DNA from: Nitrospirota bacterium
GTDB taxonomy: Bacteria > Nitrospirota > Thermodesulfovibrionia > Thermodesulfovibrionales > UBA1546
Direction: 5' to 3'
Assembly (NCBI GenBank): GCA_016195565.1
Contig: JACPZK010000031.1
Location: 62,001 to 126,000, forward strand
DNA length: 64,000 nucleotides
Made by a program: the position numbers and the translations under genes
Notes under the pieces: generated by a model
What the model was told of the DNA's origin: nothing
What the model saw: only the letters and a program-made list of their open reading frames with translations
Databases searched by the model: none
Shown here: in pieces, positions 1-64,000 of the stretch
Layout of the letters: the number at the start of each line of letters is the position of its first letter
How positions within the stretch are numbered: the first letter of the stretch is position 1

Positions 1-2
1 GT

Positions 3-1556
3 GGGATGTTTGCATTTGCGATATGGGATAAAAGGAATAAATCTATTTTTCTTGCAAGAGACAGGGTGGGGAAAAAACCACTCTATTACTGGCATACGAA
101 AGATACCTTTGTGTTCGCTTCGGAGATAAAATCAATCCTTCAGGACAGCGGTTACGCTCGGAAGCCTGATTACACTGCCATTCACCATTATCTTACATAC
201 CAGGCTGTCCCATCTCCCTGGACTGCTTTTGAAGAGATTAAAAAATTGCCTCCTGCACATTATTTAGTCCTGAAGAATGGATGTGTTGAGTTAAAGAGAT
301 ACTGGAAGCTTTCATACTTACCCAAACATAAGATGGATGTGGGAGATTTGAAGAAAGAAATATTTGAAAGACTGCAAGAGTCAGTAAAGATACGGTTACT
401 TAGTGATGTACCGCTTGGCGCTTTTCTGAGCGGTGGAATTGATTCAAGCGCAGTGGTTGCAATAATGTCGGGACTAATGAAGGAACCGGTTAAAACATTT
501 TCCATCGGTTTTAAGGAGGAAGCATACAATGAACTCCGATACGCGAAGATGGTTGCTGAGAGATTTAAAGCTGACCACACTGAATTTATAGTAGAACCAA
601 AAGCAATGGAGGTTATTGAAAAGCTTGTATGGCATTACAATGAGCCATTCGCAGATTCATCAGCGATTCCTACTTACTATGTCTCTAAACTTGCAAGAGA
701 ACACGTCACTGTTATACTGAACGGCGACGGCGGTGACGAAAATTTTGCAGGCTATGGCAGATATGCTGCAAATGAATTTTCTAAAGAGATGCACAGATAT
801 TTTCCTGCTTCAATTGCAAGGCTATTACTCCCCCTTGTTATGATGCTGCCTCATGGCAGTAATCCGACTAATTTTTTCTGGAGGCTGAAAAGATTCCTTC
901 AGGAATATACAAAGTCCCCGGAGATGATGAATGCTCACTGGCTCTGCCATTTTTCAACAGAAATGAAGAATGAGATATATACAGATGATTTTTCGACGCT
1001 TGTTTCAGCTACCGACTCCTTTGTCCTTCTTTTTGAAAAATATCGGGAAGCGGAGGCAGATAATTTTCTTGACAAGGCACTTTATGCAGATGTAATGATG
1101 TATCTGCCTGATGACCTTCTTGTGAAAGTTGATGTTGCCTCAATGGCAAATTCCCTTGAAGCGCGTTCTCCATTTCTTGACCACGAATTTATGGAGTTTG
1201 CTGCAAGGATCCCGTCAGGATTAAAGCTAAAAGGCAGGGAGACAAAATCTATCCTTAAGAAGACATTGAAAGGCATCCTGCCCGACGAGGTTCTTTACAG
1301 AGAAAAAATGGGCTTTGGTGTACCTATTGACCACTGGTTCAGGAATGAATTAAAGGATATGGCGTATGATGTAATATTGAGTGAGAGAGCCATTGCAAGG
1401 GGTTATTTCAAAAAAGAGGCTATAAAAAAAATCCTTGATGAGCATACATCAGGTAAATGGAACTGGCAGAACCATATCTGGAATCTTTTAATGCTTGAAC
1501 TCTGGCATAGGATGTTTATTGATGAAGCTCATATAGGTTCTATGAGCCATGAGTAA
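3..1556 (+). CDS. asnB: Asparagine synthase-like glutamine amidotransferase, 5' truncated by window edge
   Basis: The reading frame is open from the first bases. The first visible residues, GMFAFAIWD, match the middle of the N-terminal class-II glutaminase domain, so the start and the catalytic Cys2 lie outside the window. The ATP pyrophosphatase loop SGGIDSS is at about visible residue 143, and the C-terminal synthetase domain is complete (517 residues seen). The family transfers glutamine ammonia to an aspartate or other carboxylate. Copies inside glycan loci often amidate sugar acids, so the substrate here may be a uronic or nonulosonic acid rather than aspartate; that is inference. It overlaps the next gene by 8 nt, which implies co-translation. 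Confidence 0.9.
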   Translation, partial: GMFAFAIWDKRNKSIFLARDRVGKKPLYYWHTKDTFVFASEIKSILQDSGYARKPDYTAIHHYLTYQAVPSPWTAFEEIKKLPPAHYLVLKNGCVELKRYWKLSYLPKHKMDVGDLKKEIFERLQESVKIRLLSDVPLGAFLSGGIDSSAVVAIMSGLMKEPVKTFSIGFKEEAYNELRYAKMVAERFKADHTEFIVEPKAMEVIEKLVWHYNEPFADSSAIPTYYVSKLAREHVTVILNGDGGDENFAGYGRYAANEFSKEMHRYFPASIARLLLPLVMMLPHGSNPTNFFWRLKRFLQEYTKSPEMMNAHWLCHFSTEMKNEIYTDDFSTLVSATDSFVLLFEKYREAEADNFLDKALYADVMMYLPDDLLVKVDVASMANSLEARSPFLDHEFMEFAARIPSGLKLKGRETKSILKKTLKGILPDEVLYREKMGFGVPIDHWFRNELKDMAYDVILSERAIARGYFKKEAIKKILDEHTSGKWNWQNHIWNLLMLELWHRMFIDEAHIGSMSHE

Positions 1557-2739
1557 TTTAAGGCTTTGCATGGTTTCTCCTCTCTATCACCCTGAGCTGG
1601 GAGGGGTTGGAAGGCAGGCAGTCGCTTTGACAGAATATCTGCATAAAATAGGGATAGATGTTTTTGTTATGTGCAGAAAAATAAATGGAATGCCTGAATG
1701 GAAACCTGCGACAGGATTAAGGATTATGCAGATTAATACCCTCGGCTCAAGTAAGTATGACCTTGAGGCTAAGTCAATAATGAATCTTCTGATTTCTCTA
1801 AGTTTTTGTTTTAATCTTATGCTTGTCTTTATAAAAAATAGAAAAAAATATGATATTGTGCATTTTCATGGGTCAAGCCTGCAGCTTATCTTTAATGTGA
1901 TTCCTCTTAAATTAATGGGAAAAAAGATTGTAGCAAAGGTGGCAGGGGCAAAGATGGATGTGGAGGCAGGCTCTTTTAGGGGCAAATATTTCTTGCTCGG
2001 AGATTTGTTTATATGGAGTCTGAAAAAGGTGGATATGTTCATAGCAATAACAAAAGAAATCAGGGATGATCTTATAAAGGATGGTTTTAGACATGACAGG
2101 ATTTTTGAGACAAGCAATTTTATAATGCCTGAAAAATTTTATCCCCTTGAGAATCCGGAAGAGAAATATGCGATAAAGAAGAGGCTCGGCATTGAAGCGG
2201 ACAAGAAAATAATCACCTTTTCCGGAAGACTTGTGCAGAGGAAAAGGGTTGATTTGTTATTAAGAGCGGTTTCTATGATTGTAAAAGCAAGAAAAGATAT
2301 CAGGGTTATTATTCTTGGCCATGGAGAATTGCTGGAAGACCTGCAAGGGATAGCTCCAGAACTTAGTATCCGTGAATATGTATCATTTAAAGGCTTTGTC
2401 TCGAATATCCTTGATTATCTGCATGTTGCTGACATATTTGTACTTACGTCCGATATGGAAGGGATGCCGAACTCATTGCTCGAGGCGATGGCATGCGGGT
2501 TGCCTGTAATAGCTACAAGGATAGGCGGTGTAGTTGATATTGTTGAAGACAAAAAGAATGGGCTCCTTGTAGCGGCAGGCGACGAGGAAGAATTAAAGGA
2601 TGCGATATTGAAATTGCTTGGAGATGAGCAGTTGTCAAAATCTATATCGCAAGAGGCGTACAAAACCATAAGAGAAAATTATTATATAGATAAGGTTGCA
2701 GATAAGTATATCTCGCTTTATCAAAGACTGGCCGCATGA
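1549..2739 (+). CDS. GT4-family glycosyltransferase
   Basis: This 396-residue GT-B enzyme probably adds a sugar from a nucleotide donor to the growing glycan on the cytoplasmic face. The N-terminal domain begins LRLCMVSPLYHPELGGVGRQ, the usual GT4 acceptor-domain start. The donor domain has FSGRLVQRKRVDLLLRA, and the EX7E motif falls at E304 and E312 in EGMPNSLLEA. Length and motif order are normal for GT4. It overlaps asnB by 8 nt and the following methyltransferase by 4 nt. Donor and acceptor cannot be read from the sequence. Confidence 0.92.
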   Translation: MSNLRLCMVSPLYHPELGGVGRQAVALTEYLHKIGIDVFVMCRKINGMPEWKPATGLRIMQINTLGSSKYDLEAKSIMNLLISLSFCFNLMLVFIKNRKKYDIVHFHGSSLQLIFNVIPLKLMGKKIVAKVAGAKMDVEAGSFRGKYFLLGDLFIWSLKKVDMFIAITKEIRDDLIKDGFRHDRIFETSNFIMPEKFYPLENPEEKYAIKKRLGIEADKKIITFSGRLVQRKRVDLLLRAVSMIVKARKDIRVIILGHGELLEDLQGIAPELSIREYVSFKGFVSNILDYLHVADIFVLTSDMEGMPNSLLEAMACGLPVIATRIGGVVDIVEDKKNGLLVAAGDEEELKDAILKLLGDEQLSKSISQEAYKTIRENYYIDKVADKYISLYQRLAA

Positions 2740-3311
2740 ACTCTGATTATTTCAGGTATCTGAGAAAAAGAAGCCTTATCGGAATTTTATTCCGCAGATT
2801 ATTTTTGATGCCAGTTGCAAATTATTTCAGGGGAAATGTCCTCGATATAGGCTCTGGCATAGGAGAGTTTCTTGAATGCTATCCTGATTCTGTTGGAATA
2901 GATGTCAATAAGGATTGTGTTGAGTTCTGTGTCTCAAAAGGGCTTAAATGTTTTCATGCGGATGTTTATAGGCTTCCGTTTATGGATAATTCGTTTGACG
3001 GTGTTCTGCTTAATAATATTCTGGAGCATCTTGAAAAGCCCGATGATGCGTTCTCAGAAATAAAAAGGGTCTTTAAAAGTGATGGGAGACTATTGATTGA
3101 ACTCCCCGGCAAAAAAGGTTTTTATCATGATAAAACACATGTTAAGTTTTGGGATAAAGAGAGCATCATAGATTTTCTCAAAAGATGGGGTTTTGATAAC
3201 ATAGTTATAAAGTATTTCCCGATACCTTTTAGGATTGCTGGAGAGATTTTCACTCATAACAAAATAAGAGTGTTCGCTGTTAATATAGGAGATATACGGG
3301 GGAGGGAATGA
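2736..3311 (+). CDS. Class I SAM-dependent methyltransferase
   Basis: This 191-residue protein has a Methyltransf_11-type fold. The SAM-binding glycine loop VLDIGSGIGEFLECY is at residues 35-49 and the acidic residue of motif II follows in VGIDVN. The late motif LLIELPGKKGFY is typical of sugar or small-molecule methyltransferases in glycan loci. Start and stop overlap both neighbours by 4 nt. A likely role is O- or N-methylation of a sugar or glycan terminus; the substrate is unknown. Confidence 0.85.
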   Translation: MNSDYFRYLRKRSLIGILFRRLFLMPVANYFRGNVLDIGSGIGEFLECYPDSVGIDVNKDCVEFCVSKGLKCFHADVYRLPFMDNSFDGVLLNNILEHLEKPDDAFSEIKRVFKSDGRLLIELPGKKGFYHDKTHVKFWDKESIIDFLKRWGFDNIVIKYFPIPFRIAGEIFTHNKIRVFAVNIGDIRGRE

Positions 3312-4747
3312 AAAATCTGGTGCTCGTTGTTGTTCCCACGATGGAGAATGCTTACCATAGTCTTCAGGATTTTGTAGCGATAAGTCCTCCTATGGGACTG
3401 ATAAGTATTGGGGCAATGGCTGAAAAAGCAGGATATAAAGTTTCTGTGATTGATGGAGACGCCGAGAGATTGACCTTAGAAGAAACGATTTTGAGGGTTA
3501 TAGAAAAAAACCCTAATTACATCGGTTCAACTATTATGACCGCTACAATGGACATTACAAGCATATTCTATACAAAACTTAAAGAAATATTGCCTAATGT
3601 TAAGGTGATTGTGGGCGGGCCGCATGTTTCTGCAGTTCCAGAACAGACACTAGTTGATGCCCCTGCTATTGATATCTGCGTTATCGGAGAAGGTGATGAG
3701 ACAATTGTTGATATACTAACCACCATAGAGAATGGTGGTGACATAGATAGTGTGAGTAATATTGTATACAGAAAGGGCAACAGGGTTGTGCGGACTGCTG
3801 AAAGGCCTCCAATAAAAGACTTAAGTGTTCTTCCGCTTCCGGCTTTTCATCTGCTTGATAAAAATCTATACCGATCGTACGGTTGGAATAAGTGGGTTGG
3901 TGGATTCAGAAAACCCCTTGGGGTTATCTTTACTGGGAGAGGATGCATAGGTAAGTGCAACTTTTGTGCTGCGCATACCGTCTTTGGCCATGGAATTCGT
4001 TATTTTACTTTACAACAGATAAAAGATCAGATAGATTATCTCATTGCAAACTGGGGAATGCGCGTACTTTATTTTCAGGATGATACATTCACTGCAAATC
4101 GCAAGATTGTGAATGAGATATGCGATTATATTATTGAGAAGGGTTATGACAAGAGACTTGAGATCATGGTTTCATCGAGAGTGGATATCCTGCATCTTCC
4201 GACTCTGAAAAAGATGAGGCAGGCATCTGTGCGCTGGATATGCTTTGGTGTTGAGAGCGGAAATCAGGAAATTTTAAATAGAATGTTTAAGAATATTTCG
4301 ATCGAACAGATAAAAAAGGCATATGCGATGGCAAGAGAAGCCGGTTTGTTTGTAGCAGGAAATTTTATGATAGGACATATTGGAGAAACTCGTGAGACTG
4401 CAATGGATACAATTCATCTTGCGTGTGAGCTTGATCAGGAATATGCATCATTTGCAATTGCTATTCCATTGCCGGGAACTGAGCTTTATCAGTATTGTCT
4501 GGATAATAATATCCTGCTTCCCACTTGGAACGATTTTGGAAGTGTGAATACACCACCTATCCCTTTGAATGAATCACTCAGCGCCGAAGATCTTATGAAA
4601 TTACGCGACATTGCTGCCAACAGATTCTTCAGAAGGCCGTTGTATTTTTTAAAGCTTCTTACAAGGATGCGCGCCTTTAGTGTTATCAGGGATTTTGTTA
4701 AGATGTATTTTGCTATCAAGGCTGAGAAGGCGGCAAAACGATTATAA
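3308..4747 (+). CDS. B12-binding-type radical SAM protein 1
   Basis: This 479-residue protein has an N-terminal cobalamin-binding-like Rossmann domain (about residues 1-150, with VIDGDAERLTLEE and VGGPHVSAVPE) and a radical SAM barrel. The cluster motif GRGCIGKCNFC gives Cys213, Cys217 and Cys220 as [4Fe-4S] ligands. A canonical DxHxxG cobalamin motif is not visible, as in many members of this class. Known relatives perform methylations, ring closures or rearrangements at unactivated carbons. It is the first of seven such genes in the locus. Its placement after a GT4 and a methyltransferase points to sugar or lipid-carrier modification, which is inference. Confidence 0.88.
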   Translation: MKNLVLVVVPTMENAYHSLQDFVAISPPMGLISIGAMAEKAGYKVSVIDGDAERLTLEETILRVIEKNPNYIGSTIMTATMDITSIFYTKLKEILPNVKVIVGGPHVSAVPEQTLVDAPAIDICVIGEGDETIVDILTTIENGGDIDSVSNIVYRKGNRVVRTAERPPIKDLSVLPLPAFHLLDKNLYRSYGWNKWVGGFRKPLGVIFTGRGCIGKCNFCAAHTVFGHGIRYFTLQQIKDQIDYLIANWGMRVLYFQDDTFTANRKIVNEICDYIIEKGYDKRLEIMVSSRVDILHLPTLKKMRQASVRWICFGVESGNQEILNRMFKNISIEQIKKAYAMAREAGLFVAGNFMIGHIGETRETAMDTIHLACELDQEYASFAIAIPLPGTELYQYCLDNNILLPTWNDFGSVNTPPIPLNESLSAEDLMKLRDIAANRFFRRPLYFLKLLTRMRAFSVIRDFVKMYFAIKAEKAAKRL

Positions 4748-4764
4748 CCTATAAACGATGAGCT

Positions 4765-5475
4765 ATGAGCAACGAGTTGAAAAATCACTTTGCCATAATA
4801 ATGCCTGCATACAATGAGGCAGGGAGGATATCATCCACCATTGCCGGCATAAGGAAATTCAGTAGCGCTGATATTGTTGTTGTGAGCGACGGCTCGGATG
4901 ATGATACGGCAGGCGAAGCAAAGGCAGCAGGGGCAGTGGTGATAGAGTTACCATCTAATCTCGGCTATGGAGCAGCTCTTCAGACAGGTTTTAAATATGC
5001 ATTGGACAGGGGATACGAATTTGCAGTTCAGATGGATGCTGACGGGCAGCACGATCCAATGTCAATTAAAACACTTATTGAACCAGTGATTGCTGACGAG
5101 GTTGATGTTACTATCGGTTCTAGATTTATGTGTAAGGGCAACTATAAGGCGCCTTTTGTGAGGAGAATTGGGATGTATTTCTTCGGTCTTATAGCATCAC
5201 TTTTTACCGGCAGGAAGATAACAGATCCTACATCGGGTTTTCAGGCTTTAAACAAAAAGGTGATGGAATTTTATGCAAGCGATGCGTATCCTGTGGATTA
5301 TCCCGATGCAGACGTAATTATAATGCTTCACAGACAAGGGTTCAGGTTTAAGGAAGTTCCTGTTATAATGCATAATGCCGCAAAGAGGTCTATGCATGGC
5401 GGAATTCTTAAACCGCTGTATTACATCTTTAAAATGATGCTTTCTATTTTTGTTACACTTCTTAGAAAGGAGTAA
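4765..5475 (+). CDS. GT2-family (dolichyl-phosphate mannosyltransferase-like) glycosyltransferase
   Basis: This 236-residue GT-A enzyme has the nucleotide-binding start IIMPAYNEAGRIS, the VVVSDGSDDDT strand and the metal-binding DADGQHDP with D91 and D93. This matches the polyprenyl-phosphate glycosyltransferase subgroup, which loads a sugar on a lipid phosphate at the inner membrane face. No C-terminal membrane segments are visible. The next gene, 5 nt downstream, encodes a small membrane protein often paired with these enzymes. Confidence 0.88.
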   Translation: MSNELKNHFAIIMPAYNEAGRISSTIAGIRKFSSADIVVVSDGSDDDTAGEAKAAGAVVIELPSNLGYGAALQTGFKYALDRGYEFAVQMDADGQHDPMSIKTLIEPVIADEVDVTIGSRFMCKGNYKAPFVRRIGMYFFGLIASLFTGRKITDPTSGFQALNKKVMEFYASDAYPVDYPDADVIIMLHRQGFRFKEVPVIMHNAAKRSMHGGILKPLYYIFKMMLSIFVTLLRKE

Positions 5476-5480
5476 AGACA

Positions 5481-5819
5481 ATGACTGTTCAACAAAAAAT
5501 ATTTGCCCTGACAATAGGCGCAGGTCTGTTTTTAGTCATTATAGAACTGGTAAGAAGAAGAAAACTTGCGGAAGAATATTCATTTATCTGGCTGCTGACA
5601 GGTTTCGGGATTATTGTCCTTATTCTCTGGTATGACCTCCTTGAGTGGCTTACATACCTTATTGGAGCAAAGACACCGACAACGACTCTCTTTATCTTTG
5701 GCTTTGTGTTCCTGATATTGCTTAATCTGTATCTCTCTATCAAGATCACCAAACTTGCCTCTCAGGTGAAAGACCTTGCGCAGAAGCTGGCGATAAGTGA
5801 AAAAGCTGATAGGCGATAG
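5481..5819 (+). CDS. DUF2304 small membrane protein
   Basis: This is a 112-residue protein with three hydrophobic spans: near residues 7-20, the segment around FIWLLTGFGIIVLILWY, and TTLFIFGFVFLILLNLYL. A charged tail follows. Size and pattern match the DUF2304 family, which commonly follows DPM-like GT2 genes and may anchor or assist them. A good ribosome site (AGAAAGGAG) precedes the ATG, which lies 5 nt after the GT2 stop. The function is unproven; pairing with the GT2 is inference. Confidence 0.8.
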   Translation: MTVQQKIFALTIGAGLFLVIIELVRRRKLAEEYSFIWLLTGFGIIVLILWYDLLEWLTYLIGAKTPTTTLFIFGFVFLILLNLYLSIKITKLASQVKDLAQKLAISEKADRR

Positions 5820-5851
5820 ATATATATTTTTGAGATATGCAATAAGAACTT

Positions 5852-5889
5852 TTAATCCTTAAGCCTGTTTAGGAACTCCCTGTTTAAAA
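5852..5889 (-). pseudogene. Vestige of a second UDP-sugar epimerase 3' end
   Basis: On the - strand this stretch encodes NREFLNRLKD plus stop. The intact epimerase at 7248-8261 ends NREFLNRLRD plus stop, and the DNA of the two ends is nearly identical with only a few substitutions. Homology stops abruptly at the hairpin repeat starting at 5893. The remnant and the intact gene flank the DUF4143 ATPase gene, so a duplication, replacement or deletion event shaped this spot. Confidence 0.7.
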
Positions 5890-5892
5890 GCG

Positions 5893-5924
5893 CTGGACTC
5901 CCCCGATAATATCGGGGGAATGAC
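5893..5924 (+). repeat. Palindromic repeat, CTGGAYTCCC...GGGAATGAC family, copy 1
   Basis: A perfect 9-bp stem (5899-5907 with 5911-5919) has a 3-nt loop and is bounded by CTGGAC and AATGAC. The same boundaries occur in related hairpins at 10224-10253, 10549-10578 and 42236-42261. The stem could also act as a weak terminator, but no T-run follows. Confidence 0.75.
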
Positions 5925-5970
5925 AGAAAAGTGTTTTTTCAGACTGTTTACGACTCATCGACAATATTAT

Positions 5971-6011
5971 TTGATATATTTTCTATCACGGTATGATATA
6001 ATTTATATCAT
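5971..6011 (+). promoter_or_regulatory. Candidate promoter and palindromic operator for the DUF4143 ATPase gene
   Basis: A perfect -10 box TATAAT lies at 5997-6002, with TTGATA at 5971-5976 as a possible -35 (20-nt spacing, longer than ideal). An 8-bp inverted repeat, ATGATATA and TATATCAT with a 3-nt spacer (5993-6011), covers the -10 and the start codon at 6010. Predicted transcription would start at or next to the ATG, and no Shine-Dalgarno sequence is seen. A leaderless, autorepressible message is inferred. Confidence 0.5.
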
Positions 6012-7239
6012 GACATACAGGTATAAGCATAGATGGATAGCTGAAAAGATGAGGGATGCCCTTGAGTTTTCCCCTGTCATTGTCCTTTCAGGGGCAAGGC
6101 AGACAGGGAAAAGCACACTCCTTCAGAATGAAGAGCCTTTCAGAGGCTGGCATTATGTTACCTTTGATGACCTTGATACCCTTTCAATTGCAGAGAAGAG
6201 ACCTGATGAGATACTGAATATCTCAAAAAATATAATTATTGATGAAGCGCAGCGCTCCCCTTTCTTTATGTATGCTGTGAAAAGGGCGGTGGATAAGGAT
6301 AAATCAAGGAGGATCATCCTTTCAGGTTCAGCCAATATGCTTTTGATGAAGAGGGTATCTGAGAGTCTGGCAGGGAGGGCAGTATATTTTAATCTCATGC
6401 CCTTTTCTTTCGGGGAGATAATGGAAAGAGGGCCGGGCAGATGGTTTAAAAGTCTTTTAAATGAGGGAAAAATTTCACGCATTCAGGATACTTATATCAC
6501 ATCGAATATGAATTTGAGGTTCAGCCTGTTCAGGGGATTTTTTCCGCCCACAGCGTTACTAAAAAAAGAAGACCACATAGCCATGTGGCTGAAGGCTTAT
6601 GTGAAGACTTATCTTGAAAAAGATCTGAGGGAGATTTCAGCGGTCTCATATCTGCCTGACTTTAAGAGGATGATGGAACTGCTTGCCCTTAGAAACGCTT
6701 CAATTCTAAAGCAAAGCGAGGTGGCGAGGGATGCAGGCTTATCTCAGGCAACACTGGGAAGATACATCAATACCCTTGAGACGACAAATCTGTTTATGAA
6801 GGTCAAGCCGTATTCAAAAAACATAAGTGTAAGGCTTATTAAATCTCCCAGGATTTTTTGTATTGACACAGGACTAACAGCCTCTCTTGCAGGCTATTCT
6901 GCATCAGAGAATATCCCAGCGACATTTATGGGGGCCTTGCTTGAGTCTTATGTGCTTTTGAACCTCATTGCAATGACATCCCTTTTGGGCGGAGAGGTGT
7001 TTTTTTTCAGGACACAGGGTGGTAAGGAGAAGGAGGTTGATTTTGTAATTGAAAAGGAAAACAGGCTCGTGGCAGTTGAGGTGAAACTGTCGGATACTGT
7101 TTCTGCAGGAGATATAAATAGTCTGCTATTTTTAAAAGACATCAACAGCAGATTTGCCGCAGGGCTGGTTGTATATGCAGGCAAAGAAGTTAAACAGCTT
7201 TCAAGCAATATCTTTGCTGTGCCATGGGATATGCTATGA
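6010..7239 (+). CDS. AAA-type ATPase with DUF4143 domain
   Basis: The protein is 409 residues from the ATG at 6010; the frame extends upstream to 5920, but that part runs through a hairpin repeat and the promoter. The P-loop GARQTGKST is at residues 28-36, Walker B IIIDEAQ near residue 75, and the C-terminal DUF4143 nuclease-like part includes FCIDTGLTASLAG and EKEVDFVIEKENRLVAVEVK. Such ATPases are widespread, frequently accessory, and of unclear function (proposed links to toxin-antitoxin-like or DNA roles). It has no evident glycan role and looks like an insertion between two epimerase gene ends, converging with the intact one. Confidence 0.85.
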   Translation: MTYRYKHRWIAEKMRDALEFSPVIVLSGARQTGKSTLLQNEEPFRGWHYVTFDDLDTLSIAEKRPDEILNISKNIIIDEAQRSPFFMYAVKRAVDKDKSRRIILSGSANMLLMKRVSESLAGRAVYFNLMPFSFGEIMERGPGRWFKSLLNEGKISRIQDTYITSNMNLRFSLFRGFFPPTALLKKEDHIAMWLKAYVKTYLEKDLREISAVSYLPDFKRMMELLALRNASILKQSEVARDAGLSQATLGRYINTLETTNLFMKVKPYSKNISVRLIKSPRIFCIDTGLTASLAGYSASENIPATFMGALLESYVLLNLIAMTSLLGGEVFFFRTQGGKEKEVDFVIEKENRLVAVEVKLSDTVSAGDINSLLFLKDINSRFAAGLVVYAGKEVKQLSSNIFAVPWDML

Positions 7240-7247
7240 AAATCCTT

Positions 7248-8261
7248 TTAATCCCTAAGCCTGTTCAGAAACTCTCTGTTTTTTAGATACCAGTCAACTG
7301 TATTTTGTACGCCTTCTTCTATTGAAACAGTGGGTTTCCATCCGAGTTTTTCTTTTGATTTTTCTATGTCAGCCCATGTTGCCAGCACGTCGGCAGGATG
7401 TATAGGCAGCCATTCTATCTCTGCTTTTTTCCCGAGATGCTGTTCTATCAGGTTTATCACATACATCAGTTCCACAGGGCTGTCGCTGCCGAGGTTAAAA
7501 ATTTCATAGCCGAAAGGCTGAAGGCATTTTATTGTTCCGTCAGCTATGTCGTCAATATAGGTAAAGTCCCTTGTTTGTTTCCCATTGCCAAAGACAGGGA
7601 TGGGCCTCCCGTTGTCAATTTTTTTAATAAATCTGAATATGCTCATGTCAGGCCTGCCGGCAGGGCCGTACACAGTGAAGTATCTTGGAATGCTTATGTC
7701 AATGCCTGAAAGAAAATGATAGCTGTGGCATATCGCCTCCGCGCCTTTTTTGGTAGCAGAATACGGAGCTAATGGGCGGTCTGTATTATCGGTTTCTTTA
7801 AAAGGCATAGCATTAAGTCCGTAGATGCTTGAGGTAGAGGCAAGCACGAATTTTTTTGTATCTGAGTTTTTGCAGCATTCAAGGAGATTTAGTGTTCCCT
7901 TAACATTTGTATCAAGATATATCCATGGGTCTTCCACCGACGCCCTCACGCCTGCCCTTGCGGCCAGGTTGATAACCGCATCTATTTTATGATTGGCGAA
8001 TACTGTTTTGACTTCATTGTAATTACCTATGTCACACCGGTGGAAACTGAAGCTTGGAGTTTGGAGTTTGGAGTTTGGAGTTTTAACTCTTAACTCCTCA
8101 CTTTTAACTTTCAACCGATTAAGTCTCCACTCCTTAAGTTTAGGGTCATAGTAATCATTCATGTTGTCAATGCCGATAACAGAACAGCCGTTCTCAAGCA
8201 GCTTTCCCGAAACCTTCCAGCCGATAAATCCTGCACAACCCGTAACTGCGATAGTCTTCAT
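7248..8261 (-). CDS. UDP-glucuronate 4-epimerase-like NAD-dependent epimerase
   Basis: This 337-residue extended SDR has TGCAGFIG at residues 7-14, the STSSIYG segment near residue 143, and catalytic Tyr167 and Lys171 in YSATK. NDYYDPKLKEWRL is typical of UDP-GlcA 4-epimerases, which make UDP-GalA, so it would use the product of ugd (13981-15309). It is the only well-supported - strand gene. Residues 51-70 are an extra in-frame segment encoded by a tandem repeat (8052-8111) that relatives lack. GGAGGCGGG precedes the start. The exact substrate is inferred from family resemblance. Confidence 0.88.
   Translation of the reverse strand: MKTIAVTGCAGFIGWKVSGKLLENGCSVIGIDNMNDYYDPKLKEWRLNRLKVKSEELRVKTPNSKLQTPSFSFHRCDIGNYNEVKTVFANHKIDAVINLAARAGVRASVEDPWIYLDTNVKGTLNLLECCKNSDTKKFVLASTSSIYGLNAMPFKETDNTDRPLAPYSATKKGAEAICHSYHFLSGIDISIPRYFTVYGPAGRPDMSIFRFIKKIDNGRPIPVFGNGKQTRDFTYIDDIADGTIKCLQPFGYEIFNLGSDSPVELMYVINLIEQHLGKKAEIEWLPIHPADVLATWADIEKSKEKLGWKPTVSIEEGVQNTVDWYLKNREFLNRLRD
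8052..8111 (-). repeat. In-frame intragenic repeat insert (TTGGAGT x4 and AACTC units)
   Basis: On the + strand four tandem TTGGAGT heptamers occupy 8054-8081, followed by TTAACTC-type units to about 8111. The block has a length divisible by three and codes for about 20 polar residues (including SEELRVKTPNSKLQT) inside the epimerase, between a helix and the FSFHRCDI strand. A related AACTC/GAGTTA-type repeat lies at 13842-13892. It looks like an inserted mobile or slippage-prone repeat tolerated in a surface loop. Confidence 0.75.
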
Positions 8262-8348
8262 CCCGCCTCCAGATTTTTATTTCTTTAAGGTATAATACAA
8301 CAAATTTGTGAAAACGTTTAGAATTAATAGTAAATGCGATTTTGCGTT

Positions 8349-8427
8349 GTCATTGCGAGCAAAGCGAAGCAATCTGGTTGTGAGATTGCCACGTCGTCCC
8401 GATAAAATCGGGGCTCCTCGCAATGAC
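8349..8427 (+). repeat. REP/MITE-like imperfect palindrome with GTCATTGCGAG ends
   Basis: An 11-bp perfect terminal inverted repeat (8349-8359 GTCATTGCGAG with 8417-8427 CTCGCAATGAC) encloses two internal hairpins, AATCT...AGATT and CCCGAT...ATCGGG. The element fills most of the divergent intergenic space before rmlA and ends 15 nt before its ATG. Elements of this look recur in many environmental genomes; no other copy is in this window. Confidence 0.75.
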
Positions 8428-8442
8428 TTAATGGAGATGTAG

Positions 8443-9510
8443 ATGAAGGCATTGATATTAAGCGGCGGAAAGGGGACAAGGCTCAGGCCTCTGACCTATA
8501 CAACAGCCAAGCAGCTTGTTCCTGTAGCAAATACGCCCATACTGGGATATGTTCTCAGGCATATTAAAGATGCGGGAATAAAAGATATAGGCATAATTAT
8601 TTCACCTGAAACAGGAAATGAGGTAAAGCAGTATGTAAAGGATGGGAAGGGGTGGGGTGTTAATGTAACTTATATCTTGCAGGCAGAGCCTGCAGGGCTT
8701 GCACATGCGGTTAAGACTGCTAAGAATTTTTTGAAAAAGGACAATTTTATAATGTATCTTGGTGATAACCTTCTGTCACATGGGGTCAAAGATGCGGTAA
8801 GGGAATTTGAAAGACAGCCCATTGATGCCGCAATATTTCTTAAGGAAGTGGATAATCCAAAACAATTTGGCGTGGCAAAACTTGATAGGAAGGGCAATAT
8901 AGTAAAGCTGGTAGAGAAACCTAAAAATCCGCCATCGAATCTTGCGCTTGTCGGCGTCTATATATTTACTGCAATGATACATGACGCTATTGATAAGATA
9001 AAACCATCGTTCAGGGGCGAGCTTGAAATAACGGATGCGATACAAAGGCTTATAAGCATGGGCGGCAGGGTAAAAAGTGAGATATTGAAAGGCTGGTGGC
9101 TTGATACAGGCAAAAAAGACGATATTCTTCAGGCCAATACAATAGTTCTTGATGAATATATAAAACGGCAGATTAACGGTATGGTTGACAGCAAGAGTCA
9201 GATACTTGGAAGAGTAACAGTGGAAAAAGGGGCGTCTGTGGTGAATAGCACTATCAGGGGGCCTGTTGTAATAGGCAAGAACTCTGAGATTAAGAATTCA
9301 TTCATAGGCCCGTTTACAAGCATTGGCAGCAATGTTACTGTAACAGATTCTTCCATTGAACACTCTGTAATTCTCAGCGACGCATTTCTTTCAGGTGTTG
9401 AAAGGCTTGAAGACAGTCTTATAGGGAAAAACACAAAAATTATAAGGAATGCGGTTCGTCATAGAGCACTGCGCCTGATGATAGGGGATGACTCAACAGT
9501 TGAGGTTTAA
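8443..9510 (+). CDS. rmlA: Glucose-1-phosphate thymidylyltransferase (long, LbH-containing type)
   Basis: The first step of dTDP-sugar synthesis: Glc-1-P plus dTTP to dTDP-glucose. The N-terminal nucleotidyltransferase signature LSGGKGTRLRPLT is at residues 6-18, with YLGDNLL and the EKPKNPPSN loop downstream. From about residue 245 a left-handed beta-helix (hexapeptide-like repeats such as IRGPVVIGKNSEIKNS) extends the protein to 355 residues, as in the long archaeal/actinobacterial-type RmlA rather than the 290-residue enteric form. rmlC, rmlB and rmlD follow, completing the pathway to dTDP-L-rhamnose. GGAG lies about 8 nt before the ATG. Confidence 0.92.
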   Translation: MKALILSGGKGTRLRPLTYTTAKQLVPVANTPILGYVLRHIKDAGIKDIGIIISPETGNEVKQYVKDGKGWGVNVTYILQAEPAGLAHAVKTAKNFLKKDNFIMYLGDNLLSHGVKDAVREFERQPIDAAIFLKEVDNPKQFGVAKLDRKGNIVKLVEKPKNPPSNLALVGVYIFTAMIHDAIDKIKPSFRGELEITDAIQRLISMGGRVKSEILKGWWLDTGKKDDILQANTIVLDEYIKRQINGMVDSKSQILGRVTVEKGASVVNSTIRGPVVIGKNSEIKNSFIGPFTSIGSNVTVTDSSIEHSVILSDAFLSGVERLEDSLIGKNTKIIRNAVRHRALRLMIGDDSTVEV

Positions 9511-9526
9511 CTCATATGATTACTGA

Positions 9527-9653
9527 AATAGAGAAGGGAACAATCTTTTCGCTCATTCTCGGTCTTCGACCTCCGAGGGCTTTTGCCTCTTTATTTATTA
9601 ACTGTATGAATATCGGCAAAAGAAACCGCTCAAAGACAGTTCCCTTCTCTATT
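9527..9653 (+). repeat. 127-nt structured element, copy 1 (upstream of rmlC)
   Basis: A perfect 15-bp inverted repeat (9527-9541 with 9639-9653) closes the element. Inside are a CTCGG...CCGAG hairpin, a GAGGGC-TTTT-GCCTC hairpin and a CGGCAAAAGAAACCG hairpin. The interior matches the copy at 11642-11769 closely (TTTCGCTCATTCTCG, CTTTTGCCTC, GAATATCGGCAAAA, CCGCTCAAAGA), but the closing arms have a different sequence. The right arm ends 11 nt before the rmlC ATG, so it may act as a leader RNA or be an inserted element. Confidence 0.8.
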
Positions 9654-9664
9654 AGAGGTCTGAT

Positions 9665-10147
9665 ATGTTTAAAACCAGCGACATAGAAGGCATTGTTATA
9701 AAAAAAATGGAAACTTACGCTGATAATCGCGGGTGGCTGGGAGAATTATTCAGAAAAGACGATCCAATTCTCAGCTTAATCCAAGGCAATTCAATGTTTT
9801 ATCCTGCAATGAGCTACATATCTATCACTAATCCTGATATTGTGAGAGGGCCCCATGAACACAGAGAGCAGACAGACTATTTCTGTTTCTTAGGCAAATT
9901 CAAGCTCTATTTGTGGGATAACAGAAAGGATTCACCTACTCATAAAAATAAAAAGGTGGTGGAGAATGCAGACAGGCTTATAGTAGTTGTGCCGCCGGGA
10001 GTTGTCCATGCATATAAAAATACAGGGAAAGAGGACGCAATTATACTGAATTTCCCTGACAGGCTTTATGGAGGATGGAACAAGGAAGAAAAGGTCGATG
10101 AAATCAGATATGAAGATGATGCTGAGAGTCAGTTTAAGATTGAGTAA
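9665..10147 (+). CDS. rmlC: dTDP-4-dehydrorhamnose 3,5-epimerase-family cupin
   Basis: This 160-residue cupin has the family start (IEGIVIKKMETYADNRGWLGELF) interrupted only by normal variation, and RGPHEHREQTDYF places Arg61 and catalytic His64 where RmlC enzymes have them. It is shorter than the usual roughly 180 residues, lacking part of the C-terminal helix. It would epimerise dTDP-4-keto-6-deoxyglucose at C3 and C5. Its position between rmlA and rmlB/rmlD supports the call. GAGGT precedes the ATG just after the structured element. A related sugar 3,5- or 3-epimerase activity is possible. Confidence 0.85.
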   Translation: MFKTSDIEGIVIKKMETYADNRGWLGELFRKDDPILSLIQGNSMFYPAMSYISITNPDIVRGPHEHREQTDYFCFLGKFKLYLWDNRKDSPTHKNKKVVENADRLIVVVPPGVVHAYKNTGKEDAIILNFPDRLYGGWNKEEKVDEIRYEDDAESQFKIE

Positions 10148-10223
10148 GCTGTTGACTTGGACAATGCAGACATTGCTCAAAAATTTATGGGTCTTCGTGT
10201 AACCGAGCGGGTAAAAAATATTA

Positions 10224-10253
10224 GTCATTCTCCGGCTTGACCGGAGAATCCAG
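10224..10253 (-). repeat. Palindromic repeat GTCATTCTCC...GAATCCAG, copy 2 (left of GIY-YIG gene)
   Basis: A perfect 9-bp stem (10227-10235 with 10241-10249) and a 5-nt loop lie inside GTCATT/AATCCAG borders. It has the same family consensus as 5893-5924 and 10549-10578 but the opposite orientation to both. With the copy at 10549 it brackets the GIY-YIG gene as inverted repeats. Confidence 0.8.
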
Positions 10254-10259
10254 ATTTAT

Positions 10260-10577
10260 ATGGAAAAGATTTATTATGTTTACATATTGGCGAGTCGGCA
10301 AAATGGCACTTTGTATATTGGAGTAACCTCTGATTTGATAAAGCGTATATGGGAGCATAAAAATAAGTTAGTGGAAGGGTTTACTGAAAAATATGATGTA
10401 GATAAGCTTGTCTATTATGAACAGTTTAATGACGCAGAATATGCTATTAGGAGAGAGAAAAGATTGAAAAAATACAATCGCAAATGGAAAATGGATATTA
10501 TTGAAAAGTTAAACCCGGATTGGAAAGATCTGTATGAGGAGTTAATATCTGGATTCCCCGATCGAGTCGGGGAATGA
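10260..10577 (+). CDS. GIY-YIG single-domain endonuclease (YhbQ/UPF0213-like)
   Basis: The 105-residue protein begins EKIYYVYILASRQNGTLYIG, which carries the YVY and YIG elements, followed by the conserved Arg/His region SDLIKRIWEHKNK and EKRLKKYNRKWKMDII. Such proteins are stand-alone nuclease domains of unknown cellular role. Its last ten codons (ISGFPDRVGE) are encoded by a palindromic repeat, and a matching inverted copy ends 6 nt before the ATG. The gene therefore looks like a cassette inserted between rmlC and rmlB. It has no glycan role I can support. Confidence 0.9.
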   Translation: MEKIYYVYILASRQNGTLYIGVTSDLIKRIWEHKNKLVEGFTEKYDVDKLVYYEQFNDAEYAIRREKRLKKYNRKWKMDIIEKLNPDWKDLYEELISGFPDRVGE

Positions 10578-10578
10578 C
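10549..10578 (+). repeat. Palindromic repeat CTGGATTCCC...GGAATGAC, copy 3 (right of GIY-YIG gene)
   Basis: A perfect 9-bp stem (10553-10561 with 10567-10575) and a 5-nt loop overlap the GIY-YIG stop codon. Its reverse complement matches the left copy at 10224-10253 at most positions, including the borders and the loop pattern. Confidence 0.8.
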
Positions 10579-10632
10579 ATTGTTTATTATTGAAATCAAC
10601 CCACACGATTACGCGAAGAGCCAATTTAGACA

Positions 10633-11631
10633 ATGAAGATCCTTGTTACAGGTGGCTGCGGATTTATAGGTTCAAATTTTATAAGGTATATCCTGAAGAA
10701 GTATCCGGACTATGAGATTGTAAACATGGACGCCCTGACATACGCCGGAAATCTCGAAAATCTGAGAGATATAAAAAAATCTAAGAGATATCGGTTTGTG
10801 CATGGAAGGATTGAGGATAAGAACCTTATTGCAAATGCGCTCGGCGATGCAGGCTATATCGTAAACTTTGCCGCAGAGACGCATGTTGACAGGTCCATCC
10901 GGAATTCCTCCCCTTTTCTGACTACAAATATTTTAGGAACGCATACTTTGCTTGAGGCTGCAAGAACAGTTCCCATCAAAAAATTTATTCACATCTCAAC
11001 TGATGAGGTATACGGCGCCCTCGGTAATAAGGGAAAATTCACGGAGAAGGCTATGCTTGCCCCCAATTCGCCGTATTCGGCGTCTAAGGCCTCGGCTGAC
11101 CTTCTCATCCGCGCATATTATGAAACTTACAAGTTGCCCGTAGTAATTGTCAGGCCGTCAAATAATTACGGCTATTACCAATTCCCTGAGAAGTTTATTC
11201 CGCTTATGATTACGAATCTCTTGATGAAGAAACCTATTCCCATTTACGGGAAGGGAGAAAATGTGAGAGACTGGTGTTTTGTAGAGGACAGTTGCGCGGC
11301 AATTGACAATGTTATGCATAACGGCAAGGCAGGCGAAATTTATAATGCAGGCGGTAATTGTGAAGTTAAAAATATAGAGCTTGCAAAAAGCATTCTTAAG
11401 ATAATGGGGAAAAGCGAAAGGCATATTAAATTCGTTAAAGACAGGCCGGGGCATGATTACAGGTATGCTCTTGATAATTCAAAAATAAAGCGTGAATTAA
11501 AATGGCGGCCGTCTGTCACAATAGAGGCAGGCCTTGAGATGATCATAAGGTGGTATAAGGATAATGAGTGGTGGTGGAAACCGCTTAAAGAAAGGCTCAG
11601 CGCTGAGAGCAGGGGATTTTGGGAGAGATGA
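10633..11631 (+). CDS. rmlB: dTDP-glucose 4,6-dehydratase
   Basis: This 332-residue extended SDR has GGCGFIGS at residues 7-14 for NAD+ binding, MDALTYAGNLENL typical of RmlB, catalytic Thr123-Asp124-Glu125 in ISTDEVYG, and Tyr148/Lys152 in YSASK. NNYGYYQFPEKFIPL is the RmlB substrate signature. It converts dTDP-glucose to dTDP-4-keto-6-deoxyglucose for RmlC and RmlD. Length is normal. It is separated from rmlD by the second copy of the structured element. Confidence 0.96.
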   Translation: MKILVTGGCGFIGSNFIRYILKKYPDYEIVNMDALTYAGNLENLRDIKKSKRYRFVHGRIEDKNLIANALGDAGYIVNFAAETHVDRSIRNSSPFLTTNILGTHTLLEAARTVPIKKFIHISTDEVYGALGNKGKFTEKAMLAPNSPYSASKASADLLIRAYYETYKLPVVIVRPSNNYGYYQFPEKFIPLMITNLLMKKPIPIYGKGENVRDWCFVEDSCAAIDNVMHNGKAGEIYNAGGNCEVKNIELAKSILKIMGKSERHIKFVKDRPGHDYRYALDNSKIKRELKWRPSVTIEAGLEMIIRWYKDNEWWWKPLKERLSAESRGFWER

Positions 11632-11641
11632 ATAAGAATAA

Positions 11642-11769
11642 AATGCAGGAGATAACCCTTTCGCTCATTCTCGCTCTGCTCCGAGGCTTTTGCCTCATTA
11701 TTTATCCTATTAAAAGCTTGCTTGTGGAATATCGGCAAAAAAAACCGCTCAAAGATTATCTCCTGCATT
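11642..11769 (+). repeat. 128-nt structured element, copy 2 (upstream of rmlD)
   Basis: A perfect 14-bp inverted repeat (11642-11655 with 11756-11769) encloses the same core as 9527-9653: TTTCGCTCATTCTCG, a CTCG...CGAG hairpin, GAGGC-TTTT-GCCTC, GAATATCGGCAAAA and CCGCTCAAAGA. The arm sequence (AATGCAGGAGATAA) is unrelated to that of copy 1, yet still pairs perfectly. The right arm ends 13 nt before the rmlD ATG. Confidence 0.8.
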
Positions 11770-11782
11770 GGAACTGATATTC

Positions 11783-12634
11783 ATGAAGATTCTAATTATA
11801 GGCTCGGAGGGCATGCTCGCACGGGATTTAATGCCTGAGCTGAAAGAAAGTCATGAGATAATACCGCTTTCAAGACAGAAGCTGGACATTACCCAAAAAG
11901 ATGCTGTTATAAAAAATATAAAAAGTAACGCTCCTGATATAGTAGTCAACTGCGCCGCATATACAAAGGTAGATATGGCTGAGGAAGAAAGGGAAAAGGC
12001 CTTTCAGGTGAACGGCATAGGCATTCAAAATCTTGCTGTTGCGTGCGCAGAGATGCAAATACCTTTATGCCATATAAGCACAGATTATGTCTTTGACGGC
12101 AGGAAAAATAAACCTTACACGCCGTTTGACGCGCCAAATCCCTTGAATGTTTATGGAGAATCAAAGCTTGCAGGAGAAAAATATATACAATGGATTATGA
12201 ACAAGTTCTATATAGTTAGGACATGCGGGCTTTACGGCAGGGGAGGTAATAATTTTGTGTTGACAATTCTCAGGCTTGCTAAAGAGCAGCAAACAGTGAA
12301 AGTTGTTACAGACCAGATATGTTCTCCGACTTCTACTTTAAATCTCTCTGCTGGGATAAAAAAAATTATTGAGAGCGGAAGTTTCGGAATATATCACATC
12401 ACCGATGATTCGGGGGGCGGTATAAGCTGGTTTGATTATGCCAGAGAGATTATTGCAACGGCAGGCATACGCGCAGAGATAATCCCGGTAACTTCCGAGG
12501 AATTTCCCCGCCCTGCAAAGCGTCCTGTGTATTCCGTGCTTGACACGGAAATTACAAGACTTGCAGTAAACTATACGCCGGAAAAACGCGAAGTTGCCCT
12601 TAAAAAATTTCTTTCAACAGCTAATCTTTTTTAG
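11783..12634 (+). CDS. rmlD: dTDP-4-dehydrorhamnose reductase
   Basis: The last step to dTDP-L-rhamnose. From the ATG at 11783 the protein is 283 residues. I prefer this start to the upstream TTG at 11768, which lies inside the right arm of the structured element, and MKILIIGSEGM is the normal family N-terminus. IIGSEGMLARDLM binds NAD(P)H, NCAAYTKVDMAE and STDYVFDG are RmlD signatures, and Tyr124/Lys128 in YGESK are catalytic. Length is normal. No strong ribosome site is visible, which makes the structured leader of interest. Confidence 0.94.
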   Translation: MKILIIGSEGMLARDLMPELKESHEIIPLSRQKLDITQKDAVIKNIKSNAPDIVVNCAAYTKVDMAEEEREKAFQVNGIGIQNLAVACAEMQIPLCHISTDYVFDGRKNKPYTPFDAPNPLNVYGESKLAGEKYIQWIMNKFYIVRTCGLYGRGGNNFVLTILRLAKEQQTVKVVTDQICSPTSTLNLSAGIKKIIESGSFGIYHITDDSGGGISWFDYAREIIATAGIRAEIIPVTSEEFPRPAKRPVYSVLDTEITRLAVNYTPEKREVALKKFLSTANLF

Positions 12635-12670
12635 CAGCTAATATTTGAAGTAAGTACTCCCCGATACCTA

Positions 12671-12716
12671 TTGACTAAACTGATTTTTGTGTGGTATTGT
12701 TCATGGTATGAACAAT
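12671..12716 (+). promoter_or_regulatory. Promoter with perfect palindromic operator over the regulator start codon
   Basis: TTGACT (12671-12676) and TATTGT (12695-12700) are 18 nt apart, a good sigma-70-type promoter. A perfect 9-bp inverted repeat, ATTGTTCAT-GGT-ATGAACAAT (12696-12716), overlaps the -10 and includes the ATG at 12708. Predicted transcription begins at about 12707 and no Shine-Dalgarno site is seen, so the message may be leaderless. An operator here would let the encoded winged-helix protein repress itself. Confidence 0.7.
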
Positions 12717-13307
12717 CATCCGCCTGAGGACATATCCCTCAGGCTGCTTGACGAACTTACAAAGGAGTCGGTGATTACTCAGCGGGCCTTGGCTGACCGC
12801 CTTGGGATTGCCCTCGGCTTAGTTAATGCGTATGTAAAAAGGCTTTATAATAAGGGACACATAAAGGTCAAAAATCTTCCTAGAAACAGAGTCAAGTATA
12901 TAATCACTCCTAAGGGTTTTGCAGAGAAGGCAAAACTTACCTACAGTTACATGAACCGCTCAATAGACTATTTCAGAGACGTTCGGCAGAAGATTGAGCA
13001 GACTTATGCGGTAATGATGGCCTCCGATGTTAAGAATATTCTTCTCTGGGGCGATGGAGAGGTTGCTGAGTTATGTTACATCTCTACAAGAGGGCTGCCG
13101 CTTAAGATTGTTGGTGTCGTTGCGACTCGAAACCGAGTTGTTGCTGACAGTGGTATGGAAAAGGGATTTTTCGGGCATGACATCTATTCAATAGAGAATG
13201 TCAATGGAATTGAGTATGATGCAATACTGGTTGCATCCCTTGACGGCAGGGCAAGTGAAACGATGAATAGGGCAGGCGTAAATCCCGAAAGGGTTTATTA
13301 TCTATGA
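12708..13307 (+). CDS. Winged-helix regulator fused to a Rossmann-like sensor domain
   Basis: The protein is 199 residues from the ATG at 12708; a TTG seven codons upstream lies inside the promoter. Residues about 8-72 form a MarR-type winged helix (SVITQRALADRLGIALGLVN, then KVKNLPRNRVKYIITPKG), resembling the regulators found at exopolysaccharide loci. Residues about 105-199 (NILLWGDGEVAELC, LKIVGVVAT, YDAILVASLDG) look like the nucleotide- or sugar-nucleotide-binding Rossmann half found in PglD-like and CoA-binding proteins. It could sense a sugar nucleotide or redox cofactor and control this locus; that is inference. Its stop overlaps the antiterminator start by 4 nt. Confidence 0.82.
   Translation: MNNHPPEDISLRLLDELTKESVITQRALADRLGIALGLVNAYVKRLYNKGHIKVKNLPRNRVKYIITPKGFAEKAKLTYSYMNRSIDYFRDVRQKIEQTYAVMMASDVKNILLWGDGEVAELCYISTRGLPLKIVGVVATRNRVVADSGMEKGFFGHDIYSIENVNGIEYDAILVASLDGRASETMNRAGVNPERVYYL
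13119..13140 (+). repeat. 22-nt GTTGCGACTCG repeat, copy 1 (inside regulator)
   Basis: This 22-mer matches 13344-13365 with one mismatch. The sequence has a small internal stem (ACTCG with CGAGT). Here it is read as VATRNRV in the regulator's Rossmann-like domain. Confidence 0.7.
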
Positions 13308-13852
13308 TAAATATGGAATTAACTGATATTTCAGGAGCTTATCGTTGCGACTCGCAACCGAGTTGGTATGCTGTTCATGTTAAATCCCGCCATGAGTTTA
13401 AAGTGGTGGAAAGATTAACAAAATCCGGCATAGAGACTTTCCTGCCTGCTGTTGAGAGACTCAGCAGATGGAAGGACAGGAAGAAGTTAATAAATTTCCC
13501 TCTTTTCCCTGGTTATATTTTTGTCCATATGAATAAGATTTATGAAGCCATGCTGACTGTCCTGAAAACCCGGGGCGTTGTAAGATTTCTTGGCATTGTT
13601 CCCGGTGAGCCGGAGACTGTTTCAGAAGAGCAGATAATTTCTTTAAAAAAGCTTGTTGAAAGCAAAGAAACCCTTGACCCCTATCCGTATTTAAAAGAAG
13701 GCCAGAGGGTAAGGATAAAAATGGGGCCTCTTGCAGGCGTGGAAGGTATACTTGCGGAAAGGAAAGGACAGCATCTCCTTGTTCTCTCTGTGGATATACT
13801 CAGGCAAGGGGTGTCTCTGAAGATAGACGCATCGGATGTAGAGAGAGTTTAG
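13304..13852 (+). CDS. NusG-family specialised antiterminator (RfaH/UpxY-like)
   Basis: The 182-residue protein has a NusG N-terminal domain from about residue 21 (WYAVHVKSRHEFKVVERL, FPLFPGYIFVHM) and a KOW domain at about residues 125-160 (EGQRVRIKMGPLAGVEGIL). Paralogues at the head of long polysaccharide operons bind RNA polymerase and suppress premature or Rho-dependent termination. The long downstream run of same-strand genes fits that role. The first 20 residues are extra and partly encoded by a 22-nt repeat. It is co-translated with the upstream regulator. No clear recruitment site was found. Confidence 0.9.
   Translation: MINMELTDISGAYRCDSQPSWYAVHVKSRHEFKVVERLTKSGIETFLPAVERLSRWKDRKKLINFPLFPGYIFVHMNKIYEAMLTVLKTRGVVRFLGIVPGEPETVSEEQIISLKKLVESKETLDPYPYLKEGQRVRIKMGPLAGVEGILAERKGQHLLVLSVDILRQGVSLKIDASDVERV
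13344..13365 (+). repeat. 22-nt GTTGCGACTCG repeat, copy 2 (5' end of antiterminator)
   Basis: One mismatch to 13119-13140, and read in a different frame (RCDSQPSW instead of VATRNRV). The shared unit is therefore DNA- or RNA-level, not a shared protein motif. Confidence 0.7.
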
Positions 13853-13892
13853 AGTTTAGGAGTTAAAAGTTGAAAGTTTAAACTCTTAACTC
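13842..13892 (+). repeat. GAGTTT/TTAACTC-type repeat after the antiterminator
   Basis: GAGTTTAGAGTTTAGG overlaps the antiterminator stop codon and is followed by a 7-bp inverted repeat, GAGTTAA (13860-13866) with TTAACTC (13886-13892). The unit type resembles the insert in the epimerase at 8052-8111. The remaining intergenic DNA up to 13980 holds no gene I can support, only the ugd ribosome site GGAGGA. Confidence 0.6.
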
Positions 13893-13980
13893 AATTAAGC
13901 CCTTAGGCTGCATATCTTTGACGGGATATGTGACTGAGAGGGCGGAGCATTGCAGGAACTTGCTGGAGGAATAGCAAAAT

Positions 13981-15309
13981 ATGAAAATTTCAATTATAGG
14001 CACAGGATATGTAGGGCTTGTCACAGGAGCGTGTATGGCGCAGATGGGAAACAGCGTTTTTTGCGTGGATGTTGACAGAAAAAAGATAGAAAACCTTAAG
14101 CGCGGGGTTATTCCCATATACGAGCCCGGGCTTGAACCTCTGGTTGCTGAAAATTACAAGGCAGGGACATTAAGGTTTACGACTGACATTAAAGAGGCGA
14201 TTGACAGCAGCGAGATTTGCTGCATAGCGGTCGGCACTCCGATGGGAGAAGACGGCAGCGCTGATTTGCAGCATGTTCTGCAGGCAGCTCAGGATATAGG
14301 CAAAAATATGACGCACTATATGATTATAGTAAACAAGTCAACCGTGCCGGTAGGAACAGCGGATAAAGTCAGAGATGCTGTCAAAGGCGAGTTGAGCAAA
14401 AGGAAGGTTGAAATCCCATTTGATGTTGTGTCAAATCCTGAATTTCTTAAAGAAGGAGCTGCTGTTGAAGATTTTATGAGGCCCGACAGGGTTATCGTCG
14501 GTGCGGATAATCCGAAGGCGCTTGAGAAGATAAAAGAACTTTATGCGCCGTTTACAAAAAGCCACGAAAGGTTTATTGCTATGGATGTAAGAAGCGCTGA
14601 AATGACGAAATATGCCGCAAATGCAATGCTTGCCGCAAAGATATCTTTTATGAATGAAATAGCCAATATCTGCGAGAAAGTGGGGGCTGATGTTAATAAG
14701 GTCAGGGTAGGGATAGGAAGCGACAGCAGAATAGGATACAGTTTTATATACCCGGGCTGCGGATACGGCGGAAGCTGTTTCCCTAAGGATGTAAGGGCGC
14801 TGGAAAGATTAGCGACAGAAAATAAATATACAGCCAAGATGCTCAGGGCGGTTCAGGAAATAAATGAATCTCAGAAATTAGTCCTTATCCGGAAGGTTAT
14901 AAAAATATTCGGTGAGGATTTAAAAGGGCATGTATTTGCTGTTTGGGGGTTGTCTTTCAAGCCTGAGACAGATGATGTAAGAGAGGCGTCAAGCGTAACT
15001 ATAATCCGCGAACTTGCAAAACGCGGGGCGAAGATAAAGGCGTATGACCCAAGGGCAATGAATGCGGCTAAGGAGTACTATCTCAAGGACTTAAAAAACA
15101 TAGAGTATGCTGATTCCAAATATGCTGCATTGTCAGGCGCTGCTGCGCTGCTGCTTGTTACGGAATGGAAGGAGTTCAGGAGCCCGGACTTTGATGAGAT
15201 TGCAAGGCGTCTGAAGAATAAGATTATTTTTGACGGAAGGAACCAGTATAGCAAAAAAAAACTTAATGTGATAGGATTTGAATACTTTCAGATAGGAGTT
15301 GGCGAATGA
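13981..15309 (+). CDS. ugd: UDP-glucose 6-dehydrogenase
   Basis: This 442-residue NAD-dependent enzyme oxidises UDP-glucose to UDP-glucuronate. GTGYVGLVTG at residues 7-16 binds NAD, the catalytic Cys266 sits in GYGGSCFPKD, and the C-terminal UDP-binding part includes WGLSFKPETDDVREA. Length is normal. UDP-GlcA would be the substrate for the epimerase at 7248-8261. TGGAGGA lies about 12 nt before the ATG. Confidence 0.97.
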   Translation: MKISIIGTGYVGLVTGACMAQMGNSVFCVDVDRKKIENLKRGVIPIYEPGLEPLVAENYKAGTLRFTTDIKEAIDSSEICCIAVGTPMGEDGSADLQHVLQAAQDIGKNMTHYMIIVNKSTVPVGTADKVRDAVKGELSKRKVEIPFDVVSNPEFLKEGAAVEDFMRPDRVIVGADNPKALEKIKELYAPFTKSHERFIAMDVRSAEMTKYAANAMLAAKISFMNEIANICEKVGADVNKVRVGIGSDSRIGYSFIYPGCGYGGSCFPKDVRALERLATENKYTAKMLRAVQEINESQKLVLIRKVIKIFGEDLKGHVFAVWGLSFKPETDDVREASSVTIIRELAKRGAKIKAYDPRAMNAAKEYYLKDLKNIEYADSKYAALSGAAALLLVTEWKEFRSPDFDEIARRLKNKIIFDGRNQYSKKKLNVIGFEYFQIGVGE

Positions 15310-15370
15310 TGGGGATAAAAATAACAGAACGGCCGCATACTATTTGCATTAGCTGTGAAAGGAGATAATA

Positions 15371-16174
15371 ATGTCAGAGATGAATGTAAGAGAAGATGAG
15401 ATAAATCTGTATGATTATTGGAAGGTAATTGTAAAAAGAAAATCCCTTATCATAGGATTATTTCTTGTCGCTGTTCTTGCGTCAGCGGTAATAAGCCTTT
15501 CAATGCCAAAGATATACAGGGGAGAGCTTGTGCTGAAATTGCCGGTACTAACACCGGTACTAACAGCGAAAGAACTGTTAGTTGTTATTGGCAAGATTGA
15601 TGCAGAAATAATTTTACCAACAACGCACTATTTAGTATCAGATGTAAAATTAGATACCCTGAAAGATTCTACAGACAAACTCAGGTTAACCATTGAGGCA
15701 AAAAATACGAATGACATATCTGTTGCAATGACGGGATTTGTTGCATATTTAAATAACCTCTCTTTAATAAAAGAGCCTGTGGAACGAGAGAAAGAAAAAG
15801 TCGCCAAGCGGTTAAAAGATATACCACGCTTAATAAAAAATCAATCGGACTTAATAAAGGAGTATGATTCATTTGCAAAAATGTATGATAGAAAACTGGA
15901 AAAAGGAGAACTGTCTATTATCAATCTCGTGCCTGCTGATTTTAAACAAAGGGCTATGGATTTAGATAATACAAGGCGTTCTCTTGTTGAAGAAGCTAAA
16001 GAAGATATGGAGAATATTACCGGCGTTTCACTTGTCGGCAACCCATATATTTTCAAAACACCTGTGAGTCCGAATATAAAGAAAAATATTATCCTTGCAG
16101 CAGTAGCGAGTCTTGCTGCAGGGATATTGCTGGCTTTTTTAGTAGAGTACATAGAAAAGGCAAGAAATAAATAG
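15371..16174 (+). CDS. Wzz-like polysaccharide chain-length determinant
   Basis: This 267-residue inner-membrane protein has a first membrane segment near residues 24-43 (SLIIGLFLVAVLASAVISLS), a periplasmic helical domain and a second segment near residues 237-257 (IILAAVASLAAGILLAFLVE). That topology and the start DEINLYDYWKVIVKRK are typical of Wzz/PCP proteins, which set glycan chain length with a polymerase. No kinase domain is attached. A 12-bp tandem duplication (15542-15565) codes PVLTPVLT. AAAGGAG precedes the ATG. No Wzy or Wzx is recognised in the window. Confidence 0.88.
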   Translation: MSEMNVREDEINLYDYWKVIVKRKSLIIGLFLVAVLASAVISLSMPKIYRGELVLKLPVLTPVLTAKELLVVIGKIDAEIILPTTHYLVSDVKLDTLKDSTDKLRLTIEAKNTNDISVAMTGFVAYLNNLSLIKEPVEREKEKVAKRLKDIPRLIKNQSDLIKEYDSFAKMYDRKLEKGELSIINLVPADFKQRAMDLDNTRRSLVEEAKEDMENITGVSLVGNPYIFKTPVSPNIKKNIILAAVASLAAGILLAFLVEYIEKARNK

Positions 16175-16274
16175 TGTCATCTGCAAAGCAATAAGCCCTT
16201 GGAATATATCCCGCTAAGGATAGAATCATAAGCTGAAAGTAAAGAGATAGCACTTGCAGCAGAAGCGTTAAAAG

Positions 16275-17687
16275 ATGATCAATGAAGATATATTCAGGGA
16301 GTATGACGTGCGAGGGGTTGCAGGAAGAGATATTGACAGAGATGTTGCTGTTTCAATAGGCAAGTCATTTGCCCGCCTCTTAACGGCTTCCAATTCAAAT
16401 GCAAAGTGTGTAAGCGTAGGAAGGGATGTCAGGCTTAGTTCAAATGATTTGTCTTCAGGGATAATAGAAGGAATTGTCTCTTCAGGCATAGATGCTTATG
16501 ACATAGGAACATGTCCCACTCCTCTTCAGTATTTCTCTATTTTCCATCTGAATTTAGACGGTGGCATAATGGTCACGGGCAGTCATAATCCGCCGGAATA
16601 TAACGGATTTAAAATTAGCATCGGAAAGGAGACTATTTATGGCAAGGACATTCAAAAACTGAAAGAGATAATAGCAGCAGGGCCAAAGCCAAGGGCGGAG
16701 AAAGAAGGAAAGGTAGAAAAATACGATATTGTCAGCCCGTATAAGGACTACATGCTCAGTGAATTTTCTTATCTTAATGATTCAAAATATAAAAGATTTA
16801 AAGTAGTAGTAGATGCAGGCAATGGCACAGCAGGCATGGTTGTCCCGGAGATTCTTAGTAGAATTGGATGCGATGTAATGCCGCTTTATTGCGAGCCTGA
16901 TGGAAACTTCCCGAATCACCATCCTGATCCAACGGTTGTTGAATATATACATGACCTGATTCATGAGACAAAAAAGTCAGGCGCGGATATAGGGGTAGGG
17001 TACGATGGTGATGCAGACAGGATTGGAGTGGTTGACAGAGACGGAAGGATTATATGGGGCGACCAGTTGATGATAGTCTTAAGCCGTGAATTATTAAAAC
17101 GGAACAAAGGTGCAAAGATAATAGGAGATGTGAAGTGTTCGCAAGTGATGTTCGATGACATAAAAAGAAATGGTGGCACTCCGATTATGTGGAAGACAGG
17201 ACACTCCCTTATAAAGCAAAAGATGAAGGAAGAAAATGCCCTTCTTGCCGGAGAATTCAGCGGCCACATATTTATTAAAGACAGATATTTTGGCTATGAT
17301 GATGCAATTTACACCACATTAAGGCTTATAGAAATTATGAAAACCGCAGGAAAGGACATTAGAGAACTCCTATCAGATGTTCCAAAGATATGTCATACCC
17401 CTGAGATAAGAATTAACTGTTCTGATGACAAAAAGAAAGATGTGGTCGAACAGGTAGTCTCAAAATTTATAAAATACAAAGAAAATGGCAATGCTTTATA
17501 TCATATCAGAGACATTAACACAATAGACGGCATAAGGGTTGTTTTTGACCAAGGATGGGGCCTTATGAGGTCAAGCAATACCCAGCCTGTTGTTGTAATG
17601 AGAATAGAGGCTGAGGATGAAGACAGCCTGAACAATTACAGGACATTTTTAGAAAAAGAGTTTGAACAGGCAAAGGTAAAGGCATAA
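16275..17687 (+). CDS. manB: Phosphomannomutase/phosphoglucomutase
   Basis: This 470-residue alpha-D-phosphohexomutase interconverts hexose 6- and 1-phosphates. The phosphoserine loop TGSHNPPEYNGFK gives Ser103, and the metal-binding DGDADR gives Asp244, Asp246 and Asp248. The C-terminal phosphate-binding site is in RSSNTQPVVVMR. Length fits AlgC/ManB. Its stop overlaps the manC start in TAATG, so the two form a GDP-mannose module. The 100 nt before it contain no recognisable gene. Confidence 0.95.
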   Translation: MINEDIFREYDVRGVAGRDIDRDVAVSIGKSFARLLTASNSNAKCVSVGRDVRLSSNDLSSGIIEGIVSSGIDAYDIGTCPTPLQYFSIFHLNLDGGIMVTGSHNPPEYNGFKISIGKETIYGKDIQKLKEIIAAGPKPRAEKEGKVEKYDIVSPYKDYMLSEFSYLNDSKYKRFKVVVDAGNGTAGMVVPEILSRIGCDVMPLYCEPDGNFPNHHPDPTVVEYIHDLIHETKKSGADIGVGYDGDADRIGVVDRDGRIIWGDQLMIVLSRELLKRNKGAKIIGDVKCSQVMFDDIKRNGGTPIMWKTGHSLIKQKMKEENALLAGEFSGHIFIKDRYFGYDDAIYTTLRLIEIMKTAGKDIRELLSDVPKICHTPEIRINCSDDKKKDVVEQVVSKFIKYKENGNALYHIRDINTIDGIRVVFDQGWGLMRSSNTQPVVVMRIEAEDEDSLNNYRTFLEKEFEQAKVKA

Positions 17688-19081
17688 TGAAAGCATTAAT
17701 CCTTGCAGGCGGTAGCGGCACAAGGCTCTGGCCATTAAGCAGAAAAAATTATCCAAAACAGTTTCTAAAACTGAATGGAGACCGCTCTCTTTTACAGCAG
17801 ACAGTAGAGAGACTTTTAAGGACACTTCCTGCTGAGGATATTATTGTGATGACAAACAATGAATATAAGTTTCATGTTTTATCTGATTTAAATGCTTTGT
17901 CTTTGCCTATACCTTTACCTGCATCTAATATTATCCTTGAGCCTGTAAGCAGAAATACTGCGCCGGCTATAGCCCTTGGAATAAAATACTGTATGGAAAA
18001 GCTTGGATGCCATAAAGATGAAGTTATATTTATTTCGCCTTCGGATCATATTATTAAGCCTCTGGAGAGATTTGTCGAATATATAGGCACTGCTGAGAAG
18101 ATAGCGAGGCAGGGGTATATAGTGACATTCGGGATAAAGCCAGAAAGGCCTGAGACAGGATACGGATATATAAAGGCAGGCAAAAGTATAGGAATGGGAG
18201 GCTACAAGGCAGAAGAGTTCACCGAAAAACCTAATAGTGAAACCGCAAAAAGATATTTGGAAGAAGGTAATTATTTTTGGAACTCAGGAATGTTCTCATT
18301 CAGTATCGGAACTATGCTCAGGGAGTTTTCAAAGCATACCCCCGCAATAAAGGAGATGCTTAATGGAAGCTTTGACGATATGATAGTTAACTTCAGTGAA
18401 ATGCCGGATATCTCTATAGATTATGCGATAGCAGAGAAATCAGAGAAAGTAGCAATTCTCCCTATGGACATATACTGGAATGATATCGGTTCTTGGGATT
18501 CATTGTACGAAATTCTGGATAAGGATGAAATGGGAAATGTCAAAAAGGGCGATGTCATTGCAATAGACACAAAAAAATCTCTGATAATCGGCAATAAGAG
18601 ACATATATCAATCATAGGACTGGATAATTGTCTTGTAGTTGAGACAGATGATGCTATACTCATTTCAAGAAAAGGAGAGGCGCAGAAAGTAAGGGATGTG
18701 GTAAATAGGCTCAAAAAAGAAAATAGAAAAGAGGCAGATGAGCATGTCACGACATATAGGCCATGGGGAAACTATACAGTGCTTGAAGAGGGAACAGGAT
18801 ACAAGATAAAAAGGATAGTAGTAAACCCTGGAGAGAAATTGAGCCTACAGATGCATAACCGAAGGTCGGAGCACTGGGTTGTTATAAAAGGAACCGCAAA
18901 GGTAACGACAGGGGACGCACAAATGATTATATATGAGAATGAGTCGGTTTATGTCCCCAAGTCAACATTGCATAGACTTGAAAATCCTGCCGAAATGCCA
19001 TTGGAAATTATAGAAGTTCAAAACGGAGAATACGTCGGGGAAGACGATATTGTGAGATACGATGATATATATGGAAGATAA
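17687..19081 (+). CDS. manC: Mannose-1-phosphate guanylyltransferase / mannose-6-phosphate isomerase
   Basis: This 464-residue bifunctional type-II enzyme begins LILAGGSGTRLWPLSRKNYP, the pyrophosphorylase signature, with FTEKPNSETAKRYL at the sugar-binding site. The C-terminal cupin (about residues 350-464, RPWGNYTVLEEG, QMHNRRSEHW, VPKSTLHRLEN) is the PMI part. It makes GDP-mannose for mannosyl transfer or for deoxyhexose pathways. It overlaps manB by 1 nt. Confidence 0.96.
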   Translation: MKALILAGGSGTRLWPLSRKNYPKQFLKLNGDRSLLQQTVERLLRTLPAEDIIVMTNNEYKFHVLSDLNALSLPIPLPASNIILEPVSRNTAPAIALGIKYCMEKLGCHKDEVIFISPSDHIIKPLERFVEYIGTAEKIARQGYIVTFGIKPERPETGYGYIKAGKSIGMGGYKAEEFTEKPNSETAKRYLEEGNYFWNSGMFSFSIGTMLREFSKHTPAIKEMLNGSFDDMIVNFSEMPDISIDYAIAEKSEKVAILPMDIYWNDIGSWDSLYEILDKDEMGNVKKGDVIAIDTKKSLIIGNKRHISIIGLDNCLVVETDDAILISRKGEAQKVRDVVNRLKKENRKEADEHVTTYRPWGNYTVLEEGTGYKIKRIVVNPGEKLSLQMHNRRSEHWVVIKGTAKVTTGDAQMIIYENESVYVPKSTLHRLENPAEMPLEIIEVQNGEYVGEDDIVRYDDIYGR

Positions 19082-19112
19082 TTAGATAGAAATTAATTCC
19101 CAGTGATTATTT

Positions 19113-20030
19113 ATGAAACATCTTGAAAAAAGAAAAGATTGTCACAAGAACCCACGGATAGCTCTCTCGTCAACCTGTCTGGGCAATACTGATATAAAGT
19201 CACTATGCGAATATGCAGAAGTAAATAATATTCGCAGTATTGAACTTAGCGCTAACATTCCTTTTATATCCGACAAGGAGCTTGTCAAGACATTAGAAAC
19301 ATATACTGATAGAATCAATTTCTATATCCATAATTATTTCCCTGCGCCAAAAGATTCCTTTGTTTTAAATCTTGCGCATCCAGCTACACATGAAAGGTCA
19401 TTGAAGCATTGTCTGAAGGCGGTTGATTTATGCTCTTCGCTTGGGATAGCGGTTTACTCTATCCATGCCGGAATGGCAATAAACCCCTCTGCTGACGACT
19501 TAGGGAAATCCTTATCACGCTACGCTCCTATTGATCTCAAAGAATCGCGAGATTTATTAACAACTGCATGTCATGAAATTGCCGGGTATGCTTTAGGCAA
19601 AGGTGTTCGGATACTTATTGAAAATAATGTTATAAATGAAGGCAACTGCCCTGAGAATGTAAATAGGCATTATCATTTTGCAGACCCTGCTGAGTCTGAG
19701 AAGCTCTTTACTCTTTTTTCCAATCCCAATATAGGGGTTTTGCTGGATGCAGGTCATTTGAAGGTCAATGCGACAAACCTTAATTTCAAGCCGCATAATT
19801 TTATTAATTTGTTCAGAGAAAAAATTAATGCTATACATCTTAGCGATAATGACGGAAGATACGATCAAAATCTTCCTATTGATGAACAGTCATGGTTTTG
19901 GCAATACCTGCCGTGGGAACAGCTTGAATATGTTTCCCTTGAAATTAAGGAATGTTCTTCCCATTTAATCAAGAAGCAAATAGGACTGATTGAAAAACAG
20001 CTATGCGGATATAAGGCGGTGACAGTTTAG
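19113..20030 (+). CDS. TIM-barrel sugar isomerase/epimerase (AP endonuclease 2-like)
   Basis: The 305-residue protein resembles the xylose-isomerase-like barrel family: IALSSTCLGNTDIKSLC at the start, then YSIHAGMAI, IENNVINEGN, LLDAGHLKVN and AIHLSDNDGR, which carry likely metal-binding Glu, Asp and His residues. Such proteins isomerise or epimerise sugars or related polyols. It stands directly before the nonulosonate synthase, so it may supply or modify a precursor sugar; that is inference. No specific subfamily was recognised. Confidence 0.8.
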   Translation: MKHLEKRKDCHKNPRIALSSTCLGNTDIKSLCEYAEVNNIRSIELSANIPFISDKELVKTLETYTDRINFYIHNYFPAPKDSFVLNLAHPATHERSLKHCLKAVDLCSSLGIAVYSIHAGMAINPSADDLGKSLSRYAPIDLKESRDLLTTACHEIAGYALGKGVRILIENNVINEGNCPENVNRHYHFADPAESEKLFTLFSNPNIGVLLDAGHLKVNATNLNFKPHNFINLFREKINAIHLSDNDGRYDQNLPIDEQSWFWQYLPWEQLEYVSLEIKECSSHLIKKQIGLIEKQLCGYKAVTV

Positions 20031-20072
20031 GATAGAAATATGTGTCTATGACTGAGAACTGATAATTTTAAG

Positions 20073-21140
20073 ATGGCAGAGAAAATAAAGATGTGGCGTA
20101 TAAAAAATAGGATAATAGGGGAAGATCAGCCTGTATTTATAATAGCTGAGGCCGGCGTAAACCATAATGGAGACCTGGATATAGCGCACAAACTTATTGA
20201 CGCTGCTGCCGAAGCAGGCGCCGATTCCGTAAAATTCCAGACATTTATAACTGAAGATCTGGTTTCTCTTGAGACTCCTTCCGCAAATCATCATATAGCG
20301 AATGTTAAGGAGACGCTTTCTCATTTTGAGCTCATTAAAAAACTGCAGCTTCCTTTTAGCGCTTTTCAGGAACTTAAGGTTCATTGTGAAGAAAGGGATA
20401 TGATTTTTATTTCAACACCATATGACGTGCGCTCTGCCGAGTTTTTAATTGATTTAGGTGTTGATATCTTGAAGATTGCAAGCAGCGAGATGACTAACTA
20501 TCCTTTGTTGGATGTCATAAGGCAGTCAAAAATTCCAGTAGTTATTTCTACGGGTATGAATTTCTGGAAAGAGATTGCCGAATCGGTCAATTTTGTAGGG
20601 GAATACAACGATAAAATCTGCGTCCTGAAATGCACCTCAAATTATCCGGCTTCAGCCGAAAGTATTAATTTGCGGGGAATCTCTAAGATTAAAGAGGCTT
20701 TTCCCGATTGCCTTGTAGGATTTTCAGATCACTCCGAGGGGGTCGAAATTTCGCTTGCGGCTTTAGGATTCGGCATATCTATGCTGGAGAGGCATTTTAC
20801 TTTTGATAAAACATGGTGGGGGCCTGATCACAAAGCCTCTATGACACCAGCAGAGTTTAATCAGTTCATTCATGCTGTAAGAAAATCGGAAAAAGCCTTA
20901 GGAAGCATGGATTGGGATGTTCAAACCGAAGAACTGTCTCAACGGAATACGATGCAGAAAGGTATTTATGCCTCAAAAGAGATTAAAAGAGGTGAACCGG
21001 TAACGATGCAGAATGTTAAATTTTTGCGTCCCCCCCGCGGTATGAGCTTGAAAGAATTTTATTTCGAATTTTGCAATAAACCCGCTAAAGCCGATATAAG
21101 AACCGGACAAAATATAACACGCGCTTTTTTTGAAGATTAA
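20073..21140 (+). CDS. neuB: N-acetylneuraminate/legionaminate synthase-family enzyme
   Basis: This 355-residue enzyme condenses PEP with a 6-carbon sugar to form a 9-carbon nonulosonic acid. The barrel includes PVFIIAEAGVNHNGDLDIA and DSVKFQTF, characteristic of NeuB/LegI/PseI, and KIASSEMTNYPLL. The C-terminal antifreeze-like domain starts around QKGIYASKEIKRGEPVT. The sequence does not tell whether the product is Neu, Leg, Pse or another acid. Neighbouring NeuD-like, aminotransferase and amidotransferase genes favour an aminated, acetamidino-type sugar, which is inference. Confidence 0.93.
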   Translation: MAEKIKMWRIKNRIIGEDQPVFIIAEAGVNHNGDLDIAHKLIDAAAEAGADSVKFQTFITEDLVSLETPSANHHIANVKETLSHFELIKKLQLPFSAFQELKVHCEERDMIFISTPYDVRSAEFLIDLGVDILKIASSEMTNYPLLDVIRQSKIPVVISTGMNFWKEIAESVNFVGEYNDKICVLKCTSNYPASAESINLRGISKIKEAFPDCLVGFSDHSEGVEISLAALGFGISMLERHFTFDKTWWGPDHKASMTPAEFNQFIHAVRKSEKALGSMDWDVQTEELSQRNTMQKGIYASKEIKRGEPVTMQNVKFLRPPRGMSLKEFYFEFCNKPAKADIRTGQNITRAFFED

Positions 21141-21143
21141 CTT

Positions 21144-21821
21144 ATGAGAAAGAAAGTTGTTTTGATAGGCGCCGGTAAGCATGGCATAGTGGTTGCAGAA
21201 AAATTATTGCATTTGCCGGATTTTGAAATATGCGGGTTTATTGACAAGCATGGAGTCAAACTGCCTCAATTCATAGAAGACAAGGGATGTAAAGTTTTGG
21301 GTGATGATACACTGCTGCACGGATTAGATAAGGACATTAATATTCACCTTTGTCTGGGCGCAAATTCGATGGATACGAGGAAAGAATTGATTGGGGTAAT
21401 CCGCAATTTAAAATTAAATGCCGTATCCGTTATCCATCCGTCGGCATACATAGCCGCTTCTGTTCATTTGGGAGCCGGAGTAACGGTTTTGGTTGATGCG
21501 GTAATAAATACAAATGCACAAATAGGTGACTTTTGTTGTATAAACACCGGTGCGATTGTCGAACATGATTGCATTCTTGGCGATAATGTTTTTATTCAAC
21601 CGCGCAGTGTGCTTGCAGGAAACGTATCTATAGGTGAAGATTCTATTATTGGAATCGGCGCCGTTGTCCGGGAAAATATTAAAATAGGCAAGAATTGTTT
21701 CATCGGAGGCGGCGCATTTGTGTCCAAAGATATTCCGGACAACTCAATAGCCTACGGGGTTCCGGCAAAAATAGTCGGCATCAGAAAGAGCAGCAGCAAA
21801 CATAAGAACTTGAAGGATTAA
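21144..21821 (+). CDS. NeuD/PglD-like sugar O- or N-acyltransferase 1
   Basis: This 225-residue protein has an N-terminal Rossmann-like PglD half (KVVLIGAGKHGIVVAEKLL) and a C-terminal left-handed beta-helix with hexapeptide repeats (HLGAGVTVLVDAVINTNAQI, IGDFCCINTGAIVEHDCIL). This is the layout of acetyl-CoA-dependent PglD, NeuD and LegH enzymes. The candidate catalytic His is in VEHDC. It follows neuB by 3 nt. A second enzyme of the same type follows, so two acylations may occur. Confidence 0.9.
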   Translation: MRKKVVLIGAGKHGIVVAEKLLHLPDFEICGFIDKHGVKLPQFIEDKGCKVLGDDTLLHGLDKDINIHLCLGANSMDTRKELIGVIRNLKLNAVSVIHPSAYIAASVHLGAGVTVLVDAVINTNAQIGDFCCINTGAIVEHDCILGDNVFIQPRSVLAGNVSIGEDSIIGIGAVVRENIKIGKNCFIGGGAFVSKDIPDNSIAYGVPAKIVGIRKSSSKHKNLKD

Positions 21822-21845
21822 AAAATTAAAAAGGAGGCGATGAAT

Positions 21846-22466
21846 ATGAAGGTTGTGATTATAGGCGCTGGGACAACAGCGATGACGGCGGCTGATATTA
21901 TCAGCGAAAGTCATAATTTTACGCTTGCCGGATTTATAGGCACTCGTGAAGAGGCAGAGAAGTTAGCCAATTCTAAAGTTTACGGCAACATACCCTTTTT
22001 GGGGGACCATTCAATTTTAAGCGAATTGAAAAGTACGGGTATAACAGGTTTCACCTCGGCTATTGGCGACAATCAAACAAGGGAACAGCGTTTTTATGAG
22101 GCGCTGCAGGCCGGTTTAGTTCCGATAAACGCCATATCGAGGAATGCAAGTATCAACCCCGACGTAGCTCTCGGCAGAGGGATAATTATTTCGCCGGGTG
22201 CAGTCCTTTCTCATGGAGTAACTTTGGAAGATAATATCATCATAGGCCCATCCGTGGTGATAGCAGTGAATTCCCAAATTGGCTCCCACTGCCATTTTTA
22301 CTCCGGCGTTGTTGTTGATGGAGCGTGCACAATTGAGAAAAATGTAACACTGAAAGCCGGAGTAATTGTTGAAACAGGGGTAAAGATCGGGAAAAATCAG
22401 GACGTACCTGCGGGGGCAATCATAAGCAAGGATATGGAAAGACTTTATCGCAAGGAGATGGAATAA
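21846..22466 (+). CDS. NeuD/PglD-like sugar acyltransferase 2
   Basis: I choose the ATG at 21846 because AGGAGG at 21832-21837 is 8 nt away; the ATG at 21840 would leave only 2 nt. The 206-residue protein starts MKVVIIGAGTTAMTAADII (PglD-type Rossmann half) and ends in hexapeptide repeats (DVALGRGIIISPGAVLSHGV, NSQIGSHCHFYSGVVVDG). The helix half is shorter than in the preceding paralogue and the acceptor is likely different. Its stop overlaps the next start by 1 nt. Confidence 0.88.
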   Translation: MKVVIIGAGTTAMTAADIISESHNFTLAGFIGTREEAEKLANSKVYGNIPFLGDHSILSELKSTGITGFTSAIGDNQTREQRFYEALQAGLVPINAISRNASINPDVALGRGIIISPGAVLSHGVTLEDNIIIGPSVVIAVNSQIGSHCHFYSGVVVDGACTIEKNVTLKAGVIVETGVKIGKNQDVPAGAIISKDMERLYRKEME

Positions 22467-23497
22467 TGGATAGAGCAGGCAAGGGGCCGCTGATGTTAGT
22501 TACCGGAGGCGCCGGTTATGTCGGCTCTACATTGATGCGTGATGCGTTGATAGCCGGTTACAGGGTCCGATGCCTTGATCTTCTGATATACGGAGGCAAA
22601 TCAATAGTGGGACTGTTGAATAACCCAAACTTTGAATTGATAAAAGGGGACGTTAGAAATAAAGGCGATGTGGAAAAAGCATTAGAAGGGGTTGACGTTA
22701 TCGTCCATCTGGCGGGTATTGTAGGTGACTTGCCGTGTCAGGCTGCCCCCAAGTCTGCCTACCAAATAAATTTCCACGGAACCGAATTGCTTGCAACTCT
22801 TGCAAAGAAAAAAAATATTAAGCCGTTTGTTTTTGGATCAACATGTTCTACTTACGGTATTGTAGACACAACGATTCCAGCCGACGAAATGAGGGAATTG
22901 AATCCGGTTTCATTATATGCAGAGACAAAGATCGATTGTGAAAAATTGTTGCTGTCTCTTAAAAGTGATTCTTTCCATCCGGTCATGCTGCGCTATGGAA
23001 CTGCTTATGGGGTATCTTTCAGAACGCGATTTGATTTGCTGATAAACTCATTTGTATATGAGGCGTTAACTCATAATAAGATAGTTGTATTTGCCGCAAA
23101 TATGTGGAGGCCGTATGTGCATGTGTCGGATGCCGCAGCCATCATATTAGAGGTATTAAAAGTTCCATCCGAGACACTTTCAGGAGAAATATTCAATGCA
23201 GGGGTGACGTCGCAGAACTTTAGAAAAGATGAAATAGTAAAAATAATTCAGGAATTTCTTCCTGATATAGAAGTTCACTTCGCTAACGAAATTGATGACA
23301 AAAGGAATTACAGAGTTGATTTTACAAAACTTGAACAAAGAATCGGATTTAAGCCTGCGAAGACCATAAGCGACGGAATTAGAGAGTTAATTTTTTGTTT
23401 CAAGAACAACATCTTAACGAAAGATGACTATGAATCTAACAGTCTGGAATATCTGAAAAAGTTTTTTGCAGAGCATGAAAAAACACTTGCAAGGTAA
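22466..23497 (+). CDS. NAD-dependent sugar-nucleotide epimerase/dehydratase (extended SDR) A
   Basis: This 343-residue protein has TGGAGYVGS at residues 13-21, the serine segment GSTCSTYG near residue 125, and catalytic Tyr151/Lys155 in YAETK. It lacks the T-D-E triad of 4,6-dehydratases, which favours an epimerase or reductase. It resembles the SDR at 42295-43233 in overall layout. It is embedded in the nonulosonate module, so a role in making the amino-sugar precursor is plausible. Substrate unknown. Confidence 0.85.
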   Translation: MDRAGKGPLMLVTGGAGYVGSTLMRDALIAGYRVRCLDLLIYGGKSIVGLLNNPNFELIKGDVRNKGDVEKALEGVDVIVHLAGIVGDLPCQAAPKSAYQINFHGTELLATLAKKKNIKPFVFGSTCSTYGIVDTTIPADEMRELNPVSLYAETKIDCEKLLLSLKSDSFHPVMLRYGTAYGVSFRTRFDLLINSFVYEALTHNKIVVFAANMWRPYVHVSDAAAIILEVLKVPSETLSGEIFNAGVTSQNFRKDEIVKIIQEFLPDIEVHFANEIDDKRNYRVDFTKLEQRIGFKPAKTISDGIRELIFCFKNNILTKDDYESNSLEYLKKFFAEHEKTLAR

Positions 23498-23502
23498 AGG
23501 CA

Positions 23503-24609
23503 ATGAGTAAGACTACTATTCCATGGTCACAGCCTGAAATTAACGAAGAAGAGTTTAATCAGGTTATAGACTCTTTTAAATCCGGATGGCTGACTATGGG
23601 GCCAAAGGTGGAAAAATTTGAGCAGGCAATGGCTGAATATCTGAATGTGCCTTATGCTGTTGCCGTTTCCAATGGAACCGTGGCCTTAGACATCGGCTTA
23701 AAGATTTTAGGCATAGGTCCAGGAGATGAAGTAATAGTTCCGGCAATGACTTACATGGCTACGGCTGCTGCAGTGTCGTACCAGCATGCTGTTCCGGTTT
23801 TCGTGGATATTGACCCCCGGTCTTATAATCTGGATCCGTCAAAAATCAAAAGTGCGATCTCTCCCAAAACGAAAGGTATAATTTATATTGATTACGGCGG
23901 GAATCCCGCAGACTATGAAGGGCTAAAGGCAGTGGCAGGGAAACAGGGACTTTTTCTATTGCAGGACGCCGCCCAGTCTTTGGGTGCGTCATACAAGGGG
24001 TCTCATCTTGGCGCTCAGACTATGTTGTCTACCATGAGTTTTCATATGGCTAAAATTATGACAACGGTGGAAGGCGGAATGATATTTACACATAATCAGG
24101 ATTATGCAAAGGAAGCCAGAATCCGCCGCAATCAGGGAGAATCCGGAAAATATCTTCATTCACATTTAGGCACAAATGCCAGAATGACCGACATCTCTGC
24201 TGCAGTAGGGTTGGCGCAGTTCGAAAAGCTGGGATATATGCTTCAAGAGAGGAAAAGGGTAGCCGATACCTACAACTCTTTTTTTGAAAGTCATACACGA
24301 ATAAAAGTCATGAAATGCAGTTATCCTCAGTCAAGACACGCTTATTTCTTTTATCCTATTCTTGTGGATGATAGAGATAATTTAGCGCTTGAGCTCAGAA
24401 ACAAAGGAATCGATACGAGGATAGCCTATCCCATGCCGGTATACGAGCAGGAAGTTTACAGCAAAAATAAGTCGTCTTACAGGGCTACTCCATGCCCGCT
24501 TGCAAAAGAGTTTACCAAAAAAGTCCTTAATCTGCCAATATTCCCTTCTCTGAAGGACAAACAGGTTGCCCAGATTGCAGAAGCAGTTTTGAGATTTGTT
24601 GAGAAATAA
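23503..24609 (+). CDS. DegT/DnrJ/EryC1/StrS PLP aminotransferase
   Basis: This 368-residue sugar aminotransferase begins TIPWSQPEINEEEFNQVIDS and has the loop FHMAKIMTTVEGGM, where Lys184 would bind pyridoxal phosphate. VAVSNGTVALDIGLKILGIG and LLQDAAQSLGASYKG are family signatures. It installs an amino group on a keto sugar nucleotide, needed for legionaminic-type or bacillosamine-type sugars. Contrast the paralogue at 41060-42220, where this lysine is histidine. Confidence 0.93.
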   Translation: MSKTTIPWSQPEINEEEFNQVIDSFKSGWLTMGPKVEKFEQAMAEYLNVPYAVAVSNGTVALDIGLKILGIGPGDEVIVPAMTYMATAAAVSYQHAVPVFVDIDPRSYNLDPSKIKSAISPKTKGIIYIDYGGNPADYEGLKAVAGKQGLFLLQDAAQSLGASYKGSHLGAQTMLSTMSFHMAKIMTTVEGGMIFTHNQDYAKEARIRRNQGESGKYLHSHLGTNARMTDISAAVGLAQFEKLGYMLQERKRVADTYNSFFESHTRIKVMKCSYPQSRHAYFFYPILVDDRDNLALELRNKGIDTRIAYPMPVYEQEVYSKNKSSYRATPCPLAKEFTKKVLNLPIFPSLKDKQVAQIAEAVLRFVEK

Positions 24610-24617
24610 AAATTGTC

Positions 24618-25607
24618 ATGAGAAATGATTTTACTTTCTGTGTAGCAGGCAGGGGTTCCATAGGCACAAGGCATATCAGGAATCTCAAAGCGCTTTCCTG
24701 CGGCAATATAATTAGTTTTTCGGAGTTATCCAATCCGCAAAAAGACGAAGAGTATAAGGTTAAATACGGCGTAGAAACATTTTGCGGCATTGATGAGATC
24801 AAAAGAAGAAAACCGGATGCTTTTATTATAGCCAACCCTACAGCTAAGCACGTAGAATATGCCTTAATTGCCTCTGGCATGGGAAGCCATATCTTTATGG
24901 AAAAACCTATATCTGACAGCATGGACGGTATAGACAGATTAAAGGATGAGGTCTTTAATGGGCGGCTGGTTTTTTTTATGGCAAATAATTTCAGATTTCA
25001 TCCGATTTTTAGAAAGATTAAAGAATTAATAGAAGAAGAGCGGTTCGGGCGCATATTGTTTGCGCGTATTCAGGCTGGACAATATCTGCCTGACTGGCAT
25101 CCATGGGAGGATTATAGAAAAGGCTATAGCGCCAGCAAAGAACTCGGAGGCGGCGTTGTTCTGACATTACAGCATGAGATTGATTATGCATATTGGCTTT
25201 TCGGCAGGTTTAAATCTATAAAATCCCATGTACAGAAAATAAGCGATATGGATATAGATGTTGAGGATATAGCCGCTGTTATTGTGGAAACAGAGAAAGG
25301 TTCCATTGTAGAGATACATCTTGACTATCTGCAACGGCCCGCTAAGAGAACGATACAGATACAGGGGACAAAAGGATCACTGGATTATCGGATGGGCGAC
25401 AGATACCTGAAATTCTATCATTTTGAGAATCAAGCGGAAGAAACAATTCTTGATATTGACGGCTATGACAATAATGAAATGTATATAGAGGAAATGAAAT
25501 ATTTCATCAAATGTATATCAGGGGAAGAGAATACAATTAGCGGGATTACGGATGGGGTATATGTTTTGGATTCCTGTCTTAAGATAAAGAACGGCTTTAA
25601 AATATGA
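24618..25607 (+). CDS. Gfo/Idh/MocA-family oxidoreductase A
   Basis: The 329-residue protein starts with a slightly unusual NAD-binding loop, CVAGRGSIGTRHIRNL, then IFMEKPISDS (the EKP motif with its lysine) and HEIDYAYWLFG in the substrate domain. The family oxidises or reduces sugar hydroxyls using NAD(P). Its position between an aminotransferase and a CMP transferase suggests it prepares a keto group for amination or finishes a nonulosonate. It overlaps the next gene by 4 nt. Confidence 0.88.
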   Translation: MRNDFTFCVAGRGSIGTRHIRNLKALSCGNIISFSELSNPQKDEEYKVKYGVETFCGIDEIKRRKPDAFIIANPTAKHVEYALIASGMGSHIFMEKPISDSMDGIDRLKDEVFNGRLVFFMANNFRFHPIFRKIKELIEEERFGRILFARIQAGQYLPDWHPWEDYRKGYSASKELGGGVVLTLQHEIDYAYWLFGRFKSIKSHVQKISDMDIDVEDIAAVIVETEKGSIVEIHLDYLQRPAKRTIQIQGTKGSLDYRMGDRYLKFYHFENQAEETILDIDGYDNNEMYIEEMKYFIKCISGEENTISGITDGVYVLDSCLKIKNGFKI

Positions 25608-26308
25608 GTATTCTATGTACAATATGCGCAAGGGGAGGATCTAAAGGTGTTCCCAAGAAAAATATCAGAGTATTGCATGGTAAACCACTTATTGCCTATA
25701 CCATAGAGCTTGCCCTTGCGTGTCCTCAAATAAGCCGCGTGGCTGTTTCTACCGACTCAATAGAGATAGCCGGTGTTGCGAAAGAATTCGGCGCAGAAGT
25801 TCCTTACATTAGGCCTTCTCATCTCGCTACAGACGAATCATCCAAACTGCCTGCCATACAACATCTTGTCAGACATTATATTGAAGAGATGAAATTTGTG
25901 CCTGATTATGTAGTAGATCTGGATCCCACTTCTCCACTGCGGACTATGGAAGATGTAAAACAGTGCATAGATTTAATTATGAGTGATCCTGAATGCGACT
26001 CTGTTATTACAGGGTATAAATCTAATAAAAACCCCTATTTTAATATGGTGGAACTCGACCATAACGGCTTTGCCATTCTAAGCAAAAAACCGGAGGGTAA
26101 GGTGGTTAGAAGGCAGGATGCGCCCGTGGTTTATGCTATGAATGCGTCGGTTTATGCATGGAAGACCGATATTTTATTTCAGCGGGAGGATATTATTTCA
26201 GGGAGGACTAAATTTATTGAAATGCCTGATGACAGGTCAATAGATATAGACAGCGAAATTGATTTTAAACTTGTGGAGTTAATAATGAAAGAGAGGCAGA
26301 ACAAATGA
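25604..26308 (+). CDS. neuA: CMP-nonulosonate (acylneuraminate) cytidylyltransferase
   Basis: This 234-residue enzyme activates a nonulosonic acid with CTP. ICARGGSKGVPKKNIRVLHG is the NeuA-type nucleotide-binding start, DLDPTSPLR carries the metal-binding aspartate region, and KPEGKVVRRQDAP resembles the sialate/legionaminate subgroup. It is the first of four such catalytic domains in the window. It overlaps both neighbours by 4 nt. Confidence 0.92.
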   Translation: MSILCTICARGGSKGVPKKNIRVLHGKPLIAYTIELALACPQISRVAVSTDSIEIAGVAKEFGAEVPYIRPSHLATDESSKLPAIQHLVRHYIEEMKFVPDYVVDLDPTSPLRTMEDVKQCIDLIMSDPECDSVITGYKSNKNPYFNMVELDHNGFAILSKKPEGKVVRRQDAPVVYAMNASVYAWKTDILFQREDIISGRTKFIEMPDDRSIDIDSEIDFKLVELIMKERQNK

Positions 26309-27093
26309 TATTTCCTGAGAGATTTTTATTGAGCGGTAGAACTGCTGTCGTTACAGGTGGAGCAGGATTGATAGGAAAAGCATTGTGCCATGCCCTGGCT
26401 GAAGCAGGTGCAAAAGTTTTTGTTGCGGATACTAATAAAGAGTCCGGAGAAAAAGTTGCTTCTGATATTAAAAAGGATGGGCTTGATGTTGATTCTATCG
26501 GATTGGATATCACGAACCAAAGTTCAATAAAAAAAACTGTAAGCAAAATAATAAAGAAGTGCGGGAAAATAGATATATGGATTAATAACGCTTATCCGAG
26601 GACATCGGATTGGGGCAATAAGTTTGAGGATATTAAGGCAGATTCATTAAGAAAGAACGTTGATATGCATATGAACGGATACTTTATGTGCTGTCAAAAT
26701 GTTCTTGAAGAGATGAAAAAGAAGAAAAAAGGGGTGTTAATAAATATAGGTTCTCATTATGGCGTGCTTGGACCGAATTTCACGATTTATGAGGGGACAA
26801 AGATGACGATGCCTGCTGCTTATTCCCTCATAAAAGGCGGCATAGTAAATTTTTCAAGATATTTAGCTGCTTATTATGCTCCATATAATATAAGAGTAAA
26901 TGCTGTCTGTCCCGGAGGAGTATTTAATAATCAACCGCCAAAGTTTGTAAGAAAATATAAGAAACTTGTTCCATTGAATAGAATGGCAACCCCGAATGAT
27001 ATAGCGGGTCCCATATTATTTCTTTGCTCAGATGCGGCAGATTATATTACAGGGCAGGTTGTAATGGTTGATGGCGGATTATCAGCGTGGTAG
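26305..27093 (+). CDS. Classical SDR oxidoreductase (PtmA-like)
   Basis: This 262-residue protein has TAVVTGGAGLIGKALCHAL for NAD(P) binding, the NNAYPRTSDWG strand, and YSLIKGGIVNFSRYLAAYYA with the catalytic Tyr/Lys. The C-terminal DAADYITGQVVMVDGGLSAW is standard. SDRs of this look sit next to CMP transferases in flagellin nonulosonate loci (PtmA in Campylobacter), which supports a role in nonulosonate modification. It is translationally coupled to neuA. Confidence 0.87.
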   Translation: MIFPERFLLSGRTAVVTGGAGLIGKALCHALAEAGAKVFVADTNKESGEKVASDIKKDGLDVDSIGLDITNQSSIKKTVSKIIKKCGKIDIWINNAYPRTSDWGNKFEDIKADSLRKNVDMHMNGYFMCCQNVLEEMKKKKKGVLINIGSHYGVLGPNFTIYEGTKMTMPAAYSLIKGGIVNFSRYLAAYYAPYNIRVNAVCPGGVFNNQPPKFVRKYKKLVPLNRMATPNDIAGPILFLCSDAADYITGQVVMVDGGLSAW

Positions 27094-27109
27094 TGGTAGG
27101 CGCAAGATT

Positions 27110-28018
27110 ATGAGTAATATCAGAATAATACCTCGTTTAGACATTAAAGGCCCCAACTTGATAAAGGGGATACAGTTTGACGGCAATAGGGTTTTAGGCA
27201 CTGCCGAGGAATTTGCTGAGATATATTACAGGGCAGGCGCGGACGAATTAATTTATCAGGATGCTGTCGCAAGTCTTTACAGGAGAAATAGCCTATTCGA
27301 AATAATAGAGCGGACTGCAAAAAAGATTTTTATTCCTCTTACTGTTGCAGGAGGCATCCGTTCCATTGAGGATATACGCAGCATACTAAGGGCAGGGGCC
27401 GATAAAGTGGCGATAAATACTGCGGCGATTGAAAATCCCCAATTGCTCTATGAGGCTTCAAAAATATTCGGCTCCCAATGTATTGTGAGTTCCATGGAAA
27501 CCTTTAGAAAAGATGACGGCAGATATGAAGTTTGGGTGGATTATGGGAGAGAACCAAGCGGAGTAGATGCAGTTGAATGGGCAAGAAAAGTTGAAGATTT
27601 GGGAGCAGGAGAAATACTTTTGACGTCAATAAATAGAGATGGAATGGGAAACGGTTTCGATATCGAGTTGATAAATAAAATTTCTACTATGGTGTCAATA
27701 CCTGTTATTGCATGCGGCGGAGCCGGTAATAAGAATGATTTCGTGAAGGCAGTTAAAGAAGGCGCCGCTGATGCTGTGGCAGCAGCTTCAGTCTTCCACT
27801 ATTATTATGCAATGCCAAAGGATGGATATACCATGCAATTTAATGAAAGGGCACTCCGTATGGGAAGACATATTGATGCCGGCAATATTGATTTCTTGAG
27901 AAACGGGTACGGAGGGCAGAAGGCTATAATGGTAAATCCGTGTTCTATTGTTGAGACAAAGAGAGAACTGGCTAAATTCGGTATTAGCACAAGAATAGAA
28001 GAAGATTCCATATTATGA
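27110..28018 (+). CDS. HisF-like synthase subunit for sugar amidination (HisF2/WbuZ type)
   Basis: From the ATG at 27110 (the frame is open back to 27068 within the SDR gene) the protein has 302 residues. It begins MSNIRIIPRLDIKGPNLIKG, with the catalytic Asp11 of the HisF barrel, and later has LTSINRDGMG with the second catalytic Asp. It lacks other his neighbours and sits with HisH-like and WbuX-like genes. In other loci that trio converts an acetamido group into an acetamidino group. Here an APS kinase-like gene separates it from hisH. Confidence 0.88.
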   Translation: MSNIRIIPRLDIKGPNLIKGIQFDGNRVLGTAEEFAEIYYRAGADELIYQDAVASLYRRNSLFEIIERTAKKIFIPLTVAGGIRSIEDIRSILRAGADKVAINTAAIENPQLLYEASKIFGSQCIVSSMETFRKDDGRYEVWVDYGREPSGVDAVEWARKVEDLGAGEILLTSINRDGMGNGFDIELINKISTMVSIPVIACGGAGNKNDFVKAVKEGAADAVAAASVFHYYYAMPKDGYTMQFNERALRMGRHIDAGNIDFLRNGYGGQKAIMVNPCSIVETKRELAKFGISTRIEEDSIL

Positions 28019-28052
28019 TGATTGCATATCCGAAATCGTTGATGGACAAGTT

Positions 28053-28592
28053 ATGAATAGCAACATGCCTTTTACTCTATGGATTATGGGACCGACATCT
28101 GCCGGTAAAACTACAATTGCGAATAAATTAATGAAGCAGCTTTCTGAATTAAATGTGACGGCATTGCATTTTGATGGTGATGAAGTGAGAGAATTATTCG
28201 GACCATCACATGGTTTTGCAAAGGAAGATCGTTTGCTTGTAGTAAAGGCATTAGTGCACTTTGCAAATAAGGCGATAAGTTCAGGGATTAGTGCAGTAGT
28301 ATCTGCGCTAACTGCCAATGAAGAGTCTCGTCAATATGTATATAATAACGCATCAAATCTTATTGTCTGCTATATTAATTGCGGGATTGAGGTCTGTATA
28401 AATAGGGATCCAAAAGGCCTTTATAAAAAAGCCTTAAACGGAGAAATACATAGTCTTCCCGGCGTTAACTCTCCTTATGCGTCTCCCGATAAATATGATT
28501 TTATAATTGATTCCGAACATTATGCGGCGTATCAGTGTGTGGAGCAAATTCTTAAAAAACTTCAAGGGCTGAATGTGCTAAGGAAATGGTAA
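28053..28592 (+). CDS. Adenylylsulfate kinase-like protein
   Basis: The 179-residue P-loop kinase has GPTSAGKTT at residues 13-21 and FDGDEVRELFG with Asp41/Asp43, matching CysC-type APS kinases (phosphorylation of APS at 3'-OH to PAPS). The DGDxxR motif is well kept, while the C-terminal part is divergent. A sulfotransferase lies two genes downstream, so it may supply PAPS locally for glycan sulfation. No ATP sulfurylase is in the window. It could instead phosphorylate another adenylylated or small substrate. It lies between the hisF- and hisH-like genes. Confidence 0.75.
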   Translation: MNSNMPFTLWIMGPTSAGKTTIANKLMKQLSELNVTALHFDGDEVRELFGPSHGFAKEDRLLVVKALVHFANKAISSGISAVVSALTANEESRQYVYNNASNLIVCYINCGIEVCINRDPKGLYKKALNGEIHSLPGVNSPYASPDKYDFIIDSEHYAAYQCVEQILKKLQGLNVLRKW

Positions 28593-29251
28593 AAAGCAGT
28601 ACTGTTATAGTAGATTATGGACTTGGGAACCTTTATAACCTTAGAAAGGCATTCCAAAAAGCAGGCAGCGACGCAGTTATAAGCGACAGGAAAAGCGATA
28701 TTATAAATGCAGATAAAATTGTGCTGCCTGGCGTCGGCGCGTTTTCGGCGGGGATGGAAGGACTCCGGAGGAAGGATTTGATTGATACCCTAAAGGATTT
28801 TAAAAAAAGCGGCAGATATATTTTGGGAATATGCCTCGGGATGCAGATGCTTATGACTCGAAGCGAGGAAAACGGCATTCACAGCGGATTAGACTTGATA
28901 AAGGGAAATGTAAAAAGGTTTGATATGCCGAGAGAGAGAGGTTTTTTCAAAATACCGCATTACGGCTGGTCTGCTGTTGCCATGCCGGATGCAAATAACG
29001 GGGTTAAAGAAAATCCGTGGCAGCATACTGTTTTAAACGGAATAAAAAATAATTCTTATTTTTATTTTATTCACTCATATTATGTTGTCCCTGATGATGC
29101 CGCGCATATTATCGGTGTTACACAATATGGGCATGATACTTTTACATCGGTGATAAAACAAGAAAATATCGCTGCTTGTCAATTTCATCCGGAACTAAGC
29201 GGTGAGACAGGCATCCGCCTTCTCAGGAATTTCGTTGCAAATAAAGATTAG
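28586..29251 (+). CDS. HisH-like glutaminase subunit (HisH2/WbuY type)
   Basis: This 221-residue class-I amidotransferase has the nucleophile Cys83 in GICLGMQML and His201/Glu203 in CQFHPELSG. VDYGLGNLYNLRKAF is the HisH start. It would release ammonia from glutamine and channel it to the HisF-like partner at 27110. It overlaps the kinase-like gene by 7 nt and is followed by the WbuX-type gene. Confidence 0.9.
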   Translation: MVKSSTVIVDYGLGNLYNLRKAFQKAGSDAVISDRKSDIINADKIVLPGVGAFSAGMEGLRRKDLIDTLKDFKKSGRYILGICLGMQMLMTRSEENGIHSGLDLIKGNVKRFDMPRERGFFKIPHYGWSAVAMPDANNGVKENPWQHTVLNGIKNNSYFYFIHSYYVVPDDAAHIIGVTQYGHDTFTSVIKQENIAACQFHPELSGETGIRLLRNFVANKD

Positions 29252-29262
29252 AGAATATTAAT

Positions 29263-30468
29263 ATGGCGCTTAAACTATCGCTCGACACACAGATGCCGGA
29301 ATTACCCAAAAATGTAGTTTTCTGTAGAAATTGTGTTACATCAAATCAGAGACCGCGCATAGGATTTGATGAGAATGGGGTATGCTCTGCATGTCAGTGG
29401 GCATACGAAAAGGATCATGTAGTTGACTGGGATTTGAGGGAGAAAGAACTTAAAGCGCTGCTTGATAAGCATAGAAGCAAAGACGGCAGTTTTGACGTTA
29501 TTGTTCCGGGCAGCGGCGGAAAAGACAGCGGATTTGTTGCGCATCAGTTGAAGCATAGGTATGGCATGCATCCGCTTTGTGTAACGTGGTCGCCGTTTGA
29601 GTGGACAAATATCGGGTGGAAAAATTTAAAAAATTTTGTTGCATCCGGATTCAGCAATATAACAAGTCAGCCCGACGGCCAAATACACAGGAAGCTTTCC
29701 ATGTTGTCTTTCGAGTTGATAGGCGATGCATGGCAGCCGTTCACATATGGTCAAAAGGCATGGGCGTTTCATATCGCCGAAAAGTTCAACGTGCAGTTAA
29801 TATTTTGGGGTGAAAACGGCGAAGTCGAGTATGGCGGTTCAACGCAGTCTAAGAATGAACCAAAAGAGAATCCGGCGGTGTGGGAAAAACAGTATTTCAG
29901 GGGTACCACGGTAGATAAACTGGTTAAAATTGGCTTGGAAAGAGGCATATTCGGCAAGGAAGAAATAAGCGATAATACTTTACAATGGTATAAATCACCT
30001 CCGCCTGAACGGCTTGTGGAGAAAGGGATAGAAATACATTGGTATTCATATTATCAAAAATGGACGCCGCAGGAGAATTTTTATTACTGTGTTAAGCATA
30101 CCGGATTTAATACAAACGACGAAGGAAGAACTGAATCCACTTATACAAAATATGCAAGCCTGGATGATAAACAGGACGGGTTCCACTTTTATCTTGGGTA
30201 TATGAAGTTTGGGATGGGCAGGGCGACCCGGGATGTCGCACAGGACATAAGAAGACATCATATTACAAGGGAAGAAGGGGTAGCCCTTGTTCGCAGATAC
30301 GATGATGAGTTTCCCAAAAAACACCTTAGATGGTTTCTGGATTACCTGAATATAACCGAAGAGACTTTCTGGGAAGTTATGGATTTCTGGAGAAAGCAGT
30401 CTAATGTTTGGAAAAAAGAAAATGGAACGTGGAAATTAAAAAAGGCGGTTTATGATGAAGGCGAATAA
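29263..30468 (+). CDS. N-acetyl sugar amidotransferase (WbpG/WbuX/PseA type)
   Basis: This 401-residue ATP-dependent enzyme has an N-terminal zinc site (Cys21, Cys24, Cys41, Cys44 in FCRNCVTSNQ and VCSACQW) and a PP-loop SGGKDS at residues 84-89. This is the layout of N-acetyl sugar amidotransferases that adenylylate a sugar acetamido group so ammonia can replace its oxygen. With the HisH/HisF-like pair it should give an acetamidino-sugar, for example an acetamidino-legionaminic type acid; the exact acceptor is inference. Confidence 0.93.
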   Translation: MALKLSLDTQMPELPKNVVFCRNCVTSNQRPRIGFDENGVCSACQWAYEKDHVVDWDLREKELKALLDKHRSKDGSFDVIVPGSGGKDSGFVAHQLKHRYGMHPLCVTWSPFEWTNIGWKNLKNFVASGFSNITSQPDGQIHRKLSMLSFELIGDAWQPFTYGQKAWAFHIAEKFNVQLIFWGENGEVEYGGSTQSKNEPKENPAVWEKQYFRGTTVDKLVKIGLERGIFGKEEISDNTLQWYKSPPPERLVEKGIEIHWYSYYQKWTPQENFYYCVKHTGFNTNDEGRTESTYTKYASLDDKQDGFHFYLGYMKFGMGRATRDVAQDIRRHHITREEGVALVRRYDDEFPKKHLRWFLDYLNITEETFWEVMDFWRKQSNVWKKENGTWKLKKAVYDEGE

Positions 30469-31495
30469 GCGCAAAGTCTTTTTTGTCGGCGAAAAACCTT
30501 TAGTAAAAAAACTTGTTCTCTTAGACGGTTTTGCCCGAGCCGGCAAATTCTTTGCTGGCAAAATTATCTCCAATCTTAAAAAAATGGACTATTTCCAGGC
30601 AGTATACGCACTGGAACAAATCCCCTTTCTTTACCGGTTGGATACTATTACGGAGGATGCTGCCATTGCGCTGATTCGAAAAATAGTTGATGAACACGCT
30701 TACAATATAAGAATAGGGCGCAATCTCAATTTACGCTATGGTGATGCATCTTCTCTATTTAATTCGTACGAGGTTGATGAGTATATACGCAGAAGCATGA
30801 ATCAATTTGGCGAAATCAATCTTACTGCCGATAAGATTATCGACTCTTTTTGGAAAGGCAATCGCTACTCTTTGTTCGTAGTCCATGAAGTGCTTCCTAA
30901 TATGCAACTGTTCTTTAAAGCATACCCTGCCTTGAAAATTATTGAATTAATCAGGCACCCTGTTGATGTCATACATTCGTGGTATCTGCGCGGCTGGGGC
31001 CGCAGATTTGGCTTGGACCCCCTTAGTTTTATCCCTGTCATCAACGGTAATAAAGGGCCGATACCGTGGCATGCCTATGAATGGAGAAAAGAATATGAAG
31101 CAAGTTGCGAAGCGGACAGGGTAATAAAAGGCGTCGCAGCATTAACTGAGATGTGTGAGCAAACATACCAGTCCCTTAGTGCAAAACAGAAAAGACAAAT
31201 ACTCTTTGTCAGGTATGAAAATGTTGTGGAAAATACTTATGCTGAGATTGAAAGGATATGTGCCTTTTTGAATACTGAACCATCCGGAGGCATGCCGGTT
31301 ATCATGGCAAGAGAAAAATGTCCCGGAAAAATTTCTTTAAATGAGCGGGCACGAAAGATATCTGATCTTAAAAAAAATGCCGACAAAAAAGCGTTTGAGC
31401 TTATGATGAAGCTATCCGATGATTACGAGGCCAAAGAGAATATCTACAAAATCGTTGGTGAGAAACTATCTAAAAAAGAGGAGCTAAATCGGTGA
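30452..31495 (+). CDS. Sulfotransferase-family protein
   Basis: This 347-residue protein starts inside the end of the preceding gene (17-nt overlap). LVLLDGFARAGKFFAGKII is a divergent 5'-phosphosulfate-binding loop (the usual form is PRSGT), and LIELIRHPVDVIHSWYLRG around Arg168 is the 3'-phosphate-binding strand of PAPS sulfotransferases. With the APS kinase-like protein upstream it may sulfate the glycan. The divergent loop leaves room for another nucleotide-dependent transfer. Confidence 0.78.
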   Translation: MMKANKRKVFFVGEKPLVKKLVLLDGFARAGKFFAGKIISNLKKMDYFQAVYALEQIPFLYRLDTITEDAAIALIRKIVDEHAYNIRIGRNLNLRYGDASSLFNSYEVDEYIRRSMNQFGEINLTADKIIDSFWKGNRYSLFVVHEVLPNMQLFFKAYPALKIIELIRHPVDVIHSWYLRGWGRRFGLDPLSFIPVINGNKGPIPWHAYEWRKEYEASCEADRVIKGVAALTEMCEQTYQSLSAKQKRQILFVRYENVVENTYAEIERICAFLNTEPSGGMPVIMAREKCPGKISLNERARKISDLKKNADKKAFELMMKLSDDYEAKENIYKIVGEKLSKKEELNR

Positions 31496-32502
31496 AGAAA
31501 ATTTTGGTGACGTTAGGCCCCGCTTCAATGAAGGGAGAAGTTATAAAAAAAATGGCCGAATACGGGGTTAATTTATTCCGGATTAACCTCTCACATACGG
31601 TTCTGGATGATATTGAAAAATATATAAAGCTCATAAAAACTAATACTGATGTCCCCATCTGCCTTGACAGTGAGGGAGCTCAGATACGGACTCAAGAGAT
31701 AAAAGGCGGATCTGTATATCTTCAGGAAAACTCAATGGTGAAGGTGCATTATGCCACAGCTATGGGTGATGCTGAAAATATTTCATTTTCACCGGACGGA
31801 ATAGCTGTTCAATTTGACGTTAATGATGTTATAAAGATTGATTTTAATTTGGCGGCTATCCAAATTGTTGAAAAAAATAAATCCTATTGCTTAGGAAAAG
31901 TAATAACGCCTGGAGTTATAGGAAGCAATAAGGCCGTAGACGTAAATAGAGATATTCCACTGCAACCCTTTACTGAAAAAGACAAGCAGGCAATTGAAAT
32001 CGGAAAAGAAATGGGAATTAAAAACTATGCCCTTTCATTTGCAAATTCGAGGGCAGATGTAATGCAATTCAAAACGCTTACAGGGAAAGAAACAAGTATA
32101 ATTTCTAAAATAGAAAGCAAACACGGGTTGATGAATTTGAAGGATATCTTGGATGAAAGTGATGCAATATTGATAGATCGCGGTGATTTATCCAGGCAAA
32201 TACAAGTTGAAAAAATACCTTTTTTGCAGAGAAGAATTATATCAATAGCGCGGATAATGGAAAGGCCGGTATATGTGGCGACTAATTTATTAGAGTCTAT
32301 GACCAAGAGCCAGGTTCCCACTCGTGCAGAGGTGAATGATGTGGTCAGCACAATTTTAATGGGAGCAGACGGTTTAGTGCTCGCTGCAGAAACCGCTATA
32401 GGAGAACATCCGGTACATGCGGTTGAAATGATTAGAAACATTATTTCGCTATGCGGGAAATGGACTGTTAACACGAATATTAATGAAGTCTTGGATATGT
32501 GA
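31492..32502 (+). CDS. Short pyruvate kinase-like barrel protein
   Basis: The 336-residue protein, with a GTG start overlapping the previous stop by 4 nt, matches pyruvate kinase from KILVTLGPAS through INLSH (Arg30, Asn32), ISKIESKHG with Lys206, IDRGDL, ATNLLESM and PTRAEVNDV. It ends after the barrel, so the roughly 130-residue C-terminal effector domain of housekeeping enzymes is absent. In a locus using PEP for nonulosonates it may act on PEP or an enol-phosphate, but the true reaction is unknown. It is probably not the cell's glycolytic enzyme. Confidence 0.83.
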   Translation: MKKILVTLGPASMKGEVIKKMAEYGVNLFRINLSHTVLDDIEKYIKLIKTNTDVPICLDSEGAQIRTQEIKGGSVYLQENSMVKVHYATAMGDAENISFSPDGIAVQFDVNDVIKIDFNLAAIQIVEKNKSYCLGKVITPGVIGSNKAVDVNRDIPLQPFTEKDKQAIEIGKEMGIKNYALSFANSRADVMQFKTLTGKETSIISKIESKHGLMNLKDILDESDAILIDRGDLSRQIQVEKIPFLQRRIISIARIMERPVYVATNLLESMTKSQVPTRAEVNDVVSTILMGADGLVLAAETAIGEHPVHAVEMIRNIISLCGKWTVNTNINEVLDM

Positions 32503-33436
32503 AGTGGGTGCCTACGACTTAACTTTTTTCGCTGTTGCCGACCCTCACATTAATTTCCCGGATACACAGAATGCAATCCGTCTCGCAAAGGATTCAATAA
32601 AGATATTTCAGGATACGATGGGCGAGATAGAGAAAGCGAAGGCTAAAGCGGATGCGGTTGTATTCGTAGGTGATGTTATGGAAGCGCGGGATTATGGCAT
32701 GCCGCATCTGGAACTGGTTTACGGGTTAATGTCTAAGATATCTCTTCGTTGGTTAATACTGATGGGCAATCATGATTCGCGATATAGATCAACACTTGAT
32801 GAGTATGAGAAGATAGATTTTGCAAGAAAATTTAAGGGGCACGGGCCTGACGGCAAAGTGGCATATTGGCAGCATGACGTGCCTGGCAAAACGATTACCT
32901 TTATCGGACTGGATACTTCGCTGGTTGGCACGTCGGGCGGAAGCATTGACAGTGCACAAAAAGAATGGCTTGAGAATACGTTAGATACGCTTGCCCCTGA
33001 TAGGATAGTTATTATTTTTATGCATCATCCGGCGGTAATTTTTGATGATATTATTTTTAGCAATGAGGATCTGCACGTGTATTTTATTGACAATCACCAC
33101 GAGCTGAGGGCCTTATTCGAACAGTATAGAATGATAAAGGCGGTTATTTCAGGCCATACCCATGTGTGCCGTCATTTATTGTTAAATGGAATCAATTACA
33201 TCTCACTTCCTTCAATCAATACCTGGCCTAATATGTATACTGAATTTAACATCAGCAAGGACAAGCTTATATTTAAAAACATACCGATTTCCGATAAAGC
33301 TAAAGCAGAGGAAGCGATGAATAATTTATTCGGCGAAGACTCTGCATGGCTTAAGTATTTTTATAACGACAAGGATGCCCTGAAAACCTACTTTATGAAT
33401 GGTCATAAAGAGGGAATAATTTATTTTGATAGATAA
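32483..33436 (+). CDS. Calcineurin-like metallophosphoesterase
   Basis: This 317-residue protein has the five metallophosphoesterase blocks: ADPHINF (Asp20, His22), FVGDVMEARD, LMGNHDSRY, IIFMHHPAV and VISGHTHVCRH. The family hydrolyses phosphate mono- or diesters, including PAP-like nucleotides and sugar nucleotides. It overlaps the PK-like gene by 20 nt. Possible jobs are removal of 3'-phosphoadenosine phosphate after sulfation or trimming a sugar phosphate; both are inference. Confidence 0.85.
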   Translation: MKSWICEVGAYDLTFFAVADPHINFPDTQNAIRLAKDSIKIFQDTMGEIEKAKAKADAVVFVGDVMEARDYGMPHLELVYGLMSKISLRWLILMGNHDSRYRSTLDEYEKIDFARKFKGHGPDGKVAYWQHDVPGKTITFIGLDTSLVGTSGGSIDSAQKEWLENTLDTLAPDRIVIIFMHHPAVIFDDIIFSNEDLHVYFIDNHHELRALFEQYRMIKAVISGHTHVCRHLLLNGINYISLPSINTWPNMYTEFNISKDKLIFKNIPISDKAKAEEAMNNLFGEDSAWLKYFYNDKDALKTYFMNGHKEGIIYFDR

Positions 33437-33448
33437 AGCGAGGTAAAA

Positions 33449-34837
33449 ATGAGAATCTTATTGGTGGTTTACGATAATGATATGTATATAAATACATTTC
33501 CTATTTCTCTGGGATATATTGCAGGGATTCTTAAGAAAGGAGGATACGATGTTGAGATATACAATCAGGATATGCATCACTATCCTGATGAGCATTTAAC
33601 AGCATATCTGGACCAGAATTATTTTGATGTGGTCGGAGTGAGTGTAGTAGCAGGCTATTATCAATATAGAAAACTTTTAAAAATCTCTGATGCAATAAAT
33701 AAATCAAAGCGCAGGCCATTCTTTGTTATGGGAGGGCACGGGCCAACCCCCGATCCGGAATTTTTCTTAAAGAAGACGTCCGCGGACGCTATTGTCATGG
33801 GAGAAGGGGAGGTAACAGTTATTGAATTAATGAAAGCGCTGACAGATAAAAGAGCCTTGTCTGAGATTAAAGGCATTGCATTTCGTGACGGGGACAAGAT
33901 ATTTGTCAACGAAAGAAGACCCTTAATAGAAGATATAAATACGATTCCGTTCCCGGCATATGAGCTGTTTCCTGTTGATTATTATAAATTGAAGAGAGTG
34001 CCTCACGCATCAAATGCCGATTTCACAATGGATGTATTATCGGGCAGGGGCTGCACCTTTAAGTGCAATTTTTGTTATAGGATGGACGTAGGATTCAGAC
34101 CGAGAAGTAATGAGAGTATTATTGAGGAAATTAGACTTTTAAAGCGAAATTACAACATTACATACATTGTGTTCCAGGATGAACTTTTAATGTCATCTAT
34201 AGAGAGGACTATTGCTCTCTGTGAAGATTTCATAAATGCTAAATTAAATATTAAATGGAACTGTCAAGGAAGGTTAAATTATGCGAAGCCGGAAGTCTTG
34301 AGCCTTATGAAAAAAGCGGGCTGCGTATTCATTAATTATGGGATTGAAGCAATGGATGACAATGTATTGAAAAATATGAAAAAGGGATTAGTAACAAAAC
34401 AGATTGTTGCAGGTATTGAAAATACAATTGAGGCAGGCGTAAGCCCTGGATTTAATATTATATTCGGCAATATAGGTGACAGCAGGGAAAGCTTAAATAA
34501 GGGGGTTGAGTTTTTATTAAAATATGACGATGGAGCTCAACTGAGAACTATCAGGCCTGTGACTCCTTATCCGGGCTCGCCGCTTTATTACTATGCTATT
34601 GAAAAGGGGCTTCTTAAGGGTATTGAGGATTTCTATGAAAACAAGCATATTAATTCAGACCTGCCGACTGTAAATTTTACGGATATGAGTGATGAAGAAT
34701 TTTGCCGTTGCCTGTTAGATGCAAACACACGATTGCTTAATAACTATTTTCAGAAAAAAATATCAACTGCTTTAGAGCAGGCCAGAAGGCTATACCTTGA
34801 AAGAGACGCTCAATTCAGAGGTTTTCGCCAGACCTGA
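33449..34837 (+). CDS. B12-binding-type radical SAM protein 2
   Basis: This 462-residue protein has an N-terminal B12-binding-like domain (ILLVVYDNDMYINTFPISLG, then NQDMHHYPDEHL) and the cluster motif GRGCTFKCNFC with Cys202, Cys206 and Cys209. The closing strand includes TPYPGSPLYYYAIEKG. It has the same length and layout as the protein at 37895-39283, suggesting paralogues that duplicated within the locus. The substrate is unknown. AAGCGAGG precedes the ATG. Confidence 0.88.
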   Translation: MRILLVVYDNDMYINTFPISLGYIAGILKKGGYDVEIYNQDMHHYPDEHLTAYLDQNYFDVVGVSVVAGYYQYRKLLKISDAINKSKRRPFFVMGGHGPTPDPEFFLKKTSADAIVMGEGEVTVIELMKALTDKRALSEIKGIAFRDGDKIFVNERRPLIEDINTIPFPAYELFPVDYYKLKRVPHASNADFTMDVLSGRGCTFKCNFCYRMDVGFRPRSNESIIEEIRLLKRNYNITYIVFQDELLMSSIERTIALCEDFINAKLNIKWNCQGRLNYAKPEVLSLMKKAGCVFINYGIEAMDDNVLKNMKKGLVTKQIVAGIENTIEAGVSPGFNIIFGNIGDSRESLNKGVEFLLKYDDGAQLRTIRPVTPYPGSPLYYYAIEKGLLKGIEDFYENKHINSDLPTVNFTDMSDEEFCRCLLDANTRLLNNYFQKKISTALEQARRLYLERDAQFRGFRQT

Positions 34838-34879
34838 TAACTTTATCCTGAGAGCAAAGTAACGCACACTTCTTTAATT

Positions 34880-36742
34880 ATGACTAATCCCGAAGTCAGC
34901 AATGACAGTATAAATAAGATTGTAAATATCAGTGATAATGACGACAGGTCGCCATTAGTAGATAAGATAGATGAGATAGTCAGCGACCTTGCAGCCAAAA
35001 TATTCGATCGGATTAAAGAGCGAGTTGTATATAAAGATTTTTCAGCAGCAATCGGCAGCGATAAGATACCGTTTTATTTTCAGGGACGGGTAAGAGCGGA
35101 AATAAAACCCTACATTATAAAGATGCTGGAAAATAGAAGCGTATATATACCTGAAAAACATATTTTCCTGTTGCTAAGAGAACTTTTAGAGTCATACGGA
35201 ATTACTATGGAGAAACATTCAAATTTATCAGGGATTCTTGAGCTCGGCTCTCTATCTATAAGAGAATTTTTTAAAAGGAAGAGGCTATTGATTGCAAATA
35301 TCTGGAACAGGCTGTGGCACGATCGCACATTTAAGGGTGCGTATGAGACCAATCCCATGATAGGTGTTTATCTTTCTGAAGGTATTGACACAGGGAAGAA
35401 ATCCGATATACACTGGCTTCCTCAAAGCCATATAGAACCCGATAGGGTTTTGCTGTTTATACATGAAAATTCTCTTGAAAAAAAGTATGGCTTATTTGTC
35501 AGGCCAAATAAGCCCCTGCTAAAAGAATTAAAGGCATCGCCATTCAGATGGGTTTTTATCCCACAAAAGATGTTGACAGGTATGTATAAAGGTGTATGGG
35601 CGCCAAAGAAGATAAAGCTTCCCAAATGGGTACATGCATTAGATGAAAAAGTATCGGATGGGCTTGATAAGTGGATTTTTAATATTTGTAAAGAACTGCT
35701 GTGTGAAATTGATTTTTGGAAGTCTTTTCTTGAGGAATTTAACGTAAAGATTCTCTACTATTCAGGAGAAGGTTCTACAACGGTTATCGCTCAAGGCATA
35801 GCATTTGATGTTTTAGGAGAGAAAAGCGGGTTTACAGTTGGCAAGCAGCGTTCAGACATCGGACATTCATTAAGAGTATTAACGGCATATCATACTAAGG
35901 ATGTAGTATTTACATGGAACAGCAGGAATCCGGAATATTTCAGGCAGCCGTATAATAGAGTTTGTTCGCAGATAGTGGCCGGGCATCCGAATGACGCAAA
36001 TTTTTTACAGCATGATGGAGAAATGAAAAAAACTAAGGAACTATTTAAGAGAAACGGAGCTGCTTTTATAATTGCTTTATTTGATAGCGGGCATGGGAGT
36101 CAATATCACTATAATTTTTCATCTGCTGAAATGGAGATGGTGTATACACGATTTTTAAACTGGGTGTTAGAGGAAAATACACTTGGCCTGGCAATCAAAT
36201 CAAAGAAACCATATATTTTAGAAACACTGCCTAATATACGTTCCCTATTGAAAAGCGCAGAAGAGACGGGACGGTGTATCCGGCTTCCATTTAGTTATTT
36301 CCCTTCTACTACTGCCCAGATAGCAGATATGGTTGTGGGTTTAAGCATATCTACTGCCGCGACAGAGGCAGTTATTGCCGGGAGTAGAGGCATCCATTAT
36401 CACAGTAAATTTCCACGGACACATGAATATTACAAGTGGGGATATGGGAAATTAGTTTTTGACGATTTAGATTTGATGATGAAGGCCCTTAAGGGATATA
36501 AAGCCGATAAAAGTTCTAATCCCGAATTGGGCGATTGGACGCCCTATCTTGATCTCATTGACCCCTTCAGAGACGGCAGGGCAGGCGAACGGATGGGGAC
36601 ATACTTTAAGTGGTGTCTTGAAGGCTTTGACGCGGGGCTAAATCGAAATGATGTAATAAAGCAGGCAAATGAAAAGTATGCTTCCAGATGGGGAGACGAT
36701 AAGGTTATAAAAGCTGCAGATATATGGACAAAGTCAATATAA
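34880..36742 (+). CDS. Large glycan-locus protein with GT-B-like C-terminus
   Basis: I do not recognise this 620-residue soluble protein as a named family. There is no signal peptide or membrane span. The C-terminal half has an ADMVVGLSISTAATEAVIAG segment (about residues 481-500) like the donor-binding end of capsule and CDP-glycerol-type GT-B transferases. The protein at 59953-61854 has the same pattern (ADMLISYSSTTIEEAL). It may be a glycosyl- or phosphoglycosyltransferase acting on the finished repeat unit. It overlaps the next gene by 19 nt. Confidence 0.7.
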   Translation: MTNPEVSNDSINKIVNISDNDDRSPLVDKIDEIVSDLAAKIFDRIKERVVYKDFSAAIGSDKIPFYFQGRVRAEIKPYIIKMLENRSVYIPEKHIFLLLRELLESYGITMEKHSNLSGILELGSLSIREFFKRKRLLIANIWNRLWHDRTFKGAYETNPMIGVYLSEGIDTGKKSDIHWLPQSHIEPDRVLLFIHENSLEKKYGLFVRPNKPLLKELKASPFRWVFIPQKMLTGMYKGVWAPKKIKLPKWVHALDEKVSDGLDKWIFNICKELLCEIDFWKSFLEEFNVKILYYSGEGSTTVIAQGIAFDVLGEKSGFTVGKQRSDIGHSLRVLTAYHTKDVVFTWNSRNPEYFRQPYNRVCSQIVAGHPNDANFLQHDGEMKKTKELFKRNGAAFIIALFDSGHGSQYHYNFSSAEMEMVYTRFLNWVLEENTLGLAIKSKKPYILETLPNIRSLLKSAEETGRCIRLPFSYFPSTTAQIADMVVGLSISTAATEAVIAGSRGIHYHSKFPRTHEYYKWGYGKLVFDDLDLMMKALKGYKADKSSNPELGDWTPYLDLIDPFRDGRAGERMGTYFKWCLEGFDAGLNRNDVIKQANEKYASRWGDDKVIKAADIWTKSI

Positions 36743-37833
36743 CAATTATCGGAGCCGGCGTGGTCGGTTTGGCTATTGCTGCAGAATTATCAAGACAATA
36801 TACGGATATTGTCGTTCTTGAGCAGCATGGTCAATTTGGACAGGAGATAAGCAGCCGTAACAGTGAAGTGATTCATTCAGGCATCTATTATCCGCCGCAT
36901 TTTTTGAAAACTAAATTATGTGTAGAAGGAAGAAATCTCTTGTATGAGTTTTGCGATAAGTTTGCAGTGCCATATTCAAAGATAGGAAAGCTTATTGTAG
37001 CTTCAGAACAATCAGAAATAGATCACTTGTATGAACTTTACCAAAAAGGGTTGCAGAATGGCGTAACCGGTTTAACTCTGATTGAAAAAAAAGAAATTAA
37101 TACAATGGAACCATCCTTAAATGCCCTATCCGCTATTCATAGTTCAGAGACGGGAATTATTGATTCACATTCTTTGATGAAAAGACTTCATGATGATGCA
37201 ACATCAAACGGTGTATTGTTTTCTTTCAACAGTAAGGTCAATTTTATTCAAAAAGAACGGAAGGGTTTTGTTATTGGTATTGAAGATGATGACTTCAAGG
37301 TTATGTCGGCAATGGTTATAAACTCAGCCGGACTTGCATCCGATCGTGTAGCGGCACTGTCAGGCATCGATATTGATACAAACGGCTACCGCATAGAATA
37401 CTGCAAGGGGTCATATTTTTCCTATTCCAAGCCTTCTCCTGTCCGGCGGCTTGTATACCCTCTGCCAAACAGCAACCTTTCAGGCTTGGGAGTTCATGCG
37501 ACATTAGATCTCAGTGGGCGTTTGCGTTTTGGCCCGGATGCGGAATACATAGACAGTATTGACTATAAGGTTAAACAGGACAAGCGCGATGTATTCTATC
37601 AAAGCGCAGCAAAGATAATTAATGGTCTTGATAAGAATGCTTTTATTCCAGACATGGCAGGAATTCGTCCGAAAATTAAGGGAGACGGATTGAACGATTT
37701 TATTATAAAGCACGAAATAGATAAAGGGCTGGAAGGACTGATTAGTCTTGTTGGCATAGAATCTCCAGGACTTACCGCATGCCTTAGTATTGCAAAGCAT
37801 GTGCATAACACAGTTGAGCGTTTTTTAAACTGA
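36724..37833 (+). CDS. FAD-dependent oxidoreductase (LhgO/DAO family)
   Basis: This 369-residue flavoprotein has ITIIGAGVVGLAIAAELS at the N-terminus and QEISSRNSEVIHSGIYYPP, the signature of L-2-hydroxyglutarate oxidase-like enzymes. PDMAGIRPKIKG is near the C-terminus. The family oxidises 2-hydroxy acids or amines. A nonulosonate or glyceric-acid-like group could be the substrate in this context, which is inference. It shares 19 nt with the upstream gene. Confidence 0.87.
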   Translation: MDKVNITIIGAGVVGLAIAAELSRQYTDIVVLEQHGQFGQEISSRNSEVIHSGIYYPPHFLKTKLCVEGRNLLYEFCDKFAVPYSKIGKLIVASEQSEIDHLYELYQKGLQNGVTGLTLIEKKEINTMEPSLNALSAIHSSETGIIDSHSLMKRLHDDATSNGVLFSFNSKVNFIQKERKGFVIGIEDDDFKVMSAMVINSAGLASDRVAALSGIDIDTNGYRIEYCKGSYFSYSKPSPVRRLVYPLPNSNLSGLGVHATLDLSGRLRFGPDAEYIDSIDYKVKQDKRDVFYQSAAKIINGLDKNAFIPDMAGIRPKIKGDGLNDFIIKHEIDKGLEGLISLVGIESPGLTACLSIAKHVHNTVERFLN

Positions 37834-37894
37834 TGCTGCGCATCGCAGTTGATATAAGAATCTATAATAATTTTTATTTAAAAGTGGAGGGTTA

Positions 37895-39283
37895 ATGAAT
37901 ATACTGCTCATAAATATATGCCTAAGGAAAGAGCCGGCGATAAAACTATTCCCGATAGGGTTGGGATATATTGCTACGGCAATAAAAAATGCCGGTTTCG
38001 TTTTTGATTTGTTAGATATTGACGCCCACAGATATACAGATGAACAAATAGAAGACTTTATCAGGAAGAAAAAATATGATGTAATTTGCATGGGCTGTGT
38101 AGTTACCGGATATAAAATAGTCAAGACACTTGCAGCTATTGCCAGGAAATATCACCCGCATTCAAAGATTGTGGTAGGAAATTCTGTGGCTACATCAATC
38201 GTTGACACATTACTTACAAGGACAGAGACGGATATTGCCGTGATGGGAGAAGGTGACGAAACTATTGTTGATCTTCTTAAAGCTTTGGCCGAATCAAAAT
38301 CTCTTGATGAAGTCAGGGGTATTTGTTTTATTAAAAACGGCAAGTTATTCCATACCGGTGCCCGTCCTGTAATCAAAGATATCTCTTCATTGCCGTTTAT
38401 TGACCGCTCAATCTTTGACACAGAGATTTATATTGACAGTTGCAGAAAGAGAGTTAATGAGCCTGCGCCCATCCCAAGAGATGAGATAAGGGCGCTTCAA
38501 GTCAGCACGGCAAGGGGATGCATAGCAAAATGCACTTTTTGTTATCACAATTTTCAGGGCACTCCCTTTAGATTCAGGACTGCGGAGTCAATAATAAAAG
38601 AAATAAAGCACCTAATCAAGGAATACTCCTTAAACTATATCTTTTTCTGGGACGATTTAACTTTTGGATCAAAAAACCAAGTTTTAGAGTTTTCGCAAAA
38701 GGTTCTTGATGAAGGAATCAATTTCTACTGGATAGCAAATTGCAGGGCGAATCTTTTTCAAAGCGATGAGGATATTTTTATCATAGAAAAAGCCAAAGAA
38801 GCAGGATGTGCCGGGTTAACTTATGCCCTTGAATCAGCAGACCCTTTAATCTTGAAAGATATGAATAAGAATATCACGGTTGAACAGTTTTCAAAACAAT
38901 CAAGTTTAATTAAAAAAGCCGGCATCCCTATCTGGACGAGTGTAGTATTCGGGTATCCCAGAGAAACCCCTGAAACGATAAGAAGAACTTTTGACGTATG
39001 CATAGAGAACGAGATTTTCCCTTCTGCCGGATATCTTCAGCCATATCCCGGCAGCAAAATCTACGATTACGCCGTGAAAAATGGCTTTATTCGAGACGAA
39101 GAAGAGTATTTGCTTAATTTAGGCGACAGGCAGGATTTAAGGCTAAATATGACTAATATGAGTGACGAAGAGTATGCATCACACATTCTTGAAGGGTTGA
39201 AACAGTGCAATGAAAAATTAAATGTCGGCCTGAATGTTGACAGCTTAATTAAAACTCAATACTTCAGAGCCAAGGGGAAATGA
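37895..39283 (+). CDS. B12-binding-type radical SAM protein 3
   Basis: This 462-residue paralogue has MNILLINICLRKEPAIKLFP at the start, LDIDAHRYTDEQ in the cobalamin-binding region (a DxH element without the usual glycine), and ARGCIAKCTFC with Cys209, Cys213 and Cys216. QPYPGSKIYDYAVKNG is the C-terminal barrel strand. GGAGG precedes the ATG. It stands before the heptose genes hddC/hddA. Substrate unknown. Confidence 0.88.
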   Translation: MNILLINICLRKEPAIKLFPIGLGYIATAIKNAGFVFDLLDIDAHRYTDEQIEDFIRKKKYDVICMGCVVTGYKIVKTLAAIARKYHPHSKIVVGNSVATSIVDTLLTRTETDIAVMGEGDETIVDLLKALAESKSLDEVRGICFIKNGKLFHTGARPVIKDISSLPFIDRSIFDTEIYIDSCRKRVNEPAPIPRDEIRALQVSTARGCIAKCTFCYHNFQGTPFRFRTAESIIKEIKHLIKEYSLNYIFFWDDLTFGSKNQVLEFSQKVLDEGINFYWIANCRANLFQSDEDIFIIEKAKEAGCAGLTYALESADPLILKDMNKNITVEQFSKQSSLIKKAGIPIWTSVVFGYPRETPETIRRTFDVCIENEIFPSAGYLQPYPGSKIYDYAVKNGFIRDEEEYLLNLGDRQDLRLNMTNMSDEEYASHILEGLKQCNEKLNVGLNVDSLIKTQYFRAKGK

Positions 39284-39340
39284 TACATTCCTCCGGAAAT
39301 AATTAAAGCAAGAGACATATCGCGGACATAGAAAGTATTA

Positions 39341-40042
39341 ATGGAAACTATAATTCTTGCAGGCGGTTTCGGGAAGAGGCTTCAGAGTGTGATAAGTGAT
39401 ATGCCTAAGCCAATGGCAGATATAAATGGAAGGCCCTTCTTATCGTTTCTATTGGATTATTTAATAAACCAGAAAGTAAAGAAGGTTTTGCTTTCGGTTT
39501 GCTACAAGCATGAGGTTATAGAAAAGTATTTTGGATTTAAATATAAAGACATTGAAATTGAGTATATACTTGAGAAAGAGCCTTTGGGGACAGGCGGAGC
39601 TGTTAGGGAGGCTTTAAAATGCGCCAAGAACAACGATGTTGCAGTAATAAACGGCGACACATTTTTTGACATCAATCTCTTAGAAATGTTTGAGTTTCAC
39701 CGCAATAAAAATTCACTTTTAACAGTTGCCGTAAAGCAAATGCAAAATTGCAGCAGATATGGCGCTGTATTTATACAAGATAATAAGATAAAAAGTTTTG
39801 AAGAAAAATCTTTTAACACGGCAGGGTTCATCAACGGCGGTATCTATATGCTAAATAAAGCCGTTTCAGGTTTTCTTAATGAATACGGCATGCCGTTTTC
39901 TTTTGAGAAAGACTTCATGCAGCAAAATATCCAAAGAATAAACATGCTTCCATATATTAGCGATACCTACTTTATAGATATAGGGATTCCTGAAGATTAT
40001 GAAAAAGCAAAAAAGGAGGCGCCTTTTTTATCAAGGCAATAG
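39341..40042 (+). CDS. hddC: Sugar-1-phosphate nucleotidyltransferase, HddC-like
   Basis: This 233-residue enzyme has METIILAGGFGKRLQSVISD and MPKPMADINGRPFLSFLLDY, closest in style to D-glycero-alpha-D-manno-heptose 1-phosphate guanylyltransferase. LGTGGAVREAL and VINGDTFFDIN are the donor and metal sites. Together with the adjacent HddA-like kinase it would make GDP-heptose. PtmE-like GlcN-1-P guanylyltransferases look similar, so the sugar is not certain. Confidence 0.82.
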   Translation: METIILAGGFGKRLQSVISDMPKPMADINGRPFLSFLLDYLINQKVKKVLLSVCYKHEVIEKYFGFKYKDIEIEYILEKEPLGTGGAVREALKCAKNNDVAVINGDTFFDINLLEMFEFHRNKNSLLTVAVKQMQNCSRYGAVFIQDNKIKSFEEKSFNTAGFINGGIYMLNKAVSGFLNEYGMPFSFEKDFMQQNIQRINMLPYISDTYFIDIGIPEDYEKAKKEAPFLSRQ

Positions 40043-40045
40043 AAG

Positions 40046-41050
40046 ATGATTATTTCAAAAACGCCGCATAGGATATCTTTTTTTGGCGGCGGTACGGATT
40101 ATCCTTCTTGGTATCTAGAACACGGAGGCAGGGTTTTAGGCGCTGCAATTGACAAATACTGTTATATAACATGCAGGGAGCTTCCTCCGTTTTTTGAGCA
40201 TAAACACAGGATTGCGTACTCAAAGATGGAGACTGTAACCACTGCTGACGAAATTCAGCATCCGTCCGTAAGGGAAACCTTAAAATATATGAAGGTGCAG
40301 AAAGGACTGGAAATTCACCATGACGGAGATATTCCTGCCCGCTCCGGCATGGGGTCAAGTTCTGCTTTTACGGTAGGACTCCTGAAGACACTGTATGCGC
40401 TTGACGGTAAGGTTATTACAAAAGAGGAGCTTTATAAAGAAGCAATACATATTGAACAGAATCTGATAAAAGAAAATGTGGGTTCTCAGGATCAGGTATG
40501 GGCTGCATGCGGCGGCTTAAACACAATTGACTTTCTGCAGAACGGCGAGATTATTGTAGAACCGATTATCATAAAAGAGAAGCGCCTGAGAAGTTTTGAA
40601 AGTAAATTCATGCTTTTTTTTACAGGGTTGTCCAGGAATGCCTCTGTCATAGCACAGGAACAGATTAAGAACACGCGCAGGAATACAAAGGAACTGTTTA
40701 AAATGAGAGAATTAGTTGATGAGGCATATAAGGTACTGACTTCCGCAAAAGATGATTTCGCTGATTTCGGGAGGCTTTTAAACGAGACATGGCAATTGAA
40801 GAGAAAATTATCCAGTAAGATTACGACAAGAGATATAGACGGCGTATATGAGACTGCAGTTAAGAATGGCGCTGTTGGAGGCAAGCTGTGCGGCGCTGGC
40901 GGCGGAGGATTTGTTGTTTTTTATGTTGAAGATGAAAATCAGGAAAGAGTGAAAAAAGCATTGAGTAATTTTTTATATGTGCCGTTCAAATTTGATTTCA
41001 GCGGCTCCGAAATTATGGTGTATAAGCCTGACTATCACAGAAGACAATAA
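40046..41050 (+). CDS. hddA: GHMP kinase, HddA-like (heptose 7-phosphate kinase)
   Basis: This 334-residue kinase begins MIISKTPHRISFFGGGTDYP, the HddA form, and has the ATP loop PARSGMGSSSAF at residues 97-108. GGKLCGAGGGGFVVFYVE is the C-terminal GHMP motif. HddA phosphorylates D-glycero-D-manno-heptose 7-phosphate at O1. It follows hddC by 3 nt. GmhA and GmhB were not recognised; the HAD protein at 62611 could stand in for the phosphatase. Confidence 0.87.
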   Translation: MIISKTPHRISFFGGGTDYPSWYLEHGGRVLGAAIDKYCYITCRELPPFFEHKHRIAYSKMETVTTADEIQHPSVRETLKYMKVQKGLEIHHDGDIPARSGMGSSSAFTVGLLKTLYALDGKVITKEELYKEAIHIEQNLIKENVGSQDQVWAACGGLNTIDFLQNGEIIVEPIIIKEKRLRSFESKFMLFFTGLSRNASVIAQEQIKNTRRNTKELFKMRELVDEAYKVLTSAKDDFADFGRLLNETWQLKRKLSSKITTRDIDGVYETAVKNGAVGGKLCGAGGGGFVVFYVEDENQERVKKALSNFLYVPFKFDFSGSEIMVYKPDYHRRQ

Positions 41051-41059
41051 GGAGAAAAA

Positions 41060-42220
41060 ATGAGGTTTGAACTTGCAAGTTCAACATGGGGTGAAGAAGA
41101 AAAACAGGCAATTCTTGAGGTTCTGGACAGCAATAATTTCACAATGGGGAAAAATGTAAGAGAATTTGAAGAGAGGTTTGCCATGCATTTCGGGGCGAGA
41201 TATGCGGTTATGGTAAATTCAGGCTCATCCGCCAATCTTATCGCAACAGCGTCACTCTTCTATAAAAAAGAAAATCCACTCAGGAGAGGAGACGAGGTGA
41301 TTGTACCGTGCATTTCGTGGGCAACAACTTTTCACCCTCTGCAACAGTATGGATTAAAACTGAAGTTTGTGGATATTGATTTGCAGACATTAAACTACGA
41401 TATGGAAGAACTTAGAAATGCTATAACCGGAAATACGAGGATGATAGTTGCAGTAAGCATCCTCGGGAATCCCTGTCAGTTTGATGAGATAACAAGATTA
41501 TGCGAAGAGAACAATATTATCCTTTTTGAGGATAACTGTGAGTCAATGGGCGCAAAATTCAGGGGAAGGTATACAGGGACATTTGGGTTAGTGAATACCT
41601 TCAGCACATTTTTCTCGCATCATATTTCAACGATGGAGGGAGGAATAGTTTTAACTGACGATAAGGAAATCTTTAATATCCTGAAATCTCTCAGGAATCA
41701 CGGGTGGACAAGGGATCAGGATGCTGACAGCCCGACCTTTGAAAGAAGGAGTGATGATTTCTTTGAAGCGTATAGATTTATTCTTCCCGGATATAATGTG
41801 AGACCCACCGAGATCCATGGCGCCATCGGCAGAGTACAATTAAATAAACTTGAAGAATTTGTCAAGATTAGAAGAAGGAATGCAGAGCATTTTATAAATC
41901 TTTTTAAAGACGATAAAAGATTTATAATCCAGAGAGAGATAGGGGAAAGTTCTTGGTTTTGCTTTACGATGATACTCAATCCGGCATTAGATATTGACCG
42001 CAAGAAGATATTGCAGAGGCTGAAGGATGCAGGGATAGAGCATAGGATTGTGACAGGCGGAAACATACTAAGACATGATGTTATTAAGTATTACGATTAT
42101 ATCGTTACAAAATCCGTAAATGCCGATATTGTACATTACAACGGTTTTTTTGTCGGTAATCACCCTTATGATGTAAGGGATAAAATAGATTATTTGCACG
42201 ATGTGCTGAAAAAAATATAG
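41060..42220 (+). CDS. ColD/RfbH-like PLP-dependent 3-dehydratase
   Basis: This 386-residue fold-type I PLP protein resembles DegT aminotransferases, but in the loop FFSHHISTMEGG, His187 replaces the PLP-binding lysine (compare FHMAKIMTTVEGG with Lys184 in the gene at 23503). Lysine-to-histidine replacement at this site is the hallmark of 3-dehydratases such as RfbH/DdhC and ColD, which remove the C3 hydroxyl of 4-keto-6-deoxy sugars. The length matches ColD rather than the longer iron-sulfur RfbH. It probably makes a 3-deoxy sugar. Confidence 0.88.
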   Translation: MRFELASSTWGEEEKQAILEVLDSNNFTMGKNVREFEERFAMHFGARYAVMVNSGSSANLIATASLFYKKENPLRRGDEVIVPCISWATTFHPLQQYGLKLKFVDIDLQTLNYDMEELRNAITGNTRMIVAVSILGNPCQFDEITRLCEENNIILFEDNCESMGAKFRGRYTGTFGLVNTFSTFFSHHISTMEGGIVLTDDKEIFNILKSLRNHGWTRDQDADSPTFERRSDDFFEAYRFILPGYNVRPTEIHGAIGRVQLNKLEEFVKIRRRNAEHFINLFKDDKRFIIQREIGESSWFCFTMILNPALDIDRKKILQRLKDAGIEHRIVTGGNILRHDVIKYYDYIVTKSVNADIVHYNGFFVGNHPYDVRDKIDYLHDVLKKI

Positions 42221-42235
42221 ATGCACCTTTTGTTT

Positions 42236-42261
42236 GTCATTCCGTACTTGATGCGGAATCT
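42236..42261 (-). repeat. Palindromic repeat GTCATTCCG...CGGAATC, copy 4
   Basis: A shorter, degenerate member of the family seen at 5893, 10224 and 10549. GTCATTCCG and CGGAATCT surround a short centre. It lies between the ColD-like and epimerase genes. The rest of this 74-nt gap holds only the GAAAGGAG ribosome site of the next gene. Confidence 0.6.
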
Positions 42262-42294
42262 AAAATATTTTGGCAGTAGTGAAAGGAGCAGCGA

Positions 42295-43233
42295 ATGAGT
42301 TTTAACATCTTAGTCACTGGCGGTGCAGGTTACCTTGGATCTGTGCTGGTGCCTGAATTATTAAAGCAGGGACACAGCGTAACAGTTTTGGATAGTTTTA
42401 TATTCGGGCAGAATTCATTGGTCGAATGTTGTGCTAATGACAATTTTAATGTGATAAAGGGAGATGCAAGGGAAGAAGATGTTTTAAAGCCTCTTCTGAA
42501 AAGAGCCGACTATATTATTCCTCTGGCGGCATTGGTTGGAGCGCCTTTATGCGGCAGAGACAAAATGGGGACATTGACAACTAACAGGGATGCGATAGCC
42601 TCCATTGCAAAACTTGCGTCAAAGGAGCAGCGCATTGTGTATCCATGCACAAACAGCGGTTACGGTATAGGACAAAAAGGCGTATTTTGCACTGAAGCTA
42701 CTCCTTTAAATCCTGTTTCTCTTTATGGAAAAGCAAAAGTTGAGGCTGAAAAAATCTTGCTTGATAGGGGCAATTCCATAAGCTTTAGACTTGCGACGGT
42801 TTTTGGGATGTCTCCGCGTATGCGAATTGATCTATTGGTAAATGACTTTACCTATAGAGCGGTTAAAGACAGATTCGTGGTGGTTTTTGAAGGGCATTTC
42901 AAGAGGAACTATATTCATATACGTGACGTTGCAAGAGCCTTTATTCACGCCATGGATAATTTCGATAAAATGAAAAATGAGTCCTATAATGTCGGGCTTT
43001 CAAATGCCAACCTTTCAAAACTTGAACTCTGCGCAAAAATAAAAGAGCAAATTCCAGACTTCGTATATCTTGAAGCTCCCATCGGCGAAGACCCTGACAA
43101 GAGGGACTATATCGTATCCAATGAAAAAATAGAGAGGACAGGATTTAAGCCTGTTTATTCCATTGAGGCAGGTATAAAGGAACTCATAAAAGGATACAGA
43201 ATAGTAACAAACAGCAAATACAGTAATGTTTAA
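42295..43233 (+). CDS. NAD-dependent sugar-nucleotide epimerase/reductase (extended SDR) B
   Basis: This 312-residue protein has ILVTGGAGYLGSVLVPELL for NAD binding, the TNSGYGIGQ segment and YGKAKVEAEK with the catalytic Tyr/Lys. The serine step is unusual in form (PCTNSGYG). It resembles the SDR at 22466-23497. Placement between the ColD-like dehydratase and the Fcl-like enzyme suggests the same deoxy- or branched-sugar pathway. It overlaps the next gene by 8 nt. Confidence 0.84.
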   Translation: MSFNILVTGGAGYLGSVLVPELLKQGHSVTVLDSFIFGQNSLVECCANDNFNVIKGDAREEDVLKPLLKRADYIIPLAALVGAPLCGRDKMGTLTTNRDAIASIAKLASKEQRIVYPCTNSGYGIGQKGVFCTEATPLNPVSLYGKAKVEAEKILLDRGNSISFRLATVFGMSPRMRIDLLVNDFTYRAVKDRFVVVFEGHFKRNYIHIRDVARAFIHAMDNFDKMKNESYNVGLSNANLSKLELCAKIKEQIPDFVYLEAPIGEDPDKRDYIVSNEKIERTGFKPVYSIEAGIKELIKGYRIVTNSKYSNV

Positions 43234-44161
43234 AGATTCCAAGATTTATGTTGCAGGCCATGCGGGGCTTCTCGGCTCTGCTCTTATAAAAAGATTAAAA
43301 GCTGAGGGTTATTCAAATATAATTACAAGGATACATTCCGAATTAGACCTGACATGCCGGACAGAAGTTGAGAATTTTTTTAAAAAAAATCAGCCTGAGT
43401 ATGTATTTATAGCAGCAGGGTTAACGGGCGGTATCGGAGCAAATAAAACATACCCGGCAACATTTCTTCACACAAATATAGCAATGCAGGACAATGTTTT
43501 TGAATCAGCCGCTAAATATGAGGTGAAGCATCTTATTTTTTACGGCTCCTCGTGTGTTTATCCAAAAAATTCACCCCAGCCCATGAAGGAAGAATACCTA
43601 TTGTCAGGCATGATAGAAGAGACAAGTGAGGCGTATGCAATAGCAAAGACCTCAGGTATAATTGCCTGCAGGTCGTATAACACCCAATATAAGACGAACA
43701 GATTTATAGCCCTTGTTCCATGTTCTATGTACGGGCCTAACGACAACTTTGACCCTGAGAATTCCCATGTATTGTCGGCATTAATCAGAAAATTCCATGA
43801 GGCTAAGGCGGCTGGAAAAAATCAAGTCGTGCTCTGGGGCAGCGGGAATCCGAGAAGGGAATTTATTTTTAGCGAAGATGTTGCCGGAGCTTCCATATTT
43901 GCAATGGAAAATGCGGATAGACTTCAAAACAGCCATTACAACATAGGCACAGGTATTGATTATTCTATAAACGAGCTTGCCGGAATCATAGCCGGAATTG
44001 CAGGGTTTGACGGGGAAGTAAAATGGGATACAGCCAGACCTGACGGCACTTCAAGAAAGCTTCTGGACAGTTCAAGATTCTCAGGTCTGGGCTGGAAGCC
44101 TTCTGTGTCATTAACAGACGGGTTAAAGTTGACATATAAATGGTATTTAGAGAGTTCATAA
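43226..44161 (+). CDS. GDP-L-fucose synthase-like epimerase-reductase (Fcl/ColC family)
   Basis: This 311-residue protein has KIYVAGHAGLLGSALIKRL, FYGSSCVYPKNSPQPMKE and EETSEAYAIAKTSGI, the signatures of Fcl, which 3,5-epimerises and reduces GDP-4-keto-6-deoxymannose. ColC in the colitose pathway belongs to the same family and acts after ColD. The ColD-like gene two positions upstream makes a ColC-like role attractive. A GDP-mannose 4,6-dehydratase is not in the window, so the pathway is incomplete here. Confidence 0.88.
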   Translation: MFKDSKIYVAGHAGLLGSALIKRLKAEGYSNIITRIHSELDLTCRTEVENFFKKNQPEYVFIAAGLTGGIGANKTYPATFLHTNIAMQDNVFESAAKYEVKHLIFYGSSCVYPKNSPQPMKEEYLLSGMIEETSEAYAIAKTSGIIACRSYNTQYKTNRFIALVPCSMYGPNDNFDPENSHVLSALIRKFHEAKAAGKNQVVLWGSGNPRREFIFSEDVAGASIFAMENADRLQNSHYNIGTGIDYSINELAGIIAGIAGFDGEVKWDTARPDGTSRKLLDSSRFSGLGWKPSVSLTDGLKLTYKWYLESS

Positions 44162-44176
44162 ATCAAAGGTATTGAG

Positions 44177-45013
44177 ATGCATATTTTGCAGGATAAGCAA
44201 AAATTGATAGGATTTTTAAAAGAAAAGGCGCTATGGGTGAGAAGGCAAACCTTAATGATACATAAAATAGCTCCTGAAACAAGGCTTGCGTCCTCTCTAT
44301 CTGATGTAGAAATATTCGTTGCCTTATATTATGGGGGAATCCTGAAGTTCGATCCTAAAGATATCAACTGGCAAGAGAGAGATAGATTTATCATCAGCAA
44401 GGGACACGGGGCCATTTCATTGTATCCAATTCTCGCAGATCTCGGATATTTCCCGATGGAAGAATTAAAGAGAGTCTGTAAGGAGGATTCGTTTTTAGGC
44501 GGTATTCCCGATATCATTATCCCCGGTTTTGAAACAACTAACGGGTCGTTAGGGCATGGGCTCGGAGTTGCCTGCGGCATGGCGACAGCTTTGAAGAGGA
44601 AAAAATCTGACTCGGCGGTTTTTGTTCTGATAGGTGATGGTGAATTATACGAAGGCTCAGTATGGGAGGCTATAATGTTTGCTTCTGAGCATAAATTGGA
44701 TAACTTAGTAGTAATTATTGATAACAATAAGATTTGTATGCTTGATTATTGCAAGAATATTATAGATTTGACTCCGTTGGAGAAGAAGTTCAGGACGTTT
44801 AACTGGAAAGTTAAAACCATTGATGGCCACGATGTAAGAAAAATATGTAATACTTTGCACCCCCTAAAGATAGATAGAAGCGGCCGCCCTAAAGTGGTAA
44901 TTGCCGATACAATAAAAGGCAGAGGCGTTCCGCAGTTAGAGGGCGATTCCTTGTGTCATATAAAATCACTAAAGGAAGGTGAAATCAACGATCTCTTAAA
45001 GGGGCAGAAATGA
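44177..45013 (+). CDS. Transketolase, N-terminal (TPP-binding) subunit
   Basis: This 278-residue protein has RDRFIISKGHGAISLYPIL, TNGSLGHGLGVACGMA and GDGELYEGSVWEA ending in IDNNKI, the TPP/magnesium-binding motif. It is a stand-alone N-terminal half; the partner half starts 4 nt inside its end. Split transketolases in sugar loci are thought to move ketol units onto sugars or supply precursors. Here the nearby heptose genes suggest sedoheptulose 7-phosphate supply or branched-sugar formation; both are inference. Confidence 0.9.
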   Translation: MHILQDKQKLIGFLKEKALWVRRQTLMIHKIAPETRLASSLSDVEIFVALYYGGILKFDPKDINWQERDRFIISKGHGAISLYPILADLGYFPMEELKRVCKEDSFLGGIPDIIIPGFETTNGSLGHGLGVACGMATALKRKKSDSAVFVLIGDGELYEGSVWEAIMFASEHKLDNLVVIIDNNKICMLDYCKNIIDLTPLEKKFRTFNWKVKTIDGHDVRKICNTLHPLKIDRSGRPKVVIADTIKGRGVPQLEGDSLCHIKSLKEGEINDLLKGQK

Positions 45014-45966
45014 GCGGCGCATTACGAACAATGAGAGATGCCTTTATAGAGCAAATTTATAATAAGATGCGCCATATGGATGATATTTTTTTCCTGACTG
45101 CTGATTTTGGCGCTCCTTCTCTTGATAAGATACGATGTGAGTTCAGAGACAGATTTATAAATGTGGGCATTGCCGAACAGAATTTGATAAATGTAGCGAC
45201 AGGCCTTGCATTAGAGGGCTGTAAAGTTTATGCCTATGCCATAGCGCCTTTTATTACAATGAGGGCCTATGAGCAGATAAGGTCAAATCTATCAATCTCG
45301 TCCCAGATAAAGCCGGTGAATGTAAATCTCATAGGGGTTGGGGCTGGAGTAAGTTATGTCGTATCAGGCCCTACGCATCATTGTTTGGAAGATATAAGTA
45401 TTATGCGCCTGTTGCCGAATTTTACCGTGTTTTCTCCCAGCGACTGGAAATTGGCAGAGCTTTTTGCTGACTATTCAATTAATAAAAAAATGCCCAAATA
45501 TTTGCGCTTTGACGGAACCCCGCTGCCTTCGATTTATGAAGATGTTGAAGACTTAGAAATCGAAAAAGGGTTCCATGAAATAAAAAAAGGAGGAAAGATA
45601 TGTTTGGTATCTACAGGGTTCATGACTCATAGAGCATTGGCTGCGGCAAATGAATCTGATGATATAGGAGTAATAGATGTTTTTATGCTTAAGCCTGTGC
45701 ATAACGAACTGTTATATAACGCAGTAAAAAAATATGAATGTATAATTACAATTGAAGAAGCTTTTATTAATAGCGGCGGATTGGACAGCCTTGTATCAAA
45801 ACTTCTTCATGATAATCAATCGAATATAAAGCTAAAGAGCTTGGGATTTAATGACAAATATGTATTTGAATTGGGAGATAGGAACTATCTGCATAAGATT
45901 AACAAATTAGACAAAGATAGTATCACGAGTGCAGTAAGAGATTTTTATGGTAAGAGACAGAATTGA
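45010..45966 (+). CDS. Transketolase, C-terminal (pyrimidine-binding) subunit
   Basis: This 318-residue partner has DRFINVGIAEQNLINVATGLAL, where the Glu activates TPP, and SGPTHHCLEDISIMRLLPN. The C-terminal domain includes VCLVSTGF-like strands (ICLVSTGFMTHRALAAA). It overlaps both neighbours (4 and 20 nt), implying a stoichiometric heterodimer with the gene at 44177. Confidence 0.92.
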   Translation: MSGALRTMRDAFIEQIYNKMRHMDDIFFLTADFGAPSLDKIRCEFRDRFINVGIAEQNLINVATGLALEGCKVYAYAIAPFITMRAYEQIRSNLSISSQIKPVNVNLIGVGAGVSYVVSGPTHHCLEDISIMRLLPNFTVFSPSDWKLAELFADYSINKKMPKYLRFDGTPLPSIYEDVEDLEIEKGFHEIKKGGKICLVSTGFMTHRALAAANESDDIGVIDVFMLKPVHNELLYNAVKKYECIITIEEAFINSGGLDSLVSKLLHDNQSNIKLKSLGFNDKYVFELGDRNYLHKINKLDKDSITSAVRDFYGKRQN

Positions 45967-47434
45967 TATTGTCCTAATCAATCCCGGCGATAGAAAGCAG
46001 GTTTATCAAGATCTTGGCAAAGATTTTTCTGCGATAGAACCTCCTTTTTGGGTGGCTGTTCTTGCCGCATATCTTAGAAAAAACGGTTTTGAAGTTGTCG
46101 TGATAGACTCAAACGCTGAAAATATCACGCCCGAAGAGAGCGCATTAAGGGTTAAAGAAATAGGCCCTATCTTGTCCGTGGTAGTTGTTTATGGCTCGCA
46201 GCCTTCAGCATCCACACAGAATATGACAATAGCAGGCAAGATATGCAGAGCGCTAAGGGAAAATACTTCCTCAAAGGTTGCACTGGCAGGACTTCATCCG
46301 TCTGCGCTTCCTTATCAAACGATGACCGAAGAAAGCGTGGATTTTGTCATAGAGGGAGAGGGGCCGTATAACCTTGCGATTCTCACCGACACGTTAAAAT
46401 CAGGCAAGATAGATTATTCGGCTGTGCCTGGACTCTGGTATTATGAAAACAACATCATTAGGAACAATCCCCGGGCGCAGCTTATTAAAAATCTGGATGA
46501 AGCTTTGCCTGTTGCTGCATGGGATTTGCTTCCTATGCATAAATACAGGGCTCACAACTGGCATTGTTTTGACGATATAGAGCATAGAATGCCTTATGGG
46601 GCGATATACACAAGCCTCGGATGTCCTTATTCATGCGTCTTCTGCTGCATAAATGCGCCATTTGGAAAATCAGGTATCAGGTATAGAAGTCCCGGGTTGG
46701 TTGTCAGTGAAATAGATTTATTGGCAAACAAATACGGCATAAAGAATATTAAGATTATAGACGAACTGTTTGTTTTGAGCGAAAAGCACTATATGACGAT
46801 AGTCGATCTGCTGTTGCAGAGGGACTATGAGTTGAATATCTGGGCATATGCAAGGGTTGACACTGTAAAGCCGGAAAATCTGGGGAAAATGAAAAAAGCC
46901 GGAATTAATTGGCTTGCCCTTGGAATTGAATCGGCAAACCCAGATGTAAGAGATGGCGCTCAAAAAAAGATGAGGGTGAAAGACATAAAGCATGTTGTTC
47001 AGGCTATCCGGAATGCAGGCATAAGAGTAATAGGCAATTACATATTCGGATTGCCTGATGACAGCTTTAAGACTATGCAGGAAACGCTTGATATGGCTGA
47101 GGAATTAAACTGTGAATTTGCGAATTTTTATTGTGCTATGGCGTATCCTGGCTCGAGGCTTTACGATATTGCCGTTAAAGAAGGCTGGGAACTTCCAAAG
47201 GAATGGCATGGTTTTTCTCAGCACTCCTATGAGATGCTTCCGTTGCCGTCAAAACATCTCATGGCAAGAGAAGTGCTTAGATTCAGGGATGATGCATTTC
47301 ATAAGTATTTTGAGAATGCAGGATATTTAGGCATGATAGAAGAGAAGTTCGGCAGAAACGTAAAAGAGCATATCAGAGAGATGACGAAAACAAGATTGAG
47401 GAGAAAATACTTAGAAACAGCGGAAATAATATGA
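45947..47434 (+). CDS. B12-binding-type radical SAM protein 4
   Basis: This 495-residue protein begins IDIVLINPGDRKQVYQDLG and has FEVVVIDSNAENITPEE in the B12-binding-like domain. SLGCPYSCVFCCIN gives Cys226, Cys230 and Cys233. AYPGSRLYDIAVKEGWELPK is near the C-terminus. The ATG lies 20 nt inside the transketolase gene, so translation is coupled, linking it functionally to that enzyme or its product. Substrate unknown. Confidence 0.88.
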   Translation: MVRDRIDIVLINPGDRKQVYQDLGKDFSAIEPPFWVAVLAAYLRKNGFEVVVIDSNAENITPEESALRVKEIGPILSVVVVYGSQPSASTQNMTIAGKICRALRENTSSKVALAGLHPSALPYQTMTEESVDFVIEGEGPYNLAILTDTLKSGKIDYSAVPGLWYYENNIIRNNPRAQLIKNLDEALPVAAWDLLPMHKYRAHNWHCFDDIEHRMPYGAIYTSLGCPYSCVFCCINAPFGKSGIRYRSPGLVVSEIDLLANKYGIKNIKIIDELFVLSEKHYMTIVDLLLQRDYELNIWAYARVDTVKPENLGKMKKAGINWLALGIESANPDVRDGAQKKMRVKDIKHVVQAIRNAGIRVIGNYIFGLPDDSFKTMQETLDMAEELNCEFANFYCAMAYPGSRLYDIAVKEGWELPKEWHGFSQHSYEMLPLPSKHLMAREVLRFRDDAFHKYFENAGYLGMIEEKFGRNVKEHIREMTKTRLRRKYLETAEII

Positions 47435-48477
47435 TAACACTGGCAATTCCGACATTGAACCGCTCAGATTTCCTGACAAAAGTTCTCAATTACTATGCTG
47501 ATACCGGATATAAGCACCAGATTATCATAGGTGATTCAAGCGATGACTTTCATTCAGAGAAACTTAAAATATCAATAAACGAATTGCGGCATAGGCTTAA
47601 TATTGTATACCGCTGGTATTCACCGGATATATCGGTTGTTAAATGCCTTGACTCAATGCTTAAAGATGTAATTACGCCTTATGCTTCAGTTGTCGGGGAT
47701 GACGATTTCTTAGTTCCTAATGGTTTAGAAAAGTGCATCGGGTTTCTCGAAGCGCATGAGGATTATACCGGGGCGCATGGCGTTGGAGCCAGGATTTTTG
47801 TTAGCCAAAGCAGGTCGCAATTGCAGGTAGACGGGGTGTATGATTACACGCTGTCTCCGAGAGAAGAGGAGACGGCATCCGAGCGCCTTATAAGGCATAT
47901 GAGCAATATGTCTAACAGGATTTTTTCAGTATACCGCACGAATGTTTTAAGGAAAATGTTTGAGAACGTTGAATTGCCTGATCATGCCATAGCATCGGAT
48001 TTGCTGCCGGGATGCCTGTCAGTTGTTCAGGGCAAGACAAGGAAGCTTGATAGTTTTCATATGGTGCATCTGGTGCATACCGGGCAGTATATGAGACACA
48101 AGGATATTTACGATTGGCTTACCGGCCCGAATTGGTTCCCGTCGTATAAGCTTTTTAGCAGTATTTTGTCAGAGGAAGTATCAAAAAAAGATAATATTGC
48201 ATTAGATGACTCGCGCTTAGTTGTAAAACAGGCGCTCTGGGCATACCTCAATTATAAATTTAATAATCATTTTAAAAATCGTTATACTGTCCTGACCACA
48301 AAAGAAAAGATAAAAAAACGCTTTCCTCTGCTTAAAAAGATACTGGATAAAGCGAGAGACAAAAGGGACGGAATCTTTCCCTCAAGCAGAACAACACTGT
48401 CTGCGCTTTCAAATCCGTCTTCGCCATATCACGATGATTTTATGCCTATTTATCGTTCGGTTTTGAAAAAACGGTGA
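47431..48477 (+). CDS. TIGR00180-type GT2-like glycosyltransferase
   Basis: This 348-residue GT-A protein starts MITLAIPTLNRSDFLTKVL and has IIIGDSSDDFHS and SVVGDDDFLVPNG, where the Asp cluster should bind the metal and nucleotide. This matches the TIGR00180 glycosyltransferase group found with radical SAM and PLP enzymes in glycan loci. A lysine-rich C-terminal tail (TKEKIKKRFPLLKKILDKA) may contact the membrane. It overlaps the radical SAM gene by 4 nt. Confidence 0.82.
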   Translation: MITLAIPTLNRSDFLTKVLNYYADTGYKHQIIIGDSSDDFHSEKLKISINELRHRLNIVYRWYSPDISVVKCLDSMLKDVITPYASVVGDDDFLVPNGLEKCIGFLEAHEDYTGAHGVGARIFVSQSRSQLQVDGVYDYTLSPREEETASERLIRHMSNMSNRIFSVYRTNVLRKMFENVELPDHAIASDLLPGCLSVVQGKTRKLDSFHMVHLVHTGQYMRHKDIYDWLTGPNWFPSYKLFSSILSEEVSKKDNIALDDSRLVVKQALWAYLNYKFNNHFKNRYTVLTTKEKIKKRFPLLKKILDKARDKRDGIFPSSRTTLSALSNPSSPYHDDFMPIYRSVLKKR

Positions 48478-48487
48478 TTTTTTATTC

Positions 48488-48495
48488 AAGGAGGT
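48488..48495 (+). promoter_or_regulatory. Strong Shine-Dalgarno site AAGGAGGT deciding a GTG start
   Basis: A near-perfect anti-16S match ends 7 nt before the GTG at 48503. It supports that start for the radical SAM gene over any later ATG. Confidence 0.85.
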
Positions 48496-48502
48496 ATATA
48501 TA

Positions 48503-50134
48503 GTGAATTTTTTGTTTGTTGTCCCTAAGTTTGCCGGGGCAGGGGAGTATTACAGTTTTCCGATTGGGCTGGCATATATAGTGTCATATATGAGGCATAA
48601 AGGCTTTAATGTATTCTGTCTGAATTCTTGTCACTCTGACGATCCGATAGAACAGCAATTGCGCAAATGCATTGAGGATAAGCATATTGATGTAGTATGC
48701 ACAGGATCGATGTCCTCTTATTGGAACGAAGTCAACGAAGTTGTAGAAACTGCAAAGAGAATAAACCCCCAAATCATAACAGTCGTAGGCGGAGCGCTTA
48801 TTACCTCGGGGCCAAAGCTGGCACTGGAGAATATGAAGATTGATTACGGTGTTATAGGCGAAGGCGAAATTACAATGACTGAGCTTGCCGGTGCGCTGAC
48901 GAGCAATGGGGATATGGGCAAGGTAAAAGGGTTAATTTTTCACGATAAGGCTGACGGTTTTACTGTTACGGCGCCAAGGGAAGTGATATTGGATTTGGAT
49001 TCACTGCCGTTTCCTGATTATGAAGGCCTTGAATTTAGTACATGGCTTTCTGCAAGGTGGCTCAAACAGCCGATGCTCGGAGGCCTGCTTTTTGACATTG
49101 ACGATAGAAAGAATTTTTATGAGATTCTTACATCGAGGTCCTGCCCTTTCAATTGTACATTTTGCTATCACCCTCTCGGTCAAAAATACAGACAGAGATC
49201 GCTTGATAATGTTTTTCAGGAGATTGACTATCTTGTCGGGACATATGATATAAATCTATTGAATATTCTTGATGAGCTTTTCTCTCTTGACGAAAAGAGG
49301 CTGTATGAGTTCGCTTCAAGAATAAAAAAGCACAACATCAGATGGCTGGCACAGCTGAGAGCCGATAATGTGAGCGAGAAAATGCTCGAAGCGCTGAGGG
49401 ACTCCGGTATCCTGACACTTGGGATAGGCATGGAGAGCATGAGCGATAAAGTTTTGAAGAGCATGAAAAAGCATGTCACAAAAGCCGGTATTGAGAAGGC
49501 ATACAAGCTGGCGCTTGACACAGGAGTGCGTGCCGGAGGTAATCTAATCTTCGGTGATCCTGAAGAGACAGAGGAAACAGTTCAGGAGTCGCTTGATTGG
49601 TGGAAAAAACATCCTGAATATGATATACGTTTGCGTTTTATTCTTGCAGTGCCGGACTCTAAAGTCTGGAGGCATGCAATTGAGCATAACCTGGTAGGCG
49701 ATGAAGTACAGTTTACTAAAAACAGATTTCCTGTAATTAATCTTACCAAAATAAGCGACAGTAAGTTCAATGAAATCAGAAGAAAAGTGACGCATCTTGA
49801 ATTTACTCACAAATATCTCATGAAAGGAAAGGTATTGTCTTCAAAAAAAGAACCTGATACATATGAGGGGAAAAATATTTATACTTTTATGGTTAAATGT
49901 TCACTGTGCCGCCAAATCTCCGTGTATAAATACTTCTGTTACTCGGCTCGGCCTTACGCAATAGTGTTATGCAAGCACTGTTATAAGCGCCTTAAAGTAA
50001 AGACTAAGAGCGCTTTTCCAGATGATTATAATGCCATATACGGAACTGCGTTTATGATTTATCATCTTTATTTGAAAAGATTTGCTTTAGCCAGAACTAT
50101 GGCGCAAGGTTTTAAAAAAATAATAAGGGAATAA
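48503..50134 (+). CDS. B12-binding-type radical SAM protein 5 with C-terminal zinc-ribbon-like tail
   Basis: This 543-residue protein, with a GTG start, begins NFLFVVPKFAGAGEYYSFPI. The cluster motif SRSCPFNCTFC gives Cys214, Cys218 and Cys221. After the barrel an extra domain contains Cys466-x2-Cys469 and Cys490-x2-Cys493 (KCSLCRQ and LCKHCYKR), a likely zinc ribbon or second metal site absent from the other radical SAM proteins here. That tail may bind a partner, nucleic acid or an auxiliary cluster. It sits between a GT and the flippase gene. Confidence 0.86.
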   Translation: MNFLFVVPKFAGAGEYYSFPIGLAYIVSYMRHKGFNVFCLNSCHSDDPIEQQLRKCIEDKHIDVVCTGSMSSYWNEVNEVVETAKRINPQIITVVGGALITSGPKLALENMKIDYGVIGEGEITMTELAGALTSNGDMGKVKGLIFHDKADGFTVTAPREVILDLDSLPFPDYEGLEFSTWLSARWLKQPMLGGLLFDIDDRKNFYEILTSRSCPFNCTFCYHPLGQKYRQRSLDNVFQEIDYLVGTYDINLLNILDELFSLDEKRLYEFASRIKKHNIRWLAQLRADNVSEKMLEALRDSGILTLGIGMESMSDKVLKSMKKHVTKAGIEKAYKLALDTGVRAGGNLIFGDPEETEETVQESLDWWKKHPEYDIRLRFILAVPDSKVWRHAIEHNLVGDEVQFTKNRFPVINLTKISDSKFNEIRRKVTHLEFTHKYLMKGKVLSSKKEPDTYEGKNIYTFMVKCSLCRQISVYKYFCYSARPYAIVLCKHCYKRLKVKTKSAFPDDYNAIYGTAFMIYHLYLKRFALARTMAQGFKKIIRE

Positions 50135-50144
50135 GGCCACACCT

Positions 50145-51899
50145 ATGTCAACTCTGCGCAAATTATTTTTTATATTAAGCCAGCAGGAAAAGATTCAGAT
50201 TCTTTTGCTTGCGATATTAATGCTTTTAGGCGCGGTCTTTGAAACCTTCGGCATAGGGCTGCTGATTCCATTTATAAGCCAGTTGAATGACCCCGATTTT
50301 GTCAATAAAAGTGCAAAAATATTATGGCTGTATCAGTCGCTCGGCATGACATCGCCGCGCGAGTTCCTGATATGGAGTTGTATAGCGTTGATAGGGTTTT
50401 TTATATTAAAGAATTCTTATATGTTTCTGTTGTATTTTATTCAGCATAGATTTATTTACAGCAAGCGGGCAGCGATGGATGTGCGTATGTTTAAGAGTTA
50501 TCTGGAGAGGCCGTACGTCGTTCATTTGCAGAGAAATTCGGCTGAATTTTTGCAAAATCTCCACAGTACCGTGAATGTTGTATACGGCCATGTGATTTTA
50601 CAGGCTCTAACGCTGCTTACAGAAGGATTGATTATAGTCGGCGTCTGTATCCTGCTCATTTCATTTGAGCCGTATATAGCTTTAGCGGCCTTCGCGATAT
50701 TCGGTTCACTTGCCCTTGCCTTTAATTATGTTGTTTTTCGGAAGCGCATAGAAGAATACGGCAAAAAACATTACTATCATTCAGGACAGCTCTATAAGAT
50801 ATTTAATCAGAGTTTCGGTGCTGTCAAGGAAATTAAGGTAATGGGAAGAGAGCCTTTTTTCACGGATATTGTCAGGGGACATGCCGTCTCGCAAGGTAAA
50901 GTTGACACTATGTTCAGCATAATAAACATAAGCCCGAGGATTTTTATAGAAACAGTTACTGTTTTGCTTATACTTGGCATTGTTGTGATAATACAATTAA
51001 GGAGCGGTAGTTTTGGCAATGTCCTGCCTGTTTTGGCATTATTTGCAATAGCGGCATTTCGCCTTATGCCGTCCTTTGCAAGAGTGAATTCTGCTGTAGC
51101 CAATATCCGCAGCGGCAAAACCTACGTTGATGAACTTTATAAGGATTTAACCTATGATGAGAAAACCGATTCTGAGGGAAGCGTGAGAAAGCCTTCTATT
51201 GTCTCAATGCAAAGCGACAGAGACGGGAACTATATAGAGGTGTCTAATATGTCTTATAAGTATCCGGGCGCGAGAGATTTTTCTTTTAACGACGTTTCGC
51301 TTGCTATACCCAGAAATTCATCTGTGGCTTTTGTAGGAGAATCCGGAGCAGGAAAGACTACATTGGCTGACATTATTCTCGGGCTTCTAAAACCGACTGA
51401 AGGCACGGTATTTGTAGATGGAAAAGATATCTTCTCCGATGTGCGTGAATGGCAGAGGAAGATAGGATATATTCCGCAGACTATTAATCTGCTTGACGAC
51501 AGCATACGCAGGAATATCGCTTTCGGCATCCCTGACAGCGAAATAGACGACATTAAGGTATGGAAGGCGCTTGAGGCGTCACAGCTTAAGAGTTTTGCTG
51601 AACAACTTCCGGATGGGCTTGATACTTTCATAGGCGAGCGGGGGGCACGGCTATCCGGGGGACAAAGACAGCGCATAGGCATTGCCCGGGCGCTTTATTG
51701 CGAACCTGAGGTTTTGATATTGGATGAAGCCACATCGTCTCTTGACGGAGAGACAGAGAGCGAAGTCATGAAGGCAATAGCGGAGATAAAAGGTAAAAAA
51801 ACAATAATCATTATCGCTCACCGTCTCAGCACAATTCAAAGCTGCGATACTATTTTTGAAATACAAAGCGGAAAACTGTTAAATACGATTAAAAGGTAA
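50145..51899 (+). CDS. ABC exporter/flippase, PglK/MsbA type
   Basis: This 584-residue half-transporter has six membrane segments in the first about 330 residues (such as ILLLAILMLLGAVFETFGIG) and a nucleotide-binding domain. Walker A GESGAGKTT is at about residues 398-406, the signature LSGGQRQ at about 503-509, and Walker B VLILDEATSS follows. It most resembles PglK-like flippases that turn over lipid-linked oligosaccharides, so it is the candidate exporter for this locus. Confidence 0.93.
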   Translation: MSTLRKLFFILSQQEKIQILLLAILMLLGAVFETFGIGLLIPFISQLNDPDFVNKSAKILWLYQSLGMTSPREFLIWSCIALIGFFILKNSYMFLLYFIQHRFIYSKRAAMDVRMFKSYLERPYVVHLQRNSAEFLQNLHSTVNVVYGHVILQALTLLTEGLIIVGVCILLISFEPYIALAAFAIFGSLALAFNYVVFRKRIEEYGKKHYYHSGQLYKIFNQSFGAVKEIKVMGREPFFTDIVRGHAVSQGKVDTMFSIINISPRIFIETVTVLLILGIVVIIQLRSGSFGNVLPVLALFAIAAFRLMPSFARVNSAVANIRSGKTYVDELYKDLTYDEKTDSEGSVRKPSIVSMQSDRDGNYIEVSNMSYKYPGARDFSFNDVSLAIPRNSSVAFVGESGAGKTTLADIILGLLKPTEGTVFVDGKDIFSDVREWQRKIGYIPQTINLLDDSIRRNIAFGIPDSEIDDIKVWKALEASQLKSFAEQLPDGLDTFIGERGARLSGGQRQRIGIARALYCEPEVLILDEATSSLDGETESEVMKAIAEIKGKKTIIIIAHRLSTIQSCDTIFEIQSGKLLNTIKR

Positions 51900-51902
51900 A
51901 GC

Positions 51903-52958
51903 TTGAAGAAAGAAAGACATCTGCTTGGCAAGAGGTATAGAAAGAACAGGGGCATACCCTTTTTCTGTAAGTATAGAATGTCTGCAGATGTTATAAGCTG
52001 CGTAGAGAAGTTTAGAAATGAAATTATAAATGGAGAGATTAAACAAAGTGAACATGAAAAATGTCCATTGTGTTCTGCTGCAGAAGGCATCTTAATCGCA
52101 GAGATAGACAGGTTCGGCATTCCGTGCAGAACCGTTATCTGCAAAGGGTGCGGCTTGGTGTTTAATAATTCTTTTTTCCCTGAAGATGCTCAAGAAACTG
52201 TTTATAAAAAATTTTACGGGAAGATTAATTTTAATGGACTCTCCCCGGAAGAAACTTTTTTAAAGAGGACAAGACCGGATGCGTTTTCGTGGAAGAGATT
52301 TGCATATATTTCATTGCAATTAGGCAGCAACCTTAAAAATATCGATACGGTTTTTGAGATCGGATGCAGAGATGGATGCAATCTTTTGCCGTTTCATCTT
52401 GCCGGCAAAGAAGTTTTGGGTTGTGATTTTGATGAAGATTATCTTAATGTGGGACGTGAAAGAGGACTGAATTTAATATGCGGAGGGACGGACAGTCTGC
52501 TCGCATCCGGTAAAAAGGCGGATTTGATTATACTTTCGCATGTCGTTGAGCATTTCATTGGCCTTGATAAAGAAATAGCTAAAATTAAAGATCTTCTGAC
52601 CGACGACGGTTATATATATGTTGAAGTCCCGGGGATGTTTAACTGGAACAGAAAAAGATGCGATGCCATAGCAGAAGACGGGTATCGGAGCAGCAATGAT
52701 TTCCTGTCATATATTCAATCTGTCCATAATTATCACTTTGACCTTGAGAAGATTTCTTTTCTCTTTGAAAGGGCCGATTTTAAGATGGTAACGGGAGATG
52801 AATGGGTCAGGGCGATATTCAGAAATGACGGTTTGCCTGCATCGGCAAAAGGGGGTTCGGGCTCTGCGGAAAAGGTTTGGGCGCATCTTAAGAGCGTTGA
52901 GCGAGATTATCGGAGTTTATATTCACAATTTAAGCGTATTGCACGGAAAATTTTATAA
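51903..52958 (+). CDS. Zinc-binding N-terminal SAM methyltransferase
   Basis: The frame starts at TTG 51903; an ATG at 51978 is an alternative that keeps all motifs. An N-terminal zinc site (Cys54, Cys57, Cys80, Cys83 in KCPLCSAA and ICKGCGLVF) precedes a class I SAM domain with FEIGCRDGCNLLPF at about residues 151-164. This layout is that of sugar C-methyltransferases and related glycan-locus methyltransferases. The 351-residue length is slightly below the C-methyltransferase norm of about 400, so the reaction type is not certain. Confidence 0.8.
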   Translation: MKKERHLLGKRYRKNRGIPFFCKYRMSADVISCVEKFRNEIINGEIKQSEHEKCPLCSAAEGILIAEIDRFGIPCRTVICKGCGLVFNNSFFPEDAQETVYKKFYGKINFNGLSPEETFLKRTRPDAFSWKRFAYISLQLGSNLKNIDTVFEIGCRDGCNLLPFHLAGKEVLGCDFDEDYLNVGRERGLNLICGGTDSLLASGKKADLIILSHVVEHFIGLDKEIAKIKDLLTDDGYIYVEVPGMFNWNRKRCDAIAEDGYRSSNDFLSYIQSVHNYHFDLEKISFLFERADFKMVTGDEWVRAIFRNDGLPASAKGGSGSAEKVWAHLKSVERDYRSLYSQFKRIARKIL

Positions 52959-52964
52959 TATTTT

Positions 52965-53489
52965 ATGTTGATTGTTGAGATATTGCGCAAGCTGAAGAAA
53001 CAGGTGATTCTATTTATTTTAGGGGCAATAAAGTATTTGCCCTTTTATACAATCATGAAAATTAGAAATATTTGTTATAGAGGCATTTTGAAGAAAATGG
53101 GAAAAGACACCAACATTTGCGATGCAGTTACGATAACTAATCCCTCAAGAATCTCTATAGGTAAAAAATGTTCTATACATGAATATTCTTACTTTGCGGG
53201 CGAGGGAGAAATTATTATCGGAGATTATGTTGCAATCGCAAATAACTGCACTATTATTTCAGAAAGCCATAATTTTAGCGATAAAAATATCCCGATTAAG
53301 ATGCAGGGGCTGTCTCCCCAGCCTGTCACAATAGGAAACGATGTGTGGATCGGCTCCAAGGTTACCATATTGGGCAATGTCAAAATCGGGAATGGCGCTA
53401 TAATCGGCGCCGGTTCGGTTGTTACCAAAGACATCCCTGAATATGCTATCGCAGTTGGTGTGCCTTGTGAAGTAATACGATACAGGTAA
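52965..53489 (+). CDS. Hexapeptide-repeat O-acetyltransferase (WcaF/maltose-acetyltransferase-like)
   Basis: This 174-residue left-handed beta-helix protein has IGDYVAIANNCTIISESHNF with a catalytic-type His, and VWIGSKVTILGNVKIG ending VTKDIPEYAIAVGVPCEVI. A hydrophobic, basic N-terminus (VILFILGAIKYLPFYTIM) could sit at the membrane. It probably acetylates a glycan hydroxyl with acetyl-CoA. It lies 6 nt after the methyltransferase. Confidence 0.9.
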   Translation: MLIVEILRKLKKQVILFILGAIKYLPFYTIMKIRNICYRGILKKMGKDTNICDAVTITNPSRISIGKKCSIHEYSYFAGEGEIIIGDYVAIANNCTIISESHNFSDKNIPIKMQGLSPQPVTIGNDVWIGSKVTILGNVKIGNGAIIGAGSVVTKDIPEYAIAVGVPCEVIRYR

Positions 53490-53568
53490 GTTAATTAACG
53501 AGCGGCCGTTGCTAAAATTTTATAGCAAATCGAAAAGCGGTAAAAATGTATCATAAAAGGAGATTGAG

Positions 53569-55033
53569 ATGAAAATAACACTAATCTGTCCTTATAAATA
53601 TCCTTACGCATTTGGAATTAGAACACTTTCTGCGTTATTAAAAGAAAAGGGATATCAAGTAAATCTATTGTTCCTTCCTATCGATCATTGGGAAAAATAC
53701 AACAAAAAAATAGTTGATCAGGTTGCTGAAATTGCCGGGGATTCTTCAGTTATCGGCATTACTTTGATGTCGATGTTTATTAATACGGTTGCATCATTAA
53801 CAGAATCCTTAAAAAACCGATGCAATATTCCTATAGTTTGGGGAGGTGCACATCCTACGGTTGCTCCAAACGAAAGTCTTAAATTTGCTGATATGATATG
53901 CATCAGTGAGGGGGAAACCTCATTTGTAACCCTGCTGGAGAAAATTAAAAAAGGCGAAGATATTGCTAATATCGCAGGGATTTGGTCGAAACGAAATAAT
54001 AGTATATTTTCAACCCCTCCAAGCCCTCTTGTTAGAGATTTAGATCAGCTTCCTTTTCAGGATTTTGACTGCAAATCTCATTATTTACTTGTAGGCGACG
54101 ATATATTAAAGATGAATGATGAAATTGCACGAAACTTTCTTGGAACCACTTATCTCACTATAGCTTCAAGGGGATGTCCTCATGCTTGCGCATACTGCAT
54201 TAATTACAGGTTGAACGAATTGCATAAAGGCGACCGGAGGATTCGGAAGAGAAGTCTTGATAATCTATATAAAGAATTGGTAGAGATAAAGAAGAAAACC
54301 CCTTTTATTAATAACATATGGATTGATGATGATATGTTTTTCGTTTCCTACTCAACAGAGGAAATAAGAGATTTCTGCGGAAAATACAAAGAGAATATCA
54401 GTATGCCTTTAAGCATATCAGGAGCAACGGCGAAATCTTTAACAAAAGAAAAGCTTGAAATTTTAGTTGATGCAGGATTGAGTGCGACAAGGATTGGCAT
54501 TCAGTCCGGAAGCGCCCGAACTCTGGCAATGTATAAAAGAGTGCAAAATAATGATGAAATTATAAGAGCTGCAAAACTTGCCAATCAGTACAAAAAGAGC
54601 TTGCGCGTTACTTATGATATCATAGTTGACAATCCGTGGGAATTAGAGGAGGATTTGATTACCACTCTAAAGTTCTTGTCAAGATTACCATGGCCCCGTT
54701 CTATTTCTGTACGCTCATTAATCTTTATTCCCGGGCACATTAGTATACGAAATGGCAAAAAAAGAAGGTATGCTTGTCAATGATAGCGAGTATTGGTCTA
54801 ATAAGACGACTAAGGTCTCAAGAACTTATCTTAATAGAATTTTCCTTTTATTTGACACAAAAATTAGATATATGCCCCGGCTATATCCGTGGATGATAAA
54901 TGTAATTACAAATAAGATAGTAAGACAAACCGGCATAGGGCATATAATGCTTATTCTTTTGGAATTAAGATTGAAATGTTATAGTTTAGGTCATTCTATA
55001 TATAGGAAAATATTGTCGGTTATAAGAAAATAG
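53569..55033 (+). pseudogene. B12-binding-type radical SAM gene 6, frameshifted near 54736
   Basis: The first frame (53569-54783) carries a full B12-like N-terminus and SRGCPHACAYC with Cys203, Cys207 and Cys210. It then ends FIPGHISIRNGKKRR instead of the family strand. Dropping one C at about 54736 restores IPGTLVYEMAKKEGMLVND and continues to 55033, giving about 487 residues, like its paralogues (462-495). The single-base insertion is either real decay or a sequencing or assembly error. Without the fix the protein loses the end of the barrel. AAAGGAG precedes the ATG. Confidence 0.85.
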
Positions 55034-55084
55034 TTATATCTATTCCATAAAAAACATTCATCACAGGCTTATGCAGTCAAGATA

Positions 55085-55540
55085 ATGATAGCAGACCGGA
55101 TTGAAAATAAGTGGATTTATTTTAATGAGGGAACGAGACTTTATGAAGGTTTCAGATTTATAACTGAAGTGTTTAATCAGGATACTCCCGATGGTAAGTA
55201 TGAAATAAATGGCAGCGAAATATATGCGATGGTGCAAAGTTACACGACAGACTTGCCGGAAAATAAAAAACTGGAAAGCCACAGGCGATACATTGATATA
55301 CAATATATTGTTTCAGGCAAGGAGGCGATCGGATGGCTGCCAACAGAGGGACTGAAGGTAATGACTCCTTACTCAGAGGAGAATGATGTAATCTTTTATC
55401 ATAGCGCCGAAGGCATGTCCCAGCTTGTCTTGACGCCAGGCATGTTTGCCGTGTTTTATCCGTCCGATGCGCACAGGCCCGGATGTTTTTTAGATAAGGC
55501 GGAGCAGGTGCGGAAAATTGTTGTCAAGGTTAAAATATAA
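55085..55540 (+). CDS. YhcH/YjgK/YiaL-family (DUF386) protein
   Basis: This 151-residue cupin-like protein has ESHRRYIDIQYIVSGKEAIGW and VFYPSDAHRPGC, with His, Glu and His residues typical of the metal site. E. coli YhcH (NanQ) is an anomerase for N-acetylneuraminate. In this biosynthetic locus the protein could favour the right anomer of a nonulosonic acid for CMP transfer or for the next enzyme, which is inference. The family is otherwise found in sugar catabolism. Confidence 0.88.
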   Translation: MIADRIENKWIYFNEGTRLYEGFRFITEVFNQDTPDGKYEINGSEIYAMVQSYTTDLPENKKLESHRRYIDIQYIVSGKEAIGWLPTEGLKVMTPYSEENDVIFYHSAEGMSQLVLTPGMFAVFYPSDAHRPGCFLDKAEQVRKIVVKVKI

Positions 55541-55544
55541 TTCA

Positions 55545-56768
55545 ATGTCAAATATTTTTGATAAGAAAAAATTAAACATCCTTGTTATCGGTACCGGCAT
55601 GTATGTATGCGGAAGAGGCACAGACAGCTACGGAACGATACTGCCGGCGATATACGAATGGAAAAAATCAGGGTTTAAAGGCGATGTATATATTGCAGGG
55701 ACACGACCGGACGGCGTACATGCTGTAAGAGAAAAAGCAGCAGCACTGGATAAACTATATGGCTTTGCCGTAAATATCAATTATTATCCTCAGAATAAAG
55801 CGAACGACCCCGAAGCATATAAGAAAGCGATAAATGATATTCCCAAGCCGGCCTGTGCCATTGTTGCCGTGCCGGATGATTTGCACAGGACTGTTGCAGG
55901 CCATGCTGTTGAAAACGGATTGCATACGCTTGTGGTAAAACCCATTGCTCCAACCCTGAAAGAAACATTAGAACTCATTGAACTTCAAGAAAGGCATAAT
56001 GTTTACTGCTCAGTAGAGTTTCATAAACGTTTTGACCGCTCAAATCTTAGATTAAAAGATGCCATTTCAAGCGGCAAAATAGGGGAACCGCTGTATTTTA
56101 TTGTTGAATACAGCCAGAGAAAAAGTATCCCGACAGAAAAATTCAAAAAATGGGTTGAAACAACTAATATATTCCAGTATCTCGGCATTCACTATGCGGA
56201 TATTATCTACTGGGCAACAGGGGCTGTGCCTTTAAGGGTCATGGCTGCAGGGCAGAAGAATTTTCTTGTTTCTCGCGGGATAGACGTGTATGACGCGATT
56301 CAGGCCGTTGTTGAATGGAAGGCGGCGTCCGGCAATATTTTTACCTCTTCTTTTTTCACCAACTGGATTGATCCTGAAAACACCTCCGCGATGTCAGACC
56401 AGAGGATAAAGGTAATCGGCACAAAAGGGCGATACGAGGCTGACCAGAAAAATCGCGGGATACGAATAGTCACGGATGATAATGGAATAGAAGAGCCCAA
56501 TCCTGATTTTTGTTCCATGTATGGAACTGCCGCAGGCGACATGTCATTTCGCGGGTATGGAATTGAAAGTGTGCTTCAATTCCTCGCTGATGTATGCGGT
56601 ATTGAGTCAGGGACATTGAACATTGCGGGACTTGAAGGCAGAAGGCCGACTTTCAAAGACTCCATTATCCCGACGGCAATTATTGAAGCTGTAAATAAGA
56701 GTCTTGCCGAAAACGGCAAGTGGATAAATGTAAAATCTAATCATGGCAAATCTATAACTCTGGAATAG
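55545..56768 (+). CDS. Gfo/Idh/MocA-family oxidoreductase B
   Basis: I choose ATG 55545, 4 nt after the YhcH stop, over an upstream in-frame ATG at 55518 inside that gene. The 407-residue protein has KLNILVIGTGMYVCGRG, an unusual NAD loop, then TLVVKPIAPTLKETLELI with the KP lysine and EFHKRFDRSN in the substrate region. It may oxidise a sugar or sugar acid. An Ldh-family dehydrogenase and a CMP transferase follow. Confidence 0.85.
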   Translation: MSNIFDKKKLNILVIGTGMYVCGRGTDSYGTILPAIYEWKKSGFKGDVYIAGTRPDGVHAVREKAAALDKLYGFAVNINYYPQNKANDPEAYKKAINDIPKPACAIVAVPDDLHRTVAGHAVENGLHTLVVKPIAPTLKETLELIELQERHNVYCSVEFHKRFDRSNLRLKDAISSGKIGEPLYFIVEYSQRKSIPTEKFKKWVETTNIFQYLGIHYADIIYWATGAVPLRVMAAGQKNFLVSRGIDVYDAIQAVVEWKAASGNIFTSSFFTNWIDPENTSAMSDQRIKVIGTKGRYEADQKNRGIRIVTDDNGIEEPNPDFCSMYGTAAGDMSFRGYGIESVLQFLADVCGIESGTLNIAGLEGRRPTFKDSIIPTAIIEAVNKSLAENGKWINVKSNHGKSITLE

Positions 56769-56782
56769 GGAGGAGAACCAAA

Positions 56783-57835
56783 TTGGCGGACAGCACTAAA
56801 AGATTCGGCGCGGATAAAATAAGCGGATTTTTAGAATCGGCATTAAAGGCTGTAAAGGTAAGGGATGATGTGATTAAGCATGTGGCGGGAGGGCTGCTGA
56901 ACGCTTCCATAAGGGGAGTTGATTCTCACGGAATAAGATTGCTGCCGCATTATGTTGCTTCGGTTGAAGGAGGCAGGATAAATCCCGACCCCCAGTACAG
57001 GTTTGAAAGCACCGCATCTGCTACAGGAACTTTCGATGCAGACCATACCTTCGGACATGCGGCGGGCATCGAGGCCATGCATAAGGCTATGGATATGGCA
57101 AACAGAGCGGGGGCGGGTGTCGTAAGCGTATATAATTCAACCCATTGCGGGACATCCGCCTTCTTTGCCCTCGAAGCGGCAAAGAAGGACTTTATCGGCT
57201 TGGCTTTTACACATGCAAATTCGTTGTTAAATACTCCTAATACGACGCGTCCTTTTTTCGGGCTTAATCCCATAGCGATGGCCGTGCCATGCGAAGGAGC
57301 GGAGCCTTTCTGTTATGATTCGGCTCCGTCGGTTATAACATGGAACAAACTTTTACAGCTGAGGCAGGAAAATATAGATGCTCCGCTGTTGAGCGGCGCT
57401 GATGATAAAGGAATCCCAACGAGCGATCCCCATAAAATAACTCAACTGCTTCCTATAGGAGGCTATAAAGGATTCGGCCTCGCAATGATTGTTGATATAC
57501 TGTGCGGTTTGCTTACAGGAATGCCTGTGGGCAGGGATATCTCAGACATGTATAAGACGCCGCTTTCCCAGAAGCGCTATCTCGGACAGCTCTATATGGC
57601 TATTAAGATTGGTGCGTTTCAGCCTCTTGATGTATTCAAGAAGAGAATGCAGAAACTTATGGACGATGTCCGCAACGAACCAAGAACTGACAGTAATAAT
57701 GCAATCATGGTTTCGGGCGACCCTGAAAAGAAGGCTGCTGCAGAACGCCTGAGAAACGGGATACCGGTGAAAGAACATGACCTAAATGCCTTTAAGGCGT
57801 TGGCTGACAAGCATGGGATTAAATTTTTTGAATAA
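56783..57835 (+). CDS. Ldh/MDH-type (malate/L-lactate/ureidoglycolate) dehydrogenase
   Basis: This 350-residue NAD(P) oxidoreductase starts at TTG 56783, with AGGGAGGAG about 7 nt upstream. GVDSHGIRLLPHYV holds the conserved His of the family, and NSTHCGTSAFFALEAA and LPIGGYKGFGLAMIVDILCG are diagnostic. Members reduce 2-keto acids or oxidise 2-hydroxy acids. Nonulosonic acids are 2-keto acids, so a role in their modification is conceivable; that is inference. Confidence 0.88.
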   Translation: MADSTKRFGADKISGFLESALKAVKVRDDVIKHVAGGLLNASIRGVDSHGIRLLPHYVASVEGGRINPDPQYRFESTASATGTFDADHTFGHAAGIEAMHKAMDMANRAGAGVVSVYNSTHCGTSAFFALEAAKKDFIGLAFTHANSLLNTPNTTRPFFGLNPIAMAVPCEGAEPFCYDSAPSVITWNKLLQLRQENIDAPLLSGADDKGIPTSDPHKITQLLPIGGYKGFGLAMIVDILCGLLTGMPVGRDISDMYKTPLSQKRYLGQLYMAIKIGAFQPLDVFKKRMQKLMDDVRNEPRTDSNNAIMVSGDPEKKAAAERLRNGIPVKEHDLNAFKALADKHGIKFFE

Positions 57836-57843
57836 AAGCGATT

Positions 57844-58596
57844 ATGAACGGGGTGTCAATGAAAGGGAATCTTAATATCATTGCAATGGTGCCTGCGAGA
57901 ATCGGAAGCACGCGCCTTAAGATGAAAAACCTGGCCCTTATAAACGGCAAGCCGCTTATTTCTTATGCCGTAGAGGCGGCAAAGGCATCAGGCGTGTTCA
58001 GCAGAGTAGTTGTGAATTCGGATAATGAAATCTTTGCCGGGATTGCAAAGCGTTACGGCGCTGATTTCTATTTGAGGCCTGCTGAACTCGGTTCTTCCAC
58101 GACCAAGTCGGACAATGTCGTATATGATTTCATGGCAAAACATCCGTCTGATATTGTTGCATGGGTGAATCCGACATCTCCTTTGCAGACAGGCGATGAG
58201 ATACGGAATGTAATAAATTATTTTGTTAAAGAGAATCTTGACACGCTTATAACTGTTAAGAATGAACAGGTTCACTGTATTTTTGAGGGCAGGCCGGTTA
58301 ATTTCAATACTGCCGAAATTTTTGCCCAGACGCAGGATCTAAAACCTGTCCAGCCCTTTGTGTATTCAATCATGATGTGGAGAAACAAAACCTTCATGGA
58401 TACGTTTGACAGGCAGGGATATGCCTTGTTCTGTGGAAAGATTGGGTATTATCCTGTCAGCAAAGAAACCGCAATCATCATCAAAACCAAAGAGGATATC
58501 ATGCTTGCCGACTATGTAATGCGGACAAAATCATCGGCGGGAGAATATGAAGTTAAATATGACGATATTATCAAGAAATCGGGAGACAGGAAATAA
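57844..58596 (+). CDS. CMP-nonulosonate cytidylyltransferase 2
   Basis: This 250-residue protein (start ATG 57844, or ATG 57859 within GGGGTGTCA context) has IAMVPARIGSTRLKMKNLAL, VNSDNEIFAGIAKRYGADF and VNPTSPLQTGDEIR, typical of NeuA-like enzymes. MKNL/STRLK in place of the usual SKGxPxKN loop marks it as a divergent subgroup. It follows two oxidoreductases, suggesting activation of their product. Confidence 0.87.
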   Translation: MNGVSMKGNLNIIAMVPARIGSTRLKMKNLALINGKPLISYAVEAAKASGVFSRVVVNSDNEIFAGIAKRYGADFYLRPAELGSSTTKSDNVVYDFMAKHPSDIVAWVNPTSPLQTGDEIRNVINYFVKENLDTLITVKNEQVHCIFEGRPVNFNTAEIFAQTQDLKPVQPFVYSIMMWRNKTFMDTFDRQGYALFCGKIGYYPVSKETAIIIKTKEDIMLADYVMRTKSSAGEYEVKYDDIIKKSGDRK

Positions 58597-58598
58597 AA

Positions 58599-59933
58599 AT
58601 GGTTTCAATTATCATCAGGACTAAGAATGAAGAAAGGTGGATAGTTCCGTGCCTCAGGTCTGTTTTCAAGCAGAGTTATAAGGATTTTGAGGTTATACTC
58701 GTGGATAATGAGAGCACTGACAATACAGTGGAAAAGGCATCACAGTTTGAGATAACAAAGGTGGTAAGATGTAAAGATTACAGCCCCGGTTTAGCCCTTA
58801 ATATGGGGATTCGCGAGTCAAGGGGCGAGTATATAGTCTGTCTTTCAGGGCATTGTATACCTGTTGATGACAAATGGCTCTACAGCTTATTAAGAAACTT
58901 TGAAGATAAAAATGTTGCCGGTGTTTATGGCAGGCAGGAACCGATGTCTTTTACCTCTGATTTTGACAAGAGAGACCTTTCAATCATCTTCGGGCTTGAT
59001 AAAAAGGTGCAGACATTGGACAGCTTCTTCCATAATGCCAACAGCATGATAAGGAGAGACCTTTGGGAAGAAGTCCCATTTAATGAAACTATTACCAACA
59101 TTGAGGACAGGATATGGGCACAGCGTATGCTTCATAAAGGATACAAGATTATTTATGAGCCCGAAGCAAGTGTCTATCACTATCACGGTGTCCATCAGAA
59201 TGGCGATATGGAACGGTGCAGGAATGTAGTAAGAATTTTAGAGAGCATGGAAAGCCGCGCTGCAAGACATCTGGATATAGAGAACCTTAATGTCGTAGCG
59301 ATAATTCCTGTGCGCGGGACCGTAAAGCATCTTAAGCAGAAGCCGCTTATAGGCTATACAATAGAGAAGGCACTGCAGTCTAAATACATCAAGAAGACCA
59401 TTGTTTCTACCGATAGTTCTGAATTAGCCGTATTAGCCCAAGGCATGGGAGCAGAGGTTCCTTTTCTCAGGGATTCGTCTCTTTCTGAGGATTATGTTGA
59501 TGTAGAAAGGGTTCTTCAGCACTCGCTCGATAAGATGGAGTCTTTAAAGATATTTCCAGATATAATGGTTTCTCTTGAGATAACTTTTCCCTTCCGGCCT
59601 CCTAACCTTATTGATAATATGATTGAGCAGTTAATTAAAAACGGTTTGGACAGCATAGTAGCTGCAAGGCGCGAGAATAAGTCCATATGGAAGGAGAGAG
59701 AAGGCAGGATTGAACAAATAGAGGAAGGACTGACCCCGAGACAATTCAAGGACTCTACATATATAGGATTAAGAGGATTGTGCTGTGTTACACACCCCGA
59801 GTTTCTTAGAGAGGGGTCCTTATTCGGTGAAAAAGTGGGCATATACGAAATAGATAACCCTTACTCTCCGATAGAAGTGCGGGAAGATAAGGATTTCAAA
59901 ATGGCAGAAAAGCTGATTGGTTCCTGGGGTTGA
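58599..59933 (+). CDS. Fusion of GT2 glycosyltransferase and CMP-nonulosonate synthetase domain
   Basis: Residues 1 to about 225 are a GT2 enzyme (SIIIRTKNEERWIVPCL, VDNESTDNTV, SGHCIPVDDKW, NIEDRIWAQRM). Residues about 229-444 are a CMP-sugar synthetase (VVAIIPVRGTVKHLKQKPL, TDSSELAVLAQGMGAEVP, ITFPFRPPNL). The two activities in one chain could make and use an activated nonulosonate on the spot. GT2 members use other donors, so the synthetase may feed a different enzyme. It lies 2 nt after the second cytidylyltransferase. Confidence 0.87.
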   Translation: MVSIIIRTKNEERWIVPCLRSVFKQSYKDFEVILVDNESTDNTVEKASQFEITKVVRCKDYSPGLALNMGIRESRGEYIVCLSGHCIPVDDKWLYSLLRNFEDKNVAGVYGRQEPMSFTSDFDKRDLSIIFGLDKKVQTLDSFFHNANSMIRRDLWEEVPFNETITNIEDRIWAQRMLHKGYKIIYEPEASVYHYHGVHQNGDMERCRNVVRILESMESRAARHLDIENLNVVAIIPVRGTVKHLKQKPLIGYTIEKALQSKYIKKTIVSTDSSELAVLAQGMGAEVPFLRDSSLSEDYVDVERVLQHSLDKMESLKIFPDIMVSLEITFPFRPPNLIDNMIEQLIKNGLDSIVAARRENKSIWKEREGRIEQIEEGLTPRQFKDSTYIGLRGLCCVTHPEFLREGSLFGEKVGIYEIDNPYSPIEVREDKDFKMAEKLIGSWG

Positions 59934-59952
59934 ACCAGCAAAAAGGTAAAGC

Positions 59953-61854
59953 GTGGGTAAGACATTAATCATATTTGAATTTAAGGACGAAATCGAATCA
60001 TTTATTGCACAGAGATCGCTGGATGAGCTGAGAACTGATAACATTATTGTTCTTGCCATTCAGCCCGAGGCTCAGGTTTATCTGAAACATCTTAATATTT
60101 CATTTTTTAATACGAATGACTTGTTCGGCAAAGAGGGCCATGAACAAGCTCTGCCGAGAACAGAAGATATTTACAAATTTTGCGAGGCATTATTTCATAT
60201 AGAGGACGAAATTGGAATAAAGAAAGGTTATGCCGTCTCTTTCCTGTTATATGTCAGGAACTATGTTCAATATATTCTTTGGTTAATTACTGTTATTGAC
60301 ATGACATATTGCAAATGGAATATCAAAGGAATTATTGCATGCCGCAGAGATAATAGGCACATAGCGAGTCCTATGATGGCGGTTAATGAAGGCTGCGCCG
60401 CGGATATTGCGGAACTGGTCGCTGAAAAATATGGGATCGGCTTTAATTTATTTCAAGGAAAGGCATCCGCTCATTACTTATTTTTGGGAAAAATAAAAAA
60501 ATACCTTGTTAATCTTGCCAAGTTCATCATATTTCATTTGGCCGTAAATTTAATGAAAGGAAGAACAAAAAGAAATAAAACTGTTTTGGCAACTTCCATG
60601 GGTTACAATCTTGGAAGGGTGCTAAGACAATTTAAAGATAAATGGAATGATTGCAAAATAATTTATTTGAGTAATAAAAATACCCCTTTTCTAAAAAAAA
60701 TATTCTCCTTTGGTAGCAGTGACGGATATCTCCCCCTGCCTGATTTTTTCTACAGAAAGGGGCGTAGTCTGTTTTTAGAAAAGTTAACAGCGGTAACATC
60801 AAGCATTGAAAACGCTGAGGGCTCTGATACGGTCTTTGAGTTTAAGGGGATTTGCTTCAAGAAAATAATTTTCCGAAGGATTAAAAAGGATATTCTGCCG
60901 TACCTCTGTGAAGTTTATGTGCAGAGCATATATATCAATAAGGCAATGGACTGCCTTGCGCCGGATATGGTTATTTCACAGATGGGGAGGGATATTTATT
61001 ATAACTTGGGAGAACTTGCCTCTCTGAATAATATTCCCTCTCTTTTGATAACGCATGGCTCGCATGTGCCTCCCAAAAATGAATTTGAAATGATGGGCTG
61101 GAAAGAACATAGTCTTGGCCTTATGGACACTCATTATGGATATATTGCCGTGCAGTCTCCGTGGGCTATGGAATATCTCAAGAAAATACCAACGGATAGC
61201 ATACAAATTATTACCGGCCCTCTCCTTTTTTCAAGAGTAAATGGAAGTAAAAAAAGCAAACAATTAATACAGAAGCTTGTTCCAAATGCCGGCAACAAAA
61301 TCATATTGCTTCACGCCGACACGCCGCGGCAAAGAATCGATTTCAGGTTCTATGTTTATCAGACCGTGGATGAATATATCAGTAGTCTTAATTCTCTGAT
61401 TAGTTCTATTAAACGGATAAAGGATTTATATTTAATTATACGTTTTAGACCTAAACCTTATTTATCTGAAGAGGATCTTAAAAGTTTGCTCATAGAAGGC
61501 GACTGTTACAGTATTCATACGGAAGGAACTTTCGACGAGTATCTTTCGATTGCGGATATGTTGATAAGTTATTCATCCACAACAATAGAGGAAGCATTAC
61601 AGAATAAAGTCCCGGTGCTTTTATATGATAGGCAGGGTAAGTATTGTCATATACCGTGCCAAACGATTGAGCCTTCCACAAGACCTGAGATTAGTTCATG
61701 TTATTATGTTAACTCGGAGGATAATCTGCAGCGGGCATTCGCTTGGCTTGTCGAAAATCATTTTTCAAAAGGAATTCCTGATTCAATATGGACAAGACAT
61801 TTATTCCAGGAAGATGAAAAAGTGGATTTAGCGGCATATTTTATCAATAAGTGA
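59953..61854 (+). CDS. Large glycan-locus protein with GT-B-like C-terminus 2
   Basis: I do not recognise this 633-residue protein as a named family. It has a GTG start. The C-terminus contains SIADMLISYSSTTIEEALQN and VPVLLYDRQGK (about residues 532-563), like capsule, CDP-glycerol or sialyl-type GT-B donor sites, and it shares that pattern with the protein at 34880-36742. A hydrophobic stretch near residue 110 (YVQYILWLITVIDM) is too short for a clear membrane span. It sits between CMP-sugar synthetases, so a nonulosonate transferase is a reasonable guess. Confidence 0.7.
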   Translation: MGKTLIIFEFKDEIESFIAQRSLDELRTDNIIVLAIQPEAQVYLKHLNISFFNTNDLFGKEGHEQALPRTEDIYKFCEALFHIEDEIGIKKGYAVSFLLYVRNYVQYILWLITVIDMTYCKWNIKGIIACRRDNRHIASPMMAVNEGCAADIAELVAEKYGIGFNLFQGKASAHYLFLGKIKKYLVNLAKFIIFHLAVNLMKGRTKRNKTVLATSMGYNLGRVLRQFKDKWNDCKIIYLSNKNTPFLKKIFSFGSSDGYLPLPDFFYRKGRSLFLEKLTAVTSSIENAEGSDTVFEFKGICFKKIIFRRIKKDILPYLCEVYVQSIYINKAMDCLAPDMVISQMGRDIYYNLGELASLNNIPSLLITHGSHVPPKNEFEMMGWKEHSLGLMDTHYGYIAVQSPWAMEYLKKIPTDSIQIITGPLLFSRVNGSKKSKQLIQKLVPNAGNKIILLHADTPRQRIDFRFYVYQTVDEYISSLNSLISSIKRIKDLYLIIRFRPKPYLSEEDLKSLLIEGDCYSIHTEGTFDEYLSIADMLISYSSTTIEEALQNKVPVLLYDRQGKYCHIPCQTIEPSTRPEISSCYYVNSEDNLQRAFAWLVENHFSKGIPDSIWTRHLFQEDEKVDLAAYFINK

Positions 61855-61876
61855 ACCTGCAAGGAGGAGATACGGC

Positions 61877-62614
61877 ATGAAGGTTATAGGGGTAATACCA
61901 TGTAGATATAAATCTTCCAGATTTCCCGGGAAGCCGGTTGCGTTGATTTGCGGAAAACCGATGGTATGGCATGTCTGGAATCAGGCAAGAAAGACGGAAA
62001 ATATAGACAGGCTAATAGTTGCTACAGATGACAATAAGATTTATGACGTTTGTCATCAGTATGGTATCGAGTCCACAATGACCTCAGAGAATCACAAGAC
62101 AGGGACTGACAGGGTGGCAGAAGTTGCCGGCAGGATTGACGGCGATGTCTTTGTTAATATTCAGGGTGATGAACCTCTGATTGACCCGTACGGCATAGAC
62201 AGGGTTATTTCAGAAATAGTGAAGAATGACAGAGAAGATATCGTAAATGCATTTTCAGCAATCACGGATATGGGAGATATTGTGAACGGGAATGTTGTCA
62301 AGGTTATTACCTCCATAGATGACTATGCGCTGGCTTATAGCCGGTCTCCTATTCCGTATCCAAAAGAATCTAACCCCAAATATAAAAGGCAGATTGGATT
62401 ATATGCGATAAAAAGAGATGTGATTTTAAAGTTTTCATCTCTAAGCAGGGGATACCTTGAGTTATCTGAAGGCGTGGAAATGTTTAGATATTTAGAGAAC
62501 GGGTATAAAATTAAGATGGTAGAAATCTCTGATAACGGTTCAATCCCGGTGGATGTTGCCGATGATATTTTGCGTGTGGAATCGGTGCTGAAGAAGCGGG
62601 AGGGTGCAAAATGA
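61877..62614 (+). CDS. kdsB: CMP-Kdo synthetase-family cytidylyltransferase (KdsB-like)
   Basis: This 245-residue protein has VIGVIPCRYKSSRFPGKPVA, TSENHKTGTDRVAEVAGRI and VNIQGDEPLIDPYGID, all KdsB signatures. It activates Kdo or a relative (Ko, Kdo8N) with CTP. The locus already has three NeuA-like domains, so this copy may serve a Kdo-type side sugar rather than lipid A core; that is inference. AAGGAGGAG precedes the ATG. Confidence 0.93.
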   Translation: MKVIGVIPCRYKSSRFPGKPVALICGKPMVWHVWNQARKTENIDRLIVATDDNKIYDVCHQYGIESTMTSENHKTGTDRVAEVAGRIDGDVFVNIQGDEPLIDPYGIDRVISEIVKNDREDIVNAFSAITDMGDIVNGNVVKVITSIDDYALAYSRSPIPYPKESNPKYKRQIGLYAIKRDVILKFSSLSRGYLELSEGVEMFRYLENGYKIKMVEISDNGSIPVDVADDILRVESVLKKREGAK

Positions 62615-63225
62615 GCTCTAAATATAAGCTTGTGTTGTTCGATCTGGATGGAGTAATAATTAACTCAAAGAGGAATATGGAATTAAGCTGGTTTGCCGTG
62701 CAGACCGTATTTGAATTGAATGTGCCGTTTGAGAATTATTTAAAGCTTATAGGCCGTCCTTTCAATGATATCATGGCAGAACTGGATCTGAGCGCTCTGG
62801 CAGACAGGATTAAAAGGGTATATGATGTCTCAAGCTCATGCCGTATTGATTTGATAGATTTTTATGATAACAGCCCTGAGGTTATTAAAAAGATTAAGGA
62901 AAAGGGTCTTAGGATAGGAATAGTAACCTCAAAAGATGAAACCAGAACCCTTGAGATTTTGAAAAAGCTTGACATCCTTTTTGACGTGGTTGAATGTTCT
63001 GACGGCAAAAGCAGAGGCAAACCCAATCCGGACCCGCTTTTCAGGGCAATGCTGAAGTGTCAAAGGGATCCATCTGAAACAGTATACGTAGGAGATATGG
63101 ACGTAGACATGGAATGTGCAAAAAGGGCAGGCATAGATTATATACATGCTGACTGGGGTTATGGTGCTTGCAAATCTGAGGTGATGAGGGCATCAAAACC
63201 TGAGGATATATTAAAGCTGATATAA
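62611..63225 (+). CDS. HAD-superfamily phosphatase (phosphoglycolate-phosphatase-like)
   Basis: This 204-residue protein has LVLFDLDGVIINSK (nucleophile and acid Asp pair), a helical cap, GIVTSKDETRTLEIL, GKPNPDPLF and VGDMDVDMECAKRAG. It belongs to the capped C1 group, unlike the capless KdsC or the GmhB type. It is coupled to kdsB by a 4-nt overlap. It may dephosphorylate a nonulosonate 9-phosphate, Kdo 8-phosphate or heptose phosphate; the choice is open. Confidence 0.88.
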   Translation: MSSKYKLVLFDLDGVIINSKRNMELSWFAVQTVFELNVPFENYLKLIGRPFNDIMAELDLSALADRIKRVYDVSSSCRIDLIDFYDNSPEVIKKIKEKGLRIGIVTSKDETRTLEILKKLDILFDVVECSDGKSRGKPNPDPLFRAMLKCQRDPSETVYVGDMDVDMECAKRAGIDYIHADWGYGACKSEVMRASKPEDILKLI

Positions 63226-64000
63226 TGAAGAAGGCACAGAACAATATTAATGGCGGTAGCGTCATTCTGGTCAATCCCGGTATTTATTTCTACTCTCCCC
63301 TCAAAAATACGGGAATGTTTCCTGCTAATGCAGTTCAGATATTGGGCACCATTCTGCATCAAAATCAATTTGATGTCCATATTGTGGACGGCAGATATTT
63401 AAATGTTGATGATGCTATTCAGCAAGTATTGAATCTGATTAGCGATGATTTGGTTTTTATCGGCTTTTCTGTCATGACTATTCAGGTTAAATGGGCCTAT
63501 CTCGTTTCGTCAGGGATTAAGAAAGCTCGTCCGGATGTAAAAATTGTATGGGGAGGAGTGCATCCTACGCTATTTCCTGAACAGACCGTGTTGGATAATG
63601 CGATTGATGTTTGTGTAGTCAATGAGTGCGCATCTACCATAGTCCAGATTACAAATGCCATGGCAGAAAATACGAACCTTTCAGAGATTACAGGCCTTTG
63701 TTATAAGGAGAGCGGGAGAGCCCATCGCACTCTTCCCAATCAAATCCCGGATGACTTTACAAATATCCCCCATATCGATTTCTCAATAATGAATCACAAA
63801 CTCTACTCGAGAAATAATAACATTGCTATTGACAGCTCGTTCGCCGATGAATATAAAACTGACATTGTTTATCCGTTAAATGCTTCTATCGGCTGTAATT
63901 TCCGGTGCAACTTTTGCATTAATGTGATTTTGGGAAGAAAATACAAAATGCTCCCGGCTGAGGAAATAGTGGAAAGGATACAGTATCTGCAGTCAGAGTA
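63225..64000 (+). CDS. B12-binding-type radical SAM protein 7, 3' end outside window
   Basis: An open frame runs from the ATG at 63225 (TAATG overlap with the HAD gene) through the last base. It encodes SVILVNPGIYFYSPLKNTG, VDGRYLNVDD and KIVWGGVHPTLFPEQ in a B12-binding-like domain, then SIGCNFRCNFCIN with Cys224, Cys228 and Cys231. About 258 residues are visible, roughly half the family length. It is translationally coupled to the HAD phosphatase and is the seventh such gene in the window. Confidence 0.87.
   Translation, partial: MKKAQNNINGGSVILVNPGIYFYSPLKNTGMFPANAVQILGTILHQNQFDVHIVDGRYLNVDDAIQQVLNLISDDLVFIGFSVMTIQVKWAYLVSSGIKKARPDVKIVWGGVHPTLFPEQTVLDNAIDVCVVNECASTIVQITNAMAENTNLSEITGLCYKESGRAHRTLPNQIPDDFTNIPHIDFSIMNHKLYSRNNNIAIDSSFADEYKTDIVYPLNASIGCNFRCNFCINVILGRKYKMLPAEEIVERIQYLQSE

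Follow-up and report, generated by a model that had tools for sequence, protein, structure and literature searches.

The window analysed here is a stretch of 64,000 nucleotides from a genome of the Nitrospirota, which includes an rml operon with two elements, E1 and E2, inserted between its genes. Both elements were confirmed at the positions given by an earlier note on this DNA (9527–9653 and 11642–11769), with a common core and different, paired closing arms. The elements, their helices, and the neighbours of E1 are as follows:

8443–9510: rmlA (nucleotidyltransferase, Pfam), the upstream neighbour of E1
9527–9653, minus strand (the constrained strand, antisense to rml): E1, located between rmlA and rmlC, one copy of the structured mobile repeat
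9527–9548, minus strand: E1 helix P1, 3' strand of the minus-strand fold (the left arm of the earlier note), pairing with 9632–9653
9558–9578, minus strand: E1 helix P2, CTCGG...CCGAG plus a variable inner hairpin, the loop of which is NGGAY in csrA-bearing relatives
9581–9587, minus strand: E1 helix P3, one side (TTTTGCC on the plus strand), which covaries with GGCAAAA
9615–9621, minus strand: E1 helix P3, other side (GGCAAAA on the plus strand), which covaries with TTTTGCC
9632–9653, minus strand: E1 helix P1, 5' strand of the minus-strand fold (the right arm of the earlier note), the partner of 9527–9548
9665–10147: rmlC (Pfam), the downstream neighbour of E1
11642–11769, minus strand (the constrained strand, antisense to rml): E2, the same repeat, between rmlB and rmlD
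11642–11655, minus strand: E2 helix P1, one side, 14 bp
11734–11740, minus strand: E2 helix P3, GGCAAAA side, with the conserved GAATATCGGCAAAA motif
11756–11769, minus strand: E2 helix P1, other side, 14 bp

The arms of E1 (AATAGAGAAGGGAAC and GTTCCCTTCTCTATT) form a perfect helix of 15 bp, or one of 22 bp with two mismatches when extended (20 of 22 positions paired), and those of E2 (AATGCAGGAGATAA and TTATCTCCTGCATT) pair perfectly over 14 bp. The two cores are homologous (E = 2.9e-13, copy against copy), and the fold of E1 is far above chance (z = -5.9). When the 64-kb window was searched with a covariance model of 59 copies, the training sequences of which include E1 and E2 themselves, exactly these two elements were recovered, both on the minus strand (E = 6e-29 and 8e-26). 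The conserved CTTTTGCC, which the earlier note had read as a core hairpin, is more than a local structure, in that its TTTTGCC pairs with a distant GGCAAAA, and this pairing covaries. The right arms do stop 11–13 nt upstream of the start codons, as had been noted, although the arms do not include the likely ribosome sites. No match to Rfam 15 was obtained on the elements, either in the window at the gathering threshold or in five loci at E values of up to 1, which agrees with the earlier failure to recognise a named RNA family. A small ORF within the element was excluded, given that the reading frames differ among the copies.

The same operon also contains, between rmlC and rmlB, a GIY-YIG nuclease-like ORF of 105 aa (10260–10577, within the region 10215–10580), bracketed by palindromic sequences (CATTCTCCGGCTTGACCGGAGAATCCAG and CTGGATTCCCCGATCGAGTCGGGGAATGACA) that are recurrent in many genomes of the genus. 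This unit is also found in genome G006, and is missing from the other relatives examined. Together, the ORF and its palindromes look like a separate small mobile unit.

Copies beyond the rml operon

E1 and E2 are copies of an undescribed dispersed family of the Thermodesulfovibrionales (Nitrospirota), which has no specificity for rml. Like MITEs, the family is multicopy, non-coding, and dispersed through intergenic regions, and only two of the 190 placed copies (those with gene calls) overlap an ORF, the calls being derived from a simple codon score rather than a gene finder. Approximately 12 copies were found in the window's own genome by pattern and BLAST searches, and 34–52 copies with the exact core in each of the genomes G011, G014, and G015, while the covariance model matched 84 of the 150 Thermodesulfovibrionales genomes sampled, representing 50 of 77 genera. 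Among the matches listed, the records with the exact core are from the Thermodesulfovibrionales/Nitrospirota, plus one labelled as Nitrospinota. The core has no exact match in viral contigs, and carriage by phages was rejected on this basis.

Copies located away from the rml genes, for which the earlier note had proposed a search, are thus dispersed through this genome and its relatives. The control of rml translation that it had considered possible does not emerge as a specific role, given that dozens of copies are found at unrelated genes, and that close relatives with the same rml operon miss one or both copies. A leader or riboswitch specific to rml was likewise excluded by the many unrelated sites. 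In G014 and G015, the E1 gap between rmlA and rmlC is filled by a copy with the same orientation, even though the identity of rmlC is only 65%; this gap contains a different variant in G004, is element-free in G003 and G007, and is occupied by unrelated sequence in G006. G004 and G007 have no element at the E2 site. The existence of element-free sites in these relatives indicates that the copies are dispensable for the rml operon.

Variants of approximately 300 bp, or deleted forms, were observed at loci L003 (1464–1800), L015 (1260–1550), and L126 (near 2585–2705), in which the ends of the element are kept and the interior is different (ATTTGTGATAAGCAAGGTTGTCTTTCGTTTCCTGCG...), and it is one of these variants that fills the E1 position in G004. 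In several copies (L161, L188, L185, L213, L220, and L271), the P3 loop contains an insertion of another palindromic repeat (CCCCCCTYAAATCCCCCCTTRNCAAGGGGGG...), between the paired sides.

Fold, constrained strand, and arms

The consensus fold is formed by P1 (18–20 bp), a two-pair inner helix, P3 (TTTTGCC/GGCAAAA), and P2, with a conserved junction that reads GAnnGG ... CCUCGGAG ... CGAGAAUGAnnGAA. In 59 diverse copies, 95.8% of the cells are paired, in comparison with 82.2% after shuffling, covariation is 0.450 versus 0.180 when shuffled (sd 0.007) and no more than 0.103 in slid controls, and compensatory double changes are found in 24 of 31 pairs; the copies are related within and between genomes, so these counts are not independent. 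A divergent set of 81 copies, in an alignment that was fitted to the model, has a covariation of 0.793 versus 0.221. In P3, for example, the pairing changes to TTTTATC/GATAAAA in L016, while the two-pair inner helix covaries through GAGCGG/GAGCGA, GAACGG/GAGTGA, and GAGGGG/GACCGA. The suggestion that the paired arms reflect the covariation of a structured RNA is strongly supported by these data, though for the strand that is antisense to rml. The arms vary and their pairing is conserved, which is not what would be found in the ordinary repeat considered in the earlier note, with invariant arms or without any conservation of pairing.

The polarity of the fold is seen in the wobble pairs. Over the predicted pairs of the near copies, the minus strand has 326 G-U and 61 A-C combinations, and the respective counts in the 81 divergent copies are 104 and 11. 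Most arm mismatches read as A-C on the plus strand, and these become G-U on the minus strand. Wobble pairs therefore emerge only on the strand opposite the rml genes, which places the constrained strand antisense to the operon. The excess at the inner positions is independent of the direction of the neighbouring gene; in the inner part of P1, the excess of A-C on the plus strand is due partly to the conserved A/C-rich right arm, and the argument on the strand is carried by the divergent set, the helices other than P1, and the outer arm positions (55 versus 22, with sense copies providing most of these counts). The minus strand also folds better than the plus strand in 148 of 158 copies, whatever the orientation of the genes, with means of -47.8 and -41.2 kcal/mol. 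The constrained strand is kept as one folded molecule, which is most likely RNA.

The plus strand is sense in 124 of the copies located between codirectional genes and antisense in 25, with counts of 32 and 8 in G011 alone (p = 2e-4), while a bias in orientation is not evident in the small sample of csrA-bearing genomes. This prevalence of one orientation, together with the tight placement between the stop and start codons of codirectional genes and the filling of the rmlA–rmlC gap in G014 and G015 in spite of the divergence of rmlC, would suit a cis-acting hairpin in the operon mRNA (plus strand), involved in translation coupling, processing, or stability, like Correia/NEMIS or ERIC. This is nevertheless improbable, because the pairing constraint is seen on the other strand, the plus strand having far more A-C mismatches than G-U pairs and folding worse in 148 of the 158 copies, and because close relatives readily gain and lose these sites. 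At 124 of the 149 codirectional sites of the window type, the constrained strand is antisense to the operon, so an RNA of this polarity would require separate or antisense transcription.

In 88 aligned copies, positions 12–19, counted outward from the core, are Watson–Crick paired in 91–99% of cases, despite the variable columns, and position 11 is near-random in composition (C31, A23, G17, T17), yet paired in 85% of the copies. The pairing fades at positions 20–23, with no conservation beyond this point. The left arm scores 14.2 against its own right arm, and 6.9 against the right arms of other copies. The matching of flanks identified 81 pairs of orthologous copies, of which 69 share their orientation and 12 are opposed. 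At the same-orientation orthologous sites with homologous arms, 57 pair positions are double-changed and still Watson–Crick, while the differences at same-orientation sites oppose a Watson–Crick pair to a minus-strand G-U in 71 cases, to a minus-strand A-C in 12, and to another mismatch in 29, all these counts being derived from overlapping pairs, so that the events are not independent of one another. The element passes on its arms, which covary in place rather than being built anew. The near-identical copies of genome G032, described below, have nearly the same arms, which indicates that the arms move along with the element. The idea that the element builds its arms anew at each site was thus abandoned, given that recent copies have common arms and that orthologous copies co-change both arms.

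Some orthologous loci have more complex histories. Of the pairs in opposite orientation, L066 (G014) and L068 (G011) represent a single locus with the same flanks, between which an identical core is inverted in place, while the other 11 differ in both core and arms. In L172 (G014), in comparison with L113 (G011), the arms are found without the core (AAAGACAAGGCATTGCACTACAATGCCTTGTCTTTT), which may represent either the trace left by a lost core or a palindrome that is empty. The flanks of L207 (G015) and L267 (G011) are 98% identical, and their elements differ in core, arms, and orientation, as if one element had recently replaced another at the same spot.

Quasipalindrome correction, by which imperfect palindromes undergo templated repair, would need no selection on the fold, and might explain why the outer arms reach a variable distance into the flanks, and why core inversions occur. 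Such a process cannot favour G-U over A-C on one strand, however, and provides no account of the covariation of P3 or the two-pair helix, nor of the GGA loops described below, and is thus highly improbable. It is harder still to credit the insertion of the core into pre-existing palindromes, or the copying of one flank to form the other arm. The outer arm of E1, AATAGAG, can be seen in G003, at the site without an element, and L172 is a palindrome without a core, as would be expected in this case, but both examples fit the deletion of a former element equally well. Recent copies share arms, orthologous arms are kept or co-changed, and the inner arm positions are conserved, all of which weighs against this origin.

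Mobility and CsrA-like loops

Three of the copies in G032 were compared, and are 97–98% identical over approximately 200 bp. The copies in this genome end in CCCRAATCCAGCGATAA...TTATCGCTGAATCCGGG, that is, terminal inverted repeats with CCCRAATYCAGCGATAA ends, and 5-bp A/T-rich target duplications were read by eye at L542, L544, L545, L546, and L548, with none being seen, also by eye, at L540 and L541. These near-identical copies, five of them with 5-bp duplications, indicate that the element is mobile (MITE-like). The combination of terminal inverted repeats and target duplications that characterises MITEs is found only in G032, and in the window-type copies the target duplication signal is not above chance. 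No autonomous version, with an ORF in the loop, was found in the 1.8 Mb of retrieved loci, which contain only the variants of approximately 300 bp at L003 and L015, and no partner transposase emerged from the search for Y1 enzymes.

The presence of the Y1 transposase does not track the element, with copies being found without Y1 in G001 and G009, and Y1 without copies in G020, and no paired element ends were found beside the Y1 genes. A conserved tetranucleotide is absent from the foot of the hairpin, where the columns outside P1 reach no more than about 0.3 bit. A RAYT/REP reading was rejected, given the lack of both Y1/RAYT tracking and a conserved tetranucleotide. A broader option is that the folded strand is single-stranded DNA, with the minus strand being extruded as a hairpin, and then cut or joined by a structure-reading enzyme, as in integron attC or REP-like systems. 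Arms that vary in sequence and yet keep pairing, the clear recent mobility, the core inverted between its arms in L066/L068, and the biased orientation relative to genes would all be compatible with this mechanism. It is nonetheless considered unlikely, given that wobble pairs outnumber A-C mismatches by 5–9 to 1, which is more typical of RNA, that GGA loops tracking csrA point to an RNA-binding protein, and that neither the tetranucleotide nor the Y1 association is found.

The divergent subfamilies have strong inner hairpins, in which the minus-strand loops read NGGAU/C. The GGA motif is present in 110 of the 176 minus-strand hairpin loops of these subfamilies, and TCC in none, while only five of the 374 loops of the window-type copies have GGA. 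NGGAY is found at the apex of 43 of 55 distinct P2 hairpins, with stems of differing sequence (shuffled mean 6.2, maximum 15), and the spacing is 32–54 nt in all 41 elements that have two GGA loops. More than one GGA loop matching ANGGAN or ACARGGAUGU, as in RNAs of the CsrB/RsmZ type, is found in the divergent subfamilies only. The proteins CsrA and RsmA prefer GGA in hairpin loops, with an ANGGAN hexaloop and the SELEX sequence RUACARGGAUGU, and CsrA bridges sites 10–63 nt apart (PMC7652899). The GGA loops of P2 and P3, and their spacing, match these preferences, although the stems in the csrA lineages are longer than those of the SELEX ligands, which usually have four or fewer pairs (PMC7652899).

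The csrA gene was found in none of the 26 genomes tested of families f1 (the window's family, 13 genomes), f10 (nine genomes), and f13 (four genomes), and the sampled copies of these families have no GGA loops. The gene is present in G051, G078, G073, G088, and G067, where the copies carry GGA loops, and, more generally, in the tested genomes of f2, f6, and f9, and in most of those of f12. The exceptions are G032 and G025, which have csrA and no GGA loops in the copies examined, and G102, which has GGA loops (mostly UUGGAU) and no csrA found at 96% completeness. The survey of csrA was conducted after the GGA loops had been seen, and the concordance is one of families, resting on few events at that level. 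Overall, the loops of the csrA-bearing relatives look like CsrA binding sites.

Interpretation and known systems

The interpretation preferred here, with some reserve, is that of a MITE-like, non-autonomous family, folded on the minus strand, which would have CsrA sites where csrA exists, and would have lost them where the gene is absent. The arms would pass on with the element, and compensatory changes would subsequently make them different among copies, while their pairing is kept. In the CsrA lineages, the P2 and P3 loops would offer two CsrA/RsmA sites of the ANGGAN type, at a spacing (32–54 nt) that would suit a single CsrA dimer, and the RNA probably binds CsrA, either as a decoy or as a target within an mRNA. 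The homology, dispersal, fold, strand polarity, recent mobility (in one genome), GGA loops, and concordance with csrA were established computationally, whereas the transcription of the strand, its binding by CsrA, and the effect of this binding are inferred. In the csrA-free lineages, including that of the window, the GGA loops appear to have been lost, while P1, the junction, and P3 persist, and the element of the window's lineage may be a folded mobile repeat that is tolerated between operon genes. As P1 is also constrained in the csrA-free lineages, CsrA cannot be the sole cause of the fold. A possible, though doubtful, variation is a mobile family of CsrA decoys, or one that plugs genes into CsrA control, through tens of dispersed copies in the csrA-bearing Thermodesulfovibrionales, in which the sites decayed after the loss of csrA. 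In that case, and just as tentatively, the fold would stay under selection for another role.

If CsrA does bind, the element would provide this global regulator with a decoy or target that is able to transpose, and would carry CsrA sites through the genome as it moves, offering a way to build or titrate a post-transcriptional network. Repeats that are both structured and mobile tend to be regarded as neutral palindromes in the DNA. In this family, conservation of the fold extends across the order, the sequence alone is enough to identify the constrained strand, and one branch bears the motif of a global RNA regulator, largely together with its gene. The presence and absence of csrA among close families make the idea directly testable. 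Taken as a whole, the copies appear to represent a new family of mobile folded elements, probably in the form of RNA, and possibly CsrA-binding in other lineages.

A number of known systems share part of these features. Integron attC sites are bottom-strand hairpins in which the structure outlives the sequence, and which are often located just after stop codons, whereas the present elements are dispersed singly in ordinary operons, and no RYYYAAC/GTTRRRY boxes were seen, by eye, in the window-type arms. The REP/REPIN sequences with their RAYT are also numerous, dispersed intergenic palindromes, with hairpins that covary, but the family described here has a much larger fold, no conserved tetranucleotide beside the stem, and no RAYT that tracks it. 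The CsrB/CsrC and RsmX/Y/Z RNAs are similar in the GGA of their hairpin loops and the two sites at a bridging distance, found here mostly in csrA-bearing genomes. They differ from the present multicopy mobile repeat, which has only two sites per element and a long closing helix, and the Rfam models do not match the window-type copies.

The bacterial MITEs with structured transcripts, such as Chunjie, Correia/NEMIS, ERIC, and QMITE, are likewise small, non-autonomous, dispersed, intergenic, and palindromic. ERIC is also similar in size to the present element (127 bp). Some MITEs lie inside operons without disturbing them, and their recent copies have terminal inverted repeats and short target duplications, as seen here in G032. 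A review of the MITEs makes no mention of CsrA (PMC10969869), the wider literature not having been checked exhaustively. In contrast with the MITEs, it is the interior fold, and not the terminal repeat, that is conserved across the order in this family, while the terminal arms diverge under a pairing constraint, and this constraint is stranded.

Follow-up and report, generated by a model that had tools for sequence, protein, structure and literature searches.

Does the perfect palindrome that lies across the promoter and the start codon of a regulator gene in a Nitrospirota bacterium serve as the operator of that gene, and which step of expression would it block? We analysed this in the window (the whole stretch of 64,000 nucleotides) and in relatives.

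Promoter, palindrome and start codon

The palindrome, ATTGTTCATGGTATGAACAAT, is 21 bp long (12696–12716), with 9-bp arms and a GGT centre, and is a putative operator. A promoter scan found, on the forward strand, a −35 box TTGACT at 12671–12676, an 18-bp spacer and a −10 box TATTGT at 12695–12700 that is preceded by TG. The extended −10, TGGTATTGT, occupies 12692–12700 on the forward strand, and most homologs have a similar TGnTA pattern. The palindrome overlaps the −10 box and its right arm holds the ATG (12708–12710, forward strand), 6–7 bp after the −10 box ends. No Shine-Dalgarno-like tetramer precedes this ATG; several other genes in the window do have one. The initial annotation had described a perfect palindrome over the −10 box and ATG, TTGACT 18 nt upstream, the lack of a Shine-Dalgarno site and a leaderless gene with an operator over its promoter. 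All of these were found in the window, the leaderless-type start being predicted from the short distance between the −10 box and ATG.

Taken alone, without its relatives, the palindrome is unremarkable, because the window holds eleven perfect inverted repeats of comparable quality (loops up to 12, arms of 9 bp or more), compared with 1–6 in shuffled sequences; the chance expectation of 0.11 applies to this exact palindrome pattern only. Its significance comes from its conservation in relatives. The exact 21-bp palindrome is present in a single copy in the 2.3-Mb genome, and a search with up to 3 mismatches gave one further match, which is poor.

The regulator and its gene

The regulator gene (12708–13307, forward strand) encodes 199 residues, comprising a winged helix (about 6–66), a long helix (68–105) and a Rossmann-like domain (110–198). 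The protein scored 42.1 against the winged-helix profile PF13412, above the gathering cut-off of 21.9. Its best NCBIfam match was MarR_EPS (TIGR04176; residues 7–98), whose cut-off of 88 bits was not reached (70.6 bits). The same three parts, with 38 residues in the long helix, are seen in an AlphaFold (AF2) model with a pLDDT of 86 and a pTM of 0.73. Foldseek matches of the model included MarR and Rex chains at a whole-chain TM of only about 0.3, and 2g6t for the C-terminal part. The match with Rex was weak (E about 1e-4, TM about 0.33). Homologs hardly vary in the recognition-helix region, ALGLxN.

The stop codon of the regulator gene is overlapped by the start of the next gene (13304–13852, forward strand), which encodes a NusG paralog of the UpxY/RfaH type (NF033644; 132.4 bits, above the cut-off of 100). 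Thus, the proposed order of a winged-helix gene and a NusG-like antiterminator gene was borne out by profile matches. We also observed a 22-bp repeat, GTTGCGACTCGNAACCGAGTTG, in frame in both the regulator gene (13119–13140) and the NusG gene (13344–13365). Two copies within 3 mismatches were found in the genome and further copies in a sister species (L004, positions 1912, 2058 and 2158). It resembles a small insertion element within coding sequence.

Conservation of the operator among homologs

We collected 71 homologs from relatives and from a phylum-wide sample of Nitrospirota. The 15-bp operator core, GTTCA-N5-TGAAC, which lies at 12699–12713 in the window, is conserved across the phylum. 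An exact GTTC-N7-GAAC core was found no more than about 140 bp from the start in 64 of the 71 homologs, at a chance of about 0.2% per gene. The exact site was missing from L068, L075, L081, L088 and L089; L015 has one mismatch and L073 is masked by N. When a single promoter-linked copy is counted for each gene, 61 of 64 have A as the fifth core base. Since the sites were collected by exact match, the invariance of GTTC/GAAC and of the second codon, AAC, is partly circular, and we put weight on the number of homologs with an exact site, on the register and on an independent test of the site-to-gene link.

The start codon is at core position 10 in 50 of the 71 homologs, as it is in the window (ATG in 44, GTG in 6). 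None of these 50 has a Shine-Dalgarno-like tetramer, and 32 have no other in-frame start between the palindrome and the upstream stop. In 48 of them, TTGACa begins 26–29 bp ahead of the core. The palindrome of Nitrospira-type relatives lies over the promoter, and the start codon is 25–75 bp downstream; the distance from the −35 box to the operator is mostly 20–22 bp there. This distance is fixed and bimodal, and it places the operator of both groups over −10/+1 or over the −10 itself. Homologs with an embedded start fall in both main branches of the protein tree, and the trait is strongly clustered there (5 changes versus a shuffled mean of 17). Judged from the compared sequences, the conserved object is the promoter-operator, and the embedded start is frequent but not the rule, because the start codons of Nitrospira-type genes lie further downstream.

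Association of the site with the regulator family

The independent test used the pattern TTGAC-N15-25-GTTCA-N5-TGAAC, which gave 127 sites in 296 Nitrospirota genomes; a reversed control pattern gave few matches. Most of these sites (108 of 127) have a TIGR04176-type gene on their own strand no more than 1.5 kb downstream. Family genes were the listed TIGR04176-type matches minus the weakest entries. Both site and family were found in 107 genomes, the site only in 8, the family only in 21 and neither in 160 (Fisher p about 2e-48, for genomes that are not phylogenetically independent). Some of the other 19 sites are chance; others precede gmd-fcl-wzm operons in three genomes (L166–L168) or a wzm-wzt operon (L171). 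In L169, L175 and L173, promoter, operator and the first regulator codons are kept where the gene has decayed, and the remnants in L169 and L175 precede a flippase or NusG gene. What the sequences show is the site itself, how it is conserved, its register and its link to the gene family.

The core also lies upstream of short MarR_EPS genes of the phylum, several of which have GGCGGTAGC as well. In Chelatococcus, tandem cores precede a 35%-identical homolog; both are exact in one strain, and one is exact and one has a mismatch in the other. MarR_EPS genes of Rhodobacterales have GTTCA-N4-TGAAC upstream, which is one bp shorter. As a separate observation, Rhodobacterales plasmid loci (L161, L162, L163 and L165) mostly have GCGGTAGC between this core and the MarR_EPS gene. 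Searches of the literature on the operator motif or on the MarR_EPS TIGR04176 family gave nothing relevant and no description of an operator.

The genome of the window holds four exact core sites: one here, two in tandem at a paralogous regulator and one, apparently unrelated, at a gene end. A scan of the genome, as had been proposed for the palindrome, thus recovered core sites at both family regulators but no wider regulon. We rejected a genome-wide regulon in this genome on the ground that three of the four core sites belong to the two family regulators themselves. Core sites inside unrelated coding genes of other complete genomes were taken as chance.

Proposed mechanism and alternatives

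We consider it likely that the winged-helix regulator encoded there has its operator in the palindrome, which would mediate negative autoregulation of the regulator–NusG paralog transcript in an exopolysaccharide locus. Binding, repression, a leaderless 5' end and a ligand are what we infer here. A regulator dimer would bind the half-sites GTTCA and TGAAC and so lie over both the transcription start and the end of the −10 box; the half-site centres are 10 bp, that is one helical turn, apart, which would fit a wHTH dimer. The bound dimer would exclude RNA polymerase, and because the operator lies over −10/+1, this predicts steric repression of initiation. Transcription is predicted to begin at the ATG or 1–2 bases from it, so the mRNA would be leaderless, and the right half-site would double as codons 1–2, ATG AAC. 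Repression is probably relieved when the C-terminal Rossmann-like domain senses a small molecule, which may be a nucleotide sugar or NAD(H). Along the long glycan operon, RNA polymerase may then be assisted by the NusG paralog. Earlier, binding was proposed to block both RNA polymerase and the start codon. The former part agrees with the position of the operator. A separate translational action by blocking the start codon is not supported, because the start codon lies 25–75 bp further on, outside the palindrome, in Nitrospira-type relatives.

It was also considered that the palindrome acts in the transcript as an RNA hairpin, which holds the start codon in its stem and limits translation. The site does fold well as RNA or single-stranded DNA (z about −4.5), and a read-through transcript from the dTDP-rhamnose (rml) genes upstream, with no terminator seen between, would include the whole hairpin. 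However, the left arm would be absent from the transcript of the conserved promoter, because transcription is predicted to start inside the palindrome. The arms conserve sequence and not pairing alone, and pairing at positions adjacent to the core hardly exceeds that of shuffled columns. Nitrospira-type genes keep the palindrome although their start codon is outside it. On these grounds of transcript start, arm sequence conservation and Nitrospira-type genes, we rejected the hairpin as the main mechanism and regard it as very unlikely; RNA folding of the palindrome would be relevant only to read-through transcripts.

We likewise hold it unlikely that another regulator binds the site and the local wHTH protein acts elsewhere. 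The paralog L033, which itself has two such sites, could bind the window's site too, but the site and the gene family occur together across the phylum and also outside it, and no other gene was seen travelling with the site. That the pattern arose by chance or from codon usage is hardly credible: the eleven comparable palindromes in the window would favour such a reading, but the non-coding left arm is conserved across the phylum and in distant relatives, at a fixed register to the −35 box. Activation rather than repression by the operator-bound regulator is a formal alternative. Among these readings, we prefer autorepression through the operator.

The glycan locus and the element after the NusG gene

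The genes flanking the regulator, as read from their translations, include dTDP-rhamnose, UDP-glucose dehydrogenase and GDP-mannose genes. The rml genes lie upstream of the regulator on the same strand, and a scan of the region between them and the regulator gene found no terminator; therefore, read-through into the regulator is possible. Of the proposed autorepression switch for a whole glycan locus, likely autorepression in a glycan locus stands; that this one promoter drives the whole locus is a conjecture, and rml read-through is possible.

An intergenic element at 13900–13953 (forward strand) follows the NusG gene and consists of a weak hairpin and TGTGACTGAGAGGGCGGAGCATTG. It is highly conserved, and an Rfam search of the region that includes it gave no match. 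Next to the NusG paralog, versions of TGTAA(C/G)TGAGAGGGCG(G/A)AGC(A/T) are found repeatedly across the phylum, in the window and in L004–L019, L065, Nitrospira L082–L093 and L148–L157. In the alignment an 11-pair hairpin is weakly supported, with one pair showing a two-sided change, and a small GC-GNA-GC hairpin in the element is absent from the energy-model prediction. A copy with two mismatches was observed in another part of the genome, at G000:C22:32245 (L182, about 1501), about 50–70 bp before a WcaJ-like sugar transferase gene; its G to T and C to A changes would preserve the pairing of the small hairpin.

A second pair of regulator and NusG paralog genes was observed about 26 kb upstream of the window's regulator (L124 4533–5688; G000:C31). 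Two operator cores in tandem overlie the start of the paralogous regulator gene (L033), and the NusG gene of this pair is followed by a canonical ops. In one branch, which includes L033, the second core directly follows the first, so that the two operators spell the first seven codons, e.g., ATG AAC GTT CAG GAT TTG AAC. The element was found in 17 of 17 window-type loci and exact ops (GGCGGTAGC) in none of them; among paralog-type loci, ops was found in 8 of 14 and the window-type element in 0 of 14. RfaH loads at the ops hairpin in the non-template strand (PMC11001881), and by analogy the element is a candidate loading site: the UpxY-type NusG paralog may load at this ops-like sequence. It is conceivable, as a tentative proposal, that the locus has a two-stage switch, in which a repressor acts on an operator that contains the start codon and the co-transcribed NusG paralog loads at a new element dedicated to it, made of a hairpin with GAGGGCG(G/A)AGC after it.

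Relation to known systems and meaning

Lambda cI, Tn1721 tetR and Rhodobacter sphaeroides acuR are leaderless autoregulated repressor genes, and the acuR operator, TAATAGAC-n6-GTCTATTA, overlaps its promoter (PMC3017554). The window's gene resembles these as a putative repressor gene that is predicted to be leaderless, has no Shine-Dalgarno sequence and carries a putative inverted-repeat operator on its own promoter, and, like acuR, it is the first gene of its operon. It differs from acuR in that a half-site contains the start codon in most relatives, and from all three in the protein family and in the setting of glycan loci with a NusG paralog. With MarR_EPS TIGR04176 it shares the winged helix and the genomic setting, and short members of that family also have GTTCA-N4/5-TGAAC upstream; however, it scores below the family cut-off (70.6 vs 88) and has an extra Rossmann-like domain. 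Rex redox repressors, too, pair a winged helix with a Rossmann-like domain within about 200 residues; the fold match is weak, and the gene context of the window's regulator is different. Like upxY, the NusG paralog gene lies within the operon that its product probably targets (PMC7593976, PMC7819879). Unlike RfaH/ops, the window's locus lacks the canonical ops and has another conserved element after the NusG gene.

The site provides a concrete putative operator for a widespread, uncharacterised family of exopolysaccharide regulators, whose targets would be predictable genome by genome, and promoter, operator and start codon overlap in many lineages of one phylum. If the two-stage reading is true, different loading sites, the new element and the canonical ops, would separate two paralogous elongation factors.
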